A stretch of 64,000 nucleotides of DNA from Nitrospirales bacterium (lineage in GTDB: Bacteria; Nitrospirota; Nitrospiria; Nitrospirales; UBA8639), in NCBI GenBank assembly GCA_029261295.1, contig JAJDBP010000017.1, positions 186,001 to 250,000 on the forward strand, given 5' to 3'. Position 1 is the first letter of the stretch; every line of letters starts with the position of its first letter. The notes below the pieces were generated by a model, which saw only the letters and a program-made list of their open reading frames with translations, had not been told where the DNA came from and made no database searches. Positions 1-64,000 of the stretch are shown here, one piece after another. Both the position numbers and the translations under genes were made by a program.

Positions 1-1
1 A

Positions 2-619
2 GAACGAGCTCTCACCAAGGCAGGATTTAGAGTCATTTCCTGGAATGTCTTACACAATAAAGTGGTCAAAGAAGAAATCACCCCACAAGCGGCATCCCAA
101 GACCTTGGGGCGGAAGTCTTGTTTCAAATTAATTCTTTAGAGAGATCACTCGTCCAGGCCGGACAGGATGCGAGATGGGAACGTCGTTTTTTTCAATCGA
201 ATGATAAAGGAGAACAACTCAACCCGGCCTCCCTTCATGTTAAAGAAGGGGAAGGATTAATTCAGGAAATAAAAAATAAAGAAGCCGCACTGACCCACCA
301 AGAACGATTAAGTGTCACCATTAATGCCAGCGCCTCACTTGTCAAAACCGGAGAAACGATCTGGTTTTACGAATGGACCCATGCAGAAGCCAGGGGACAA
401 GATACAGCCATGCAATTACTGGCCATCTGTGATGACGGAAAATGTCGAGAGGCTTCCGCTAAAGCCAAGGACCCGGCTGACAAAGACCGATTCCTTTCCG
501 GAGGCAGCGAAGCAATCTCTAAGCAAAAAAGCGCAAAGGATCAACAAAACGCGCTCTACCATAAACTCCTGCGAGATTTAGTCACCAACCTGGCAACCTC
601 ATTTAAGCACAAATCTTAA
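2..619 (+). CDS. Hypothetical protein, 5' end outside window
   Basis: The reading frame is open from base 2 with no stop, so the true start lies upstream of the window; the GTG at 62 is only the first in-window start-like codon. About 205 residues are visible. The protein is hydrophilic, charged and mostly helical in character, with a cysteine pair in a 'CDDGKC' stretch and a lysine-rich C-terminus. No membrane segment or signal peptide is visible in this part. I do not recognise the family. Codon use is like that of its neighbours, so I take it as a real gene of unknown function. Confidence 0.6.
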   Translation, partial: ERALTKAGFRVISWNVLHNKVVKEEITPQAASQDLGAEVLFQINSLERSLVQAGQDARWERRFFQSNDKGEQLNPASLHVKEGEGLIQEIKNKEAALTHQERLSVTINASASLVKTGETIWFYEWTHAEARGQDTAMQLLAICDDGKCREASAKAKDPADKDRFLSGGSEAISKQKSAKDQQNALYHKLLRDLVTNLATSFKHKS

Positions 620-653
620 ACAGTTGTGCAGGATTATATTCCGGCGAAACACT

Positions 654-833
654 CTATACCCAACCCAAGAAGACCTGACCACAGCACCTCCCAGCTCTTT
701 GAAGATTCGTCATACCAGGATACTTCTCTTCAACCTTTCGTGTTACATTAGAAAAAGCTTCTTCTCTGAACGCGATCAGGGTTGAAAAAAATTCGACCTC
801 CACACTCTCTATCTCATAAGTCAGCATAGGCAT
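654..833 (-). CDS. Small hypothetical protein (59 aa)
   Basis: The main support is a strong ribosome binding site: reading on the minus strand, GGAGG lies 8 bases before the ATG at 833, and a TTG immediately upstream is less likely as start. The product is acidic at its N-terminus and has a CC pair near the C-terminus. It lies between an unknown gene and ligE on the opposite strand. No family is recognised; a short real gene is likely, but it could be a chance frame. Confidence 0.45.
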   Translation of the reverse strand: MPMLTYEIESVEVEFFSTLIAFREEAFSNVTRKVEEKYPGMTNLQRAGRCCGQVFLGWV

Positions 834-895
834 CAACTATCCCTCCTTCAAATCGCTCGCACAAAATCTTTACAAATTTTTACCGGAGAAGATCA

Positions 896-1858
896 ATGGC
901 CCATCACCGTGTGTCCAAAACACTCGCAAGCTTGGGTTCCCCATTCCGACCGCATGTAATCCTTTTGATTCTCTTGGCTCTGTCGGCCCCGTTGGCGTTG
1001 GCAACCGAACCTCCGAAACTCATGCTGGCAGAAACTTACAGGCAAGGGCTCAACACGAGCGACTACTTGGTCAGTGAAAAGCTCGACGGCATACGCGCTC
1101 GGTGGGATGGAAAACAACTGATTTCACGAGGCGGTCACATGTTTGCAGCCCCCGTTTGGTTTATCAAAGACTTTCCCAGCACTCCTCTTGATGGGGAATT
1201 ATGGATGGGAAGAGGTCACTATGAGGCAACCTCATCAATTGTTCGGAAGAACGATCCACATGAAGGGTGGGAAAACATCCGCTTAATGATTTTTGATGTA
1301 CCCGAGCACGGTGGGCCCTTTTCCGAACGAGTGAAAGAGATGAGCCGATTAACCACACTGGTGAACTCTCCTTATCTCGCCATGATCGATCAGCACACAT
1401 TCCTGAATGAAACCACCTTACGAGAACACTTGGAAACCGTATTGGCACAAGGTGGTGAAGGCCTCATGCTACACCGGAAAGCAGCCCTCTATGCGAGAGG
1501 CCGGAGCCATGATTTGCTCAAGTTCAAACCCTTTAGTGATGCGGAGGCCACTGTTATTGGATACCGGCCTGGTAAAGGGAAATACGAGGGAAAGATAGGA
1601 TCCCTCAAAGTCCAAACCGAGGAAGGAATTGTTTTTTATATCGGCACAGGCCTGAGTGATGCCCAACGGGATCACCCCCCTCCAATAAACAGGCAGATCA
1701 CATTTCGCCATCAAGGCTTCACAAAAAACGGCATCCCACGCTTTCCTGTATTTTTGCGAATACGCAGTGAACAACCGGATGAGAAATCCACGCCCTTTTC
1801 ACAGGAAAGGGAAAACCCAGTCCTGTCACCTGGCTTTGAAGAGAGCTTGATCAATTAA
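896..1858 (+). CDS. ligE: Exported ATP-dependent DNA ligase, LigE type
   Basis: Seals nicks in duplex DNA using ATP through a lysyl-AMP intermediate. Visible motifs: motif I EKLDG with the adenylated lysine at residue 62, motif III DGELW at 99-103, motif IV EGLML at 188-192 and motif V LLKFK at 207-211. This is a minimal ligase: nucleotidyltransferase plus OB domain only, about 320 residues. A basic N-terminus followed by a hydrophobic run (about 21-36) ending in ALA looks like a signal peptide, as known for periplasmic LigE ligases linked to DNA uptake or extracellular DNA. The start at 896 follows a GGAGA element. Its 3' end overlaps the convergent TetR gene by 33 bases. Confidence 0.88.
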   Translation: MAHHRVSKTLASLGSPFRPHVILLILLALSAPLALATEPPKLMLAETYRQGLNTSDYLVSEKLDGIRARWDGKQLISRGGHMFAAPVWFIKDFPSTPLDGELWMGRGHYEATSSIVRKNDPHEGWENIRLMIFDVPEHGGPFSERVKEMSRLTTLVNSPYLAMIDQHTFLNETTLREHLETVLAQGGEGLMLHRKAALYARGRSHDLLKFKPFSDAEATVIGYRPGKGKYEGKIGSLKVQTEEGIVFYIGTGLSDAQRDHPPPINRQITFRHQGFTKNGIPRFPVFLRIRSEQPDEKSTPFSQERENPVLSPGFEESLIN

Positions 1859-2413
1859 CACTTTGGCTGCGCGCTGCGCGATTTTTGCTGCCTTGGGGTT
1901 TTGAGACACTTGCGCCGTCACCGTCGCACCTTCCAACAATAACGAGAGTTCCTCTGCAAGTGCCTGGGGATTGTCGACACCACTCTGTTCACAGAGCGAA
2001 AGAATGTAGCCTTTCACTAATTTTTTATAATCTTTGCAAATTTGACGAATGGGCGTGTCTTTGTCCGAATATTCTCCAATCGTATTAATAAACAAACAGC
2101 CATAGAAATTACTCTGCTGAAACCAATCCTGCGCAACGTCAAAGATAGCCAAAAGTTTGGCTCGTGGGGTCCTTCTACCACGTTCCACCTTTCGGATAAT
2201 TTCCTTCCGAGCCATTCCATCGTAATGACGGAGGACGGCCAGCACCAATTCCTCCTTCGTTCGAAAATACGCGTACAGGGTTTTTTTGGTGACGCCTGAT
2301 TGTTCGGCGATGGAATCCACGCCTGTGGCATGGATTCCATTTTTCGCAAAGAGTTCGACCGCAGTCTGAATCAGCTGATCTCGCTTTGAGAGTTTGGGCA
2401 ACTTAGCCTTCAT
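1826..2413 (-). CDS. TetR/AcrR family transcriptional regulator
   Basis: A one-component repressor. The N-terminal helix-turn-helix of the TetR family is clear (about residues 10-57: LFAKNGIHATGVDSIA, then GVTKKTLYAYFRTKEELV). The rest is a ligand-binding domain with no recognisable specificity; a leucine/alanine-rich C-terminal segment likely forms the dimer interface. I chose ATG at 2413; a TTG at 2425 also opens the frame but lacks a ribosome binding site. Its natural target may be its own promoter in the roughly 400-base gap upstream. It converges on and overlaps ligE, which does not imply regulation of ligE. Confidence 0.85.
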   Translation of the reverse strand: MKAKLPKLSKRDQLIQTAVELFAKNGIHATGVDSIAEQSGVTKKTLYAYFRTKEELVLAVLRHYDGMARKEIIRKVERGRRTPRAKLLAIFDVAQDWFQQSNFYGCLFINTIGEYSDKDTPIRQICKDYKKLVKGYILSLCEQSGVDNPQALAEELSLLLEGATVTAQVSQNPKAAKIAQRAAKVLIDQALFKAR

Positions 2414-2822
2414 ATCCTCACACAATCACAACACAAAGATTCTTGACCACCTGGATACAAGACGAATTTCAAACCATTCTCCGTCTTGTAAGGACATCCT
2501 ATGATTAGATTATATATCAATAAAATGTTCAAACGTGATTAATCTGCTGGATTAAGGGGTCATATATGGTCCCCTTTTCCTCATGGACACAAGATGATTT
2601 CCTCATGTTGGGACTAATCACCGAATCTTGGTGTCGGTTATGGCTCGTTCAGATCGTTTGATCAACAGGATCATTTCTGGGATTCATCAACCACCCTTTC
2701 AAGGGTATGCAGAAACACCCGATGGAAACACATAAGGTCTTTTTTACACATGAGAATGTTAAAGAGTCTGCACTGAAGAACAGTGAGGCAAATCTCGCTT
2801 TCAGTTGGGCTAGGGGGATCAC
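2414..2822. other. Intergenic region, divergent promoters expected
   Basis: No gene is supported here. The stretch separates the minus-strand TetR gene from the plus-strand gene at 2823, so both promoters should lie in it. An AT-rich block near 2500-2530 is the most promoter-like part. I see no clear operator palindrome that I would defend. Confidence 0.5.
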
Positions 2823-3380
2823 ATGAACAAAACCACAGAATGGACACCCAAACGCACAAATCCTGAATCTGAAGAAGGCATTGAAACCGGAGTTCTCCTG
2901 TCTGATCGGGATGAAAACACCATCAAGGTCGGCCAACGGATAAACGGCCCAACATGGCTTCTCTTCATCCTGGTGCCTCTTCTGCTGCTTGGGGTACCGC
3001 TTGGCTATCAGACAGGCATGTTCGAAACCCTCGGGTACGAATCCAAGTCCATAAAAGGTGGCGGATTTACCAGCACCAAGTCAGGAATGTCGTTAGGTGT
3101 AACAACCATGTACTTTTTTAAAGGGCAGACCGTCTTTGTGGACTACGATGCAGAAGTGAAGGCCGGATCTTTATGGATCAAGTTTTACAACCTCACTTCC
3201 ATGCTGGATGCAGATGCCTGGCTTCGGCATAAAGTGGAGTCTACAGAAAAAGGCTCAGCCATCTTCGAGGTGGAGAAAAGCGGATGGTACCGACTGGACT
3301 GGGATGGCACAGTTCTGGGAAAAAGTCCAGCAGGATCAGGCTACGACATTGACTACACCCTCACCTGGGGCGTGCGGTAA
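2823..3380 (+). CDS. Membrane-anchored hypothetical protein
   Basis: 185 residues. A polar N-terminal tail (1-45) precedes one hydrophobic segment (about 47-65, rich in L, P and G); the remainder is a soluble domain, probably outside the cytoplasm, of mostly beta character with many Trp/Tyr residues. The start is supported by a GGGGG element just upstream. No family is recognised. The C-terminal domain resembles small beta-sandwich proteins in general character, but I assign no function. Confidence 0.65.
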   Translation: MNKTTEWTPKRTNPESEEGIETGVLLSDRDENTIKVGQRINGPTWLLFILVPLLLLGVPLGYQTGMFETLGYESKSIKGGGFTSTKSGMSLGVTTMYFFKGQTVFVDYDAEVKAGSLWIKFYNLTSMLDADAWLRHKVESTEKGSAIFEVEKSGWYRLDWDGTVLGKSPAGSGYDIDYTLTWGVR

Positions 3381-3407
3381 GTATGGGTTATCTCATGATT
3401 ATAATAG

Positions 3408-3526
3408 GGGTCTGGTTACGTGTTTTATGATATAGAGATTGAGATGCTGATTGGTTTTCGTGAGTGCTCGACGTTCTTGACGTTGGTTTCCTAAAGACTA
3501 AATTCTAAAGCAAGCAACTTGACCTC
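3408..3526. repeat. Dispersed repeat, copy A
   Basis: First of three related sequences (others near 5090 and 6706). Shared blocks are a GTGTTT-TGATATAG core, then an 'ATTGAG-CTGA-TGG' block, then TAAATTCTAAAGCAAGCAAC. This copy is the most diverged, in its middle part. Copies A and B flank the antiporter gene. The same tail also occurs after the decayed RAYT gene near 11706, which suggests transposase-associated debris. Confidence 0.6.
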
Positions 3527-3822
3527 TTTCTTAGCCAAGTCTTTGGGTATGTAATCAGTAGCCAGAAATGCTCCACACCCATCAGCAAAAAATCTGACCT
3601 CCCCTACTAATTCTATCTTCTTTTCTTCCAAATTCGATTGTGCCAAACGGCTTTCCTAAAGTAATCATCCAACCCCTTCTTCTTCATATCGTTTGAAAAA
3701 CACACGGCCTTTAGGTTGTAGGACGAAAAATATTTTTGAAGCATTTTTCTGTAGCTTTTCGTGAGACCCTTAGGCATATTGCCTATAGAAGACTCGGAAT
3801 CCTCGCAACGAGCATTAATCAA
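3491..3822 (-). pseudogene. Possible frameshifted small gene
   Basis: Two abutting minus-strand frames each look protein-like. One runs 3822-3613 and ends in a basic tail; the other runs 3631-3491 and encodes 46 residues including EVRFFADGCGAFLATDYIP. Joining them needs one frameshift near 3625. The second frame ends inside repeat copy A. The upstream frame also overlaps the probable start of the antiporter. I do not recognise a family; it may be an orphan gene remnant or chance. Confidence 0.25.
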
Positions 3823-3838
3823 CCTCGTAGAGGCGGCA

Positions 3839-5056
3839 GTGGAAGTTCATACCTTTTTTCTCCACCTTCTGATTATTCTCCTGGCAGCCAGGATTTTTGC
3901 GGAAATTGCCGAACGATTCCAGGCTCCACGGGTGATGGGAGAATTATGCGCCGGGGTGGTTTTGGGGCCAAGTCTGCTGGGTTGGATAGAACCGACAGGG
4001 GTCATCAAATTACTCGCCGAGATCGGCATCATCCTGTTGTTATTCGAAGTAGGGCTGGGAACCGATGTCAAACGACTCGTGCGAACAGGTCTGTCGTCAT
4101 TTTTGGTGGCGGCCGGAGGATTTGTGGTGCCCTTCATTCTGGGGTTCGCGCTGGGATATTGGGGATTTGGGCTATCTCTTCTGGTGTCATTGTTCATTGG
4201 AGGAACGCTCACCGCCACGAGCATAGGGATCACCGTTCGAGTGCTCATGGATCTGAAACGACACCAGGTACGAGAGGGGCAGATCATAGTAGGCGCTGCA
4301 GTATTGGACGACATCTTGGGTGTGGTCTTACTCGCCCTCTTGTATGAATTCTCAATTGGCGGAGGGATTAACGTGTTAAATGCCAGCAAGGTCCTGGTCT
4401 TCTTAGCGACCTTTTTCGTGCTAGCTCCAATTGCGGCCAAACTAATTTCACAGCTCATCAAACATTTCGAACAAATCACCACGATTGCGGGACTGATTCC
4501 GACCTCGGTGGTGTCTCTCGTGCTGTTTTTTGCATGGTTAGCACATGAGGTCGGAGCGCCAGAGTTGCTTGGGGGCTTTGCCGCAGGGCTGGCGCTATCT
4601 CGACGATTCTTTCTTCCGTTCGGAGTCGCGCTTCACAATGACCCAACATTTGCAGAACGCATTGAATCACAGATGAGCCCAATAATCTTCTTATTTACGC
4701 CAATCTTTTTCGTCATGGTCGGCCTGTCGTTGAACCTGCAAGAAGTGAATTGGAGCTCGCCGTTTATTTGGACCTTTTCCTTATCGCTGTTTCTGGTAGC
4801 CATAGTCGGGAAACTTGTCGGAGCCCTGTTCCTCAACGAACAGTGGGTGGCTCGAATCATCATCGGGATAGCCATGATTCCCCGAGGAGAAGTGGGATTG
4901 ATCTTTGCGGAATTAGGCAGGGTGAGCGAAATATTGACGAACGAAATTTACGCGGGAATGGTCATCGTGATTGCCCTTACCACGATCTTTCCACCATTTG
5001 CCATCAAATGGCTCTATGGTGCTTACGGACATCAATTGCCAGATCACGCGAAATGA
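3839..5056 (+). CDS. CPA2-type monovalent cation/proton antiporter
   Basis: Inner-membrane Na+ or K+/H+ exchanger of the Kef/NapA class, for pH and ion homeostasis. About 405 residues with some 11-13 hydrophobic segments, the usual length of the membrane domain alone; no C-terminal NAD-binding RCK/TrkA domain follows. Family features seen include the 'RVMGELCAGVVLGPSLLGWI' N-terminal motif, a LLLFEVGLGTD segment, and the 'AVLDDILGVVLLAL' helix carrying the paired aspartates used in cation/proton exchange. I prefer the GTG at 3839, 5 bases after AGAGG, to the GTG at 3761, which lacks a site. It lies between repeat copies A and B. Confidence 0.85.
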   Translation: MEVHTFFLHLLIILLAARIFAEIAERFQAPRVMGELCAGVVLGPSLLGWIEPTGVIKLLAEIGIILLLFEVGLGTDVKRLVRTGLSSFLVAAGGFVVPFILGFALGYWGFGLSLLVSLFIGGTLTATSIGITVRVLMDLKRHQVREGQIIVGAAVLDDILGVVLLALLYEFSIGGGINVLNASKVLVFLATFFVLAPIAAKLISQLIKHFEQITTIAGLIPTSVVSLVLFFAWLAHEVGAPELLGGFAAGLALSRRFFLPFGVALHNDPTFAERIESQMSPIIFLFTPIFFVMVGLSLNLQEVNWSSPFIWTFSLSLFLVAIVGKLVGALFLNEQWVARIIIGIAMIPRGEVGLIFAELGRVSEILTNEIYAGMVIVIALTTIFPPFAIKWLYGAYGHQLPDHAK

Positions 5057-5089
5057 ATGAACAACTGAGTAGTAATTTGCAAGCCAAAG

Positions 5090-5305
5090 GTGCCGGGTTG
5101 CGTGTTTGATGATATAGAGATTGAGTCGCTGAATGGCTTGAGCGAATGCTGGGTGTTCATGACTACACTTTTTGAAAGGCTAAATTCTAAAGCAAGCAAC
5201 GTGACCATACTTAGAGGTTCCTGACACCATTTGACAATAGGTGATGGACAAGATTATGGGGGTGATTCGCGGGAATCGAGAAAGCCTGTGGGGCTTCCTG
5301 TATAA
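5090..5305. repeat. Dispersed repeat, copy B
   Basis: The copy most similar to copy C at 6706. It shares the GCGTGTTTGATGATATAG core, CTAAATTCTAAAGCAAGCAAC, AGGTTCCTGACACC, and a following block around GAATCGAGAAAGCCTGT. It starts about 35 bases after the antiporter stop. The rest of the gap to 5425 holds only a CAACA-AAAGATTTGAC tail (5382-5397) that recurs at 11771 and 45137. Confidence 0.7.
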
Positions 5306-5425
5306 GATCTTCAGATGATTCTGATGCCGCTGGTGATGGGCGTTTATGCTTTGGTAAAGGAGCGAGGCAGGAAGTATTAGCCAACAAAAGATTTGACTCC
5401 TTCCCCTACCCTCGGTTTTAGCACA

Positions 5426-6367
5426 TCACCTCTTCTTCTTTTTTCGAATGACCGCCACCGGACATATGGCACTGTGGACAACTTTGTTCGACACACTGCC
5501 CAAGAACACCCGCTTGATCCCCGTGGAGCCTCGTGACCCCATCACAATAAGATCAGGCCGCAAATAGCGCGAGGTTTTAAGAATTTCGGTCGCAGGATTG
5601 CCAAACACCAACCGCTCTTGAATGGTTATGTCGTGAGAAGAAAAGGCCTTTCGAGTAGATTCAAGAAGCTTCGCCCCTTCTCGTCCTCGAGCCTTAAGAA
5701 ATTCTTCGGCCAATTTTGCAAATTTGGCCTCGTCTTTGCTGTCGGTCGTCAAGGCCTGTTCAGTTTCGTACACATGTTTTTTGACGACATGGAGAATCGT
5801 GATTTTCGAAGAATCCGGCAATCCCATCGCTTTAAGAAAATTGACGGCCGCCTGCGAATCGGGAGACCCATCGGTGGCCAGAATCACTTTCATCCCTCGA
5901 TCAACCTTTTTCTCGCGAGGCATATTCCGCGCAATTAAGACCGAGCATGGCGCTTCCTGTAAGACCCATTGGCTCACACTCCCAAGCAACATTCCGGTCG
6001 CTTTGCCGTAGCCCCGTGTGCCAAGGACCACCAGATCGATGTCTTTCAGTTGAATAGTCTTCAAAATTTCCTCTCCAGGAAAGCCCCGTTTCACAATCGA
6101 ATGAACAGAAATATCCTGTCGACTCAGGCCTTTCTCAACCTTCTCCAGAAATTGACGCGCCTGATCAAGTACCTCTTTTTGAACCGCATGAACCTGCTGA
6201 GAAATCTTTAAAATCCGTTCCTTCGCCAGACCTGTAATCTTTTGGGGGACAGGATTGACATGGAGAAGAAAAAGATCTGACCCAGTGGGGAGTCTTAACT
6301 TAGTGAGTATCTGAATAGCTCCTTTAGAAATATGGGTTTGCTCCAGCGCCAGCAGCACTCTCATCAT
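5426..6367 (-). CDS. Universal stress protein, tandem UspA domains
   Basis: A cytoplasmic nucleotide-binding stress protein of about 313 residues with two fused Usp domains. Each ends in the ATP-binding signature G-2x-G-9x-G-S: GTRGYGKATGMLLGS in the first, GSRGSTGIKRVFLGS in the second. Both also have the 'D-L-I/V-V-x-G' strand just before. This tandem layout is common in environmental bacteria. The start is ATG 6367 (or the adjacent ATG 6364), 4-7 bases after AAGGAG; a GTG at 6382 is too early for that site. It lies between repeat copies B and C, apparently as a single gene. Confidence 0.9.
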   Translation of the reverse strand: MMRVLLALEQTHISKGAIQILTKLRLPTGSDLFLLHVNPVPQKITGLAKERILKISQQVHAVQKEVLDQARQFLEKVEKGLSRQDISVHSIVKRGFPGEEILKTIQLKDIDLVVLGTRGYGKATGMLLGSVSQWVLQEAPCSVLIARNMPREKKVDRGMKVILATDGSPDSQAAVNFLKAMGLPDSSKITILHVVKKHVYETEQALTTDSKDEAKFAKLAEEFLKARGREGAKLLESTRKAFSSHDITIQERLVFGNPATEILKTSRYLRPDLIVMGSRGSTGIKRVFLGSVSNKVVHSAICPVAVIRKKKKR

Positions 6368-6491
6368 CACACTCCTTTCCACATAGGGGCATTGAAATCG
6401 GCTGTTAAGGCCTAGTCTATCTGATGCCGTCTTCAGTCTCCACTAAAACGAAGGTGAAAGCCCCGCTTGTTGATCGGGAAGGAAATGTTCA

Positions 6492-6508
6492 GCCGGCCGG
6501 AGGCCGGC
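6492..6508. repeat. GC-rich hairpin at possible IS200/IS605 left end
   Basis: A perfect inverted repeat, GCCGGCC-GGA-GGCCGGC in outline, with 7-base arms and a 3-base loop. It lies about 25 bases before the start of an IS200-type transposase fragment, where such elements normally carry a recognition hairpin. The role is inferred from position only. Confidence 0.5.
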
Positions 6509-6531
6509 CCAGGTTGCGATACCATGGGCGC

Positions 6532-6702
6532 ATGCCACTGAATCGAACGAGCCGGGAGGTTGACGACACGAAATATCATCTGGTCTGGGCACCGAAATAT
6601 CGGAGGTGGATCATTCGGGAGGATATCCGACGACGCCTTGAGCAGGTGTTTTGCGAAATTGCGGAGGACTTTGGCTTTGAGCTGGTCGAATTGGAAGAAT
6701 AG
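6532..6702 (+). pseudogene. IS200/IS605-type Y1 transposase, N-terminal fragment
   Basis: 57 codons from an ATG matching the beginning of TnpA_IS200: the 'YHLVWAPKYRR' signature followed by 'IAEDFGFELVELEE'. In intact members this continues into a 'MPDHVHL' segment with the metal-binding HxH, and later the catalytic tyrosine; here the frame stops just before that, so no catalytic part remains. Repeat copy C begins directly after the break. A non-functional relic that marks past transposition. Confidence 0.75.
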
Positions 6703-6705
6703 AGG

Positions 6706-6925
6706 GTCAGGTTGCGTGTTTGATGATATAGGGTTTGAGTCTCTGAATGGCTTTAGCGAAAGCTGGGTGTTCATGGCTACACTTTTTGAAAGGCTAAATT
6801 CTAAAGTAAGCAACTTGACCATATTTAAAGGTTCCTGACACCCTTAATAGGTGATGGGCAAGATTACTGCTGGGTTGGTTCGGGAGAATCGAGAAAGCCT
6901 GTAGTTCTTCCTGAAAGGGCTGGAT
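6706..6925. repeat. Dispersed repeat, copy C
   Basis: Follows the transposase fragment immediately and is close to copy B throughout: GTGTTTGATGATATAG, the middle 'AGCTGGGTGTTCATG' block, CTAAATTCTAAAGTAAGCAAC, AGGTTCCTGACACC and GAATCGAGAAAGCCTGT. On the other strand the tail would read 'VKLLTLEFSL', so a coding origin on the minus strand is possible. The adjacency to TnpA suggests that the family derives from a transposon end. Confidence 0.7.
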
Positions 6926-6998
6926 TACCTAGAAAAGGGCGACGAGGTATGTGTCAATGCAAGGCCTGACCCTCTGTTCTCAAAACCATCTCCTTTTT

Positions 6999-7304
6999 TT
7001 ATTGCCGCGCTGATAAAAGTTCTTTCGCCGTCATGAAGTTTTTGGGTGGAGTAAAGCTATCTGTCACCTGTGCAAGGTCGTACTGCTTTTGTAGGTTCAG
7101 CCAAAACTCCGCACTGTTTCCAAAGAACAGGGACAGCCTCAAAGCGGTATCAGCCGTAATAGACCTGTCACCGCTGACAATGGCATTTATGCGGGTCTTA
7201 GGAATGTCCGTTGCCTTCGCAAGGGCATATTGTGAAATGGCCATCTCATCAAGAAATTCCTCTTGTAGGATAATGCCAGGGTGTTCTACTGGTATTTTTC
7301 TCAT
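6999..7304 (-). CDS. higA: HigA-type antitoxin (XRE HTH)
   Basis: 101 residues. Antitoxin and autoregulator of a type II toxin-antitoxin pair, neutralising the HigB nuclease encoded just upstream. It has an N-terminal HigA signature 'HPGIILQEEFLDEM', then a Cro/CI-type helix-turn-helix (about 24-60: ISQYALAKATDIPKTRINAI), and the family's 'FFGNSAEFWLNLQ' segment. The start follows a near-perfect AGGAGGAG site. Only 9 bases separate it from the higB stop, giving the toxin-first order typical of higBA. Confidence 0.92.
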   Translation of the reverse strand: MRKIPVEHPGIILQEEFLDEMAISQYALAKATDIPKTRINAIVSGDRSITADTALRLSLFFGNSAEFWLNLQKQYDLAQVTDSFTPPKNFMTAKELLSARQ

Positions 7305-7313
7305 ATTCTCCTC

Positions 7314-7604
7314 CTAGAGCTTGTCATGATAATCGCCAAATTCAACATTCAAAGCGTTCCCATTCTCCCAGATAAACCATATCCGGTATTGTTCTGTTAC
7401 CCGAATGGAATGATATTTACCCCACTTGCCTTTCATTTTTTCCAACCTGTTGCTGGGCGGCATCTTTAAATCCGTGATATTCCTGGCCGCGTCGATCATT
7501 CGTAATTTTCTGAAGACTTTGTTTTGCAAGGCCCCTGGAAGCTTCTTAACGTAGGTTCTATTCCAAATAGATCCCGTTTTCTTGTCCCCGAAGGTCTTAA
7601 TCAT
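7314..7604 (-). CDS. higB: HigB-type mRNA interferase toxin
   Basis: 96 residues of the RelE/HigB fold, expected to cleave mRNA on the ribosome. Family features are the opening 'MIKTFGDKKT', the middle 'LKMPPSNRLEKMKG' and the terminal 'YHSIRVTEQYRIWFIWENG' with basic and aromatic residues used in catalysis. Length is normal and no truncation is seen, so the pair is probably functional. It is first gene of the operon, transcribed from the promoter at 7610-7638. Confidence 0.9.
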   Translation of the reverse strand: MIKTFGDKKTGSIWNRTYVKKLPGALQNKVFRKLRMIDAARNITDLKMPPSNRLEKMKGKWGKYHSIRVTEQYRIWFIWENGNALNVEFGDYHDKL

Positions 7605-7609
7605 ACCAT

Positions 7610-7638
7610 ATAGTAACGCTAAACAGGACTAGCGTCAA
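7610..7638 (-). promoter_or_regulatory. higBA promoter with overlapping operator
   Basis: On the minus strand, TTGACG (7638-7633) and TACTAT (7615-7610) are separated by exactly 17 bases. Inside that spacer lies an inverted repeat, ACGCTA (7616-7621) and TAGCGT (7630-7635), with 8 bases between. A dimeric HigA-HigB complex bound here would block RNA polymerase, matching the known autoregulation of higBA modules. The -10 box ends 6 bases before the higB ATG, so the transcript is nearly leaderless. Confidence 0.65.
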
Positions 7639-8026
7639 GATAGGCAGCAACGCAAACCGGTACTATTTTAAATTACAAGGGGATTATAGTGGACCCCTAC
7701 GGAATACGCTAAGTAAAACCTCGGCTGCCCGGCCGAAATCCGGCTCTATTGCCCCTCCCACACTCACAAAATTTCATGAACTATGATGCTAGATTTTATT
7801 CAATGGGTTGGGTAGCATAGCCTTGGGTTTGTTGATGAACCAGGTTCGTACCTCTTGCCCCCAACACAAGCGAATGGGGTGGGGTAAGATTATCAGTTGG
7901 AAATTTCTACAAATAACATGATGAATTCTGGAACGTTCTTTATCTCCGCCAATTAGCAAAGAAAAGTATTAGTCAAGAACAGACTTGACTAGTACCTCTC
8001 TAGCATTTCTTATAAGGAGTTAATCG
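7639..8026. other. Gene-free stretch before hydrolase island
   Basis: No coding frame is supported. The only clear element is the AAGGAG ribosome binding site at 8014-8019 serving the TTG start at 8027. The stretch is moderately AT-rich towards the right. A promoter for the hydrolase gene should be here, but I could not pick one convincingly. Confidence 0.5.
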
Positions 8027-9793
8027 TTGAATTTCACATTTTCACACTTAATAAAAATTTTACGACTACTTCCCCTCTTTGGTTTACTCACAGGATGTAT
8101 ATCCTTAGGGCCAACATTTGAGAACAAAAAAGGAGAAGGGGCTGATTATGATGTTCTGAAAAATCATGTGATTATGTTTAATCTGGACGGACATCCAGTG
8201 GACCCTACAGGCAATCATGGGTGTCGAGAAGAAAAATCAAGGGATAAATCATATACGTATTGCGAAGGGAAATTTGACATTGTCTCAGATTACCCAGAAT
8301 TGGAAGAAGAGGATTTCAAGAAACATATTTTCAACATCTTAGAGAAAGCAAAAGAACATGCGGAAACCTATAAGATGGAAAAAATTCAACTACTCTTTTT
8401 TGTTCATGGGGGACTCAATACCCAAAAGGAGTCTCTGGAACGAGTCGTGGGTAAGGGACCAGATCCTAATCAAGAAAATAAAACATTACGTGACCTCATA
8501 ATGAAGGATAAAAAGTTTTATCCCATCTTTATTAATTGGCAGTCTTTTTTAACATCCAGTTATGGAGATCACCTCGTCAATATCCGACAGGGAGAAAAAC
8601 AGCCATGGAGTATAGGCTGGCCCACCGCTCCAATAGTATTGGCAGTCGATATCGGACGAAGCCTTCTTCGTGCCCCTCTGGTTTGGGGGAGTATGATTTC
8701 TAATGATGGGAAAACAGCACCCGATATCGACGAGATGTTTGGTCCTGAGAAAAACTTGCCAGATGAAGTGGTGCAGGACTTGTTGTGTCAGAATGCTTCT
8801 TCTCAGGAAGACTGTTTTCAGCAATTTAAGGCCAGCAAATCATCATCGTTTTCCAAATGTAGAGGGCAGAATGAAAACATAAGACAAGCTCTGAGAAGGG
8901 TAAATCCCAAGGCAAATCCTGGGGTAAAACTCATTATAGGTGTTGATGAACGTCGGTGCACTGAAATGGCTTGGAACTTCCTTAAATATCTCATAACTTT
9001 CCCTGCCAAAATTGTCACTAGTCCATTCTTTGATGCTTTCGGAAAAAGTGCGTGGGACAACATGCTTCGAAGCATTCAGCTACTTTTTCAGGTTGATGAA
9101 GAATTTCATTATGCCAAGCTATACCAGGAAGATATACTTCAACCCTCGAAGAGAACATCCAGCGGAGGACTTCACTTATTCCTCAATGAATTGCTTAATA
9201 AGATTCACGAAAATAAATCAGGCTCCAAGCAAAGCGTTAAAAAAGAATTAAAATGGGAAATCACTTGGGTGGGACATAGTGCCGGAACCCTCATTATTAA
9301 TGAGGCAATTCGGCGCTTTGGATTACCAAAAGAACGCGAAATAACATTGCCATTTAACAACATTGTATATATGGCAGCTGCAGCAACTCTTCGCGATATT
9401 GAAACCAGCGTGTACCCATATTTACAAAATAATTCCGATCATAGTTTTTTCCATTTAATGCTACATAAAAGGGCAGAAGAGGGCGAAATCCCTTGGGTTG
9501 ACCTCATTCCAAGAGGCTCGCTCTTGGTTTGGATCGATCAGTTCCTCTCCAATCCTCTTACACATAAGGAACGAACAGCAGGTAGGTATGAAAACTTTTT
9601 TCTAGACTTCCATTCCATCCAAAAAGAAATACAAAGTCAAATTTCTCTTCGAGTATTTAGTAACGGGGAAAAGGTCAAATTTAATAATCCTATGAAACAC
9701 GGTGAGTTTACCACTCGCTTTAGATTTTGGGACGAGGCCTGTTGGTTTCCTGAATTTAATCAAACTAATGAAGATCCATGTGTGTATCCGTAG
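8027..9793 (+). CDS. Large lipoprotein alpha/beta hydrolase, paralogue 1
   Basis: 588 residues. N-terminal lipoprotein signal with lipobox LTGC (Cys24), so it is secreted and lipid-anchored. An alpha/beta-hydrolase core is indicated by a VHGGL oxyanion-type loop (126-130) and a GHSAG nucleophile elbow (Ser418); a C-terminal HGEF (558-561), also present in the paralogue, may hold the catalytic His. Conserved with the protein at 11830 are NHVIMFN, VDPTGN, LTSSY-DHL, SAW-NM, RGSLLVW and RTAGR. The long insertion between the loop and the Ser is unusual. Substrate is unknown; ester, lipid or polymer hydrolysis is inferred. The start is TTG with AAGGAG 7 bases upstream. Confidence 0.75.
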   Translation: MNFTFSHLIKILRLLPLFGLLTGCISLGPTFENKKGEGADYDVLKNHVIMFNLDGHPVDPTGNHGCREEKSRDKSYTYCEGKFDIVSDYPELEEEDFKKHIFNILEKAKEHAETYKMEKIQLLFFVHGGLNTQKESLERVVGKGPDPNQENKTLRDLIMKDKKFYPIFINWQSFLTSSYGDHLVNIRQGEKQPWSIGWPTAPIVLAVDIGRSLLRAPLVWGSMISNDGKTAPDIDEMFGPEKNLPDEVVQDLLCQNASSQEDCFQQFKASKSSSFSKCRGQNENIRQALRRVNPKANPGVKLIIGVDERRCTEMAWNFLKYLITFPAKIVTSPFFDAFGKSAWDNMLRSIQLLFQVDEEFHYAKLYQEDILQPSKRTSSGGLHLFLNELLNKIHENKSGSKQSVKKELKWEITWVGHSAGTLIINEAIRRFGLPKEREITLPFNNIVYMAAAATLRDIETSVYPYLQNNSDHSFFHLMLHKRAEEGEIPWVDLIPRGSLLVWIDQFLSNPLTHKERTAGRYENFFLDFHSIQKEIQSQISLRVFSNGEKVKFNNPMKHGEFTTRFRFWDEACWFPEFNQTNEDPCVYP

Positions 9794-9986
9794 AGCCTTT
9801 GCATTCAAAAATTTGATGGAGTGAAAAGAAAAAACCAAAACCAAGAATACGACGAGGCTTCGTTAATGAAATTTTCAGAAAGTGGAATGTTAAAAAAGTT
9901 TCAGTTAGTTCTTTGAAGCTTATAGTTTTGGTCAGAAAGAACACACATAACTTGTTTCTCAAGAAAATTTCAATAAAAGAATCAAA

Positions 9987-10946
9987 ATGCAGAATTTTCA
10001 ATCATTAGTAATCCAATGTTTCTCTACGTTCTTTCTCTTAGCAGTATCTCTAGGGTGTTCTCAGTTTCATAGTACACATGAGAGAGTCAATGGGATATAT
10101 GAGACAACTACAGAAGTTAGCCTTCCCGATAACTCTGTTGCCCACACTGTACTGATCTTCTCAAGGTCTAGAGAGCGGAGCTACCCTCCTATTCTCTTAT
10201 TACATGAGCTCCCAGGTTTAAATCAAAAAACAATTAATTATGCGATCTCATTAGCAGGAAACTTCACAGTGTATGTGCCTCTTCTTTTTGGGTCACGCAA
10301 GCAGGATTCAGTTCTCAATGGGATGTTGGCGTATGGATTCAATGGCGAATGGTGGAAGCGAGATAGTCTTAATGGAAGTCGAGAGATCATCAAATGGTTG
10401 CGACTTGTGACTCAGAATATTGCCGAGAAACATCACGGTCAAAAAATTGGTATTATTGGAATGTGTCTTACCGGATCCCTCCCTTTAGCCTTGCTCGATA
10501 ATGAAAATATCCATGCCGTGGTGACTGCTCAACCTTCTCTTCCACTTTGGGAGAGATCAGAAGATGAAGCAAATTCTCTTGATCTTTCTCGTAAAGAGTG
10601 GGAAACAGCAGTTTCTCGGGCCAAATCTGAGGGCGGCCCATTTGTTTATGGAGTAAGATTTGAGAAGGATAAAAGAGCTGATAGGAAAAAGCATCAACAC
10701 ATGAAGAAGGTCTTTAACTGCGGAAAGGGTAAAGCTTCGTATATTGACGGAGAAATTCGATATTCTGAATACAAAAAGTCAGGTATTCAGCTAGAGGCTC
10801 ATTCCACACTTATTAGAGAATGGAAAAGTATCAAAGGTCATCCTACTGAAATTCGCAGGAAAGACATTAGAAGATTTTTGGCTAATCCAAGAGATTTCGT
10901 TGCGCAAAATCCCCAAATGATAGAATGCCCTCAAGTCTCCCAATAA
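9987..10946 (+). CDS. Dienelactone-hydrolase-like lipoprotein
   Basis: 319 residues. A lipobox-like VSLGC (Cys24) after a hydrophobic segment suggests a lipid-anchored exported enzyme. The nucleophile elbow is GMCLTG with Cys160, as in dienelactone hydrolases, which use Cys-Asp-His rather than Ser. HELPGLN (73-79) fits the oxyanion loop and the 'EAHSTL' His (272) the catalytic base. The C-terminal region (280-319) is hydrophilic and longer than in typical cytoplasmic members. It lies between the two large hydrolase lipoproteins, same strand, about 190 bases after the first, so shared function is plausible but not proven. Confidence 0.7.
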   Translation: MQNFQSLVIQCFSTFFLLAVSLGCSQFHSTHERVNGIYETTTEVSLPDNSVAHTVLIFSRSRERSYPPILLLHELPGLNQKTINYAISLAGNFTVYVPLLFGSRKQDSVLNGMLAYGFNGEWWKRDSLNGSREIIKWLRLVTQNIAEKHHGQKIGIIGMCLTGSLPLALLDNENIHAVVTAQPSLPLWERSEDEANSLDLSRKEWETAVSRAKSEGGPFVYGVRFEKDKRADRKKHQHMKKVFNCGKGKASYIDGEIRYSEYKKSGIQLEAHSTLIREWKSIKGHPTEIRRKDIRRFLANPRDFVAQNPQMIECPQVSQ

Positions 10947-11829
10947 TGTTGACCCATAAAAATTTTAATGTCACTGGGGCTGGAGACCTCAAGTGGCCCT
11001 CTTGGGGAGCCAGCATGAAAATTAGGGTTAGACTCCACAAAATGACACACGACTTGTGTATTGTGTTAACTTCTCCATCCATAGCACACAATTAGAAAAT
11101 AACCCTTAGAGTTTCTTTTTTTTAGAAACATTTTTCTGTACTCCTATTGAAGCTAGAGGTGGTCCAGCTATCCGGCGTATATCAATCAGACCACAAGCCC
11201 GACAGGGTTACAGCGGGAATTCGTCTATGACCTGGTGGGCCATCGGCAGAAATATCAAGGGATCGACGATACGTAGAAGCTGGTCTCGACGATGAAATCA
11301 AGGCCTTTTATGATCGAGGCCGCACCGCCACCGTGATAGGCGACGAAGATTTTGTGACCTGGGTACGGGAGAAGGAATGGCAGAAGTTGGACGACAAAGG
11401 CTTCGTAGCACAGGTCCTTCCTGTCCGCTTGACCATGGATACCCTGGGCCCCTTAGTGACCGCATAAAACAAACTGGATGCTAGGCGATTAACGCAGGTG
11501 GTGAAAGGGCCCAAGAGAGGGTTGCTTGCCCGCAAAGTGGCGATGTATCTCTGTCAACAACTCGGGGGACATCGCTTGACGGACATTATGCACATCTTTG
11601 GTTTGTCGTATGTAGGCTCCGTCAGTTTTATTACGATCCAGATGCGGAAACGTATCAACGAGCAGCCCCACTTGCCAAGACGATACAGCGAATTACTCAT
11701 TACGTCATAAAGCAAGCAACTTGATCTCTTATTTTGCTCCGCAAGTATGCATGGATGATTTAATCGTCAACAACAGATTTGACCCGTATTCTGACCGGTA
11801 TTCGTTCCGTTTAAAGGAGAAAAGCAGAT
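10947..11829. other. Long non-coding stretch containing transposase debris
   Basis: Holds the decayed RAYT gene described separately, then a shared tail (AAAGCAAGCAACTTGA near 11707) and CAACAGATTTGAC at 11771-11783. AAAGGAG at 11813-11819 is the ribosome binding site of the next hydrolase gene. No other gene is visible. Confidence 0.6.
11160..11707 (+). pseudogene. Decayed REP-associated tyrosine transposase (RAYT)
   Basis: Three frames together match the C-terminal half of a RAYT. The first reads 'REFVYDLVGHRQKYQGIDD' then a stop. A shifted frame gives 'IGDEDFVTWVREKEW' and ends at a TAA near 11465. After that come 'GPKRGLLARKVAMYL' and 'HRLTDIMHIFGLSYVGSVS', which resemble the DnaA-like HTH found at the end of many RAYTs. 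The Y1 catalytic domain is missing. At least two in-frame stops and one shift show it is dead. It splits the hydrolase island. Confidence 0.65.
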
Positions 11830-13428
11830 ATGATCGCGAATGCACTGGTACGAATCATTAGTGAAGTTCAAAACCAAACTAGATCTAGCATAAGCATTGG
11901 AGGGCCCAACATATCAAAGACCATTTTCTTGTTGTTGTGCCTGAGTTCATTCTCGATTTCTGGCTGCATGAAGGGAATCGATGCACCAACAAGGGCAATG
12001 GATTTTGTTGGCAATCACGTCATTATGTTTAACGGGACTGGGCATGCGGTAGATCCCACTGGTAATACCGGTTGTACTTCAGAAGCTTACCCCTGTAATG
12101 GCCAATATACAAACTTTAAACGCTTTGCCGAGTTGTCAAAAGGTGAATTCAGAGATCAGGCTGATAAAATTATTTCCGCAATGAAAAGTTACACAGATGT
12201 GCAGTATAAAATAAATGGAAAACGAAAGGTATTACTGTTTATACACGGCGGTCTCAATAGCCACATTGATGGAATTAAACGAGCGACTAAATTTTCTGGA
12301 AAAATATTAGACAATTACAAGGGGTCCTTTCCAATTTTCTTAAATTGGGATTCTTCTTTGACGTCGAGTTATGTAGATCATCTTTTCTTTATTCGAAGAG
12401 ACCAAGATCAAGGAATAATAGGTGTGCCATTCGCACCATTTTACTTGGTCATGGACCTATTCCGTGGCTTAGCTCGTGCACCGGAATCCTGGTTTGAAAG
12501 CTTTGTTAGTGATTTTGAACAAGTTTATGGTTCAAAACAGCGGGAAATAACAAATAATTTCAGGGAAGCTTTTCAGAATAGAGATTCTAGGGCACTTAAA
12601 CCTAACAACCGTGCGTATTCTCAGGAGATCGCCATATCGACAGGCATAGATCGCATAACTTGGGCAGAGAGGTTAACTGCCTTTACGTCATATTTGATTA
12701 CTTTACCGACGAAACTAGTCACCAAGCCTTTTATCGACGGAATGGGAAGGAGTGCTTGGGAAAATATGGTTCGACGCACTCAGCTGCTTTTTTATACCCC
12801 AGACAATTTTGGCCTTAAAGCATCAAGGGAGTTTCTTAGTACTGGAGTAATGGACATGGAGGGCAAAGGAGCACTTTCAGATTTCTTGCGCCGATTTCAA
12901 AAAGAGGTAAATGATAGTCCGGGACAATGGGAAATCACACTGATAGGGCACAGCATGGGAACAATAATCATAAATCAATTACTCCGAAAATTCTCTTTAC
13001 CGTTCAAAAATATAGTTTACCTGGCCGCTGCATGCTCAGTTGGAGACTATCAAGATAGTGCTTTCTCTTTCATGAATAAGAATACCAAAACCCACATCTA
13101 CCATGTATTTCTACATCGTGAAGCAGAGCTCCGTGAGAAATATTCCTTAATTGGACAGTTAGATCCAACTATTCGTGGATCACTTTTGGTTTGGCTAGAC
13201 GATTTCTTAGCCAATGTTAATACACCTCTGGATAGAACAGCCGGTCGGGAAGATAATCTACTGCCGGCACTTTCTATGACTCCTGCCGGTTTGCGAGGCA
13301 GAATACACGCTAAGGCTTTTGGAGTTGGAGGGGACTCTAACAATCTCAGCCCACAAGGTCATGGTGACTTCGAAAATTTTCCCTTCTGGAAGCCGAGCTT
13401 TTGGGAACCTGAAAGGCCTTACCATTAG
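11830..13428 (+). CDS. Large lipoprotein alpha/beta hydrolase, paralogue 2
   Basis: 532 residues, homologous over its length to the protein at 8027. Signal segment about 29-45 with lipobox ISGC (Cys46); the 28 residues before it are unusually long, so an internal start is possible, though AAAGGAG precedes the ATG at 11830. Conserved elements are NHVIMFN and VDPTGN (62-79), HGGL (139-142), LTSSY, RAP, SAWENM, GHSMG with Ser375, RGSLLVW, RTAGR and HGDF (511-514). It lacks the cysteine-rich insertion seen at about 250-310 in paralogue 1. Probably an outer-membrane or periplasmic esterase/lipase; substrate unknown. Confidence 0.75.
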   Translation: MIANALVRIISEVQNQTRSSISIGGPNISKTIFLLLCLSSFSISGCMKGIDAPTRAMDFVGNHVIMFNGTGHAVDPTGNTGCTSEAYPCNGQYTNFKRFAELSKGEFRDQADKIISAMKSYTDVQYKINGKRKVLLFIHGGLNSHIDGIKRATKFSGKILDNYKGSFPIFLNWDSSLTSSYVDHLFFIRRDQDQGIIGVPFAPFYLVMDLFRGLARAPESWFESFVSDFEQVYGSKQREITNNFREAFQNRDSRALKPNNRAYSQEIAISTGIDRITWAERLTAFTSYLITLPTKLVTKPFIDGMGRSAWENMVRRTQLLFYTPDNFGLKASREFLSTGVMDMEGKGALSDFLRRFQKEVNDSPGQWEITLIGHSMGTIIINQLLRKFSLPFKNIVYLAAACSVGDYQDSAFSFMNKNTKTHIYHVFLHREAELREKYSLIGQLDPTIRGSLLVWLDDFLANVNTPLDRTAGREDNLLPALSMTPAGLRGRIHAKAFGVGGDSNNLSPQGHGDFENFPFWKPSFWEPERPYH

Positions 13429-13472
13429 TGAAAGAGCAAAATATTAGTTGTAAGAGAAAATGTATTGGGGTC

Positions 13473-13512
13473 AGGCCTGCGTAAGTGTAGAAATGTATTT
13501 TCTCAGCTGGAG
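13473..13512. repeat. Short direct repeat flanking ydiJ block, left copy
   Basis: Begins AGGCCTGCGTA and ends TTTCTCAGCTG. A related sequence at 17279-17320 has the same two ends and orientation, with a diverged middle. The pair brackets the GC-rich ydiJ-PAS segment. The rest of the 313-base gap holds no gene. Confidence 0.45.
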
Positions 13513-13741
13513 TATTATCCCCTCCCTCTTCCTCTAGGCGACTTCAATCTTTCCAATATGCGGACTATACGTGCACGCGTCGCAACAAAAAATAGACAGC
13601 CACCTCTCGAATGTAATGGGTGACTCTATTATAGGATTGCGCCCTCTTATTCTCCTCGGCTATACGGGGTTGATTTTCCCGTCTTCTCCACTATCATAGT
13701 GACACCCAGTTCCCGTGTGATGACTCAGGAATGGAGTGGCG

Positions 13742-16700
13742 ATGATTCCGCAATTAACTGAGAAAGAAGCACTGAGTCCGGTTGTCTTGGCCTTTGTCGA
13801 CGCCCTCAAACGCCGTGCGTTCACGGGTGATGTCGATACCCATTATGGCGGTCGACTCAGTGCGGCTACCGACAACTCCATCTATCAAGTAACGCCTCAG
13901 GCCGTGTTGTTTCCCCGCTCGCAAGCGGACGTCCAGGGCATCTTACAGCTTGCCACTCAGGATGAATTTGCCGACGTGACGTTTACTGCCCGTGGTGGCG
14001 GGACGGGGACGAACGGCCAGTCGTTGACCGAAGGGGTGGTGGTCGATCTCTCCCGGCATATGAACCGGATTGTCGAGGTGAATGCGGCGGAGGGTTGGGC
14101 GTGGGTTGAACCTGGGGTTGTCCTTGATCAACTCAATGCCAAGGTGAAGCCCTATGGTGTCTTTTTTGCTCCGGAGCTCGCGCCGAGTAATCGCGCGACG
14201 ATTGGCGGCATGGTCAGTACCGATGCGTCAGGGAAAGGCTCTCGCCTCTATGGCAAAACCAGCAACCATGTTCTGGCATTGGATGTGGTGTTCTCAGACG
14301 GGTCGGCCTGGCAGAGTGTGCCCCTCGACGCGGCGGCATTACAAGATCTCAAGTCGGGCGATGATCTGGTCAATCAAATTTATCAGGGCGTGGACCGCAT
14401 CGTGACGAGCAAAAATGAGCTAATCAAACAGCACTTCCCGACGTTAACGCGCTTTTTGACCGGGTACAATCTCGCGCATGTCTACACCGAGGACGGGCAG
14501 TTCAATCTGAATGCCTTGATTGCCGGTTCCGAGGGCACGCTGGCAGTTGTCACCGGTATCAAGGTCAAACTGACCCCGCTGCCGACTGTCAAGCGCTTGA
14601 TCGTTGCTAAATATCTGAGTTTTGATGACAGCTTGCGCGCCGCCACTATATTGGTACAAGCGGATCCGGCCGCGATTGAATCGGTGGACGATACGATCGT
14701 GACCCTGGCGCGGCAGGATGTGATCTGGGACCGGGTGGGGAAGTTTTTTTCCCAACCGGGCGATGACCGCGTGCAAGCGATCAACCTCATTGAATTTGCC
14801 GGGACTGATGCCGAGGTGGTGAATGCTGACACCCAGGCGCTCTGTGACCAACTCGAGGCTTTGCTCGGGCAAGAGCACGAAGCGGTGGACTATCAATTGG
14901 CCACAACCGATGCTGATATCGCCTCGTTGTGGGAGCTGCGCGCCAAAGGGGTGGGGCTGCTCGGCAATACAGCGGGCAATCGCCGTCCGATTCCCTTTGT
15001 TGAGGATACCGTGGTGCCACCTGAGCATCTGGCTGCGTATATTCAGGAGTTTCGTCAGGTGCTCGATACCTACGGGCTTGAATACGGCATGTTTGGACAC
15101 GTTGATGTCGGCTGTTTGCACGTGCGGCCAGCCCTCGATTTGAAAGACGAAGCCGATGAACAGCTCATTCGGGTGCTCAGCGATCAGGTGAAAGACCTGG
15201 TGTTGAAATATGGCGGTGTGGTGTGGGGCGAGCACGGCAAAGGGCTGCGCGGCGAGTATATGCCCGAGTTTTTCGGCCAGGAGTTATACGACGACCTGCG
15301 ACGCATTAAACAGCTGTTCGATCCAACCAATAAGCTGAACCCCGGAAAACTCGTCACGCCGATCGATCATCCCGCAAGCGTGAAAAAACTTGATGGGGTG
15401 CCGCTGCGAGGACACCGGGATCGGCAAATCCCGGAAGCCGTACGGAATGAATTTCATGTCTCGATTCACTGTAATGGGAACGGCGCGTGCTTTAATTTTG
15501 ATCTCGATGACGTGATGTGCCCGTCGTACAAATTTACCCGGGACCGTATTCATTCCCCGAAAGGACGAGCTGGGATGATGCGCGAGTGGCTGCGGCAACT
15601 GTCGCGCACCGGCTATGATCTTCAGGCCGAAGATGCGTCGTGCGGGCACTTGGCCCTTCCTCTGTCGACGGACTCTGACTTTTCCCTCGAAGTCCACAAG
15701 GCGATGGACGGCTGTCTCTCCTGTAAAGCCTGCACTTCGATGTGTCCCATTAAAGTGGATGTTCCCGATCTCAAAGCCAAATTTCTCAACCGGTTGTATA
15801 CGCGCTATCAACGCCCGCTTAAAGATACGCTGATTGCGTTTGGCGAGCGTACCCATCACCGGCTTCTCGCGGCCCCGTTTCTCTACAACGCGGGCGTGAA
15901 GTTACCCTTTTTTGAGCCGCTCATGCGAGATTGGGTCGGGCTCGTGGATACGCCGCAGCTCAGTTCACCCACGTATACGGCATTGCTGGACAAGGCTGGG
16001 ATTCACGTGCTGCATCAGATTGAGCCAGCGTTTCTACAGCACCGCGATCTCTCCAACACCGTCTTTATCTTGCCGGATGCGATTACCGCCTTTTATGAAG
16101 CCGGGACCTTTGTTGATTGCGTGGCGTTTTTCAAAAAAATCGGTTTCGAGCCCATCGTGACACCGTTTATCGAAAATGGCAAAGGGCAGCACGTGAAAGG
16201 CTTTTTGCAAGACTTTCAGCAAACCGCCCGTCAAGCTACCCAGCAGCTTGAAAAGCTCGTGTCGATGGGGCGTCCGATCATTGGGATCGATCCGGCGATG
16301 ACCCTGACCTACCGGGAAGAATATCGCATCTATCTCGACCGACAAGACGTCGATGTCTGGTTGCCGCAGGAATGGCTGGCCAACGCGCTGCCCCATCTCG
16401 CCGCATCACTGACTCAGCTCACATCACCCGCGGTCGCGTTAATGGGGCACTGCGGCGAGAAAACCTCGATTCAGGCGTCGGGTAGGCAGTGGCAAGCGGT
16501 CTTTAAGGCGTTTGGTCTTGACTTAGAGATTGTGAAAGCGGGGTGTTGCGGGATGGCGGGTGCGTTTGGGCACGAGACCGCGCATTACGACGAATCGAAG
16601 GGCATTTACGAACAGTCCTGGAAATTAAAACTGGCCGACTCCAACCGTCCAATCGTGGCGACTGGCGCCTCTTGTCGATCTCAAGTGAAGCGTTTTGAGG

Positions 16701-16750
16701 GGACCAAGATAGCGCATCCCTTGCAGTTCTTATCTCGCCTCCTAGGGTGA
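13742..16750 (+). CDS. ydiJ: YdiJ-type FAD/Fe-S dehydrogenase (D-2-hydroxyacid)
   Basis: About 1002 residues, close to E. coli YdiJ. It oxidises D-2-hydroxy acids (D-2-hydroxyglutarate or D-lactate in characterised relatives) and passes electrons onward. Domain order: FAD-binding PCMH fold with GGGTGTNGQS near residue 85, an FAD-linked oxidase C-terminal domain, a 4Fe-4S site CxxCxxCxxxCP near 658-668, then a CCG-type domain with GHCGEKT and AGCCGMAG. ATG 13742 is preferred, 5 bases after GGAG. Third codon positions are visibly richer in G/C than in the flanking genes, which with the flanking repeat suggests acquisition by transfer. Exact substrate is not determinable here. Confidence 0.88.
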   Translation: MIPQLTEKEALSPVVLAFVDALKRRAFTGDVDTHYGGRLSAATDNSIYQVTPQAVLFPRSQADVQGILQLATQDEFADVTFTARGGGTGTNGQSLTEGVVVDLSRHMNRIVEVNAAEGWAWVEPGVVLDQLNAKVKPYGVFFAPELAPSNRATIGGMVSTDASGKGSRLYGKTSNHVLALDVVFSDGSAWQSVPLDAAALQDLKSGDDLVNQIYQGVDRIVTSKNELIKQHFPTLTRFLTGYNLAHVYTEDGQFNLNALIAGSEGTLAVVTGIKVKLTPLPTVKRLIVAKYLSFDDSLRAATILVQADPAAIESVDDTIVTLARQDVIWDRVGKFFSQPGDDRVQAINLIEFAGTDAEVVNADTQALCDQLEALLGQEHEAVDYQLATTDADIASLWELRAKGVGLLGNTAGNRRPIPFVEDTVVPPEHLAAYIQEFRQVLDTYGLEYGMFGHVDVGCLHVRPALDLKDEADEQLIRVLSDQVKDLVLKYGGVVWGEHGKGLRGEYMPEFFGQELYDDLRRIKQLFDPTNKLNPGKLVTPIDHPASVKKLDGVPLRGHRDRQIPEAVRNEFHVSIHCNGNGACFNFDLDDVMCPSYKFTRDRIHSPKGRAGMMREWLRQLSRTGYDLQAEDASCGHLALPLSTDSDFSLEVHKAMDGCLSCKACTSMCPIKVDVPDLKAKFLNRLYTRYQRPLKDTLIAFGERTHHRLLAAPFLYNAGVKLPFFEPLMRDWVGLVDTPQLSSPTYTALLDKAGIHVLHQIEPAFLQHRDLSNTVFILPDAITAFYEAGTFVDCVAFFKKIGFEPIVTPFIENGKGQHVKGFLQDFQQTARQATQQLEKLVSMGRPIIGIDPAMTLTYREEYRIYLDRQDVDVWLPQEWLANALPHLAASLTQLTSPAVALMGHCGEKTSIQASGRQWQAVFKAFGLDLEIVKAGCCGMAGAFGHETAHYDESKGIYEQSWKLKLADSNRPIVATGASCRSQVKRFEGTKIAHPLQFLSRLLG

Positions 16751-16855
16751 TCGGCTGCTGCTGAATAGGAATTTCCAAAGATTTTTTTGACTCAACCGCC
16801 AAGTGAAGGGGGCTCGCATACTTTCTATTTTCTTCAAGCACAGAGGAGGATACGG

Positions 16856-17218
16856 ATGAATCAAGCGGACATCATGCAACAATTTATTGATAGTGCCAAT
16901 GCAGGGATGTATCTAAAAGATGACGAGGGACGTTTTCTCATGGTCAATCGCCGAATGACGGTGCAGCTTAAGGCCAGCAAAGAAGAAATTATTGGCAAAA
17001 CCGACTATGACTTTTTTCCAAAAGAAGAAGCCGATCGGTTGAGGGTAAATGACCATCAGGTAACCGAAGCCGGTGTTCCTATGAATTTTACAATGATGGC
17101 GGATTTTGCAGATGGACAACAAACCATTTTTGATCACAAGTTTCCTGTCCCCAATATTGAGGGGGCGCCGAACGCCGTCGGCGGCATCGCCATTACGGTC
17201 ACAAAAACAGAGTCATAG
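16856..17218 (+). CDS. Free-standing PAS domain protein
   Basis: 120 residues forming one PAS domain and nothing else: 'ANAGMYLKDDEGRFLMVNRR', then 'EIIGKTDYDFFPKEEAD', then a 'GGIAITVT' end strand. No kinase, HTH or cyclase output follows. Such single PAS proteins act as ligand- or redox-sensing partners of other proteins. The start has GAGGAGG about 6 bases upstream. It lies about 105 bases after ydiJ on the same strand. The KTDYD-FPKE-AD block is very like the first PAS of the kinase at 27102. Confidence 0.8.
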   Translation: MNQADIMQQFIDSANAGMYLKDDEGRFLMVNRRMTVQLKASKEEIIGKTDYDFFPKEEADRLRVNDHQVTEAGVPMNFTMMADFADGQQTIFDHKFPVPNIEGAPNAVGGIAITVTKTES

Positions 17219-17278
17219 CAGGACAGTAGACTTGATCGACCTTCTCCTTGTCGTGTGTAGGGGGCAGGTCTAGGTGAT

Positions 17279-17320
17279 AGGCCTGCGTATGTGGGATCAT
17301 GTTTTTTCTCAGCTGAGATA
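17279..17320. repeat. Short direct repeat flanking ydiJ block, right copy
   Basis: Starts AGGCCTGCGTA and ends TTTCTCAGCTG like the copy at 13473. It sits in a 334-base gap (17219-17552) that otherwise holds only a GACTTGACCCC tail near 17410, another piece of the transposon-type debris seen elsewhere in the window. Confidence 0.45.
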
Positions 17321-17552
17321 GCTCCCCGCTCGACAGCCTCGAGTTGCCCAAAGGGTGAGGGCGGGTTTTGCACTCACAAATCCTCCCCCTTTAGAGATGT
17401 AGCATAGTTAGACTTGACCCCAAATCGGTTAAGCCCTTTAGAGCGAGTTTGCCTCAGCCTATAATGGAGAACATTTCAGATCTCTTTGCGGATCGATCAC
17501 CAGTGGGTCGCTCCTGGAAATTTCTCAAAGCATAGAGGGATAACGAAAAAGT

Positions 17553-18506
17553 ATGAGCGGCTTACTTGCCCTTCTCGATGACGTTGCCGCGATTGTCAAA
17601 CTGACGGCTGCGCAACTCGACGACATGGCATCACAGGCAGCGAAGGCCGGGAGCAAGACGGCAGGTGTTGTGATTGACGATGCAGCCGTCACTCCAAAGT
17701 TTGTGACCGGGCTTCCAGCCGCCCGTGAAATCCCTATCGTGGGAAAAATCGCCAGTGGCTCACTCTTCAACAAGCTCGTCATTCTTCTGCCAGCGCTCAT
17801 GTTGTTACATGTTTTCGCCCCATGGATGATCGCTCCGCTTCTCATCTTAGGTGGGGCCTACTTGTGTTTTGAAGGTGCGGAAAAAATTTGGCACGCCCTC
17901 ACACATCATCATGACAAAGGTCCGCAACATGCTACAACCCTCGATGCCGCACATCTCGAAGAACAGCGTGTGAAAGGCGCGATTAAGACCGACTTTATTC
18001 TGTCCTCGGAAATCATGACCATTGCGCTGGCGTCTATCAGCAATGGCAGTCTTTGGGAAATGGCAGGCGTTCTTGCGGTGGTCGCCGTCATGATGACAGT
18101 TCTGGTCTATGGTGCGGTTGCCCTTCTCGTCAAGATTGATGATGCGGGGCTACGCCTCAGCGAATCGAGTGAAATGGAGATGGTACGAGCCTTCGGACGC
18201 GGCCTTGTGACTTCGATGCCAACGGTCTTGAAAGTCATCTCGATTATTGGGACGGCGGCCATGCTGTGGGTGGGCGGAAGTATTGTGGTCCACGGCCTGC
18301 ACGAAGTTGGTTGGTCTTGGCCCTATGACACGATTCAAGCCATTGCCGACGCAGGTTCAGGCCGTGCTGCGTCGGGTCCTGTGGTGTGGCTCATCACGGC
18401 CTTTTGTGATGCAGTGGTTGGGTTTTTACTCGGATTATTGTTAATGCCCATTGTAAACGCTCTTCTCAAGCCCTTTGCCCTACTTTTCCCTGAAAAAATC
18501 GGATAG
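17553..18506 (+). CDS. DUF808 (YedI-like) inner-membrane protein
   Basis: 317 residues, the normal length for this family. The N-terminus 'SGLLALLDDVAAIVKLTAAQLDD' and the 'TPKFVTGLPAAREIPIVGKIA' segment are diagnostic. About six hydrophobic segments follow, with a conserved 'GAYLCFEGAEKIWH' between the first two. Function of YedI/DUF808 is not established. It stands alone on its strand, with a gap on each side; no partner gene suggests a role. Confidence 0.85.
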   Translation: MSGLLALLDDVAAIVKLTAAQLDDMASQAAKAGSKTAGVVIDDAAVTPKFVTGLPAAREIPIVGKIASGSLFNKLVILLPALMLLHVFAPWMIAPLLILGGAYLCFEGAEKIWHALTHHHDKGPQHATTLDAAHLEEQRVKGAIKTDFILSSEIMTIALASISNGSLWEMAGVLAVVAVMMTVLVYGAVALLVKIDDAGLRLSESSEMEMVRAFGRGLVTSMPTVLKVISIIGTAAMLWVGGSIVVHGLHEVGWSWPYDTIQAIADAGSGRAASGPVVWLITAFCDAVVGFLLGLLLMPIVNALLKPFALLFPEKIG

Positions 18507-18898
18507 CAGCAAGACGTAAGTAACCACTAACTGGGGGAAGCATCCTCAAACAAAAGGTTCAACCCGGTGAGGGGGATCTGAAATGTTTTAGTTGATAGTT
18601 TAATTTCTATACCAGATTTGTAAGGTCTCTACATCCGGAAATTCCCACAGAACCGTCCAACCCTCCAGCCGACTTCCTTACACTACCTGTTTCGTTTCAG
18701 ATGCCGCTAAGGGTTTGCCCCCGGCTTGTTCGTCCTGTTTGTGATGTGAATATCTCACCCCGTCAAACAATCCTAGGTTCCTAAAAAAAAATTCACTGGT
18801 CTGTAACAAAAGCTCCTCCCGTCATACTAAGCCTTATAGGTAAACAGATCTGTCTACTAAGATCACAACAACATTCACATTAACTAGGGAGATTCATC
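18507..18898. other. Intergenic, no gene seen
   Basis: About 390 bases without a credible frame. The last bases contain AGGGAG, the ribosome binding site for the YHS gene. The run of A near 18783-18790 is not preceded by a convincing stem. No terminator or promoter is assigned. Confidence 0.5.
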
Positions 18899-19357
18899 AT
18901 GAACATCTCAAAAGTTTTGTTACCAGCAATTGTCTTATTGGTGTCTGTCGTAGCCACACCGGTTTTCGGACAGGACGTGACCCACAGCACTCCAGGAATC
19001 AGTGGCTATGATCCTGTGGCCTACTTCACCGATGGGAAAGCCATGAAAGGAAGTGGCTATCATGTAACCGAATACAATGGTGTGACTTACACTTTTGCCT
19101 CTAGAGATCACAAAGAATTGTTCCAGGGAAACCCCGAAAAGTATGTGCCGGCATACGGAGGGTACTGCGCTTATGGCGTGGCAGTTGGCAAAAAGTTTGT
19201 ATCCGATCCCGAAGCCTGGAAAGTCGTCAACGGCACGCTGTATTTGAATCTGGATAAGGGTATCCAGAGCAAATGGCTCAAGGATGTCCCGGGCTATATC
19301 AAAAAATCTGAGGCCAACTGGAAAGAGATTAAAAACAAAGCCCCAGCAGACTTATAA
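18899..19357 (+). CDS. Exported YHS-domain protein
   Basis: 152 residues with a clear signal peptide (about 1-24, ending VFG/Q). The YHS core is visible: 'ISGYDPVAYFTDGKAM', 'YHVTEYNGVTYTFASRDHKELF' and 'YVPAYGGYCAYGVAVGKK', where the single cysteine may bind metal. YHS domains occur in metal-handling proteins, so periplasmic metal or redox sensing is an inference. It is a single-gene transcription unit: RBS upstream and a strong terminator directly after the stop. Confidence 0.85.
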   Translation: MNISKVLLPAIVLLVSVVATPVFGQDVTHSTPGISGYDPVAYFTDGKAMKGSGYHVTEYNGVTYTFASRDHKELFQGNPEKYVPAYGGYCAYGVAVGKKFVSDPEAWKVVNGTLYLNLDKGIQSKWLKDVPGYIKKSEANWKEIKNKAPADL

Positions 19358-19365
19358 AGAAAAGG

Positions 19366-19402
19366 AAAATTGTCCGTGGGTTTACTCCCACGGGCAATTT
19401 TT
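19366..19402 (+). terminator. Rho-independent terminator of the YHS gene
   Basis: A 15-base stem (19366-19380 with 19387-19401) containing one G-U pair, a 6-base TTTACT loop, and a run of T on the 3' side. It starts 8 bases after the YHS stop codon. Confidence 0.9.
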
Positions 19403-19829
19403 CAACCAAATCTCCCCTAACTACTTTCTTGAAAACCCCACGATCATAAACTAATCAGTCCCCTTAGGATGAAAGAACCGACTCGATAAAAAAGGCTGGG
19501 AGCAGGTCTGTCGTTATGGGTATCCGTTTATTCTTCTTTTTTTAGGGAGTCCTCAGGATGAGAATTCGTCAACTATGGTGACGTTTCAACCTAGGGGAAC
19601 CCCAAGAAACAAGAAATTTATTAAAAATTACCAACTTTCTTCGCCCTTAGACGAATCCCTTTAACTTGAGCCGATTGTTCCACGCCATTGACACTTCGTA
19701 GCGCCTTTGCTACTTATCATTTTGTTCTACGTAGCTGTTGCATTTTTCCTCCCCCGTGATTACGCTGCTTACCTTTTGTACGCAGAACCCCTTTCTTAGG
19801 ATGCACGACCTATTAGGAGGCTACAGGCT
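19403..19829. other. Intergenic, no gene seen
   Basis: Over 400 bases without a credible gene. AGGAGG at 19815-19820 is the ribosome binding site of the next gene. The promoter for that gene should lie here but I see no clear -35/-10 pair. Confidence 0.5.
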
Positions 19830-20519
19830 TTGAAATTTTTGATTCCCCTTGTCTTGTTATCATTTTCCTTTGTCGCCTTGCCTGGCCAATTGGGGGCCGC
19901 GGTTGGTGACGTCAACTACATCTCGGATGTCCTAAAAGTACCAATGCGTAGTGGGCCATCCAGTGGGCATCGAATTATTCACCAAGGCCTTCCTAGTGGG
20001 ACACACTTGACGATTATGGCTCTAGATGAGGCGGCCGGGTTCACCCAAGTTAAAACCCTGAAAGGCCTGGAAGGTTGGGTGAGGTCTCAGTATCTCATCG
20101 TCCAACCCATCGCACGCGTCAAACTCGCTACTGCCGAAAAACGGCTTCAAAACCTTAAGGCTAAAATCGAGAAAGAACGCCAAGCACTGACGAATATTCA
20201 GTCTAAGCACAAAGATAGCGAGGGCACCAACAAAACTCTGAATGCTCAGGTAGAAGCCCTGACCAAAGAACTCACGGAATTGAAGGTTGTATCTGCAAAT
20301 CCTGTCAAAGAACATGCTCGCAACGTCGAACTGACCAAACAGAACACTCTCTTAGTTGGCCAAGTGGAGGAGTTATCCTCTAAAAACAGACAATTGGAAT
20401 CTAACGTCCAACTCAAATGGCTTCTGTACGGTGGGGCTCTAGTCCTTATCGGCTTGATATTTGGACTTGTCCTTAAAAAACGCCCCAAGCCACAGGCCAG
20501 TTTTTCCCGCTATACGTAA
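19830..20519 (+). CDS. SH3-domain coiled-coil membrane protein (TIGR04211/YgiM-like)
   Basis: 229 residues. Signal peptide (1-23), then a bacterial SH3 domain (about 27-92: 'LKVPMRSGPSSGHRII' through 'GLEGWVRSQYLI'), a long coiled coil (about 100-190), and a C-terminal membrane helix (about 198-217) with a basic tail. This is the layout of YgiM and TIGR04211 proteins, thought to act in the periplasm near the cell wall; precise role unknown. The start codon is TTG, 9 bases after AGGAGG. The alternative internal starts would cut the signal peptide. Confidence 0.82.
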   Translation: MKFLIPLVLLSFSFVALPGQLGAAVGDVNYISDVLKVPMRSGPSSGHRIIHQGLPSGTHLTIMALDEAAGFTQVKTLKGLEGWVRSQYLIVQPIARVKLATAEKRLQNLKAKIEKERQALTNIQSKHKDSEGTNKTLNAQVEALTKELTELKVVSANPVKEHARNVELTKQNTLLVGQVEELSSKNRQLESNVQLKWLLYGGALVLIGLIFGLVLKKRPKPQASFSRYT

Positions 20520-20562
20520 AGGCCTATCTCAAAAGAACAGGCATCCCTAGAAGTAGGCCTTT
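20518..20562. terminator. Stem-loop between convergent genes
   Basis: AAAGGCCT at 20518-20525 and AGGCCTTT at 20555-20562 form an 8-base stem with a long (29-base) loop, lying between the stops of two convergent genes. It may act in both directions, but the loop is long and no T run follows, so this is tentative. Confidence 0.35.
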
Positions 20563-20567
20563 GCAGT

Positions 20568-21002
20568 TTATTGCAAAGCTTCAAGGGTTGTTCTGAGCTC
20601 CTGAACCTCTGTTTTAAATAAGGTGAGATGTTCATCCCGTTGAGGCTGCGTATCTTTGAAGGACCAAAGCCGCTTAAAAATTGCCCACAGTTCTTTGTTA
20701 TGGGTCACCGCTAAATCGTAGGCAGGTGTCGCCCGTTTGGCTTCATCCACACAGCACAACGAATTGTCGAACGCATGAAATTGGTTATGCAGATCATCTA
20801 AAGGCTGATCATAGCCTGCCCCACCTTTTGACGCGTCCGCACTGGCTTCCATCATCTTCGTGAGATTAATCACCGTTTCAACGCTGCTGGCTCCTTTGGC
20901 TTTCGCAGCATAGTCATCCGCACGTGGATAGAAGACATAACTGCACCCACTCAGCCCAACAACCAATGCTGCTGTGGCGACAACCGCTAGAATCTTTTGC
21001 AT
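20568..21002 (-). CDS. Small lipoprotein of unknown function
   Basis: 144 residues from ATG 21002, which follows GGGAGGGA; a frame-opening codon at 21035 lacks a site. The signal peptide ends in a lipobox LSGC (Cys20), giving a lipid-anchored protein. The mature part is helical and soluble, with a 'SLCCVDEA' cysteine pair and many charged residues. No enzyme motif is seen and I do not recognise the family. It converges with the SH3 protein gene. Confidence 0.75.
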   Translation of the reverse strand: MQKILAVVATAALVVGLSGCSYVFYPRADDYAAKAKGASSVETVINLTKMMEASADASKGGAGYDQPLDDLHNQFHAFDNSLCCVDEAKRATPAYDLAVTHNKELWAIFKRLWSFKDTQPQRDEHLTLFKTEVQELRTTLEALQ

Positions 21003-21113
21003 ACATCCCTCCCTGGTTAATCTGAAAAACTTCAAGAATATTTCTAGTTGATCAAAATATTAGCTTATCTGGTAAGGTAGAGTCATACGCCATTTTTATG
21101 AGGAGAACCCAAT

Positions 21114-21848
21114 ATGGTCAAACACCCTGTCGTTTCAAGAGAGAAATGGCTCGTGGCTCGCCAGGAGCTCTTGCGTAAAGAAAAGGCCTTTACTCAACAG
21201 CGCGATCAGTTAAGTCAGGACCGGCGTGAATTACCATGGGTCAAAATGGAAAAAGATTATGTATTTGATACGCCGAAAGGGAAAACGACCTTATCCGACC
21301 TGTTTGACCATCGAAGCCAACTCCTGGTGTATCATTTTATGTTTGGCCAGGATTGGGAGGAAGGCTGCCCAAGTTGCTCGTTTTTAGCTGACAATTTTAA
21401 TGGCATTGATATACATCTCAACCACCGTGATGTGACCTTCCTGGCTATTTCTCAAGCTCCTTTAGCCAAGCTTGAAGCCTATCAAGCTCGAATGAGCTGG
21501 ACCTTTCCCTGGGTATCCTCCTTGGGCAATGATTTTAATCCAGACTTTCATGTGTCATTTACCTCGGAAGAAATTGCAAAGAAGGACGTCTATTACAACT
21601 ACCAGAAGGGGCCACAATCCAGCCAGGAAATGCCTGGTGCCAGCGTATTTTTTAAAGATGAAACCGGAATCATCTACCATACCTACTCCACCTATGCACG
21701 AGGATTGGACATCTTGATTGGTGCCTACAACTTCTTAGATTTAGTTCCAAAGGGCAGGGATGAAGACCACCTCTCATGGCCAATGGAATGGGTGCGGCAT
21801 CATGACAAATACGAAGATGCACAGAAAAAAAACGGTTGCTGCCACTAA
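21114..21848 (+). CDS. DUF899 thioredoxin-like protein
   Basis: 244 residues. The DUF899 signature is complete: 'REKWLVARQELLRKEKAFT' at the N-terminus, 'LLVYHFMFGQDWEEGCPSCS' in the middle and 'TYARGLDILIGAYNFLD' near the end. The family has an AhpC/thioredoxin fold and the CPSC pair resembles a redox-active site, but enzymatic activity is not established. It ends 24 bases before the ferredoxin-MBL gene on the same strand, so the two are probably co-transcribed, hinting at a redox job. Confidence 0.87.
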   Translation: MVKHPVVSREKWLVARQELLRKEKAFTQQRDQLSQDRRELPWVKMEKDYVFDTPKGKTTLSDLFDHRSQLLVYHFMFGQDWEEGCPSCSFLADNFNGIDIHLNHRDVTFLAISQAPLAKLEAYQARMSWTFPWVSSLGNDFNPDFHVSFTSEEIAKKDVYYNYQKGPQSSQEMPGASVFFKDETGIIYHTYSTYARGLDILIGAYNFLDLVPKGRDEDHLSWPMEWVRHHDKYEDAQKKNGCCH

Positions 21849-21872
21849 GGTAGTCTGCCCACAAGATGCGTC

Positions 21873-22757
21873 ATGGCCAAACTTTCCAAGCGATTAGATA
21901 CCAACGTCGAAGGGAATTTTTTTGTTGATTCGACCTGTATCGACTGCGATACCTGTCGACAATTAGCTCCGTCGACGTTTGTCGAAAATGGGGACTATTC
22001 TGCCGTTTTCGAACAGCCCCAATCTGTAGAGGAAGAACTCTCTGCCTACCAAGCCCTCATAGCTTGTCCGGTTGGATCTATCGGCACGGTTAAGAAAGAT
22101 TCCAATATTTTCTCAAAAGCTCAAACCTCTTTTCCATTATCCATAGAAGACGGTGTGTATTATGTGGGGTTTAATTCGGAGAAATCCTTTGGAGCCCATA
22201 GCTATTTTATCCAGCATCCTGAAGGAAACTGGTTAATCGATTCTCCTCGTTATCTCAAGCAGCTTGAACATGCGTTTGAAGCGCTCGGGGGTATTCGGTA
22301 CATCTTTCTGAGTCATGAGGATGACGTTGCGGAGGCTACCCGGTATGCCAAAATCTTTAACGCCACACGAATTATTCATCGTGCTGATTCTCATGCCATG
22401 CCTGATGCGGAACGAATCATTGAGGGCAGAGATCGCGTTGAAGTGGAACCAGAGTATGTGTGTATCCCCGTTCCAGGGCATACAGCAGGCAGCATGGCCT
22501 TACTCTACAAGAAACGATTTCTGTTTTCCGGCGATCATCTTTGGTGGAACCGTACTGATCAACAACTGGGAACCCCAAAAAACTTGGTGTGGGATGATGG
22601 ACTCTTAGAACAATCGATCAGAACACTCTGTGATGACCCTTTTGAGTGGGTCTTACCAGGACATGGAGAACGCATTCATTTGCCTTATCATGCCATGAAA
22701 TCAGCTGTCGAACAGCTTATTCAACGCCGCTGGCCAATCCAATCCTCTCCCATGTAA
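21873..22757 (+). CDS. Ferredoxin-metallo-beta-lactamase fusion
   Basis: 294 residues. An N-terminal ferredoxin-like domain (about 1-75) with cysteines in CxDCDTC and a later 'ACPVGSIG' could hold one Fe-S cluster. The rest is an MBL-fold hydrolase: 'SHEDDVAEA' replaces the usual HxHxDH, while GHTAGS, SGDH and GHGER are kept. The missing first histidines make a standard di-zinc site doubtful; a mono-metal or iron site is possible. The order and spacing with DUF899 suggest a two-gene unit. Activity unknown. Confidence 0.8.
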   Translation: MAKLSKRLDTNVEGNFFVDSTCIDCDTCRQLAPSTFVENGDYSAVFEQPQSVEEELSAYQALIACPVGSIGTVKKDSNIFSKAQTSFPLSIEDGVYYVGFNSEKSFGAHSYFIQHPEGNWLIDSPRYLKQLEHAFEALGGIRYIFLSHEDDVAEATRYAKIFNATRIIHRADSHAMPDAERIIEGRDRVEVEPEYVCIPVPGHTAGSMALLYKKRFLFSGDHLWWNRTDQQLGTPKNLVWDDGLLEQSIRTLCDDPFEWVLPGHGERIHLPYHAMKSAVEQLIQRRWPIQSSPM

Positions 22758-22785
22758 TTTCAGGATCGGACCTGAAAATTTAAGG

Positions 22786-23739
22786 TCATTGTCCTATAAC
22801 TTCTGTCGGATAAATTTTGACCGATAGTGCATCGTGATCACTCAGTACGTCTTTTAACGGAAGAAATTGGGGATGTTCCGTTCGCAAATTTCTGGCTGCG
22901 ATTAGGTCTGGACCATTTTGCTGAATCAATATTAACTGATTGGCATTAAGAAATTCTTCCAATATTTCCTTATCTTGCTCTTCTTTTTTAGGGCGTAAAT
23001 TCGAATCCATTCCAATCAGAAGCGGGGCATCGCTGGGGACAAGCTGCTTCAGTGCGACCGTAATCTGACGAAGCTGCAATGTTCGAGCGTTAATACTGTC
23101 CTGACCACGACCCGCGTCCATGTGGCTATTCAAGACCCAAAACTTTGGAAATTGTACAAGGTGAAATCCTTTAGAGAAGAAGTCATCCGCTTTGTTCAGG
23201 TCGGTATTCCATCCAGCGAAGGCCTCATAAGGTTCGGAATGAACGGACATGGGTTGTTCTTGTGCCAGGATAAGCAAACCCGGACTCAAACAAATCTCAC
23301 ACGTCCATCTCAACGGCCACCAATCCCCGCCCCCGCCCTCGGTAAATAGTGGATGATTGGACCACGCATGTTGCGTGTAGCGCGCAATTTGCGTGGGGCG
23401 CACAAAGGCTTCTTGTAACAGCACCAGATCATACTGAGACACAACGTCGCTGATGCACGAAATTTCTTCTTCCGAATGCCCCTTGCTTGAGAAGATCGAG
23501 CCTTGCAGCAAGCGATCATGAATATTCCATACCAAGACCTGCAACCCATCACCCTTGTCGGTATCTGAACGAGCCCCTTCCCCAATGCCGGCCTGTTGTT
23601 GCCAATTGATGTGACAGTCGGCTGTTAGCTCTGGCTTGGTCTCCATGGTCCCTACACAAGCATTCAAGAACATCACTCCCACCAGATATCCTAAAAACAT
23701 TCTCTGTCCCGAAGTCTGCCGTACCTTTACGAGGGTCAT
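22786..23739 (-). CDS. Endonuclease/exonuclease/phosphatase-family lipoprotein
   Basis: About 317 residues from ATG 23739 (AGGA 8 bases upstream). The signal segment 'FLGYLVGVMFLNAC' ends in a lipobox-like cysteine. EEP-fold motifs are present: 'LVWNIHD' near the start, 'LLQEAF' with the metal-binding Glu, 'NSHMDAG' with the catalytic His, 'IGMDSNLRP' and a final 'LSDHDAL'. The family cleaves phosphodiesters in nucleic acids, phosphoinositides or sphingomyelin; exported bacterial members vary, so substrate is open. A downstream start at 23700 would still keep the lipobox. Confidence 0.8.
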   Translation of the reverse strand: MTLVKVRQTSGQRMFLGYLVGVMFLNACVGTMETKPELTADCHINWQQQAGIGEGARSDTDKGDGLQVLVWNIHDRLLQGSIFSSKGHSEEEISCISDVVSQYDLVLLQEAFVRPTQIARYTQHAWSNHPLFTEGGGGDWWPLRWTCEICLSPGLLILAQEQPMSVHSEPYEAFAGWNTDLNKADDFFSKGFHLVQFPKFWVLNSHMDAGRGQDSINARTLQLRQITVALKQLVPSDAPLLIGMDSNLRPKKEEQDKEILEEFLNANQLILIQQNGPDLIAARNLRTEHPQFLPLKDVLSDHDALSVKIYPTEVIGQ

Positions 23740-24078
23740 AACGCATATCCTGTTCGTACGTATATATTCTGAGTAGGGTCTGTTCTTACCATACCCAGCC
23801 AAATTCCATCTAGTAAGAGGATGAGGTAGCACCGAAGTTCAATTGAACATTTGATTAATCGGTACCATTTCCATCCGGCTATAGTTTTTTAAACTGTGGC
23901 TTGCTCAAGTCGTTGAATGAAGATTAGGATTTATCTGTGTATTGTCTTATCGCACTGAAGACCCCCTTCTTACTCTCTTCTTAAAAGACAAGGGGCATGC
24001 TGAATTAACTCCATCCATAATGTTGGGGACAATTCATCCTTGCACCCCTGTCAATCTTTCATTAAAGGAGATAACACA
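23740..24078. other. Divergent intergenic region
   Basis: Lies between the minus-strand EEP lipoprotein and the plus-strand NTF2-like gene. Contains AAAGGAG just before 24079. No gene or clear palindrome seen. Confidence 0.5.
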
Positions 24079-24456
24079 ATGTCAGCCATGGAAATTGGTG
24101 AAAAACTCGTCGCTCTTTGTCAGCAAGGGAAAAACCAAGAGGCCATCGATGCGCTCTATAGTCCCAACATCGTCAGTGTAGAGGCGATGGCCATGCCAAA
24201 CATGAGTCAAACACAAACGGGAATTGACGCGATTAAAGCGAAAAATGCCTGGTGGGCCGATAACCATGAGATTCATGGAGGAGAAGTGAAAGGACCCTAT
24301 CCCAATGGCAATCAGTTTATTGTCCATTTCACGTTCGATGTCACACCCAAACATACGGGCAAACGTATGACTATGGAGGAAATGGGCCTCTTCACCATCG
24401 AGAATGGGAAAATTTCGAAAGAAGAATTTTTCTACTCAATGGGTGATTGTAGCTAG
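24079..24456 (+). CDS. SnoaL/NTF2-like protein
   Basis: 125 residues. The start at 24079 has AAAGGAG upstream; an in-frame ATG at 24040 has none. The sequence fits the NTF2-like cone fold: an N-terminal helix pair with 'ALYSPNIVSVEA', then 'GIDAIKAKNAWWADNHEIHG', then long beta strands ending 'EFFYSMG'. Such proteins are small isomerases, hydrolases or binding proteins; no catalytic residue pattern allows a substrate to be named. Cytoplasmic, apparently a single gene. Confidence 0.8.
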   Translation: MSAMEIGEKLVALCQQGKNQEAIDALYSPNIVSVEAMAMPNMSQTQTGIDAIKAKNAWWADNHEIHGGEVKGPYPNGNQFIVHFTFDVTPKHTGKRMTMEEMGLFTIENGKISKEEFFYSMGDCS

Positions 24457-24667
24457 AGAAAAACCTCGTCGGCTTGAAAGCATTACTCCCCCATAACGGA
24501 AGCCATATAAAGACAGCCTAGACGCGTCGCTGAGGGAACCAGGCACAGGAAGGTCATCTCTCTAGAACCTGCAATAGAAAAAAAGAATAAAGTCTATCTA
24601 CGATTCGCCTACTAGTCAGGAACCAGAATGGATCGTGGATTCTATTCTACTCATGGCGTTGCTTACC

Positions 24668-25696
24668 CTAGGGGCTGACAATGACATCAACATAGACGGG
24701 AAGACTGTCAGCACCTTGGGTATCTGTCGCGCGGAGCTTAAAACGAAATGAACGGGATTCAGCCACCAGGGGGGCCAAGAATTTTGGTTGGGCTGAATAC
24801 GGATCGAGGAGAGGAACCTTGCTTCCACGAATTTGGGACCAGCGGTACTGCAGTGACCCGCCTTCTGGATCATAACTCTTCAAACCCCGTAAGGTCACTC
24901 GTTCTCCTGCCGAAACCGATTGCGAATTCCCGGCATCCGCCACCGGTGGTTGGTTAGAGGTATCGTTGACCTCAACAATAATCTCAAGGGTAGCAATTTT
25001 ATCTCGGTTTTTTACGGTGAGTACTGATGTTCCATTTCCTGTCAACCGCAGGACTCCGTCTTGACTAATGCTAACAACCGATTCGTCGTCAGACACATAG
25101 GTTGTTCCGGTGGAATGGCGACGAAGGGCACGCGTGATTCCATCAGAGAAAAATCCACTTACCGGCAATTCAAATGTTGTTCCCAACGCATCCAACTGGT
25201 CATAAACTCTTACTCCGCCGGCGCGCCCAAATCGAAGCGGTTTGTTGGTTTGAAATTCAATGTCCAGAAGTTCGGCATTTGGTTCGATTTGAATGAGAAC
25301 TTCATCGAAGATGGCCTCGAGTGCGACTTTCGATTGCCGCCCTCCTTGTTCAGCCACCGCAAGAAGTCGATAGGTTCCGATGGCTTCTTCGGGAACCAAG
25401 AGATTCCCACCAAAGGGGGGCGTGTGTTTAACTGTGGAAACAAGGGCCAATTTCTCTTCGACTAATGCCTTGAGCATATCTTCCTCTTCCCCATACCAAT
25501 AATAGTTCACCTTGGTGACACCGGGAAGATCCCCCAATTCCATCTCAACAGGAATACGATCTCCAGCTCGGTGGATACTAGCTGGTTGTGGCTCACGAAT
25601 TGAAAAAGCCCAGCTCTCCTGGGTGAAGCCCATAATACAAATGGCCAGGACAGTAGAGAACACTACCCTTTTAGAGAAAAACCATATCTGGCACAT
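24668..25696 (-). CDS. Exported protein with C-terminal PKD-type domain
   Basis: 342 residues from ATG 25696, which has AGGAG upstream; an ATG at 25717 lacks one. Signal peptide about 1-31 (ending WAF). The middle contains an Ig-like region with 'YVSDDESVVSISQDGVLRL', a Big_2-type repeat. The C-terminal part 'PPVADAGNSQSVSAGERVTL' to 'YRWSQIRG' is a PKD/REJ domain. This is a beta-sandwich surface or periplasmic protein for adhesion or carbohydrate binding by analogy; no enzyme domain is present. Standing alone on its strand. Confidence 0.8.
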   Translation of the reverse strand: MCQIWFFSKRVVFSTVLAICIMGFTQESWAFSIREPQPASIHRAGDRIPVEMELGDLPGVTKVNYYWYGEEEDMLKALVEEKLALVSTVKHTPPFGGNLLVPEEAIGTYRLLAVAEQGGRQSKVALEAIFDEVLIQIEPNAELLDIEFQTNKPLRFGRAGGVRVYDQLDALGTTFELPVSGFFSDGITRALRRHSTGTTYVSDDESVVSISQDGVLRLTGNGTSVLTVKNRDKIATLEIIVEVNDTSNQPPVADAGNSQSVSAGERVTLRGLKSYDPEGGSLQYRWSQIRGSKVPLLDPYSAQPKFLAPLVAESRSFRFKLRATDTQGADSLPVYVDVIVSP

Positions 25697-26085
25697 AAGG
25701 CTCCTGTCATGGAACATGACAACACGCTATTCACCTTCCACATTATACCTCTTTCCCTTCAGGAATGGAGAAGATCTTTTTCTCGAAGTCATTGAACATT
25801 TTCAGGCATTATTTTCGTCTGAAATTTCATGACGAAAAAACAGATGCCTGATATTTCTCAAAACATTTCTAGTGCTAAATGACGCCACAACCCTATCGAA
25901 GTACACCCGACCCCTTCATTCTCCAAATCTTCCTGATAAAAATGTTTCTATTCAAGCAGCAAGTAGGGCAAACATTCGTCGTTATATATATATATATGGT
26001 TCCCCCAAAATAAGGGAATACTGAAACAGGGGATTGGATCTTACTCGATAAAACTATCGGCGGATGGCATAACCTGCGGTTCACG
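25697..26085. other. Intergenic with short TA repeat
   Basis: No gene supported. A simple TA dinucleotide run lies near 25984-25997. Position between two minus-strand genes means it should hold the promoter of the PKD gene. Confidence 0.5.
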
Positions 26086-26358
26086 CTAGCTAGTGTGAAG
26101 ACCCCACAGCTTTCCATAAGATGGCGGAAATGTGACAGTCCATTTTGAAATGGTAGATTGTTGAATAAATTGTTTGATCAAAGCCACTCCATCGCAATCC
26201 ATGAAAGTCACGTCATTCATATCGATGGAGATATGCTGCGGATCAAGACGTTCGGCCTCTTTCATCACGGTTTGAAACTTGCGCCGCGCTTGAAAATCAA
26301 ATGCACCTGCAAGCGTTAACTTTGTTGTTCCAGTTCCGGAGATGGAAGTGATGGTCAT
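26086..26358 (-). CDS. STAS-domain protein
   Basis: 90 residues making one STAS domain, the fold of anti-sigma-factor antagonists. Typical strands 'TKLTLAGAFDFQARRKF' and 'ISIDMNDVTFMDCDGVALI' are seen. The loop that carries the phosphorylated serine in SpoIIAA-type proteins (DSSG) is DCDG here (54-57), so the phosphosite is Asp56. It may be a constitutive form, or act in a pathway without phosphorylation. No anti-sigma kinase or phosphatase gene is next to it. Confidence 0.8.
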   Translation of the reverse strand: MTITSISGTGTTKLTLAGAFDFQARRKFQTVMKEAERLDPQHISIDMNDVTFMDCDGVALIKQFIQQSTISKWTVTFPPSYGKLWGLHTS

Positions 26359-27101
26359 AATTCCCAGTACTCCTTACGCATATCCTTCACCCTCTTTTCG
26401 TGGACTTTCAAATTGCCCCCTTTCCTTTTAAGAATCACTCTTCAATTCCACATCAGTAGTATCGAATAGAGGCCAATTTGTTGGAGGTTTCGAACTTTGA
26501 GATGGGGAAATCGGCGCTTCGAAGTCGACGATTCTAGACAGTGCGCTTTTCGATAATCCCTGTGAATTGGATGATGATCATCAACGGGTAGGGTATGACT
26601 ATTTCCCATGTTTGCCGCCCTACTTTGATTGTCTAAAAGTAGGCAACCCCCATCCCAATGGCTTTGCACCCTCTCAGCCCAAATCCCATGTTTGCTGCCC
26701 TACTTTGATTGACCCAAAGCAGGCAACCTCCATATCCTCACGCTTTTCAATCTTTATCGGCCATCAGGTGGAAAAATTAATATGACAAATGAGCAATAAA
26801 AAAATTTCCCAGGAAATCTAATTCAGGAAAACCTGCTGGCTTATGGCTTGGGGAGAATCGGCGAATCCTCGCATCTGAGATACTCGAGGAACCCTTTCAC
26901 CTCATTCAAAAGACCAAATTTCTTTCAATTATCTTCTTTTTCTCTTGTCCTCTTACATACACAGGCTATTTCCTTAAACTTCTTTAGGCCATTATTGAGT
27001 TCAGTTGCCGAACCCCTCCCTCTCCATACTATGATGAAGAGAATCTCCAAAATTTCGAAACGATTCAAAATTATCCTGTCAGCCATCGTGAGGCGCCACC
27101 C
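26359..27101. other. Long gene-free stretch before histidine kinase
   Basis: About 740 bases. The clear structure is the pair of 49-base repeats at 26605-26733, described separately. Several short frames exist in all directions, none with a binding site or family. The kinase promoter must lie in the right half, where an AT-rich run (26780-26830) is the best candidate. Confidence 0.5.
26605..26733. repeat. Two direct hairpin repeats, 80 bases apart
   Basis: Units at 26605-26653 and 26685-26733, identical at 43 of 49 positions by my count, same orientation. Each contains CCTACTTT and a downstream AAAGTAGG/AAAGCAGG that can pair as a stem. The second unit's change is tolerated as a G-U pair if read from the minus strand, not from the plus strand. 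REP-like element or structured leader; undetermined. Confidence 0.65.
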
Positions 27102-29711
27102 ATGATTTCCATCACACCTGATCCGGTTTTGAAGAAATCGCCCCTCAGTCGCCGATTTTTCATCATCACCTTCATGTTTTCCGGTGTCCTGCTCGGTCTG
27201 TTGACCTACACAGTGATGACTCTTCAAAAAGATAAGTCAACGGCCTTACTCATTGATATAGCCGGCCGTCAACGAATGCTCCTCCAAAAACATCTCAATG
27301 AGGTTTTTCTCACCACGGAAGGACTATCTGCTGACTACCAGTCAACCAGACGACTCCTCCAATCAACACTCAAGGGACTGATAGAAGGCGGAACGGTGCT
27401 ACTCAATTCCGAGACAGGGGAACGCCAACACATCCCCATTCCTTCCACCCAAGAAATTTCTGAAAAACTTAAGGAACAGCGAAGACACATAAATCATCTC
27501 TTCCTGCTTTCGGATGAGTTTCTGTTACTAGGACCAACCCACTCAGATTTCCTCAAACAACTCGAGAACCTTCGGGCAGAACATTCTTTAGCCATTCAGA
27601 TCGCGGACGAAGCGGTTAAACAATTGGATAAATACTCTGAGAACACGATAAGCACAATGGTTAAATGGGAATTCCTTATTGCTTTTTTCGTTGGATTATT
27701 GGGACTGCTTGGCACGAACAAAGGGATTAGAGATGGTCAAAAACTAGAAAAGGAAATTGAGGAACGGAATCGCGTAGAAACCGCGTTGCGAGATAGTGAA
27801 TTATTTTTAAACTCCATCGTTGAAAACATTCCTCATATGATTTTCGTCAAGTCCGCACAGGATCTTCGTTTTGTCAGACTGAATAAGGCAGGAGAGACAC
27901 TCCTCGAACGCTCTAGATTCGAGCTTTTGAACAAGACGGACTATGACATGTTTCCCAAAGAGCAGGCTGATTTCTTTTCAACTAAAGATCAAGAAGTCTT
28001 AGCTGGGAAAAAACTAGTAGACATTTGCGAGGAGCCGATTCAAACGAAATCAAACGGGTTGCGCTATTTGCATACAAAGAAAATACCTCTTTGCGATGAG
28101 CAGGGGCATCCTCAATACCTTTTAGGAATTTCGGAAGATATTTCCACCCGCAAGGAAGCAGAAAAAGCCTTACAAGAATGGAAAGCATTGACTGACAGTA
28201 TGTTAGGACAATTACCAAAGGGATTTGCCTATCGTTGTCTCAATGACAAAAATTGGTCAATCATCTACATAAGCGAGGGAATAGAAGAAGTTACGGGGTT
28301 TCCGGTTTCGGCGCTTCTAAGTGGATCGATTACCTACGATACCCTAATGGCCCCCGGAGAAAATGAACGAGTCTGGCCTATAGTCCAGGACGCGCTCGCC
28401 AAACGCATTCCTTACGAGAATGAACATCGGATCATCACTCGTGACGGAAAAATGAAATGGATCCTAGCCCGTGGCCGGTTTATTTTCGATGAGACAGGAA
28501 AACTTCTGCATCTTGATGGGTTAAATGTTGATATTACCGAGCATAAAGAAAACGAAGAAAATCTTCGTGCTAGCGAATCCCGCTTCCGAACCTTGGTAAA
28601 TCACGTTCCGTTCTGTATACACGAAATTGAGTTAAACGGAAAAATTAGTTCAATGAATCAGGCTGGGCAAAAAATGATAGAAATCAAAAATGAATCTCAA
28701 GTAATCGGTCGTTCGTACCTGGAATTAGCCGAGGAACGCGATCACGAGCGAATCAGGAGGTATTTTACGCAAGCTATCCAAGGCCAGCCTGTGGCCTGCG
28801 AATTCAATGTGACAACACACGGCAATGTAAACTTTTTCACAAAGAGTTTTATCCCTATTCGAGGGAATGACGGAACCGTTTCGAAAATCGTAGGAATTTC
28901 TGAGGATATTACTGAACGAAAGCGAGCAGAAGAACGATTTCGCGAAAGCGAAGCCAAACGAATTGATGCCCTTCGCCAGAGTGATGAACTCAAGTCAGCC
29001 TTACTCTCTTCAGTATCCCATGAATTACGCACACCTCTTACGGCGATAAAGGCATCAGTATCAAGCATATTAGGGCATACGCCTAGCGGCATGAGTATCA
29101 TGCAACAAGAGTTTCTCAATGGCATTGACCTAGAAATCAATTATATGAGTCGACTTGTGGATAATCTTTTGGACATGTCTCAAATTGAAGCTGGCACTCT
29201 TGTGCCTCATCAAGAATGGCATCCTCTTGAGGATCTGGTAGAAGGCGCGCTTCGCCATACCGAACAAACATTCACACAAAAGAATATCAAAATACTTTTT
29301 CCAGAAAATGTTCCTCCCGTGTATGTCGATGCCTTAGGCATTCAACAAGTCCTTATCAACCTGTTAGATAATGCGGCTAAATACTCTTCGCCAGAGTCCT
29401 CAATTCAACTCGAGGTCTACCAAAAAACCCAACAAATTATCATACAAATATCTAATGAGGGCGAACCAATCCCAACACAGGAAATAGACCGAATCTTCGA
29501 TCGCTTCTATCGTTGTCAACCACAACGCCGCCAACCTGTCCGTGGCACTGGTTTAGGCTTAGCCATTTGCAAAGGAATCATCGAGGCACATGGGGGACAG
29601 ATTCTTGCTCACTCTAGCGACTCAAAAGTCACTATCACGATTCACCTTCCAGTGACAGAATCCATGGAAAGCTTTTCCCTTGAAGGGCTTTGCAAAGACC
29701 ATCAACAATGA
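27102..29711 (+). CDS. PilJ-type/PAS hybrid sensor histidine kinase
   Basis: 869 residues. Membrane helices at about 19-40 and 187-205 enclose a PilJ/NarX-type four-helix sensor beginning 'DIAGRQRMLLQKHL' (52-65). Then come three PAS domains (about 225-345, 355-480, 490-610). HisKA has 'SVSHELRTPLTAIKA' with phosphorylated His640. HATPase_c has an N-box 'NLLDNAAKYS' near 755 and 'GTGLGLAIC' near 817. The kinase core resembles KdpD. It overlaps the response regulator by ATGA, so they form a two-component pair. The ligand is unknown; PilJ-type sensors in NarX bind nitrate/nitrite, which is suggestive only. Confidence 0.9.
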   Translation: MISITPDPVLKKSPLSRRFFIITFMFSGVLLGLLTYTVMTLQKDKSTALLIDIAGRQRMLLQKHLNEVFLTTEGLSADYQSTRRLLQSTLKGLIEGGTVLLNSETGERQHIPIPSTQEISEKLKEQRRHINHLFLLSDEFLLLGPTHSDFLKQLENLRAEHSLAIQIADEAVKQLDKYSENTISTMVKWEFLIAFFVGLLGLLGTNKGIRDGQKLEKEIEERNRVETALRDSELFLNSIVENIPHMIFVKSAQDLRFVRLNKAGETLLERSRFELLNKTDYDMFPKEQADFFSTKDQEVLAGKKLVDICEEPIQTKSNGLRYLHTKKIPLCDEQGHPQYLLGISEDISTRKEAEKALQEWKALTDSMLGQLPKGFAYRCLNDKNWSIIYISEGIEEVTGFPVSALLSGSITYDTLMAPGENERVWPIVQDALAKRIPYENEHRIITRDGKMKWILARGRFIFDETGKLLHLDGLNVDITEHKENEENLRASESRFRTLVNHVPFCIHEIELNGKISSMNQAGQKMIEIKNESQVIGRSYLELAEERDHERIRRYFTQAIQGQPVACEFNVTTHGNVNFFTKSFIPIRGNDGTVSKIVGISEDITERKRAEERFRESEAKRIDALRQSDELKSALLSSVSHELRTPLTAIKASVSSILGHTPSGMSIMQQEFLNGIDLEINYMSRLVDNLLDMSQIEAGTLVPHQEWHPLEDLVEGALRHTEQTFTQKNIKILFPENVPPVYVDALGIQQVLINLLDNAAKYSSPESSIQLEVYQKTQQIIIQISNEGEPIPTQEIDRIFDRFYRCQPQRRQPVRGTGLGLAICKGIIEAHGGQILAHSSDSKVTITIHLPVTESMESFSLEGLCKDHQQ

Positions 29712-30418
29712 TCCATCAAGGGGCACGCATACTCGTCGTAGATGACGAACCACAAATCCGCCGTTCACTACAAGTCAATTTTGAAATGAAGAACTACGCC
29801 GTGCGATCGGTAGCTTCCGGCGAAGAGGCCTTAGCAACCGCAACCCGATGGAAACCAGATCTTGTCATCATTGATCTCCTTCTACCTTCCATGGACGGCA
29901 TTGAACTCACTCGTATTATACGCTTGGAATCATCAGTCCCCATCATTATTCTTTCTGCCCTCGGGGATGAACACAAAAAGGTGGAGGCTCTTGAATGTGG
30001 GGCGGACGATTATGTCACAAAACCCTTTGGGATGGAGGAATTACTAGCCAGAGTCCGATCAGCTCTACGAAGAACGGTCATGTTATCTGGCGTAGAGCCG
30101 GTTTTTAGAAGTACGGCTCTCTCCGTCAACTTTGAACGACGCGAGGTGCGACTAGAGGACGAACTCGTTAAGCTCACCCCGACTGAATATGACCTCTTAA
30201 AATATATGATTCAGAATGCCGGGAAAGTACTCACACACCGAACACTTTTGACCGCCATTTGGGGCGAGGCGTATGCCAATCAAGCCCAATATCTTCGGGT
30301 CTTCATTGGACAACTCAGGAAAAAGCTCGAACGAAATACCGCACGGCCGAAATACATTCTGACTGACCCCGGAGTTGGCTATCGTTTTGCCAATGAGTGT
30401 CAAGAAGAAAATTTCTGA
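29708..30418 (+). CDS. OmpR/KdpE-type response regulator
   Basis: 236 residues from the ATG at 29708, which overlaps the kinase stop (ATGA). Receiver domain with acidic pair DDE (12-14), phosphoacceptor Asp56, the Ser of 'IILSAL' and Lys in 'VTKPF'. A winged-helix DNA-binding domain (about 138-233) ends 'TDPGVGYRF', typical of the OmpR/KdpE class. It is the cognate regulator of the kinase at 27102. No kdpFABC genes are adjacent, so a potassium role is not supported. A terminator follows directly. Confidence 0.92.
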   Translation: MIHQGARILVVDDEPQIRRSLQVNFEMKNYAVRSVASGEEALATATRWKPDLVIIDLLLPSMDGIELTRIIRLESSVPIIILSALGDEHKKVEALECGADDYVTKPFGMEELLARVRSALRRTVMLSGVEPVFRSTALSVNFERREVRLEDELVKLTPTEYDLLKYMIQNAGKVLTHRTLLTAIWGEAYANQAQYLRVFIGQLRKKLERNTARPKYILTDPGVGYRFANECQEENF

Positions 30419-30429
30419 GATACCTTCCC

Positions 30430-30456
30430 AAAAAACCATTTCTGTATTGGTTTTTT
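30430..30456 (+). terminator. Rho-independent terminator of kinase-regulator operon
   Basis: Stem AAAAAACCA (30430-30438) with TGGTTTTTT (30448-30456), 9-base loop, continuing T run. It begins 12 bases after the regulator stop. The rest of the gap to 30727 has no gene. Confidence 0.75.
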
Positions 30457-30727
30457 TTCTAAGAGAATTTTTATTCTCTTTCCTAACCCTTTTTCAACTC
30501 TCCATCTCTCTTCTCGTTCACAAAGTACTTCGCTTTCTCCATCGTGAAGTTTCTCAATCAAATCACGATGCCGCCAGTTGGACTACCATTAAAAACCATG
30601 ATCAACACTAAATCTTTATGGAATCTTTATAACTTCTGTGCAGAGTAAACATAGTCCCTTTATACCGATCGGAGGTATTCTTTAAGCGTAGAAAGATTTG
30701 CTGTTTCCCGTGCTCAAGGTCCCCCAC

Positions 30728-31123
30728 ATGGCACTTTCCCTCTTAGTCGTCGAAGATGAACCAGACATCAGTTGCATGTTACAAGATCGCCTGTCTTTTT
30801 TTGGATATTATGTGACATTAGCAATGAACGGGACCGAAGGAATCTCCATACTCGAGAGAATGGCCATCGACGGAATTCTCTTAGATATTCACATGCCCGT
30901 GATGGACGGGTTGACGATGTTACGCCAAATCCATGATCGATACCCTCTTGTACCCGTTATGGCCATGAGCACCGAAACAAACAAAGAAAAATTAATTCAA
31001 GCAATCGAACTTGGTGCCAAGGACTATTTACTCAAACCCATCAATGTCGATCTCCTATTCAAAAAATGTTCTCTAATTTTTTCAGAAAGGGTACAGCAAA
31101 AAGGATTGCAAGACTCACCATAA
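30728..31123 (+). CDS. Receiver-only response regulator
   Basis: 131 residues, one CheY-like domain: acidic DE pair at 10-11, phosphoacceptor Asp53 in 'ILLDIHMP', 'MAMSTETN' for the switch Thr/Ser, and Lys in 'LLKPI'. No output domain. A TTG at 30698 also opens the frame, but ATG 30728 matches the family start. It is followed by another receiver gene after about 40 bases, so both likely share a transcript and act by phosphotransfer or protein contact. Confidence 0.85.
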   Translation: MALSLLVVEDEPDISCMLQDRLSFFGYYVTLAMNGTEGISILERMAIDGILLDIHMPVMDGLTMLRQIHDRYPLVPVMAMSTETNKEKLIQAIELGAKDYLLKPINVDLLFKKCSLIFSERVQQKGLQDSP

Positions 31124-31164
31124 GGCTCTACACGTGCGTCACCGGATATCAGCCAGGTGTAGGA

Positions 31165-31542
31165 ATGAAAAGAATTCTCATTGTTGATGATTTTGAATCA
31201 GGACGATTAGTACTCCGAGAAAGGCTGGAACTGGAGGGATATGCCTGCCAAGAAGTGGAGAATGGGCTAGAGGCCCTAGAAACATTACAGGCTAAGACAT
31301 TTGATCTTGTCATCACGGACAACAAAATGCCCAAGATGACGGGTTTAGAATTAATTCAAGCTCTTACCCAACAACCAAAAGACCAACAACCAACCATTAT
31401 TCTTCTAACGGGCCACCCGTCACTAGAGGTCTATAAAGAAGCCAGGAGAGCCAAAGTATTTGCTATTTTCAAAAAACCCTATGATTTCCAGGAACTTATT
31501 TTAAAAATACACAGCGCCCTGGAATATCGTGAGAAGCCCTAG
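31165..31542 (+). CDS. Receiver-only response regulator
   Basis: 125 residues: DD pair at 8-9, phosphoacceptor Asp52 in 'VITDNKMPKMTG', 'ILLTGHPS' and 'FKKPYDF' with the conserved Lys. The start follows AGGTGTAGGA. Its sequence differs clearly from its neighbour, so this is not a recent duplication. Partner kinase may be the PAS kinase upstream; unproven. Confidence 0.87.
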   Translation: MKRILIVDDFESGRLVLRERLELEGYACQEVENGLEALETLQAKTFDLVITDNKMPKMTGLELIQALTQQPKDQQPTIILLTGHPSLEVYKEARRAKVFAIFKKPYDFQELILKIHSALEYREKP

Positions 31543-31670
31543 GCGATGATATCCCTCAGAGGTCATTTTTTCAACGACTAGGAAATAAAACTACATTAGT
31601 TTGATTAACGAGACAGGCATTGATGCCTATAAGGTAAGCAGAGGCGAATTAATGGCTATGGCAGTGGGTC

Positions 31671-32678
31671 TTATACAGCTAGTTTTTCGGAGTCGGCGCC
31701 TTCTTTCGATTCGTTTGGCGAAGATTGGTTCATGACCCATGCCGGCACTGGACGGATATCCCAAATGAGGCCGCAGGCTTGAAGCCCCAGTAAGCCATAA
31801 TACGTGAGGTCTATTTCCCACCACCGAAAACCTTGCCGAGCTGAGCTTGAATATTGATGATGATTGTTGTGCCAGCCCTCCCCCAATGTGATCAGGGCAA
31901 GAAGGGCATTATTTCGACTGTTATCAGAAGTGGCATATCGTCGAGTCCCGAATCGATGAGACAGCGAGTTAATAGTGAAAGTGCCATGCCATAGCGCTAC
32001 CGTGGAAACAACAAATCCCCAAACAAACATTTGCCATCCATCTGTGCCTAATTGAGGATAAAAATTCCCCAGCCCTGCTCCAAACAGAAACAAACTGACC
32101 CCCAAGGCAATAGGAACCAACACATCATACCGATTGAGAAAACGTAATTCGGGGTAGCACGCAAAATCCTTAATGCGGTTGAACTTCGTCGCAAGCTGAT
32201 TTTGCGCTAAAAACCAACCCATATGACTCCACCACAGTCCGTGATGCACAGGAGAGTGAACATCTGTCGGTTGGTCTGGTTGAGCATGATGAACACGATG
32301 ATTCGCCGCCCACCATAAGGGACCACGCTGAGCTGCCGATGCTCCAATTATGGCTAACACCAACTGCATCCCTCGTGAGGTCTTAAACGTTCGATGGGAA
32401 AAATAACGATGATAAAATCCAGTGATCGCAAACATACGCAAGACATACAAGAACACCGCCGTCCCAACGGCCACCGGGCTCCAGCCAACTAAAAACACAG
32501 AGAGGACGGCAAGATGTAAGAGAAAAAACGGGATGGTCCGGACTCGATCCATTTCCTTGCTATTGTTATCGAAAGACAATCCGACCCCGTGATCGCCGTC
32601 GATGCAGCGCCGCATCCCCTTCCAAAAGCACAAAAACATTCGGCGTAATCCTGAAATGGTTTCAGTATCATTTTTCAT
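31671..32678 (-). CDS. Acyl-CoA/acyl-lipid desaturase (delta-9 type)
   Basis: 335 residues. Membrane di-iron desaturase with three histidine boxes: HRYFSH, HRVHH and HNNHH ('EGWHNNHHQYSSSARQGFRWWEID'). Four hydrophobic segments in two pairs. It introduces a cis double bond into fatty acyl chains, adjusting membrane fluidity. ATG 32678 has GAGGA 9 bases upstream; a TTG at 32687 sits too close to that site. Electron donor is probably ferredoxin or cytochrome, not fused here. Confidence 0.92.
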   Translation of the reverse strand: MKNDTETISGLRRMFLCFWKGMRRCIDGDHGVGLSFDNNSKEMDRVRTIPFFLLHLAVLSVFLVGWSPVAVGTAVFLYVLRMFAITGFYHRYFSHRTFKTSRGMQLVLAIIGASAAQRGPLWWAANHRVHHAQPDQPTDVHSPVHHGLWWSHMGWFLAQNQLATKFNRIKDFACYPELRFLNRYDVLVPIALGVSLFLFGAGLGNFYPQLGTDGWQMFVWGFVVSTVALWHGTFTINSLSHRFGTRRYATSDNSRNNALLALITLGEGWHNNHHQYSSSARQGFRWWEIDLTYYGLLGLQACGLIWDIRPVPAWVMNQSSPNESKEGADSEKLAV

Positions 32679-33134
32679 ACTGGGCAATTCCTCGTTTTGG
32701 GCAGGAGGAGGTCGCGCAACATTCCTCCATACTTTTCATGAAATTATAAAGTAGGGATTTTTGTATTCCTCCCTTAAGAATTAAGGGGGAATTTTCAAAC
32801 CTCAAAAGATAAACTGGATGGATCCCCTCTTGCAACTATTAATTTTCATACATATCCACAGATATTGAAAAAAAATCTTCTATTGGAGAACATAGAATAA
32901 ATCGAGGCTGTCCCCAACAATCAATGCTTTTCCTTACTATCATTGGGTCTTGAATCTATAGAAATGATGATGAAGAATGGACACCCTGATTAATGCGGAA
33001 CAGTTATCTTATAGCTTAATCTAACAAACCCGCTCAATCAACCAAAATTTTGAGAACAGTCCCCTTTCCACCCAATAAAAATGCAGATGTGTAAGAAAAA
33101 ATGAAAAATCGGAGGCCATGAGAAATCAGCAAAA
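32679..33134. other. Intergenic, no gene seen
   Basis: About 455 bases between two minus-strand genes. Expected to hold the desaturase promoter on the left side and the symporter operon terminator on the right, but neither is clear to me. Confidence 0.5.
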
Positions 33135-34847
33135 TTAGTGCTGAATCGGAACATGGCATGTTCCACTCGGGGAACGAATATCCTCAATCATGTTCTGAAC
33201 CTCAAGTGGTGGTGGTGGAGTGAATCGACTCACGGTGATCGCCACCATAAAGTTTAGGACCATGCCAATAGTCCCAATTCCTTCAGGGCTGATGCCAAAC
33301 AACCATTGATCGGCAGTCGCGGTCGGATCGATAAAACGGAACCAAATGATATACGCCGAGGTAAATCCGATTCCAAGAAGCATCCCTGCAATCGCCCCTT
33401 CTTTCGTTGTGCGTTTATCAAATATCCCAAGCAACAAGATCGGGAAAAAACTTGCTGCCGCCAGGCCAAAGGCAAAGGCCACGACTTGCGCCACAAATCC
33501 AGGAGGATAAATCCCAAGAAACCCAGCCACAATCACCGCAAACGCTGCCGCAATACGCGCCATACGCAATTCCACATGTTGAGGCATGCTTTTCCACATG
33601 ACAGATTTCAAGAGATCATGGGAGACCGAAGCAGAAATCACGAGCAAAAGACCTGCCGCAGTCGAAAGAGCGGCAGCCAGGCCACCAGCAGCCACGAGTG
33701 CCACGACCCAAGCAGGGAGTTTGGCAATTTCAGGATTAGCAAGGACCATAATATCTCGATCCACGGTGAGTTCATTTGTGGCAGCGTTGCCACTGTATTG
33801 AATCATCCCATCCCCATTACGATCATTGAACACAATCAGCCCTGTCCCCTCCCAGCTCTTAAACCATTCAGGCGCATCAGCATACGATTTCTCATTGAGC
33901 GTCTCAATCATGTTCACACGAGCAAAGGCACTCACAGCCGGCGCCGTGGTGTAGAGGAGTCCAATAAAGATCAACGCCCACATGGCGCTCCACCGAGCCG
34001 CACGCGCATTAGGAACGGTGTAGAAGCGAATCAGCACATGCGGCAGACCGGCTGTACCGACCATCAACGCCATGGTGATGGCCAGGACATCCACCATGCT
34101 CTTCTTCCCGTTAACCCACGCTCCGGTATATTCGGGAAGACCTAAATCACGATGGATGGTGTCTAGAGTTTCAAGAAGGGCCATCCCGGCATACTGCCCT
34201 TCAAGCATGGTTGAGCCAAACCCGATTTGTGGAATAGCCCAGCCAGTCATCTTCCATGAAATCGCCACGGCCGGAATCAAATACGCCACAATTAATACAC
34301 AGAATTGGGCAACTTGCGTATAGGTAATGCCTCGCATTCCACCGACCACAGCGTAAAAAAACACGATGCCCACGCCGATCAAGACACCAATGGTCACGTC
34401 GACTTCGAGAAAGCGTGAGAAAACCACACCAACTCCGCGCATCTGGCCAGCCACATAGGTGAACGACACAAAAATCGCACAGAAGACGGCAATGACACGA
34501 GCAGTTTGAGAATAGTAACGATCACCGACAAACTCAGGGATCGTATAGCGACCGTATTTTCGAAGATACGGGGCAAGCAGCAAGGCCAAGAGCACATACC
34601 CACCGGTCCAACCCATAAGGTAGATGGTGCCCGTATATCCCATGAACGAGATCAGGCCAGCCATAGAGATAAACGAAGCGGCACTCATCCAGTCGGCAGC
34701 GGTGGCCATGCCATTCGCGAGTGGAGGGACTCCCCGTCCCGCGACGTAAAACCCAGAGGTCGACCCTACGCGACTCCAAATGGCAATCCCAATGTACAGG
34801 GAAAAAGTAATGCCGACGAGCAAGTACGTCCATTCCTGAATAGTCAC
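33135..34847 (-). CDS. Sodium:solute symporter, large subunit (VC_2705 subfamily)
   Basis: 570 residues, about 13 membrane helices of the SSS/LeuT fold. It has the SSS N-terminal pattern 'GFYVAGRGVPPLANGMATAADWMSAASFIS', with the sodium-site region in the first helix, and the late 'AAALSTAAGLLLVISASVSHDL' helix with Ser/Thr at the second sodium site. Closest class is ActP-like carriers of small monocarboxylates such as acetate. It overlaps the small subunit by ATGA and is last in its operon. Substrate is inferred from family only. Confidence 0.9.
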   Translation of the reverse strand: MTIQEWTYLLVGITFSLYIGIAIWSRVGSTSGFYVAGRGVPPLANGMATAADWMSAASFISMAGLISFMGYTGTIYLMGWTGGYVLLALLLAPYLRKYGRYTIPEFVGDRYYSQTARVIAVFCAIFVSFTYVAGQMRGVGVVFSRFLEVDVTIGVLIGVGIVFFYAVVGGMRGITYTQVAQFCVLIVAYLIPAVAISWKMTGWAIPQIGFGSTMLEGQYAGMALLETLDTIHRDLGLPEYTGAWVNGKKSMVDVLAITMALMVGTAGLPHVLIRFYTVPNARAARWSAMWALIFIGLLYTTAPAVSAFARVNMIETLNEKSYADAPEWFKSWEGTGLIVFNDRNGDGMIQYSGNAATNELTVDRDIMVLANPEIAKLPAWVVALVAAGGLAAALSTAAGLLLVISASVSHDLLKSVMWKSMPQHVELRMARIAAAFAVIVAGFLGIYPPGFVAQVVAFAFGLAAASFFPILLLGIFDKRTTKEGAIAGMLLGIGFTSAYIIWFRFIDPTATADQWLFGISPEGIGTIGMVLNFMVAITVSRFTPPPPLEVQNMIEDIRSPSGTCHVPIQH

Positions 34848-35182
34848 TCAGACGTCTCCGAAAAACCTGTGGAATCAGAAGAAGCTGGGGCGGACTCTAC
34901 CCCATGACGTCGGTCGATTCGATCCATCCCAAACGCGTAGACAAGGGTCAGAATAATAAAGACAAAGATGGAACCTTGTTGAGCAAACCAGAAACCCAAG
35001 GGAAACCCACCAAGATGGAATTGATTCAACGGTTCCACAAACACAATACCCAGAAGATAGGAAACCACAAACCAGATCAAAAGCAGCACCGCCATCAAAC
35101 GAAGGTTCTCATGCCAATGAGCATGTGCCGATCGTTGTTTAGGAGTTTCCGGGAGTTTGTCTGGTGAAGATGGAGAACTCAA
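34844..35182 (-). CDS. Symporter small subunit (DUF4212)
   Basis: 112 residues with two membrane helices (about 30-50 and 68-88). 'HWHENLRLMAVLLLIWFVVSY' and 'FPLGFWFAQQGSIFVFIILTLVYA' are the signature of the small subunit that accompanies VC_2705-type sodium symporters. The C-terminal tail is polar. Stop and the next start overlap (ATGA), so the two subunits are translationally coupled. Confidence 0.92.
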   Translation of the reverse strand: MSSPSSPDKLPETPKQRSAHAHWHENLRLMAVLLLIWFVVSYLLGIVFVEPLNQFHLGGFPLGFWFAQQGSIFVFIILTLVYAFGMDRIDRRHGVESAPASSDSTGFSETSE

Positions 35183-35239
35183 TCAATGATTCCTATAGAT
35201 TTATCTTGCAGGGGGACAGGCTAACACCTTGGCAGACGT

Positions 35240-35464
35240 TTAAACGCCAATCCATAAGAATCCATAGATAATAAAAATGGCGGCAACAATCGCCACAAGG
35301 GTCGAAAAAACTCCTAAGTGGTGAGATTTCAACCAACCCAATTGGCCAACACCCAAAAGGAAGGAAAGAATTCCGATGGACATGGTCCACTCAATGACAC
35401 TGATCGAAAAATCAAAATCGAGAACCTCCGAACTCTCAGCAAATTTCAGAAGGACCGGAACCAT
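35240..35464 (-). CDS. Small membrane protein upstream of symporter operon
   Basis: 74 residues with two hydrophobic segments ('WTMSIGILSFLLGVGQLG' and 'LVAIVAAIFIIYGFLWIG'). The ATG at 35464 comes 3 bases after the stop of the preceding small gene, so it relies on coupled translation. Same strand as the symporter genes, 57 bases before the small subunit. No family recognised. Confidence 0.55.
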   Translation of the reverse strand: MVPVLLKFAESSEVLDFDFSISVIEWTMSIGILSFLLGVGQLGWLKSHHLGVFSTLVAIVAAIFIIYGFLWIGV

Positions 35465-35467
35465 TTG

Positions 35468-35686
35468 TCAGGCACTGGCATACACCACCAATATGAGAAA
35501 AGTACAAGTGGAGAACAGGAAGGTACCAATCACATAGTTGGTGAGAGGATGAGAATCATTGCCGGCTGACAGTCGGGCAAGCACGGTGACTGACGCCGCG
35601 ACGAAAAGAGCACCCACAAATGAAATGGGTTCAGCAACACCCGACACTAATCCTTGAAATTCTTGTACGCCCGTTTCTTCTTCCAC
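35468..35686 (-). CDS. Small membrane protein, first of symporter cluster
   Basis: 72 residues, two hydrophobic segments ('ISFVGALFVAASVTVLA' and 'YVIGTFLFSTCTFLILVVYA'). The start is a GTG without a good ribosome binding site, so the exact start is uncertain. It is followed 3 bases later by another two-helix protein. I suspect a co-transcribed set with the symporter. Family not recognised. Confidence 0.5.
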   Translation of the reverse strand: MEEETGVQEFQGLVSGVAEPISFVGALFVAASVTVLARLSAGNDSHPLTNYVIGTFLFSTCTFLILVVYASA

Positions 35687-35988
35687 GTGTTGACAAAAGT
35701 TAGATGTAGTCGAAATGCAGTGGGCGTTATCTCGAAATCGGGGATTTAGTGAGTAACTTCCAGCACCTACCCAGCAATATGATAATTATGGCTCATTCTC
35801 CTGGTTGAGTCACTTTTTGTTTATGACCTCATTGGATTCATTAAAGATCAATATGGCTTGTGCGTGATACCCCCCGGGGTCCGGCCTTTGAGGTCTGAAG
35901 ATTTTCTTTGACCCTGACCTGACCTCCAGTGGTACACTTCTCACTTAATTGTTTTATATAAAAATATTCCATCATAAGGAGGTTTTTT
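35687..35988. other. Divergent promoter region
   Basis: Separates the symporter cluster from the beta-propeller gene. AAGGAGG at 35977-35983 is the latter's ribosome binding site. A CCCCCCGGGG block near 35868 is GC-rich but no hairpin with a clear role is seen. Confidence 0.5.
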
Positions 35989-37029
35989 ATGAAACGTATT
36001 CTTACAGGCATGATAAGCATGACATTGGTTCTAGTGGGAATCCTCCCTTTAAGTATCACGTGGGCCAACGGCAACCCCTTCCTCACCGGCAAGATCGTAG
36101 TAGCCAATCGAGCCGCTGGAACTATTTCAATCATCAATACGAGTACCGACCAAGTGGTCGACACCATTTCCCTACCAGGGCCATCCCCCGAACCTATGTA
36201 CGTCGTCTACACCCACGTTACCCATCGTGTGTTTGTTGGGGATCGAAGCAATAATCAGGTGGTCGCCTTTGATGCTGATGATTTCTCAGTGGAAGGGACC
36301 ATCCCTGCAGGAAGTGGTGTGTTCCATATGTGGGCCGATCCACAAAATGGCCAGCTCTGGGTGAATAACGATGTAGATATTACAGCGACGGTTATTGATC
36401 CCACGACCATGCAAGTCATCACAACCGTCCCCATGCCATCAGACTTAGTCACTGATGGCGGCAAGCCTCATGATGTGACCCTTGATACCCGATTTGCCTA
36501 TGTCAGCATGGTGGGATTCCCCAATGGAAACGACTATGTGGTGAAATTTAGTCGTAGAACCTTTCTGGAAGTCGATCGCAAGCAAGTGGGGAAAGACCCA
36601 CATGTCTCTTTGACTCTCAGAAACCAATTTTTGTACGTACCGACACAAAATGCCAATGAGGTCCTGGTGTTGAATCGCCGCACGTTGGAAGAGGTCACAT
36701 CCATCCCAGTGCCGGGAGCGCACGGGGCAGGCATGGCACGAAACGGTAAAACCTTCTACACGACGAATATCTCGGGCGGGGGGATTAATGGTTTATTCAC
36801 TATTGATACAAAGACGACCACTGTGCTCGGCAATCCTACCGATACTCCAAATCCCGTACCTCACAACATTGCACTCACCCCAAATGGACAAAAGATCTAC
36901 GTGACCCATTCGGGTGCCACTGCAGATACCGTATCCGTCTACACGACCACAAAAATAGATCGTGTCCCAGATTCCACTGGCACGATCACCGTTGGATTGA
37001 ATCCCTTCGGGCTGGCCTTCGTACCCTAA
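35989..37029 (+). CDS. Exported YVTN-type beta-propeller protein
   Basis: 346 residues with a signal peptide (about 1-25, ending WAN). Repeats of about 42 residues carry the YVTN/NHL pattern: 'KIVVANRAAGTISIINTSTD', 'RVFVGDRSNNQVVAFDAD', 'FLYVPTQNANEVLVLNRRT' and 'KIYVTHSGATADTVSVY'. This gives a seven-bladed propeller, probably periplasmic, used for protein binding or, in some cases, as a redox-enzyme partner. No heme site. AAGGAGG precedes the start and a stem-loop follows the stop, so it is monocistronic. Confidence 0.85.
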   Translation: MKRILTGMISMTLVLVGILPLSITWANGNPFLTGKIVVANRAAGTISIINTSTDQVVDTISLPGPSPEPMYVVYTHVTHRVFVGDRSNNQVVAFDADDFSVEGTIPAGSGVFHMWADPQNGQLWVNNDVDITATVIDPTTMQVITTVPMPSDLVTDGGKPHDVTLDTRFAYVSMVGFPNGNDYVVKFSRRTFLEVDRKQVGKDPHVSLTLRNQFLYVPTQNANEVLVLNRRTLEEVTSIPVPGAHGAGMARNGKTFYTTNISGGGINGLFTIDTKTTTVLGNPTDTPNPVPHNIALTPNGQKIYVTHSGATADTVSVYTTTKIDRVPDSTGTITVGLNPFGLAFVP

Positions 37030-37044
37030 CGCTCAAGGCGTGCT

Positions 37045-37075
37045 CAGGTGGGGAGTGCTGAATACTCCCCACCTG
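37045..37075. terminator. Stem-loop between convergent genes
   Basis: Perfect 12-base stem CAGGTGGGGAGT (37045-37056) with its complement (37064-37075), 7-base loop. It lies between the beta-propeller stop and the porin stop. No T run follows on either strand, so it may end transcripts less tightly or protect 3' ends. Confidence 0.65.
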
Positions 37076-37131
37076 AAAATCCCACTTATTTACTAAAAGG
37101 TGTCTGATACCTAAATTTAGGATTTGGAAGA

Positions 37132-38670
37132 TCAAAATCTGAAGGTGGTTTCGATGTAGAAATAATCGGAATCCTTTTCGCCCCCTGACGGCAGCCCGGC
37201 TGAGGCGGGAAGACGATCGAAATAGCTCCCCTTAAACCAATGGGTATAACCTCCATCAAAATTCCAATTGTCATTAATCTTCCACTGAACACGTGTCTCG
37301 ATATCATGACCGAGAAAATTCCCCGACCCTCCAGAGGCATCACGAAGCCCCCCATTGGTGTTTGTCACGAAAGGTCCGTTGCCAAATGTGCCGCGCGAAG
37401 TGGCGAGGTACCACACCCGATGCTTGAACATCACCTTCCAACCCTTATGTGGAACCGCAAGAATACGCCAGCCAGGAGAGCTTAAATTGTGGGAGAAAAA
37501 AGGTCCAAAATTTCCAATGGGATTAAATTGCGGGTGCCTCGCCCCAAAAAGGGTATCAAACGCTGAATCTTGACTGTCGGTCGGATTACTATCTCCACTA
37601 GCATAGTCATAATGAATCAGAAATCGCGGCGACCATGGGAGATTGAAGGTATACCCGATGTGGATATGTTGAAAATGTGCGAAATGATCGACATTGCCTC
37701 GTTTCCCGATCTGCCAGATATTTTCCAGGCTATAGTCCAACCAGCTTTTTTTCGGAGGTTCATACAATCTCAGGCCAAACGTGGAAAAGGTACGTTGTCT
37801 GGAAACGATTGAGGTTCGCTGATCATTCAATCCGAAATAATAGAGGTTCGTCCGCAACCAGGGCACTTGATTTGATTCCCAATATATCCCCCAAAATACG
37901 TTTCGCGCGGATTGTTCATCCAGCTGAACATCGTCTCGGATAACCGGTTCGACAAGAAAGGCGCGAACCCGCCAGTCATGGGCATGGGCTACCTGTGCAT
38001 GAATCCCATCAAAGGCATTAGTGGTATTGCGCATGCCATTACGAGCGATTAACCAACGTCGGCCAAAATCCATAGTAAGCCGACCAACATGCAGGTCTGC
38101 ACGAAGGCCCGTTCCCAACACGTTTGTGGCGGTGGCCGAGACCAAAAGCTGAAGAATATCCCATTCATTCACGATTGTGTCATTGACAAAATCTCCAGGA
38201 TCATCCAAGTGCGTTCGAGAATCCTGCCCCTCAAACAAAAATTTGACACTGGTCCCGTTGAGTCCAAATCGAAGTCGCGAACGCTGCTCAATTTGCGGAT
38301 CCGTTCTTCCTAGCGGTTGGTTGGATCGCCAGGGATGGTCATACACCCCAAAGCGAGTGCGATGCTCAATACCAAGGTCTAACCAATCAGGAAGATTCAA
38401 GGCGCTCTTCAAATACCGATTCCACTTCCATTCCCTTGTTCGCACGAGGACCGCATCAGCCGTCTCGGGCACAGGCGTCGTCGATGCAGCTCGAACTCGA
38501 TCACCTATCGATTCAACGAATGGCCGAAATTCCGCTGAAGCCTCGGCTTCCCGTAATGCCCAACTACTGACAGAGCCGACAAAGCTCAATACAAGGATCA
38601 CAAGACATACCATGGTGGTCATTGGCCAGCATTCTCGGCCATCTCTCATGAGCTTCATTCTTTGTATCAT
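37132..38670 (-). CDS. AlgE-type outer-membrane porin (alginate export family)
   Basis: About 512 residues, the AlgE-like barrel of Pfam Alginate_exp. Hydrophobic signal near 15-38, 'GIEHRTRFGVYDHPWRSNQ', 'LRFGLNGTSVKFLFEGQDSR', repeated amphipathic strands and the terminal Phe (TTFRF) used by the BAM machine. The family forms 18-strand outer-membrane channels for anionic polymers or small solutes. No alginate synthesis genes are nearby, so general uptake or secretion is as likely. Start uncertain: GTG 38682, ATG 38670, 38658 and 38649 are all possible. Confidence 0.8.
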   Translation of the reverse strand: MIQRMKLMRDGRECWPMTTMVCLVILVLSFVGSVSSWALREAEASAEFRPFVESIGDRVRAASTTPVPETADAVLVRTREWKWNRYLKSALNLPDWLDLGIEHRTRFGVYDHPWRSNQPLGRTDPQIEQRSRLRFGLNGTSVKFLFEGQDSRTHLDDPGDFVNDTIVNEWDILQLLVSATATNVLGTGLRADLHVGRLTMDFGRRWLIARNGMRNTTNAFDGIHAQVAHAHDWRVRAFLVEPVIRDDVQLDEQSARNVFWGIYWESNQVPWLRTNLYYFGLNDQRTSIVSRQRTFSTFGLRLYEPPKKSWLDYSLENIWQIGKRGNVDHFAHFQHIHIGYTFNLPWSPRFLIHYDYASGDSNPTDSQDSAFDTLFGARHPQFNPIGNFGPFFSHNLSSPGWRILAVPHKGWKVMFKHRVWYLATSRGTFGNGPFVTNTNGGLRDASGGSGNFLGHDIETRVQWKINDNWNFDGGYTHWFKGSYFDRLPASAGLPSGGEKDSDYFYIETTFRF

Positions 38671-39017
38671 CTCGATCAACACCGTTAGAAAATGTTTTCC
38701 CCGCTTCGCTGCATAAGCAGCGTGATCCTCCCTCCTCCGCGCAAACGGACACTTGTAGCGAATTTATAGCAGCAAAACAATTTCTGTAAGGCTCAACTAC
38801 AAACGGGAAGTGCGACTGAATACGGAAAGAAAAACACCAAAATGTTTCTGAAAGATTTAAAAGAGTAAGAAATGGACTGAAAATTATGGAGGTGACTGAA
38901 CGAAGAAAAGGTACGCACCACCTTCAGGGGGAGCAATAGGTATGGTCAAACTAACAAACTTGAACTTCAAATAAGCCTGCGCTCTTAGGTCAAGCACTGG
39001 CCCCACATTTCAGATTT
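38671..39017. other. Intergenic, no gene seen
   Basis: About 350 bases upstream of the porin gene and downstream of the hydroxylase-like gene, both minus strand. No gene or clear regulatory element seen. Confidence 0.5.
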
Positions 39018-39566
39018 CTACGTTCCAAATTCCTCCTGCATGCCCATGCGATCAACTTCGGTGACTCGTGCACTGGTTCCAAGAACATAGTCCGCCAGAG
39101 GAAAAACCACATTGAAATTCTTATCTGTGTATTTATGATGTAGCCAGTGATATCGAGCCAAAAACCGATAAATCCGCCAGTTGCTGAAGACCCGCTGCTC
39201 GGGCTTGTGCATTTCCAAATGAATTTTATTCCAGGCCCAGTGGTGAAACACCACAGTCACCACGAACGCTATCGCCCCAAACCAGGAGAATAGAGCAATA
39301 ATGGCAGCAAAGGGTAATGCCTTGATCGGTGCTTTATGCACAGTCAGACGGATTTCCTTATCCTCACCAGGAGCAACAGGCTCATCGCTGAATATCTTGG
39401 AATAGTGTTTCTTATGATGCACAATCGCATGCGCCTCGAAAGTGCGCTTAAATTTTTCGAAGCTCCTTCTGTGCATAAGCTTACTATGCACCTGGTGCTC
39501 GATAAAGGACATCAGAATGGCCGAGAAAATGAACCAGCCAACAGTTTGCAAAACAAGTAACGTCAT
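39018..39566 (-). CDS. Fatty acid hydroxylase-superfamily membrane protein
   Basis: 182 residues. Histidine motifs 'HQVHSKLMHRR', 'HAIVHHKKHY', 'HLEMH' and 'HWLHHKYTDKNFNVVFPLAD' are those of the sterol desaturase/fatty acid hydroxylase superfamily, binding a di-iron centre at the membrane. Hydrophobic segments at about 1-22 and 80-112. Length is on the short side. It may hydroxylate or desaturate a lipid; substrate unknown. Single gene; a GGGGA element lies about 8 bases before the ATG. Confidence 0.82.
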   Translation of the reverse strand: MTLLVLQTVGWFIFSAILMSFIEHQVHSKLMHRRSFEKFKRTFEAHAIVHHKKHYSKIFSDEPVAPGEDKEIRLTVHKAPIKALPFAAIIALFSWFGAIAFVVTVVFHHWAWNKIHLEMHKPEQRVFSNWRIYRFLARYHWLHHKYTDKNFNVVFPLADYVLGTSARVTEVDRMGMQEEFGT

Positions 39567-39749
39567 TCCTTAAATTCCCCAGAAGAATTCACCACCAGAA
39601 TCACCTTTGAGACATTATTGCATTCCACCTCTAGGTTCAAGCTGATTTTTCAATCTTCTTTTTATGGATGCGTGAGGGGGAGAGTGTTGAGGTTGATGCG
39701 AAAATTTCTGCCGTACTACTTGTAGACAGCATAAACACCGGGAGGGAGT

Positions 39750-40367
39750 CTAGTTGGAGTCTTCCAGGCAATTTTCTACAAACCGGATCAATTTGGTGAG
39801 ATCGCCTTCATCAGCTGTCTTCATGGCCCTGATATATTGACCACGAATTTCGTTCCCTTGAGACATCAATTGGATTTGCGGCCACTGCGGTATGCTATGG
39901 TGGCGAGAATGAAAAAAAATATCAGTCAAAAGCCTCGCATGACGTCCATTCCCATTAAGAAAAGGATGAATCTGGGTCAGGCGATGTTGAAGTCGTGCAG
40001 CGATTTCCCCAACCGACATGATTGACGTCGCCTCGTTCCAAGAAAAAAAATCTCCTGCTAAGAGTTTTATCTGTTCTCGAATCAAGTGTGGATCAACGCC
40101 AATATTCAGTTTGGTCTGGCGGTATTGACCTCCCCACTCCCAGATAGTCCCGAACATGTCCGCATGCACCTTGCGAATGAACTCATCCGTCAACCATTCG
40201 GTTCCCCGTTTCTTTCTGTGCGCCCGAAACAGATGCTTAACATAGGCTCGATCGATGGCCTCGGCTTCAGCAGCGTTGCGCGATGCTTGTGTCGACAAAT
40301 GTCCAAGGAGAAGCCCTGAGATATCCCCACCTGGTGTCGCACCGAGTGGCTGAGAATCATCCGTCAT
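39750..40367 (-). CDS. Fic-domain protein (mobile mystery protein B type)
   Basis: 205 residues. Fic motif HPFLNGNGR at 134-142, with the catalytic His134 and the phosphate-binding GNGR loop intact, so AMP or other nucleotide transfer to target proteins is expected. The N-terminal region and the flap 'EWGGQYRQTKLNIGV' match the family called mobile mystery protein B. It overlaps the partner HTH gene by 11 bases and comes second, a layout like toxin-antitoxin pairs. The family's biological role is not established. Confidence 0.85.
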   Translation of the reverse strand: MTDDSQPLGATPGGDISGLLLGHLSTQASRNAAEAEAIDRAYVKHLFRAHRKKRGTEWLTDEFIRKVHADMFGTIWEWGGQYRQTKLNIGVDPHLIREQIKLLAGDFFSWNEATSIMSVGEIAARLQHRLTQIHPFLNGNGRHARLLTDIFFHSRHHSIPQWPQIQLMSQGNEIRGQYIRAMKTADEGDLTKLIRFVENCLEDSN

Positions 40368-40827
40368 GGTCTTTACGCCATAACTTTTCGCGCGGATCGC
40401 GAAGGATTTCGTCTGTTCGTTTTTCCAGAAGTTTTCTGAACACCTCTGCCTCAGGCGCTTGGTCTTCCAGCGCCATTGTCCCCATCGTCTTCTTCAATCG
40501 TTTAAGCGCAACGGCTCGAGCCCGGCCACGCAGAATTTCTTCCAATGATTTTTTAGGACGCGGTTCTAGACTAAGGCTGCAGAAGAGCCCCTCATAGATT
40601 CGCTGAAGAGTACTGACACGCGGATCCGTTTTTCCTGATTCAATCGCGACAAGGTTGGCTTGCGTTATATTGGCTCGTTTCGCCAATTCCGCTTGCGTCA
40701 TCCGTAAGTGATTTCGCAGAAGCCGGATCCAATCACTCGGTTTGAGATCCTGGTCCTTTGATGATGATTCAACCCGAAGCTTCGATAAGATTATGTCATC
40801 AACAATAGTAGTAGATCGTTTCTTCAT
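40357..40827 (-). CDS. XRE-type regulator (mobile mystery protein A type)
   Basis: 156 residues with a Cro/CI helix-turn-helix at about 35-77 ('RMTQAELAKRANITQANLVAIE') and a C-terminal helical part 'ARAVALKRLKKTMGTMALE' that is typical of mobile mystery protein A. Probably represses its own operon and may restrain the Fic protein. Overlaps the Fic gene. It has no Shine-Dalgarno site; see the promoter entry, which predicts a leaderless message. Confidence 0.87.
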   Translation of the reverse strand: MKKRSTTIVDDIILSKLRVESSSKDQDLKPSDWIRLLRNHLRMTQAELAKRANITQANLVAIESGKTDPRVSTLQRIYEGLFCSLSLEPRPKKSLEEILRGRARAVALKRLKKTMGTMALEDQAPEAEVFRKLLEKRTDEILRDPREKLWRKDHDG

Positions 40828-40833
40828 TTCTAT

Positions 40834-40862
40834 ATAATATATTGCAAACGATATATTTTCAA
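40834..40862 (-). promoter_or_regulatory. Promoter and operator of mobile mystery A/B pair
   Basis: On the minus strand TTGAAA (40862-40857) and TATTAT (40839-40834) are 17 bases apart. The -10 ends 6 bases before the ATG at 40827, predicting a message with little or no leader. An inverted repeat AATATAT (40836-40842) / ATATATT (40851-40857), 8-base spacer, overlaps both boxes and fits autorepression by the HTH protein. Confidence 0.6.
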
Positions 40863-40973
40863 TATAATATTTTACTGTTTGAAGTATAATTAAATGTTTT
40901 TATTAACTGTTTACAATAATCAATTTCATTTAAAGTTATTGAAATCATGTATTTTTTTGTCAAAAAATGGCCA

Positions 40974-41000
40974 CCAGACCACTCTGATAGAGTGGTCTGG
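40974..41000 (-). terminator. Perfect 12-base stem-loop, terminator
   Basis: Arms 40974-40985 and 40989-41000, loop of 3. On the minus strand the stem is followed by TGGCCATTTTTT, so it can end transcription of htpG (stop at 41188). Only a decayed HTH fragment lies between. Confidence 0.6.
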
Positions 41001-41011
41001 TCTAATCTAAC

Positions 41012-41059
41012 TATTAATGCGAGAGAGGCGGGTGACAGGCTTGAGGCCAAGGAGTTCTA
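41012..41059 (-). pseudogene. Relic of a sigma-54 activator C-terminal HTH (1)
   Basis: On the minus strand the segment reads 'ELLGLKPVTRLSRI', matching 'ELLGLKPTTLLSRI' at the end of the activator gene at 46964. Only this tail is left. No other part of the gene is visible around it. Confidence 0.6.
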
Positions 41060-41187
41060 CTAAGACCCCCTGTGTTATGTATTTTCAAGTAGGTGTTTAG
41101 TAAGGTTTTTTCATTACTCATCTATTCGCCCAGCTAGATGTCCACACCAGAAGCAGGGAGGTGCAGATTCGATCATCTGCGTGACAT

Positions 41188-43122
41188 CTACAATGTGCGG
41201 GTCATCAGATCACCCAAGACCTGATTATAGCGAACCGGATCGGGGATTGGAGACCCTTCGGCCAATAAACCGTAGCCAAGAAGTAATTCGGCGTAATCGG
41301 ATAACAAGGTGTCCGTCGGATCTTTCTCGAAACGTTCTTTGAGCTTCGTGACAATCACATGATCCGGATTCAGCTCCATGATCCGTTTTTGTTTAGGTCC
41401 GCCACTTTTCTGGAGCAAGCGCTCGAGCTGAGGGCTATAATCATTTTCGGCGCCCACCAAACACACCGGCGAGGACGTGAGGCGGTTGGTTAACCGAACC
41501 TCTTTGATGTGATCGTCCAATTTTTCCTTCAACAGTGCGAACACATCTTTGTATTGTTCTTGAAGGGTGTGCAATTTTTCCGTGGTTTCTTTCTGCTCGC
41601 TCTCGTCACCCAGATCAACAGCGCCTTTTCCCACAGACTTCAGTTGTTTGTCTTGGAACTCGAACACATATTGCACCAAGAACTCGTCTACGGGAGATAC
41701 CAGATACAGCACTTCATACTCTTTGGCTTTGAAGGCTTCAAGATGCGGTGAATGTTCCACCACGCTTCGGGATTCCCCAGTGATGTAAAAAATTTCTTTT
41801 TGGTCGGGCTTCATTCGTAGGACATAGTCGGCAAGCGTGGTCAATTTTTCGGGATCGTGCGACGAGGCAAACATCAACAAGCCAAGAATTTTGTCTTTGT
41901 AGTCAGTATCAGCAACGCCTTCTTTCAAAGCATTACCAAAAGATTCCCAAAATTTCAGATATTGCTCGGCATCATCACGTTGCATTTTTTCGAGCGTCTC
42001 GAGAACTTTTCGGGTAATCCATTTACGGATTTGGTTGATATACCGATCTTCCTGCAAACGCTGCCTGGAAATATTCAAGGGCAAATCAGCGGAATCCACA
42101 ATGCCCTTCATGAATCGCAGATACCGGGGGAGAAGTTCCTCACAGCGTTCCATGATCATCACCCGTCGCACATAGAGTTGTAGGCCAAACTCCGATGAGT
42201 TGTAGTGCAAATCGCTCTGAGCGTGCGAAGGAATAAACAACAGGGTTTGGTATTCAATCTGACCTTCAGCGTGAAAACGTAACGTTTTCATCGGTTCGGA
42301 CCAATCATGCGAAACGTGTTTATAAAACTCGGCATATTCTTCATCGGTGACGTCGCTGCGCGTCCAGATCGGCTTCATCGAATTCAGCGTTTTATCTTCC
42401 ACGACGGTTGAGGTTTTTCCGTCAGGTTTCGGCTGGCCCTGTTCGTCTTTTTCCACTTCTTCCCGTATCACCTTGAGAATGATTGGGAACGTGACGAAGT
42501 CGGAATAGCGCTTCACGGTGCGAGACAACACCCATTGATCCGTAAAATCCTCGATGCCGCCCTCGCTGTCAGCAGGTAATAAATCCAAGGTTACCGTGGT
42601 GCCATAGCTGTCACGTTGCGTGTCTTCAAGCGTATATTCACCCTCGCCTGTCGATTCCCAGCGGGTCGCCGTGTCTTCGCCGGCCCGGCGGGTAATCACC
42701 GTAACCTTACTGGCCACCATAAAGGCAGCATAAAAACCCACACCAAATTGTCCGATCAATTCGGTGGCCGAGTCGCCATCCGCATTGTCTTTGAGTTTCT
42801 CCATCAACTCACGTGTGCCAGACTTAGCAATGGTACCGATATGCGACACCACCTCGTCCCGGCTCATCCCAATCCCGTTGTCGTGGATACTCAGCGTACG
42901 AGCTTGGGGATCGGTATCGATTCGAATTTCTAAGGGTTCACCGTCTTTGAGTAACGAAGTCTCCCTGAGGGCTTCGATGCGCATTTTATCCAGCGCATCA
43001 GACGCGTTAGAAATCAGCTCACGTAAAAAGATTTCCTTGTCCGTGTACAGCGAATGTACCATTAAGTGTAAAAGTCTCTTGGTATCCGCTTGAAAAGTAT
43101 GCGTTTCAGCTTGAACCGTCAT
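41188..43122 (-). CDS. htpG: HtpG, bacterial Hsp90 chaperone
   Basis: 644 residues, the normal length. ATP-dependent chaperone in the cytoplasm that remodels client proteins, together with DnaK. GHKL ATPase motifs: 'ELISNASDALDKMR', 'DNGIGMS' and 'GQFGVGFYAAFMV'. The middle domain has 'RVMIMERCEELLPRYLRF' and 'LPLNISRQRLQ' with the catalytic Arg. The C-terminal dimer domain ends 'LLAEGSPIPDP'. Start at ATG 43122, with AAAAGGAGAT just upstream. Complete and apparently functional. Confidence 0.96.
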   Translation of the reverse strand: MTVQAETHTFQADTKRLLHLMVHSLYTDKEIFLRELISNASDALDKMRIEALRETSLLKDGEPLEIRIDTDPQARTLSIHDNGIGMSRDEVVSHIGTIAKSGTRELMEKLKDNADGDSATELIGQFGVGFYAAFMVASKVTVITRRAGEDTATRWESTGEGEYTLEDTQRDSYGTTVTLDLLPADSEGGIEDFTDQWVLSRTVKRYSDFVTFPIILKVIREEVEKDEQGQPKPDGKTSTVVEDKTLNSMKPIWTRSDVTDEEYAEFYKHVSHDWSEPMKTLRFHAEGQIEYQTLLFIPSHAQSDLHYNSSEFGLQLYVRRVMIMERCEELLPRYLRFMKGIVDSADLPLNISRQRLQEDRYINQIRKWITRKVLETLEKMQRDDAEQYLKFWESFGNALKEGVADTDYKDKILGLLMFASSHDPEKLTTLADYVLRMKPDQKEIFYITGESRSVVEHSPHLEAFKAKEYEVLYLVSPVDEFLVQYVFEFQDKQLKSVGKGAVDLGDESEQKETTEKLHTLQEQYKDVFALLKEKLDDHIKEVRLTNRLTSSPVCLVGAENDYSPQLERLLQKSGGPKQKRIMELNPDHVIVTKLKERFEKDPTDTLLSDYAELLLGYGLLAEGSPIPDPVRYNQVLGDLMTRTL

Positions 43123-43385
43123 GTCATTCGATCTCCTTTTGTTGATCCTTAAGATTCTGGCTACGGCGAAAATACCACTGATGGCAGCAATGGGGTTGAA
43201 TTTCGCCTCATAGGCTCGTCATGGCCCTATCCATCATATAGATTTTACCGAGAGACGTTTGGCGAGTCGAGAGATAATCCGCTGGGGGGCCGTTCGCATT
43301 TTTGATCATGATGTATCAAGAAAAGAAACACAGAAACGATCACAACCTGCTGACCTTTATTCCCCTCAACTTAGCAATCAGGCTG

Positions 43386-44609
43386 TCATGCGCCCACCCA
43401 GCCTATCAGTTTTACAAAGACAAGCATTAATCCGAAACCCAAAAAAGCTGAAGAAAACAATTGTAGGACTACCAACCCCAGCGCTTTTCCACTTATTCGT
43501 AAACGTTGGAAAAAATCTGGGTTGGACCAAAACCAATGACCCGTCTTATAATCTAATAATCGGTGAAGGTTTTGTGCAAAAAACAAAGATGTCTTCTGAT
43601 CACCAGGATTATAGACTAGAATTGTACGATCTTTGATGAGTTGCATCATCTTTGCCTTAGTCTTTTCTTCCCTTGCTAGAAGCTCGCTTGCCCAACCTTC
43701 ATCACTTGAACTCCATTCCATCAATAGTCTTTTTTCCCCAATGAGGATAATTTTACTTGAAGAAATTTTGGTGCACTGTTCAAGTTCCCAAATGAGATTC
43801 TCGGTAGGAACGGAAATATCAAGAATTATTGCTCCGACCTGCCTGCTGAGCATTTCAACTGTCAATTTCCAATATTTGTCTTTGGCCAAAACCACTGTGG
43901 TTTGGGGTGCAAAAATTCCTGGCCTCAACATTAAAGATGAAAGCATCTCGATCCGGTCTTTAAGTTTAGAAAGATCACTTTTTCGGAATACCTTCTGCCC
44001 TGAAGTTTTGTGAATAAGAACCAAAAATATTAATAAGAGAAAGAATGTCATTAGACCAAATAAAAATGAAAACATGACGGATAATCTTTCAAAATAAAAA
44101 GACATGCCACCCGTCCGTAGAAACATCGCTGCTGAACGTGTCCAAGCGCTTGGATCGGTGTATGATGCAAACCATTTAGCAGAATAGTGGGCCCATAAAA
44201 TTATACCGATGCTTAAAATAGCTATACCCAAAACTTTTATTATTTTCCTAGTGACTTTGGGTACGCCTATTTCAGTAAAGTTTGAATCGTCTAAGGCTAT
44301 CACTCTGTAACGAACACCGAGAGTCCTTTCCAAAGCAGCAATGACCGATTCATTAGCAATAGAAAGCCCAAATCGGCGTAAATAAAGGGCTGGAACTTTC
44401 TTGCTTATTTCCAAATACTCCACAAGACAAGCAGTCCAAATTAAATAGAAAAAGAACCGATCAAAATGAGAGATCAACTCGAACCATAAAAAACCTTCCA
44501 AAATGAAAGGCGCCAAGGCAACTGCAAACCCTAATACGAAGGACCACCTACCTGGGAAACTCGCTCTGGGTTCTTTGAGACTGATTGGTTTGTTGTATAT
44601 TAAGCGCAC
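43386..44609 (-). CDS. Membrane protein with TIR-like split domain
   Basis: 407 residues. Hydrophobic segments at about 23-60 (two), 125-145, 175-205 and 375-403. Two cytosolic stretches look like a Rossmann/TIR-like fold: 'PALYLRRFGLSIANESVIAA' with 'RYRVIALDD', and 'YWKLTVEMLSRQVGAIILDI' followed by 'NLIWELEQC' and 'SKIILIGE'. This pattern of an 'LRRF' strand plus 'W..V..L' and 'WEL' occurs in uncharacterised bacterial membrane proteins. Function is unknown. Codon use is AT-rich like the OLD gene upstream, suggesting an accessory origin; a defence role is speculative. Confidence 0.6.
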   Translation of the reverse strand: MRLIYNKPISLKEPRASFPGRWSFVLGFAVALAPFILEGFLWFELISHFDRFFFYLIWTACLVEYLEISKKVPALYLRRFGLSIANESVIAALERTLGVRYRVIALDDSNFTEIGVPKVTRKIIKVLGIAILSIGIILWAHYSAKWFASYTDPSAWTRSAAMFLRTGGMSFYFERLSVMFSFLFGLMTFFLLLIFLVLIHKTSGQKVFRKSDLSKLKDRIEMLSSLMLRPGIFAPQTTVVLAKDKYWKLTVEMLSRQVGAIILDISVPTENLIWELEQCTKISSSKIILIGEKRLLMEWSSSDEGWASELLAREEKTKAKMMQLIKDRTILVYNPGDQKTSLFFAQNLHRLLDYKTGHWFWSNPDFFQRLRISGKALGLVVLQLFSSAFLGFGLMLVFVKLIGWVGA

Positions 44610-45204
44610 AGAAGGCTCGAGATATGAAAATTAAAAGTAACTAGTTAATTAGTCACAGCTGCTAACACCTGAAAGTAAAAAGGTACCAAAACGAAATATG
44701 GCGAAACAAAGCAGCCAAGCCTGTTTCTGTGAGACAAAACATTGGAGTATTTAACGGTAGGTACTTTTGTGAGATCTTCCAAAAGCAACTTCTTTTCAAT
44801 GGCAAATCAATTCTAGCTCAACTATCTCGATTTCAATGGCAGGTAGCTAAAAAATTGAATTCAATTCGCCTCCTCTATCCTCATTTTTTTATGCGAGGGA
44901 GGAGAGTAGTAGGTTTGAGGCCAAGGAGTTCGGCTGCGCGGTCCAGAGACGCTACAAACAATGAACAAAGCTACCCTTGGATTCCTTATGACACTCTTTA
45001 AGAAACTGAATCTTGGCACATTATTTTTGGGAAGACCAAAAAGAATCCAAATAGGACAGGAAATTAATGGGGTGGCTGCAATAGAAAAGGTCTACCCCAA
45101 TTCAGGAAGGGGAACGGGCAAAATTATAACATCAAACAACAGATTTGACTCCTAATTTAGAAACGATAAAAATAAAGTATTTTGCCATAAATTCTAATCA
45201 CCAA
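44610..45204. other. Gene-free stretch with transposon and activator debris
   Basis: Holds the second activator-tail relic (44879-44945) and a CAACAGATTTGAC tail (45137-45149) shared with 11771. No gene is supported. The TIR-like gene's promoter should lie at its left. Confidence 0.55.
44879..44945 (-). pseudogene. Relic of a sigma-54 activator C-terminal HTH (2)
   Basis: Reads AAELLGLKPTTLLPRIKKM on the minus strand, nearly identical to the end of the activator encoded at 46964-48610. The DNA match covers about 65 bases and starts near the corresponding stop region (46977). The upstream part is absent. It lies on the other side of the OLD gene from the intact activator. Confidence 0.75.
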
Positions 45205-46842
45205 TCACTCTTTCATAAAGAAATCAGAAATATTATCTAGAAAACTCACGACTTTTAATTTTAAATCGGGTTTGTTGCGGAGATATTCAGGAGCTGTTTC
45301 TGGGAATCTAACTTTATCTTCCAAATCTGGGGCCCAACTTTCCAGAGTGCCATTGTCCACTAAAAAGACTCCATATTTCTTTAATTCTTCCATAACTGAA
45401 TAAAGAAGCTCTCCATGATTTCCGCGAAATTGGGAATCTGGACCAGTCCGAGGTGAGTAACCCACAAGGGCCTTCCATTTCATGCTGGGACTTTCTGTTT
45501 TTAACTTTTCTATTTCATCCATAAATTTACTAAGGCATGGGAGATCTCTTTGACCTACCGTCAGCGAAACAATCCTCTTAATAACCTCAGGTTTCTCAAA
45601 AACCACATCTAAATCAAAGACTACCGCTATTTTTTGATTCATGGCCTTCGAAAGTTCCACGACATTAATTGCAGCTCCCTCACCACGGCAAGGAACAAAA
45701 GCTACATCAAGATCCTTTAATTTGACCGTGTCGCTCTGCATTTCTTGATAAAACAACCGATCCGTTTCCCCTTCAACGGCAATTATATAATCATGAAACA
45801 ATCCAGAGAGAAAATCTGCACGTAAGGTATTGGACGCTACGAAGGCTTTCCTTTTTAATTCCCATTCAAAAATAACTCTTTCTCCATTTTCTTTGGCAAA
45901 CCGTAGCACTTTGGCTTCCGGTCTTTTGTCCAATATCCCCTGAAGCAGATGTGTATCATGAGTTACCACAATTGTCTGATTTTCATCTCGCTGTGAGTGG
46001 CTCGCGATCATACCGCCTAACCAAATCTTCTGTGCAGGGTAAAGATGCATTTCTGGCTCATCAATCAACTTTATATAGGAAGTCTCATTCAAGAGGGTCT
46101 CCAGAATACGAAACATCGCTCTAAGTCCATGACCAGCCTCTTGAATCGTGGTAAAAGAGCTGCTTTTCCAATCTTCGATTTCTTTGTAAACTTTTGTCTT
46201 ACTTTCAGAGTCCGAAAAAATAGGTGGATCATCGACAGCTACACCTAACTCAAGGCCAATACCCATATGATTGAGGAGCACTAGGGAATATCCGAATCTG
46301 GTGCGAATCGCTTTTCGAATTTCTTCAAAAACCAAGGGACTTCTGTGAAGCAAGTTGATTATGTCGGTCGCTGGCGAATTATAATTGGTTAATCCATGGT
46401 GGCTTGTAACAGTTAACCTATCCTCACAACTCGCGTAGATCGAGAATGGCTTTCGAAATGCAGCGGTCGACAAAAAACTCCCCTCATCCATATTATCGAG
46501 CTTCGCGAGATCCTCCTTAGAAATTTCTGATTCTTGTGCCTTAGCTGGATCCCCCTTTAAATTCCGATGGGATGAAAGGTAGAATTTTCGATTCTGGCCT
46601 TCACCCTGCTCCATTACTGAATCTAGCAAGAGTTTTTTGCAAGTGTGTATATCTTGGACCGAAAATTCGAGGTCTTTAACCCACCTGAATCTGTATGTTG
46701 GGTTAATTTTAACGTCCCCTATTCTGCTATAGACCTCACGCAAGAAAGTTGATTTCCCAGTATCATTTGCACCAATGATTATAGTGAGTTTACCTGGTAC
46801 AAACTCTTTTCCAGAATTTGTTGAAAGTTTTTTTATTCTCAT
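45205..46842 (-). CDS. OLD-family ATP-dependent nuclease (AAA + TOPRIM)
   Basis: 545 residues. ABC-type ATPase with Walker A GANDTGKST (24-32), signature region 'EAGHGLRAMFRILETLL' and Walker B 'KLIDEPEMHL' with Asp261, plus the 'VVTHD' switch. A C-terminal TOPRIM domain has 'AVEGETDR' near 355 and 'VFDLD' near 411. OLD nucleases cut DNA and many act in phage defence. No UvrD-type helicase (GajB) lies beside it, so this is not a Gabija pair. It is the gene before the TIR-like membrane protein, about 600 bases apart. Confidence 0.87.
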   Translation of the reverse strand: MRIKKLSTNSGKEFVPGKLTIIIGANDTGKSTFLREVYSRIGDVKINPTYRFRWVKDLEFSVQDIHTCKKLLLDSVMEQGEGQNRKFYLSSHRNLKGDPAKAQESEISKEDLAKLDNMDEGSFLSTAAFRKPFSIYASCEDRLTVTSHHGLTNYNSPATDIINLLHRSPLVFEEIRKAIRTRFGYSLVLLNHMGIGLELGVAVDDPPIFSDSESKTKVYKEIEDWKSSSFTTIQEAGHGLRAMFRILETLLNETSYIKLIDEPEMHLYPAQKIWLGGMIASHSQRDENQTIVVTHDTHLLQGILDKRPEAKVLRFAKENGERVIFEWELKRKAFVASNTLRADFLSGLFHDYIIAVEGETDRLFYQEMQSDTVKLKDLDVAFVPCRGEGAAINVVELSKAMNQKIAVVFDLDVVFEKPEVIKRIVSLTVGQRDLPCLSKFMDEIEKLKTESPSMKWKALVGYSPRTGPDSQFRGNHGELLYSVMEELKKYGVFLVDNGTLESWAPDLEDKVRFPETAPEYLRNKPDLKLKVVSFLDNISDFFMKE

Positions 46843-46963
46843 ATACCTACTTTTTCATATTTTCGAAAAGCGAAATGGCAAAGAAAGATTAATTAAAAAG
46901 ATGGGTAAGGGCTTTGGCCTAAAACACATTTTTTCTATTATAGAGAGCACTCTTCTTCTGATA

Positions 46964-48610
46964 TTACCCGACCTTCACAATCCCCATTTTTTTTATGCGG
47001 GAGAGGAGGGTGGTGGGTTTGAGGCCGAGGAGTTCGGCTGCGCCGCCGGTGCCGTAGATTTTCCAGTCGGTGGCTTGTAAGGCGGATTCAATATTGGCTC
47101 GTTCGCGGAGGCGCATATCTTCTTCAGTGAGCACGTCGTTGGGATTGTCTCCATTTTTTTTGATGGGGGTTTTTAATGACGCACCGCTGGCTTGTGGAAC
47201 GGGCAAATCGAATTTCACCGAGCCGCATCGAGATGAGATGACGGCGCGCTCGATGATGTTTTGCAATTCCCGCACGTTGCCCGGCCAATGATAGTTTTGC
47301 AATTTCAAGACTTCGGCCTGAACCAAATCTCTTCCAGTGCAGTTAAGTTTCTTCCGGACTTGCGCCATGAAGGTGGTGGCCAGTAGCGGGATGTCTTCTT
47401 TGCGATTGCGCAGCGGCGCCACTTCAATGGGAAAGACATTCAACCGGTAATAGAGGTCTTGCCGAAATCGCTTGGCTTCGACTTCTTGCGCAAGCTTCCG
47501 ATTGGTGGCCGCGATGATGCGAACGTTGACCTTTCGAGTCGCTTCTTCCCCTACCCGTTCGTATTCGCCTTCTTGAATAACACGTAATAACTTACTTTGC
47601 ATCTCCAGGGGGATCTCTCCGACTTCATCCAGAAACAGGGTGCCACCATCGGCGGCTTGAAACCGTCCAGCGCGATCTTTCAAAGCGCCTGTGAACGCGC
47701 CTTTGGCATGACCAAAAAATTCGCTTTCATAGAGTTCTCTTGGAATCGAGGCGCAGTTGACGCGTACCAGCGGATGGTCTTTGCGCTTGCTTCTGCGATG
47801 AATTTCCCGGGCAACCAGCTCTTTTCCCGTTCCCGACTCACCGGAGATGAGTGCCGTGGCATCGGTCGGCGCCACCAATTCAATTTGCTCCACTAAATTG
47901 GCAATGGCTGGGCTCTGGCCGACAATCTCACCAAAGTTCTGGGCTTCTAACACTTCTTCTTTGAGGAAGGTATTTTCTAATTCCAATTGGGCTTTCAGCT
48001 GTTCGATTTCTTCGAACGCGCGTGCGTTGGCGATGGCCACACCCACATGATCCGCGATCATACGAAACCAGAGCGTGGCTTCATGACTGACGGGTTCCCG
48101 ATCGAACACGGCCAACGTGCCCAAGACTTCTCCTTTGTAGATAATTGGCTGACCGTGAAATCCGCGAATGCCTTCTTGCTTGGCCCACTCCGGTTTGGCG
48201 ATCCATTCCAGATTATTTTCCAACTCATTGATGACGAGTTGCTCGCCGGTTTTTCCAATCCTTCCCACTTTACAAACGCCTAACGGGAATCGTGCAAAGT
48301 AGCCATTCGTGTTGGACCATTCAGTTTTGTCTTCCCCACTCGACCGCCCTGCACTGGCTACCAAATGGAGACACTCCGTTTGATCGGGACATTCGTCTTT
48401 AAAACGGCAGGTGGCACAGATATCGCCGGGTCGCGTCAACCAAATTCGTGCGAGCACAACCGTGGGTCTGTCTGCGAGCCGCCGCACAATCAACCATAAC
48501 AAATCATTGAGCGAGCGTTGTTGCGCAATGTCCAACACGAGGCATTTGAGGGAATCTAAGGTGTTAGGTGTTTCGCACTCCGGTGCAGTATGGCTGAAGG
48601 TTGTGCTCAT
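46964..48610 (-). CDS. GAF sigma-54-dependent activator with cysteine cluster
   Basis: 548 residues from ATG 48610 (a TTG at 48646 is less likely). Domain order: a GAF-type sensor (about 20-200) with Cys65, 68, 74 and 80 in a CxxC-x5-C-x5-C array followed by 'LHLVASAG'; a AAA+ ATPase with Walker A GESGTGKE (257-264), GAFTGA (304-309) that contacts sigma-54, and Walker B GTLFLDEV (323-330); a Fis-type HTH 'AAELLGLKPTTLLSRIKKMG'. The cysteines suggest redox, metal or electrophile sensing. Divergent to the nine-gene operon starting at 48813, which it very likely activates. Confidence 0.92.
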   Translation of the reverse strand: MSTTFSHTAPECETPNTLDSLKCLVLDIAQQRSLNDLLWLIVRRLADRPTVVLARIWLTRPGDICATCRFKDECPDQTECLHLVASAGRSSGEDKTEWSNTNGYFARFPLGVCKVGRIGKTGEQLVINELENNLEWIAKPEWAKQEGIRGFHGQPIIYKGEVLGTLAVFDREPVSHEATLWFRMIADHVGVAIANARAFEEIEQLKAQLELENTFLKEEVLEAQNFGEIVGQSPAIANLVEQIELVAPTDATALISGESGTGKELVAREIHRRSKRKDHPLVRVNCASIPRELYESEFFGHAKGAFTGALKDRAGRFQAADGGTLFLDEVGEIPLEMQSKLLRVIQEGEYERVGEEATRKVNVRIIAATNRKLAQEVEAKRFRQDLYYRLNVFPIEVAPLRNRKEDIPLLATTFMAQVRKKLNCTGRDLVQAEVLKLQNYHWPGNVRELQNIIERAVISSRCGSVKFDLPVPQASGASLKTPIKKNGDNPNDVLTEEDMRLRERANIESALQATDWKIYGTGGAAELLGLKPTTLLSRIKKMGIVKVG

Positions 48611-48624
48611 AGGTAAAACGATAA

Positions 48625-48636
48625 ACGAAATTTCGT
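48625..48636. promoter_or_regulatory. Activator site 1, ACGAAATTTCGT
   Basis: Perfect 12-base palindrome 15 bases before the activator ATG. Its centre is about 138 bases upstream of the expected start point of the divergent operon. It may also give autoregulation. Confidence 0.65.
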
Positions 48637-48651
48637 GTATGTGCAATTAAT

Positions 48652-48668
48652 TTTCGTTAAACACGAAA
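48652..48668. promoter_or_regulatory. Activator site 2, TTTCGT-N5-ACGAAA
   Basis: Inverted repeat of the same half-site with a 5-base spacer. Centre about 109 bases before the expected start point and about 30 bases (three helical turns) from site 1, the usual position for an enhancer of a sigma-54 promoter. Confidence 0.65.
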
Positions 48669-48725
48669 TCTCGCTGCAATAGAAATTCCATTGAATTTAA
48701 TAATATTATTTAAAAACAATAAGTT

Positions 48726-48737
48726 ACGAATTTTCGT
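48726..48737. promoter_or_regulatory. Activator site 3, ACGAA-TT-TTCGT
   Basis: Third palindrome of the same type, close to the -24 box. A site this near would not suit loop-mediated activation and may instead modulate or limit expression. Confidence 0.5.
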
Positions 48738-48741
48738 TGTT

Positions 48742-48757
48742 TGGCACATTCATTGTA
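48742..48757 (+). promoter_or_regulatory. Sigma-54 promoter of detoxification operon
   Basis: TGGCAC (-24) at 48742-48747, 5-base spacer, TTGTA at 48753-48757 (-12), against consensus TGGCAC-N5-TTGC(A/T). Transcription should start near 48768, leaving a leader of about 45 bases that contains the AGGAAGGA ribosome binding site of the gene at 48813. Confidence 0.8.
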
Positions 48758-48812
48758 ATACCACGGAACTATGATTCACATATTCGACAGAACAATCGAG
48801 AGGAAGGATCAC

Positions 48813-49364
48813 ATGATGCCACGAATACCAGCCATTCATACAGAAAATGCCACTGGGCCAGCGAAGCCATTACTTGAGGGGGTGGAGAGCAATCTTGGGT
48901 TTGTCCCCAACATCATGCGGACCATGGTGCACTCCCCCGCCATCCTTCGGGGTTATCTCGCATTTTCTAATGCCTTATCTGAAGGGAATCTCTCCCCAAA
49001 ATTTCGTCAACAAGTGGCCTTAGCGGTTTCGGAAGTGAGTGACTGCGAGTATTGCCTGGCAGCTCATTCCGCCATCGGCCGATCATTGGGCCTGAGTGCA
49101 GAAGCGATCGAAGATAGTCGGAAGGGTGATTCGATCAATCCCAAAGAAGCGGTCGTCTTGGCCTTCGCCCGTAAAGTCATAGAAAACCGTGGATGGGTCG
49201 CTGATGGAGACGTCGCCAAACTCCGCAAAGTTGGCTTCTCGCAAAGTGACATCGTGGAACTCATTGCCAATATTTCGCTGACCTTATTCACCAATTATTT
49301 CAATCACGTGGCCAAAACAGAAGTAGATTTTCCAGCTGTCTCGAAACTTGAAACGCGCGTGTAA
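48813..49364 (+). CDS. AhpD-like carboxymuconolactone decarboxylase-family protein
   Basis: 183 residues. It has the CMD/AhpD fold with active-site CEYC (Cys78, Cys81) and His85 in 'CEYCLAAHSAIGR', the pattern of peroxidase-related proteins with thiol-disulfide chemistry. The N-terminal 'ESNLGFVPNIMRTMVHSP' and 'NYFNHVAKTEVDFP' ending are typical. ATG 48813 follows AGGAAGGA; 48816 is a possible alternative. First gene of the sigma-54 operon; likely reduces organic peroxides or acts on reactive intermediates. Confidence 0.88.
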   Translation: MMPRIPAIHTENATGPAKPLLEGVESNLGFVPNIMRTMVHSPAILRGYLAFSNALSEGNLSPKFRQQVALAVSEVSDCEYCLAAHSAIGRSLGLSAEAIEDSRKGDSINPKEAVVLAFARKVIENRGWVADGDVAKLRKVGFSQSDIVELIANISLTLFTNYFNHVAKTEVDFPAVSKLETRV

Positions 49365-49429
49365 CACCAAATGGTCAAAGACTTACATACACACATTCAT
49401 CCATCAAACTTTATTAAAGGAACAATTTC

Positions 49430-50188
49430 ATGAACAACACATCTGAACTCGCACTCATTATTGGTGGAACCAGTGGAATGGGAAAAGAAACCGCTCGACT
49501 CTTAGTGGATCAACACATTCCGGTCTGGGTGACTGGCCGAGGCTTTAAAAATGTAGAAACGGCAAAAAATGAATTGGGGCAGGAAACCGAAGGCACACCG
49601 CTGGATCTTTCGGTTGTCGGGGATGTTCAGGACTTTATTGGCAATATTGAAAAGGAACCGCGGCACATTAAATATTTGGTCAATGCTGCAGGAACATTTT
49701 CTCCCAAGCCCTTTCTGGAAATGACAGGAAAAGACTACGACCAGTATATGGATCTCAATAAAGCCTTCTTCTTGATTACTCAAGCGGTGGCCAAGAACAT
49801 GAAGGCCCACGGTGGAGGATCCATCGTTAATATTGGCTCCATGTGGGGAAAACAAGCCGTCAAAGCCACGCCTTCCTCGGCCTATTCCATGGCTAAGGCG
49901 GGACTCCACTCACTCACCCAACATCTCGCGATGGAACTCGCTGACGATGGTATTCGAGTCAACGCCGTGTCTCCTGCGGTTGTCGTGACCCCTATTTATG
50001 GTTCATTCATTGAACCAGACAAGATAGAAGAGACCTTACAAGGCTTTAACGGATTCCATCCAATCGGGAGAGTTGGCAGGCCAAAGGAAGTTGCAGAAGT
50101 GATTGCCTTTTTACTGTCAGAGAAAGCCAGCTGGGTGACCGGCGCCAATTGGGATGTTGATGGTGGTGTACTGGCGGGTCGAAATTAA
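49430..50188 (+). CDS. Short-chain dehydrogenase/reductase
   Basis: 252 residues. NAD(P)-binding GGTSGMGKE (12-20), NAAG (85-88), catalytic Ser137, Tyr152 and Lys156 (YSMAK), and the C-terminal '[13 protein letters not shown]' that marks classical SDRs. It oxidises or reduces a carbonyl/alcohol. The first motif begins with G rather than T, a common variant. The start is ATG 49430 with AAAGGAAC upstream, second in the operon, 65 bases after the first gene. Confidence 0.92.
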
Positions 50189-50228
50189 TAAACAACTTCA
50201 ACATTCATAAAGAACGGAGGGTAGAACC

Positions 50229-51320
50229 ATGAAATACTTCAATTCAACAGTCAAAACATTTCTGAAAATAACGGCCCTCGTACCGTTGAGCCTCATTGGG
50301 ACCATCGCCATGGGCATGGTCTCTCCACAACCGGCAAACGCTGAAGCTACTCAGGTGCCAAAGACTTCAGAGGCAAAGAGTTACCCGACCCTTCACAAGA
50401 CCATTGAGGTGGATGGGCAAACGATCTTTTATCGGGAAGCGGGGCCCAAGGGTGCGCCAACGATCTTGTTGCTCCATGGGTTTCCCACTTCCTCACACAT
50501 GTTTCGCAACTTGATTCCGCAATTGTCAGATCGGTTTCATGTCGTCGCGCCGGACTACCCAGGCTATGGGAACAGCTCCATGCCAACGGTTGATACCTTT
50601 GACTACACCTTCGACAACCTCGCGAACGTGATGGAACATTTCATTCAAAAGGTGGGCTTAACAACGTATAGCCTGTACCTCATGGATTACGGAGCACCAG
50701 TCGGATTTCGGATAGCGGTGAAACATCCTGAGCGTGTCGATGGCCTCATTATCCAGAACGGCAACGCCTACATCGAAGGCATCGACAATAATTTCTGGGA
50801 GCCGATCAAAGAATACTGGAAAGATAGGAAAGCCGTGAACAAGGGCCTCGACAACGCATTCTGGAAGAACGTGAAGTCCGCGTACAAACAGCCCAATATG
50901 TCGAATGAGGATGCTCTCCGCTTCCTGGTGACCTTAGGTGCGACCCAATGGCAGTACACCAACGGCGTTCGCAACAAGGAGATGATCAGCCCTGACAATT
51001 GGCATGTCACGCAGAGACTATTAGATCGGCCAGGCAATGAAGCGATTCAACTGCAATTGTTCTATAGCTACGGCTCAAATCCACCGCTGTATCCCAAGTG
51101 GCAAGCGTATCTTCGAGAGCATCAACCACCCACGTTGATTGTGTGGGGCAAGAAGGATGAGATCTTTCCGGCGGAAGGGGCCCATCCGTATAAACGTGAC
51201 CTGAAAAATTTAGAGTTTCATTTACTCGACACAGGGCACTTTGCCCTCGAAGAGGATGGCCAAGTTATCGCCGAGTATATTCGAGGATTCTTCGATACTC
51301 AATTAGCTGGCACCAAGTAA
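50229..51320 (+). CDS. Exported alpha/beta hydrolase, dehalogenase/epoxide-hydrolase type
   Basis: 363 residues. Signal peptide (about 12-38, PANAEA). Oxyanion loop HGFP (83-86) and a nucleophile elbow with Asp153 in '[10 protein letters not shown]' instead of Ser, as in haloalkane dehalogenases and epoxide hydrolases. A C-terminal '[10 protein letters not shown]' supplies the catalytic His (about 337). Cap domain between 170 and 290. Hydrolyses an epoxide, halide or fluoroacetate-like substrate in the periplasm; the exact one is open. GGAGGG precedes the ATG. Third gene in the operon. Confidence 0.85.
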
Positions 51321-51390
51321 AAGACAGCAACCGATCAGAAATCTTGTCTATCGTGAAATTAATCATCGCTCATACTAAAGGAGATTAACC

Positions 51391-52116
51391 ATGAACACGG
51401 CTTTGACACATTTTGGAACATTCGTACTTTCCTCAACATTCACTATCGCTGCGTTAACAAGCCTAGCAAGCGCAGCTCCACTGGAAAATTCAGTCAAGCT
51501 TCTCACTGCAAATTTTGAATCCCGTCAGGTTGTGCAGATAGAAGTTGGAGATTTTCATTTTATGCCGGGTCAGATTGCCCCAATTCACACTCACACTGCC
51601 CCAGCTGTTGGGTATGTCGCCAAGGGGGAAATTATCTATCAGATTGAAGGGAAAGAACCACAGATTTTGCGGAAAGGTGATGCGTTTTACGAACCTGCAG
51701 GCCCACGCATTATGCGCTTCGACAACGCCTCTTCCACAGAAGAAGCGATCTTTCTTGATTTTAATCTGGAACAAGTCGGCGAACCTTTTATCGTGTTCGA
51801 ACAACCGCCAACGGAAGCCATTGATCGTCGTACACTGCCAACAATAGACCTTGGTGGCAAACGTGTTGATCAAGTCGATATCTACACCAGCCATCTAGGG
51901 CATCGTGAAACCATGAATATAAATACCCAAGAGCCAACCCTTGGTCTTGTCGCTGAAGGTATCATTGAACTTCAAATCAAAGGGAAAGCCACGCAACGTT
52001 TTGTCGCTGGTGGAAGTTTCTCTCTGCCTACAGCAAATTCCCAGGCAACGATCGTGAATGTGTCGGCTGAAGTTCCAGCCAAGCTGATCACGTTTCAGCT
52101 ACGTCATGCACAGTGA
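51391..52116 (+). CDS. Exported two-domain cupin protein
   Basis: 241 residues. Signal peptide about 1-29 (ASA/AP). Two cupin repeats: 'APIHTHTAPAVGYVAKGEII' with the metal-binding histidines in the first, and 'LGHRETMNINTQEPTLGLVA' in the second, where only part of the motif remains. The first domain could bind Fe, Mn or Ni. Function unknown; its place next to an exported dehalogenase-like enzyme suggests a shared periplasmic step. AAAGGAG lies before the start. Confidence 0.8.
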   Translation: MNTALTHFGTFVLSSTFTIAALTSLASAAPLENSVKLLTANFESRQVVQIEVGDFHFMPGQIAPIHTHTAPAVGYVAKGEIIYQIEGKEPQILRKGDAFYEPAGPRIMRFDNASSTEEAIFLDFNLEQVGEPFIVFEQPPTEAIDRRTLPTIDLGGKRVDQVDIYTSHLGHRETMNINTQEPTLGLVAEGIIELQIKGKATQRFVAGGSFSLPTANSQATIVNVSAEVPAKLITFQLRHAQ

Positions 52117-52182
52117 TCGGAGCCATGAAGACTTCGAAAGCGTCAAGCATAAATTTTAATTTCATGAAAAAGGAAACTGACC

Positions 52183-53295
52183 ATGACCAAGCTTTTTGAG
52201 CCCTTACAAATAGGTTCTTTGACGTTGCCAAACCGCATCATCATGGCACCGTTAACGCGGATGCGATCAAAGCAGCCAGGAAATGTTCCTCACGAGCTCA
52301 ATGCGGAATATTATGCGCAGCGGGCTTCTGCCGGGTTGATTATTTCTGAAGCCACGCAAGTTTCCCAACAGGGGCAAGGTTATCCAGGAACCCCTGGCAT
52401 TCATTCCTCTGAGCAGGTCGAGGGTTGGAAACTTGTGACCGATGCCGTCCATCAAGCTGGGGGCCGCATCTTTCTTCAGCTCTGGCATGTTGGGCGTATT
52501 TCTCACCCTTCTCATCAACCCAATGGTGCGTTGCCGGTTGCCCCTTCTGCTCTTGCTCCGGAAAACAGTGGAACGTTTACGGCGGATTGGCAGGAAACGC
52601 CTATTTTGGTTCCTCGTGCGCTTGAAATAGATGAAATACCTGGAATTGTTGCTGATTACAAAGCGGGTGCTGAAAACGCCAAAGCCGCGGGGTTTGATGG
52701 CGTAGAAGTGCATGGCGCAAACGGATATTTGCTGGATCAGTTCCTTCAAGATAGTTCCAACGTACGCACTGACCACTATGGGGGATCTATTGAGAATCGT
52801 GCCCGCCTGTTGTTGGAGGTCGTTGAGGCGGTGATCGAAGTCTGGGGGAACGATCGTGTCGGCGTACGGTTATCTCCCTATAACGCGTTTAACGGCATGA
52901 AGGATAGTGATCCCATCAAGCTGTTCACCTACGTGCTTGGTGAATTGGATGCACGAGGCGTGGCCTTTGTCGATTTAATTGAACCACGTTCATCATTCGC
53001 AGGTATGAAAGAGGATAGCCTTGAAAATGCACCACAAGCCGCCTCCTTGTTTCGCAATATCGTAAAGACTGTGCTGATTTCAGCCGGGGGTCATACTCCT
53101 GATTCAGCCAATGAAGCGATGGAAAATAATTTGGCTGATGCCGTCGCGTTTGGAAGGCACTTTATTTCCAACCCGGACCTCCCAGAACGTATTCGTCAGG
53201 ATTCTCCTCTCACTCCCTATGATCGCGCCACATTTTATGGGGGAGAGACGAAGGGATATACCGATTATCTCACGCTCAATGAAGAAGCCGCGTAA
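52183..53295 (+). CDS. Old Yellow Enzyme-type NAD(P)H:flavin oxidoreductase
   Basis: 370 residues, the normal length. FMN-dependent ene-reductase of the NemA/xenobiotic reductase group, acting on alpha,beta-unsaturated carbonyls, nitroesters and N-ethylmaleimide. Evidence: 'LPNRIIMAPLTRMRS' start, 'LWHVGRISHPSHQPNGA', 'VHGANGYLLDQFL' (the His/Asn substrate pair), 'YGGSIENRARLLLEVV' and the C-terminal 'VAFGRHFISNPDLP'. NemA in E. coli is induced by electrophiles, which fits the operon. A ribosome binding site (AAAGGAAA) precedes ATG 52183. Confidence 0.94.
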   Translation: MTKLFEPLQIGSLTLPNRIIMAPLTRMRSKQPGNVPHELNAEYYAQRASAGLIISEATQVSQQGQGYPGTPGIHSSEQVEGWKLVTDAVHQAGGRIFLQLWHVGRISHPSHQPNGALPVAPSALAPENSGTFTADWQETPILVPRALEIDEIPGIVADYKAGAENAKAAGFDGVEVHGANGYLLDQFLQDSSNVRTDHYGGSIENRARLLLEVVEAVIEVWGNDRVGVRLSPYNAFNGMKDSDPIKLFTYVLGELDARGVAFVDLIEPRSSFAGMKEDSLENAPQAASLFRNIVKTVLISAGGHTPDSANEAMENNLADAVAFGRHFISNPDLPERIRQDSPLTPYDRATFYGGETKGYTDYLTLNEEAA

Positions 53296-53328
53296 TTCAC
53301 CATAGAGTCAAAATAGGAGGATACAGAA

Positions 53329-54081
53329 ATGAGCCACTACATCTTACTTCACGGTGCCTGGGAAGAATCCCGAATGTGGGACGACGTTTCACCAATTCTC
53401 CAGCAAAACGGTCATACGGTAACAGCGATTGATTTGCCAGGACATGGCGACAATAAGCAAGCCCTATTGCCGGTCACAATGGCAGCCTATACGGAAGCCG
53501 TTGTCGATGTGATTAAGCCACTTGACCATCAAGTCATTTTGGTAGGTCACAGCATGAACGGCGCACTGATCTCTCTCGTGGCTGAACAACTACCCGAGAA
53601 GATTGAACGACTGATCTACGTCACCGCTTTCTTATTGAAAAACGGAGGATCTGTGTTGGAAGCTATGCAAAGCGATCCCGAGGGCGGGGCTCTTCCAGAA
53701 GTCGTGTTTTCGGAGGATCAAGCCTTCGCGACGCTTCCCGAACCGGCTTTGCGAAGAATAGGATTTCACGATATCAACGAATCGGCCATTAACCGGTTTT
53801 TGCCATTGATGGCGGAATGGCAGGCCACCGAGCCCTTTATGGCAAAAGTTGCATTAAGTGCTCAAAAATTCGGGTCTGTACCAAAAACGTACATACGTAC
53901 TGGCATAGACAAAATGGTCTCACCCACACTGCAAGACACCATGATTGCAAACTGGGAAGTCCAATCCGTTCTTGATCTGGAGTCTGGACACTTCCCTGCG
54001 TTTTCACAACCGGAAAAATTGGCAGAGCTCATACTTCAATCCGCGTCGGTCCAGAAGGAAAGACTTGTCAGGCACGCCTAA
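53329..54081 (+). CDS. Alpha/beta hydrolase, EstC/SABP2-like esterase
   Basis: 250 residues. 'LLHGAWEESRMWDDV' oxyanion loop, GHSMNG with nucleophile Ser75, and 'SGHFPAFSQPE' with His221. Similar to plant methyl esterases and bacterial EstC, often annotated as pyrethroid or polyketide esterases; carboxylic ester cleavage is the likely reaction. Cytoplasmic, no signal. GGAGG lies upstream. It is 33 bases after the flavin reductase gene. Confidence 0.87.
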   Translation: MSHYILLHGAWEESRMWDDVSPILQQNGHTVTAIDLPGHGDNKQALLPVTMAAYTEAVVDVIKPLDHQVILVGHSMNGALISLVAEQLPEKIERLIYVTAFLLKNGGSVLEAMQSDPEGGALPEVVFSEDQAFATLPEPALRRIGFHDINESAINRFLPLMAEWQATEPFMAKVALSAQKFGSVPKTYIRTGIDKMVSPTLQDTMIANWEVQSVLDLESGHFPAFSQPEKLAELILQSASVQKERLVRHA

Positions 54082-54121
54082 GAGCGGCCTGAATAGTCCC
54101 TTGGAAAAAGGAGAAAAGACA

Positions 54122-54742
54122 ATGAAACCTCCAATTAGCGATATCGCATTCACCCCATCCGTGAAGGCCATTCAAGAACACATGGGATCCCGTAAGCAAT
54201 ATGCCCGAATGGAAGAAGGAAACGGATGGTCCGACACCATCACCCCGGAGCTTACGAATTTTTTGAGTGAGGTAGACTCTCTCTATTTGGCCACAGCCAA
54301 TGCAGACGGAAGGCCGTATATTCAGCATCGTGGAGGCCCCAAGGGGTTTCTCAAAGTATTGGATGTTCGTACTCTGGCCTTTGCGGATTTTTCCGGCAAT
54401 CGGCAATACATCTCACTAGGGAACTTGGCCGAAAATAATCAAGCCTTTTTGTTTCTGATGGATTATGCCACTCAAACCCGGATCAAGGTTTGGGGAACGG
54501 CAGAGGTGATTGAGAATGATTCTGAATTACTTACACAACTCACTGATTCCCAGTACAAGGGAAAGCCTGAACGAGTCATTCGGTTTCATGTGCAGGCCTG
54601 GGATGCCAATTGTCGTCAACACATTCCTCTTAAATACTCTCAACAAGAGGTAGACAACATCGTCCGACCACTCATCAAGCGCCTAGAGCAACTTGAAGCC
54701 GAAAATATTCAACTGAAAAGTCCATTGCCCATGATCGTGTAA
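54122..54742 (+). CDS. Pyridoxamine-phosphate-oxidase-fold flavoprotein
   Basis: 206 residues from the ATG at 54122 (AAAAGGAG upstream). A PPOX/FMN-binding split barrel: 'DSLYLATANADGRPYIQHRG', 'LAFADFSGNRQYISLGNLAE' and 'RIKVWGTAEVI' are typical of general stress/FMN-binding members. C-terminal coiled segment 'RLEQLEAENIQL'. Probably binds FMN or F420; substrate unknown. In an electrophile-detoxification setting it may reduce a quinone. Confidence 0.85.
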   Translation: MKPPISDIAFTPSVKAIQEHMGSRKQYARMEEGNGWSDTITPELTNFLSEVDSLYLATANADGRPYIQHRGGPKGFLKVLDVRTLAFADFSGNRQYISLGNLAENNQAFLFLMDYATQTRIKVWGTAEVIENDSELLTQLTDSQYKGKPERVIRFHVQAWDANCRQHIPLKYSQQEVDNIVRPLIKRLEQLEAENIQLKSPLPMIV

Positions 54743-54797
54743 CACAATCGACAGGACAAAATTTTATATAATTTAGCCTGAAACCGGAGACAAGGAA

Positions 54798-55385
54798 ATG
54801 CCAACCACCGTACAATTAAAGAATACACACGAAACTATCGAGGAAAACCGAATCATGAATGTTGAATCAGAAGATTGGATTGAAAGCTTCAGGAGTCTCT
54901 TTGACAATAAGGTCGCAAACTATAAAAACGGCATTCAAAAGGTGGAGGCCATGTTTTCAAAAGAAGAAGAAGATTTCCTTCGATCAATCGGAGCCACCCC
55001 TCAAGAAATATTCGACTTTGTGGAGGACTGGACTGACGACGGAGAACCAGACCCTGATATGATCCTTGCGATCACACAGATTCGGAGGGACTTTTTTTTG
55101 AACGATCAACAGGGTCAACATGCAAAGTTTGTGAAAATCACCGATTTGTTTCCGCCAAGGGAAGCTAAACTTGCTGGACTGGAATGGTTTCCCCGCATCA
55201 TTGAAAAAGCCAAAGCCAAACTTTACGGAGACTTGCCTCCTGATTTGATGTATAGCTGTGGAGGAGACCGCCGATTCCTGAAAAAGGTTAAGGTAAAGCC
55301 GGATGAATTTCTCCAAGTAGTCCGGGAAGCAGGGGATGATGTGGAACACATTGTGAAATTCGTCACTGACCGATTTCAACAATAA
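54798..55385 (+). CDS. DUF5069 family protein
   Basis: 195 residues. The first half contains an acidic helical region ('EEEDFLRSIGATPQEIFDFV'); the second 'LAGLEWFPRIIEKAKAKLYG' and 'GGDRRFLKKVKVKPDEFLQV' fit DUF5069. Function unknown. The start at 54798 has GGAGACAAGG upstream; an internal ATG at 54855 is possible. Same direction and spacing as the rest of the operon. Confidence 0.75.
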   Translation: MPTTVQLKNTHETIEENRIMNVESEDWIESFRSLFDNKVANYKNGIQKVEAMFSKEEEDFLRSIGATPQEIFDFVEDWTDDGEPDPDMILAITQIRRDFFLNDQQGQHAKFVKITDLFPPREAKLAGLEWFPRIIEKAKAKLYGDLPPDLMYSCGGDRRFLKKVKVKPDEFLQVVREAGDDVEHIVKFVTDRFQQ

Positions 55386-55414
55386 TCTTCTTAAAAGTTG
55401 TCGGAGGGTAACTG

Positions 55415-56404
55415 ATGCCGAAAATTGTACGCTTTCATGAAACTGGTGGGGCGGATGTCCTAAAGCTTGAAGACTTGCCTTTGGTCGAACCGGCCAATGG
55501 AGAAATCCGCCTCAAGGTAGAGGCCCTCGGGCTCAACCGTGCTGAGATTATGTTTCGAAAAGGCCAATATCTGGAGACTCCTCAACTACCGTCCCGCTTG
55601 GGGTATGAAGCCGCTGGCATCATCGACGCAGTCGGACCAGATATTACTGATTTCAAAATTGGTGACCGTGTGAGTACGATTCCGTCATTTCCTATGGGCC
55701 AATATGGCGTCTATGGAGAAAGTGCTATCGTCCCCGCCTATGCCGCTGCAAAATACCCAGCCACCTTATCAGCAATTGAAGGTGCCGCAATTTGGATGCA
55801 GTACATGACGGCCTATGGAGCTCTCATCGAATACGGCCAGCTTCAAAAAAATGACACAGTCCTCATTACGGCAGCGAGCAGCAGTGTCGGGATAGCCGCC
55901 ATCCAGTTGGTTAAAGCAGCCGGAGGCGTCGCTATCGCCACGACCAGAGGAGCAGATAAAAAACCTTTCCTTCTTGAAGCGGGAGCTGATCATGTCATCG
56001 TCACCGATGAGGAAGATTTGGTTGAACGAGGCATGCAACTCACGTCGGGAAAAGGAGTGCGTTTAGTATTCGACCCCGTCGCAGGTCCGTTTTTAGAACA
56101 TCTAGCTGGGGTGACAGCACATGGTGGAATTATTTTTGAATATGGAGCCTTAGCGCCACACCCTACCCCGTTTCCTTTATTCCCCGCCTTAGCAAAAGGG
56201 TTAACCATACGAGGCTATACGCTCTTTGAAATCGTCAAAAACCCTAAAATGCTCACACGAGGAAAAGAATATATATATTCAGGGCTGGAATCCGGAGCAC
56301 TCAAACCCATCATCGATCGAACTTTCCCTCTATCAGATATTGCCGACGCCCATCGCTACATGGCATCTAACCAACAAAAAGGCAAAATCATCGTGACAGT
56401 GTAA
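55415..56404 (+). CDS. Quinone oxidoreductase-like MDR protein
   Basis: 329 residues. Zinc-independent medium-chain dehydrogenase of the zeta-crystallin type: 'GEIRLKVEALGLNRAEIMFR', 'SRLGYEAAGIIDAVG', 'VLITAASSSVGIAAIQLVKA' with the NADPH-binding AASSSVG loop, and 'LFEIVKNPKM' near the end. No catalytic zinc cysteine motif. Reduces quinones or enals with NADPH. GGAGGG precedes ATG 55415. Last gene of the operon; no clear terminator seen after it. Confidence 0.9.
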   Translation: MPKIVRFHETGGADVLKLEDLPLVEPANGEIRLKVEALGLNRAEIMFRKGQYLETPQLPSRLGYEAAGIIDAVGPDITDFKIGDRVSTIPSFPMGQYGVYGESAIVPAYAAAKYPATLSAIEGAAIWMQYMTAYGALIEYGQLQKNDTVLITAASSSVGIAAIQLVKAAGGVAIATTRGADKKPFLLEAGADHVIVTDEEDLVERGMQLTSGKGVRLVFDPVAGPFLEHLAGVTAHGGIIFEYGALAPHPTPFPLFPALAKGLTIRGYTLFEIVKNPKMLTRGKEYIYSGLESGALKPIIDRTFPLSDIADAHRYMASNQQKGKIIVTV

Positions 56405-56506
56405 TGGGGTCACGCATGGCTCATTGCACCTTTTGGAAGATCGCACTATAATTTTTGGCTAGATACGCAACATAAAAAACAATTACGTCTTATTAGAAGG
56501 TAGCTT

Positions 56507-56896
56507 ATGGCCACCATCGGGCAAATTATGACTCGTGAGCTAAGTGTAGTGAGCAAAGCCACCACTATTTGTGAGGCGGCAGGGCAGATGCATGACCAGA
56601 GCATTGGATCATTATTAGTCAAAGAGGGAGAAAACTATTCCGGTATTATTACCGAAGCAGACATTGTTCGGGCGGTGGCCCAACAGATGGATGTCACCTT
56701 GACCACGGTTGAAGAAGTGATGTCGAGTCCAATCTTGACGATCGAAAAGAACCTCTCCCCTCACTATGCTCGCGATATCATGGGTGGCAAACACATCAGA
56801 CATTTAGCCGTAACAGAGACGGGAACTATCGTGGGAGTTGTTTCTGCACGTGACCTTCTCGCCTACTTTAAAACAGTCTCCAAAGAAGTCGAATAA
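56507..56896 (+). CDS. Tandem CBS-domain protein
   Basis: 129 residues comprising two CBS domains and nothing else: 'IMTRELSVVSKATTICEAAG', 'GIITEADIVRAVA', then 'VMSSPILTIEKNLS' and 'IVGVVSARDLLAYF'. Such a Bateman pair binds adenine nucleotides and acts as an energy or stress sensor for partner proteins. Separated by about 100 bases from the operon before it; own promoter or read-through unclear. Confidence 0.9.
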   Translation: MATIGQIMTRELSVVSKATTICEAAGQMHDQSIGSLLVKEGENYSGIITEADIVRAVAQQMDVTLTTVEEVMSSPILTIEKNLSPHYARDIMGGKHIRHLAVTETGTIVGVVSARDLLAYFKTVSKEVE

Positions 56897-56907
56897 GGTG
56901 AATGTTG

Positions 56908-57056
56908 AAAAAAGCCACCAACGGCGTTCCCTGCCTTCGCCGGAGCGGCTTCGCGCAGGCAGGTCGCCATTTTTCCGTGCTCACGTAATACCAGTACGCT
57001 CCGCGCGCCAAAACGGCTGCGGCCTTGTTGGACGACTTTTTTGAACATTCCCCGGC
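56908..57056. repeat. Dispersed intergenic repeat
   Basis: GC-rich segment in a non-coding gap with several short inverted repeats, such as GCCTTCGCCGGAGCGGC and GCGCGCCAAAACGGC. Its composition differs sharply from the surrounding DNA. From memory it is like a repeat common in Nitrospira genomes, which I cannot confirm here. Confidence 0.5.
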
Positions 57057-57131
57057 GGCTATTGATGCCGATTTGAGATTGAACCTTTACCTACCAAGGG
57101 AAATCTTCAATAGGATAACAAGGTATCCTTT

Positions 57132-58016
57132 TTAGAACTCCATCCCGACCTTTCCCAAAACTGACCCCGGCGATACCAGATTTCGATGTAGGCCCAGAGA
57201 CTTGGAATCTAATCCCATGGCTAATCCAAGTAGTTGTGGCAGATGGAGAACAGGGAGGTTAATTGACGCGGATTGTTGATGCGCTGCCTTGGCTTGCATC
57301 CCATCCAGATTCAAGTGACAGAGGGGACAGGGAGTGACCATCACATCAGCACCGTGGGTTTTGGCCTCTGATGTATGATTGGCTACCATCATGAGTGAAT
57401 TTTTTTCATTAATGGTTAAGATAGGCAATCCACAACATTGAGACTTTCCCGGGAAATCGACAACTTCAGCACCTAACAATTGAATAACAGTCTCTAATGA
57501 CTGTGCCCGTGATGGTTGTTCATCAAAACCTAATGCCTCAGTAGGACGTTGCAGATAGCAGCCATAAAATGGTGCAGCTCGTAATCCAGTTAAGGGACGC
57601 GTCACCGCTTTCTGAATACCTTGTTCCCCTACATCCTCCAAAAGAATCCATACGAAATGACGGATGTTCGTGGTTCCCCGGTAGGTCAATCCCTCTTCGG
57701 CTAATAGACCATTGACCTCGGCTAAATACTCAGGATCCGATCTTAAACGGAGATTGGCCTGACTCATGACTCCCTGACATGTGCTACAAATTGTCATGAT
57801 GGGTAAACCCCGTTGTTCTGCGAGAGCAAAGGTTCTGGCGTTTAACACATCTCCTAATTTTTGATCTTTTTCTTGCAGCACCCCGGCACCGGTGCAAGAT
57901 GCGGTCGTCATCTCCTCAAGTTCAATGCCCAACTTGGGATACACGTGCATAACCGACTGGTAGAGTTCAGGACACCCTCCCTTTGACACACACCCTGGAA
58001 AGAACGCATATCTCAT
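57132..58016 (-). CDS. sdhE: HdrB/SdhE-type CCG-domain subunit of succinate dehydrogenase
   Basis: 294 residues. Two CCG-type domains: the first has Cys9, Cys15 and Cys41 with a degenerate 'SCTGAG' in place of CCG, followed by 'CSTCQG'; the second has 'YGCYLQRP', 'SQCCGLPIL' and 'PCPLCHLN'. These resemble heterodisulfide reductase HdrB, and in class E succinate dehydrogenases this subunit replaces the usual SdhC/SdhD cytochrome anchors. No transmembrane helix. Overlaps the sdhB-like gene by ATGA. The sdhE name follows the class E usage, not the unrelated FAD-assembly factor. Confidence 0.85.
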   Translation of the reverse strand: MRYAFFPGCVSKGGCPELYQSVMHVYPKLGIELEEMTTASCTGAGVLQEKDQKLGDVLNARTFALAEQRGLPIMTICSTCQGVMSQANLRLRSDPEYLAEVNGLLAEEGLTYRGTTNIRHFVWILLEDVGEQGIQKAVTRPLTGLRAAPFYGCYLQRPTEALGFDEQPSRAQSLETVIQLLGAEVVDFPGKSQCCGLPILTINEKNSLMMVANHTSEAKTHGADVMVTPCPLCHLNLDGMQAKAAHQQSASINLPVLHLPQLLGLAMGLDSKSLGLHRNLVSPGSVLGKVGMEF

Positions 58017-58972
58017 TTGGATTCCCTCATTTTATGAAAGAGTCGTTGAATATCACGAATACCTGGAATGGCGTGATGGAAGAATCCCGTTTTTGGCACC
58101 TTCCCACGAATGAAAGCTCGAAGCATCATCGGGATATACGACATTAACGTGGGAATATTCCGGAGACCAAACGTACGAAGGGCCAGCATGGGTTCGTCCA
58201 ATACACCTTTTTGACGTATTAAATCCTCAAAGACTTCCGCATGCCGGGACCCGCACGTAGACGGAACGTGTTTCTCCATCCCTTTGGCCCGAAGTGCCAT
58301 AATGCGATCCATGGCTCCTACACCCTTGGGACAGACCTCAACACATTCCATGCATCGCGTGCAGTCCCACATGCCACCTAGTTTATTCAATTCGAATAGC
58401 CGGGTTTTCGCCTGTCCATCACGTGGATCTGCGACAAACCGATAGGCTTTAGCCAAAGCAGCAGGGCCCAAAAATTGTCGGTCGACTTCTAAGACCGTAC
58501 AGTCAGAGACGCAAACCCCACACATAATACATCCCATCACGCCGGTCAGATGATCCATGGACTCCGAAGAAGCCACATATTCTCCCTTGGGATGTGGTCC
58601 TTTGGGTTGTAGCCATGGTTGAACTTCTCGAATTTTCTTCCAGAATCCATCCATATCCGTTACTAAATCTTTGATGATTGGCATGTTCTTCATGGGCTCT
58701 ATCTGAATGGTTCCACCCTCAGACACCATGGAAATGACTTTGGTCTTACAGGCAAGAGTAGCTTGCCCATTTATCCGCATACCACACGATCCGCAAATGG
58801 AACCTCGACAGGAACATCGTAGCGTCAGGGATTCATCAATCGTCTCTCGAATTTTTATCAGTCCATCTAACACAGTATCTGAAGGTTCTGTCTCTAAAAT
58901 ATATTCTTGATCGTACGCCGCAAGTGATGGGCTTTCAGGATTAAATCGTCGTATGCGAAATGTTGTCTGCAT
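58013..58972 (-). CDS. sdhB: Succinate dehydrogenase iron-sulfur subunit
   Basis: 319 residues from ATG 58972, which shares one base with the sdhA stop (TAATG); a TTG-type start at 58999 would overlap more. The [2Fe-2S] site uses Cys55, 60, 63 and 75. Two further clusters: 'CIMCGVCVSDC' and 'CTRCMECVEVCPKG'. It carries electrons from FAD to quinone. The C-terminal extension (about 60 residues after the last cluster) is longer than in E. coli SdhB. Confidence 0.93.
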   Translation of the reverse strand: MQTTFRIRRFNPESPSLAAYDQEYILETEPSDTVLDGLIKIRETIDESLTLRCSCRGSICGSCGMRINGQATLACKTKVISMVSEGGTIQIEPMKNMPIIKDLVTDMDGFWKKIREVQPWLQPKGPHPKGEYVASSESMDHLTGVMGCIMCGVCVSDCTVLEVDRQFLGPAALAKAYRFVADPRDGQAKTRLFELNKLGGMWDCTRCMECVEVCPKGVGAMDRIMALRAKGMEKHVPSTCGSRHAEVFEDLIRQKGVLDEPMLALRTFGLRNIPTLMSYIPMMLRAFIRGKVPKTGFFHHAIPGIRDIQRLFHKMRESK

Positions 58973-60687
58973 TAATAGACTCGAGCTTGTGGAGTCCACT
59001 GCGTGATTCGGACTGGCACGTACGTGATTCGAGGCGTCCCATCTGAATCGCGATTAATTAAAATATGCTTAAGCCAATCCTCATCGTCACGTGCAATATA
59101 GTCCGTACGGAAATGTGCGCCGCGACTTTCGGTTCTTGTTAAGGCCCCAAGAATAATCGTTTCTGCGCAATCCAACATCATCCCTAATTCTAATGCTTGA
59201 ATCAGGCTCGTGTTAAACACACGACTGTTATTTTGAACACCGACTCTCCCCCAACGATCCCTCAATTCCCTTAGTGACTCCTGAGCTATCAATATACCTT
59301 CTTCATCTCGGAACACACCTAGGTTTTTATTCATGGTCACACCAAGATCCATTCGGATTTTAGCGATGGAATCTCCGGTTGGCTTTTGATTGAGAAGTTC
59401 TTTCACCATGGCTTCATCATCAACGAGATGAGAATCTCCCACGTGCAGCTCCTCTAACATCTTTGTATAGGTGGCCGCTTCAGAACCTGCCCGTCGTCCG
59501 AATACTATCGTATCTAAAAGAGAGTTAGCTCCCAAACGGTTTCCCCCATGAAGACTCAGACACGCGACTTCACCCGCTGCAAATAACCCCTGGACCCCTG
59601 ACCATTTATCAGCAGTATCCCAGCATCGCCCTTCGACATCGGTCTTAATTCCACCCATTTGGTAGTGCATCCCTGGGCGAATGGGAATTGGGTCTTTCGT
59701 TAAATCAATGTTCGCAAAAGTCTTGGCTTCTTCGGATATTTGCCGTAAACGATCTTGAATAAACGATTGACCCAAATGTCGACAATCCAATAGAACACAT
59801 CCATCGATTCCCCGACCTTCATTAATCTCAATTTGTTCTGCTCTAGAGACCACATCTCGAGAGGCCAGCTCCATCATATTCGGAGCGTATTTCTCCATAA
59901 ACCGTTCTCCATGTTTATTGAGAAGGTAAGCACCTTCTCCACGAGCGGCTTCACTGATGAGAAGCCCTTTCCCCTTGAGAGTCGTAGGGTGATATTGCAC
60001 CATTTCCATGTCCATTAAGGGAGCGCCAGCTCGATACGCAATAGCCATTCCATCACCCGTACAAATCATCGCATTCGTACTCGGCTCAAACAGCCGGCCC
60101 AATCCACCCGCTGCAATGATCACCGCCTTAGCCTTGAAGTGTGCAAACTGACTTGTATGAATATCAAAGGCGACAACCCCTGCACAGCGACCCTCATCAT
60201 CTTGAACGAGTGACGTGACAAACCATTCTTCAAATACGGGAAGTTGGAACTTAAGGATCTGCTCATACAGCACATGCAGCATAGCCTGGCCAGTGAAGTC
60301 CGATACGAAAAAAGTCCGTGCTTTTTTTTGACCCCCAAATCGTCTCGTCCCTAATCGGCCCTCCTCGTTTCGATTAAATATGACTCCCATATGTTCAAGC
60401 GACAAAATATCTTGCCCAGACTCCTCTGCCAAAATCGCAATGGCATCTTGATCTCCTAAATAATCGCTCCCCTTGACGGTATCAAACGCATGATCTTCCC
60501 ACTTGTCCCCTCGATCAGTAAGCGCGGCATTGATTCCTCCCTGGGCGGCATTGGAATGACTACGGACGGGATGGACCTTGGAGAGCATGGCCACAGACAC
60601 ACCTTGCTCATGCGCGGCCAATGCGGCACGCATACCAGCAAGGCCAGCTCCAAGGACTAACACATCATATGAATAGGAAGTAGTCAC
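58972..60687 (-). CDS. sdhA: Succinate dehydrogenase/fumarate reductase flavoprotein
   Basis: 571 residues. FAD motif GAGLAG (13-18), covalent FAD site His44 in 'RSHSNAAQGGI', substrate loop 'HPTTLKGKGLLISEAARGEG' and 'LHGGNRLGANSLLDTIVFG'. Oxidises succinate to fumarate in the TCA cycle (or the reverse). First of three coupled genes sdhA-sdhB-sdhE-like, with TAATG and ATGA overlaps. Cytoplasmic-side complex at the membrane. Confidence 0.95.
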   Translation of the reverse strand: MTTSYSYDVLVLGAGLAGMRAALAAHEQGVSVAMLSKVHPVRSHSNAAQGGINAALTDRGDKWEDHAFDTVKGSDYLGDQDAIAILAEESGQDILSLEHMGVIFNRNEEGRLGTRRFGGQKKARTFFVSDFTGQAMLHVLYEQILKFQLPVFEEWFVTSLVQDDEGRCAGVVAFDIHTSQFAHFKAKAVIIAAGGLGRLFEPSTNAMICTGDGMAIAYRAGAPLMDMEMVQYHPTTLKGKGLLISEAARGEGAYLLNKHGERFMEKYAPNMMELASRDVVSRAEQIEINEGRGIDGCVLLDCRHLGQSFIQDRLRQISEEAKTFANIDLTKDPIPIRPGMHYQMGGIKTDVEGRCWDTADKWSGVQGLFAAGEVACLSLHGGNRLGANSLLDTIVFGRRAGSEAATYTKMLEELHVGDSHLVDDEAMVKELLNQKPTGDSIAKIRMDLGVTMNKNLGVFRDEEGILIAQESLRELRDRWGRVGVQNNSRVFNTSLIQALELGMMLDCAETIILGALTRTESRGAHFRTDYIARDDEDWLKHILINRDSDGTPRITYVPVRITQWTPQARVY

Positions 60688-61224
60688 TGAAAGAGTCTCT
60701 CAAACACAGTCTCACACATAGCACAATATTTATACCAATTCTTATCACATTTCGTCCTCCCATTTCTTTGGTTGGGGAGGAAATGAATTGCAATTGGGGT
60801 TATTGTGAAAAAGACCGTCGAGGTGGGAAGGAAATGAGTTTTCTCAACAATTCAATAGTGGAGCTCCTCAAATCTCTCTATGTCATCTTGGGGTTTTATG
60901 CTCATCAAGGGAAATAAAAAATTTGGTGAAATGGGGGAGGAAGGAAGTTTATCCCACTTACCTAGAATGCATTTGTCACGAGATAACATTTCACCAAATC
61001 TCATCTGAGGACGCAAAAGTCGCAAAAAGAATCTATGCCGTCAGCAACCGGAAAAGTTCCCAGGTGATTAGAACCGGAAGCCGCAGAAAAAATTTAAACG
61101 ATAGGCCTTATAGCATATAGGGAAATTTAGTGAAATGACTTGTTGGTGGATCCTTCGAGGCATCTTTTTTGAAAAGCCTGAAATTTACCTCACTCCAAAA
61201 AATTCATTAGTTGGGCCCATTGAA
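60688..61224. other. Intergenic, no gene seen
   Basis: About 540 bases upstream of the sdh operon and downstream of the heme-protein gene. Short variants of TTTGGTGAAATG recur in both orientations (near 60922, 60990 and 61122). A frame at 60923-61120 has no ribosome site or family and I do not call it. Confidence 0.5.
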
Positions 61225-61824
61225 TTACTCAAGAGGAATCGTAATCACAATGCCACCCATGACATCATCCAAGGCGAAATCACGTTTAGGACTAAGTGGA
61301 TGAGAGTTATGACAATCGACGCAGGCTTGGACAACCGCACGGTCAGGATATATCGCTTGAAAATATTGTTTTTTTCCGCTCTTCACAATACCACTATGAG
61401 GCTTAGCTGGGTTGGAAGCCACCGCTTTCAACCCATCACGTTCGAACTCAGTTGCCGGGCCATTTCGTCGATAAATGGGCCAGAGACTGATCAGACGGTA
61501 ACGGATACCACTGCCACGTTCTGCCACTAAACGTCCAGCCCGTTGAAGGAACTGGGCCGGTAATGGTAAGGCATTGTTTTGCTCCCAATGTTCATCCGTC
61601 GGAACGATATTTTTTTCTTTCATGCGGTTCACCACGTGGGTGGTATAGACCGTGCGATCCGCCTCAATAATCGAATGAACATAGTCGGCAACTTTCTCTG
61701 GAGAGATACCCTTCAGAGCGGAATTCTTTGAGCCACTCAAGGCAATAGTTGCCCATCCAGCCATGATCATCACACCCATGCAAAGCGTGACCATCCACAC
61801 CCTTCCAATCACGAATGCCTTCAT
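61225..61824 (-). CDS. Exported c-type heme Tll0287-like (DUF3365) protein
   Basis: 199 residues from ATG 61824, overlapping the kinase stop (ATGA); a start at 61884 would overlap the kinase widely. Signal or anchor helix about 8-30. 'ACVDCHNSHP' is a CxxCH heme c site in a Tll0287/DUF3365 domain, which also contains 'NGPATEFERDGLKAV' and 'MGGIVITIPL'. Such domains are periplasmic redox or gas sensors. Coupling to the kinase suggests it feeds that pathway. Confidence 0.85.
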   Translation of the reverse strand: MKAFVIGRVWMVTLCMGVMIMAGWATIALSGSKNSALKGISPEKVADYVHSIIEADRTVYTTHVVNRMKEKNIVPTDEHWEQNNALPLPAQFLQRAGRLVAERGSGIRYRLISLWPIYRRNGPATEFERDGLKAVASNPAKPHSGIVKSGKKQYFQAIYPDRAVVQACVDCHNSHPLSPKRDFALDDVMGGIVITIPLE

Positions 61825-64000
61825 GATGCCCCCTCTTTTTTGTCCGATGATCGATGATGACTGAGAGGGAACGTGATCTGACAAGTTGTTCCCTCACCTT
61901 CTTTGCTCGTGACCTGGATCTGGCCTGAATATTTCTGAATGATTCGGCGTGCGATAGTTAGCCCAAGGCCAGCACCTTCCCCCTGTTGTTTTGTCGTAAA
62001 AAAAGGATCGAAGATTTTTGGGAGCAAATGGTGAGGAATGCCGCAACCATTTTCTTCAATTGTGACCTGAATCTGGTGGTCACGTACAACAGTGGCAATC
62101 TTTAACATACCCTGATCTCCCATGGCCTGAACAGCATTGGCGATTATATTCGCAAACGCTTGCCTTAACTCCTGCGGATTGGCCATAAGGCCTGGGAGAT
62201 CTTGATAGTCTATCTGGATATCCATAAACAATGTATCATAGGTCTCTTTTACCCCATTCAGTGCGTGCTCTAATTGCTCATTCACATTCACTTCTGACAA
62301 CTGCTCCTTGAATTGAGAAGTCGCCTGACCGGTTAAGTCTCGAATAATCGTCGCCATACGTCGTCCATGTTGCACGATACTAAGGGCATACTCCTTAATC
62401 TGACTCGGGTTTTCCTCATCCTGTATTGCTTCACCGAGGCCAATGACTCCGACGAGAGGATTATTCAGCTCATGGCCAATTCCTGAGCTCAGAACACCTA
62501 GGCTGGCAAGTTTTTCTTCCTTGATCAGACGGTCTTGTAATCGACTTTCTTCAGTGACATCTCGAAACACCAATCCAACCTGCTGATTTTTGCCAGGCCG
62601 GGCTCGAACGCCAAACCATTGGTAACGGTAGATCTGGCCATTGACATGTATTTCTTGACGATCCGACGCCGCTGTTCGATATACGGCTTGCTGAAGTGGG
62701 TCTCTCAGACCCTCGGTGTTAAGACTCGGGGCTGAAGACTCAGGGGGCTCTCCAGTGAAATACGCGCCCATAGATTGAAACTCTTTTTCAATTTTCTGTT
62801 CTGTGCCTGAATCGGCTTCGAGGATTGTAAAGAGAGATGTGCCTTCAACCGGTCCATCGCTAAGATGAAAGGCCGCTTTGAAGGCACGATTGAGATAAAC
62901 GATTTGTTGCTCCTGATCCAGCATAACCACGGGATCCGGGACGCTATCAAGAATTTGAGCTGTGGACTCTTGAAGATATTGAACCTCTTGAGATTTAGTT
63001 TCTACCTCACTTTCAAGCCCGGCGAACGCAGAGGCTAACTGTCTATTCATCCGATTGATCTCGTCGGCAAGCTCTTCAATTTCGTCACCAGTTTTTATAT
63101 TGATCGGTTCTTGCCAATCACCATGGCCAATGAGCTTGGCCGTTTCTTGAAGGCGACGAATGGGTATCACAATACGACTAGCGGCAAAATATCCAAGCGT
63201 GGCCAGGAGTATGATCGACAGCAGTCCGAAGACTGCGACCCAGGTAAAGAGATGTTCAATCGGTGCAAAAAGCTCGTCCGACGATTGCCAAACGAACATA
63301 TGCCATCCCATTCCGGTTGATTCTTGGGTGATTCGGCTTGTCTTGGGGAGGGGAGCAAAACCTATAATGGAAGAACGCACACCACCATGTCCATCGCTCG
63401 GCGCCGGAGTCCAACCATTCTGCATGGGTGTCACTAAAGGAATGATCTGAGGGTCGCTTAGGCGAGTACCTGTAGGCAAAACAGGGCAGCTAAGAACCGT
63501 GCCATTCCCATCAATCAGCATGACATGCCCAGTTTCTCCAAATCGAATGGTATCGATGTGTGAAGAAAAAAACTCTTTCGCATCATAAATTCGATGTAAT
63601 ACGCCAACAACCTGATACCGAAGACTATCCATGATCGGCAAAGAAAGGGTAAACGTATAGACCTTCAATCGTTCATCAAAGGCCACGTTGGTAATATAGG
63701 GTTGGCCTACTCCGTTTTTAAAAGCACCTTGCCACCATGGTTCTTGAGAATGGGCATAAGGCACTTTGGCGTTAAGTGTCGCCGTGAGACGTCCGGCTTC
63801 ATCTGTGATAAACAGCCCACGAGTGGCAGAACGAGTGATCACAGGAATGGGGTGACCCGGATCGACATAGGATCCGCCATAATACTGTCGGAGTGTGACA
63901 ACCAGATCGTTTTGCATGAGGCGTTGTACTAACTCAGGATCCTCCTCCAGCCATGCCTGTGCCTCTTGGGCAATTAGTGTTTGCAAAGCCTTATCGCCAT
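61821..64000 (-). CDS. dCache sensor histidine kinase, N-terminus outside window
   Basis: The frame stays open to the window edge, so the start is missing; a TTG at 63986 is only the first visible candidate. Visible parts: a periplasmic dCache sensor, a membrane helix ('VAVFGLLSIILLATLGYFAA'), HAMP ('LQETAKLIGHGDWQEPI'), one PAS domain, HisKA with His in 'GIGHELNNPLVGVIGL', and HATPase with 'IANAVQAMGD' and 'GAGLGLTIARRII'. The HELNNPL sequence is of the NtrB-like class. No response regulator is visible beside it; the DUF3365 heme protein follows. Confidence 0.9.
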   Translation of the reverse strand, partial: GDKALQTLIAQEAQAWLEEDPELVQRLMQNDLVVTLRQYYGGSYVDPGHPIPVITRSATRGLFITDEAGRLTATLNAKVPYAHSQEPWWQGAFKNGVGQPYITNVAFDERLKVYTFTLSLPIMDSLRYQVVGVLHRIYDAKEFFSSHIDTIRFGETGHVMLIDGNGTVLSCPVLPTGTRLSDPQIIPLVTPMQNGWTPAPSDGHGGVRSSIIGFAPLPKTSRITQESTGMGWHMFVWQSSDELFAPIEHLFTWVAVFGLLSIILLATLGYFAASRIVIPIRRLQETAKLIGHGDWQEPINIKTGDEIEELADEINRMNRQLASAFAGLESEVETKSQEVQYLQESTAQILDSVPDPVVMLDQEQQIVYLNRAFKAAFHLSDGPVEGTSLFTILEADSGTEQKIEKEFQSMGAYFTGEPPESSAPSLNTEGLRDPLQQAVYRTAASDRQEIHVNGQIYRYQWFGVRARPGKNQQVGLVFRDVTEESRLQDRLIKEEKLASLGVLSSGIGHELNNPLVGVIGLGEAIQDEENPSQIKEYALSIVQHGRRMATIIRDLTGQATSQFKEQLSEVNVNEQLEHALNGVKETYDTLFMDIQIDYQDLPGLMANPQELRQAFANIIANAVQAMGDQGMLKIATVVRDHQIQVTIEENGCGIPHHLLPKIFDPFFTTKQQGEGAGLGLTIARRIIQKYSGQIQVTSKEGEGTTCQITFPLSHHRSSDKKEGAS

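Follow-up and report, generated by a model that had tools for sequence, protein, structure and literature searches.

The three genes of the island

The window, which is the whole 64,000-nucleotide stretch of DNA that was analysed, lies on contig 9 of a 4.06 Mb Nitrospirota genome whose named relatives in the same order are Nitrospira and Nitrospirales MAGs. Three neighbouring hydrolase genes are found in it on the + strand, as a first-pass annotation had described. The first gene (8027..9793) encodes a large lipoprotein serine alpha/beta hydrolase of 588 aa, called copy 1 here, with a lipobox cysteine at residue 24 (FGLLTGC24), an HGGLNT motif, a GHSAG motif around Ser418, the candidate acids Glu484 and Asp504, and His558. 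The third gene (11830..13428) encodes copy 2, a protein of the same kind with 532 aa, which carries its lipobox cysteine at residue 46 (SISGC46), HGG at residues 139-141, GHSMG around Ser375, the candidate acids Glu433 and Asp457, and His511, along with a helical insertion at residues ~177-362. The reading frame of copy 1 starts with TTG and that of copy 2 with ATG, and each is preceded by a good, properly spaced Shine-Dalgarno sequence (TAAGGAG and AAAGGAG, respectively). Between the two lies the gene of a dienelactone-hydrolase-like (DLH-like) lipoprotein of 319 aa (9987..10946), with the lipobox VSLGC24 and the motifs HELPGL and GMCLTG.

The middle protein was said to use a cysteine nucleophile, and this reading stands. 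Cys160 (codon 10464..10466, + strand, within IGMCLTG), Asp228 and His272 are all invariant in 18 DLH-like relatives, as a Cys-His-Asp triad would be. The protein is DLH-like, yet it scores 19.8 bits against PF01738 (dienelactone hydrolase), which is under the cut-off of 21, and any dienelactone activity is putative. Three of the 18 relatives match PF01738 at E<=0.001. No PDB profile matched the protein at E<=0.01, and a structure model built from a 3-sequence alignment had a pLDDT of 44 and was unusable. The gene occurs commonly among the order's Nitrospira genomes but only rarely in the genus to which the window belongs, and full-length relatives were found only in Nitrospirales in a search that covered Nitrospirota. 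At 12 of the 14 other DLH-like loci another alpha/beta hydrolase (a DUF900, HGIGEQ-type or LCAT-like protein) lies within ~3.3 kb. Some Nitrospira islands (L117, L037, L120 and L124) hold many more lipoproteins whose family is not known, and L117 additionally holds PhoD-like and DUF900 proteins.

The island is lower in G+C than its surroundings (41.3% vs ~47.5% on either flank), and just 4 of 20 same-genus relatives have the large-hydrolase family; because of this lower G+C and patchy distribution, the island was probably acquired horizontally. A complete HigBA toxin-antitoxin pair (6999-7604, - strand), with an HTH_3 antitoxin and a toxin that matches PF05015 at 5.5e-20, lies immediately upstream. 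The gap between the second and third genes holds what looks by eye alone like a degraded transposase-like reading frame (11080..11740, + strand), which ends in a DnaA-like helix-turn-helix motif, also judged by eye. No clean empty site was found: G009, whose orthologue of the downstream gene is the best available at 91% identity, is otherwise without synteny. In the window, the island has no FadL, barrel or oxygenase gene next to it, and the genome has one FadL match, on another contig.

A family of large lipoprotein hydrolases

The two large proteins are 33% identical across 542 aligned positions, and because the E-value is 3e-85 this likeness is beyond chance; they are the divergent paralogues that the first-pass annotation took them for, and both contain the N-terminal block HVIMFN...VDPTGN that it had pointed out. 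Copy 1 pairs firmly in the tree with a 57%-identical protein from another genome (G011), and copy 2 is placed elsewhere. A recent tandem duplication of the two was rejected on these grounds, and since their tree positions differ, their nearness is one of co-location. The same contig carries a third paralogue at a distance of ~150 kb (C9:349285-350928), which is absent from the first-pass annotation. Upstream of the third paralogue are two lipoprotein genes on the - strand (L006 8097-11819; 393 aa and 809 aa), the larger of which encodes a coiled coil and a C-terminal surface Ig-like domain. The first-pass annotation had asked whether relatives come in pairs, and as a rule they do not: most genomes have one copy, the window has two clustered copies, and Nitrospira sp. 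RSF12 (G050) has three within 10 kb, which are local duplicates according to the tree.

Relatives of ~450-650 aa occur in Nitrospirota, Planctomycetota, Verrucomicrobiota, Proteobacteria, Bacteroidota and others. Within the phylum, a profile of 11 relatives finds members in 34 of 296 genomes, with weak or fragment matches counted. A scan of named genomes gave 46 loci, from Nitrospira, Nitrospinaceae, Planctomycetota, Verrucomicrobiota, Omnitrophota, Leptospiraceae, Nitrosomonas, Desulfobacterota, Gemmatimonadota and Hymenobacter, and from the Gammaproteobacteria Acinetobacter baylyi, Alcanivorax and Oleiphilus. Proteins of ~609-690 aa in many Nitrospirota (L034, L035, L104-L112) have an HGG/GHS core and match the family profile weakly; their N-terminus looks papain-type peptidase-like by eye.

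The sequences have the features of the alpha/beta-hydrolase superfamily: a GHSxG nucleophile elbow, an oxyanion HG motif and a C-terminal His. In a 37-member alignment numbered by copy 2, the nucleophile Ser375 (codon 12952..12954, + strand) is Ser in 36 of 37 and the catalytic-His candidate His511 (13360..13362, + strand) is His in all 37. HGG is kept in nearly all members and the His of the N-terminal block in 35. For the acid there are two candidates, position 433, which is Glu or Asp in 37, and Asp457, kept in 36. A lipobox cysteine is present in 36 of the 37 (Cys46 of copy 2, codon 11965..11967, + strand), and it can be read directly, together with an N-terminal signal peptide, in the window sequences, which marks these proteins as bacterial lipoproteins. 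In enterobacteria, Asp at position +2 after this cysteine is a retention signal, and its absence favours the outer membrane. None of 36 relatives has Asp there, and if the enterobacterial rule is assumed to apply to Nitrospirota, the large hydrolases are likely sorted to the outer membrane.

Searches of the curated libraries place the proteins in no named family. Copy 1 has no match in Pfam, copy 2 has abhydrolase matches only, all of them under the curated cut-offs, and the family is without a match in NCBIfam, PADLOC and PHROGs. Full-length matches to characterised lipase families, which would have spoken against a distinct family, were looked for and not found, and no named lipase family in Pfam or NCBIfam scored above its curated cut-off. 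No paper on the large-hydrolase family was found in the literature. The conserved motifs beyond the nucleophile elbow bear out the claim of a distinct family, and both the family and its lipid anchoring are well supported: it is a new family inside a known superfamily.

AlphaFold2 was used on the 37-member alignment to predict the structure of copy 2 (pLDDT 84.9, pTM 0.85). The predicted strands are 132-138, 166-173, 367-374 (followed by Ser375), 392-398, 422-428 and 492-497 (followed by His511). DSSP of the model gives the alpha/beta-hydrolase order, with the nucleophile after beta5 and His after beta8. For the catalytic acid the candidates are Glu433 and Asp457. A helical insertion of ~190 residues (177-362) sits between beta4 and beta5 and contains a hydrophobic stretch at 195-215 (family mean KD 0.72). 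In most known lipases the cap separates strands 6 and 7, which makes the site of this insertion unusual. No solved structure matched at E<=0.001 (the best PDB match had E=0.035, and global TM-scores were low), nor did any entry of a viral fold library. Because of this, the assignment of the predicted catalytic core to the alpha/beta-hydrolase fold is based on its motifs and on the order of its strands. The best of the weak solved-structure matches are monoacylglycerol and other lipases, and the weak sequence and fold matches in general are mostly lipases.

Gene company and proposed function

The neighbours of the large hydrolase were compared with genes farther off. Lipobox proteins make up 21 of 101 same-strand neighbours within 1.5 kb and 17 of 200 genes more than 4 kb away (p=0.003), and proteins with an OMP-like C-terminus make up 10 of 101 near genes and 3 of 200 far ones (p=0.001), both p-values being optimistic as the near and far loci are partly related. 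At five loci a related small barrel-like secreted protein directly adjoins the large hydrolase. Several neighbours have to do with lipids. A FadL/TodX gene (7e-34) lies 18 bp upstream of the homologue in G277, and in G329 a second FadL with a broken frame lies upstream. A Tle1-like lipoprotein (4e-61) is found 278 bp upstream in G188, a Tle1-like protein also lies near the homologue in Scalindua, a class-3 lipase (6e-26) overlaps it by 3 bp in Humisphaera, a patatin lies near it in Verrucomicrobiales, and a RoxA-like dihaem protein is next to it in G031. FadL and a Pfam-confirmed RoxA-like gene were never found at one locus. The neighbours are variable: among the 73 that were scanned, each lipid-related family turns up no more than one or two times, and repeat occurrences are limited to Tle1-like, FadL and patatin (two each) and Lon_C. 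The tally of the far control covers its top 25 families, and one Tle1-like gene of G188, 4.5 kb away, was drawn for the control and is outside the 73. In independent lineages the gene company speaks for substrates of the acyl-lipid kind, although the loci have some ancestry in common. The DLH-like gene is a recurrent companion as well, lying within 10 kb of an intact large hydrolase in 7 of the 10 Nitrospirota genomes that have both, far over the ~1% expected at random placement in ~4 Mb.

Altogether this suggests that the large pair are uncharacterised outer-membrane lipoprotein serine hydrolases, likely lipases or esterases, on a horizontally acquired island, a reading to which we give a probability of about 0.55. 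The most likely activity of the large hydrolases would be that of a lipase or esterase, with acyl lipids at the outer membrane as substrates. Fat-like molecules are the likely target because genes for fat-handling proteins are repeatedly found next to those of the family, across several phyla, and it is this gene company that suggests a lipid or ester substrate. The DLH-like lipoprotein would be a second hydrolase which may process a related or downstream ester, and its recurrence as a neighbour hints that it cooperates with the large hydrolases.

One rival reading, which we consider unlikely, is a role in conflict or defence, in which surface or periplasmic lipoprotein hydrolases on mobile islands would harm invading cells or phage, or block superinfection. 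It is kept in play mainly because the homologue of A. baylyi (L054:9794-11167) lies at the end of a prophage, just past tail-tip and tail-lysozyme genes (L054 282-11167); it is placed there like an accessory prophage gene. The patchy distribution, the low G+C and the adjoining HigBA pair of the window are consistent with such a role, as are the Tle1-like neighbours, one IMG/VR contig with a relative, and the PRTase-CE and ORC-CDC6-like genes, a conflict-type pair, that follow the Oleiphilus homologue (L058 11568-14437). However, neither PADLOC nor PHROGs has a match, and at many loci the neighbours are FadL or barrel genes instead of defence genes. A known defence system was rejected on the PADLOC result. 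Carriage by plasmids or phages was rejected as well, since no relatives were found among 50,697 phage or 72,556 plasmid records at the sensitivity of tblastn, leaving the one IMG/VR contig.

Envelope maintenance, in which the hydrolases would serve as lysophospholipases or deacylases, or remodel cell-wall esters, on the cell's own envelope and not on imported lipid, seems to us no likelier than conflict. A lipobox in nearly all members and the adjoining barrel-like partners would suit it, but presence in 34 of the 296 phylum genomes, even counting weak and fragment matches, is patchy and unlike housekeeping, and the FadL neighbours fit the transport of free fatty acids better.

The first-pass annotation had offered either a cell-surface hydrolytic set or a group of effectors; a surface or outer-membrane set is supported, and an injected or secreted effector group is not. 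In the Tle3/Tli3 pair (PMC9860674), the outer membrane lipoprotein is the immunity protein. Lipase effectors of a T6SS (Tle-like), with or without immunity lipoproteins, are very improbable here and were rejected: relatives in G188 and Scalindua have Tle1-like proteins as neighbours, and these are the sole T6SS family in the neighbour tally, but the sheath gene VipB has no match in the window's genome (the E. coli control matched), no VgrG or PAAR was recognised beside relatives, the family lacks a match to the Tle Pfam family PF09994, and, unlike in Tle3/Tli3, the hydrolase itself bears the lipobox signal.

The family spans several phyla and has a member in a cultured laboratory species, A. 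baylyi. Since none of the curated libraries searched has an entry for it, a single biochemical experiment would be enough to annotate an entire class of proteins. Lipolytic activity, if the proteins have it, would suggest surface lipid-processing islands in the order of the nitrite-oxidising Nitrospira, which is unexpected for chemolithoautotrophs. A wider and decidedly tentative picture is that of a cross-phylum lipase family with a helical cap at an odd site, residing in modular islands with barrel, FadL, RoxA-like and Cys-hydrolase proteins that would form a lipid-processing or lipid-signalling surface even in this order.

Comparison with known systems

PA2077 and PA2078 of P. aeruginosa are RoxA relatives, periplasmic fatty-acid dihaem oxygenases (PMC4496055). 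The large-hydrolase loci resemble a combination of such oxygenases with FadL transport in that some family members have FadL-type barrels as neighbours and one has a RoxA-like dihaem protein beside it, but these FadL and RoxA-like neighbours are at separate loci.

Tle1-like phospholipases (PF09994) are also alpha/beta hydrolases and are neighbours of the family in Scalindua and in G188, where the Tle1-like protein is itself a lipoprotein; the family differs in having no PF09994 match and, in the window, a genome with no T6SS sheath gene.

The middle protein shares with dienelactone hydrolase (PF01738) a GxCxxG cysteine nucleophile, the conserved Glu of HELPGL, and the invariant Asp and His, but it is a lipoprotein and stays below that family's cut-off (19.8 bits vs 21).

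Closest to the large proteins are DUF900 and the generic abhydrolases (PF05990, PF12146, PF00561), with which the GHSxG elbow region of the family aligns weakly and which 5 to 13 of the 37 members match at E<=0.001. Copy 2 is nevertheless under every curated cut-off and copy 1 is without a match, and the family is set apart by its lipid anchor, its N-terminal HVIM/VDPTGN block, its helical insertion of ~190 residues, and its GSLLVW[IL]D and HG[DE]F motifs.
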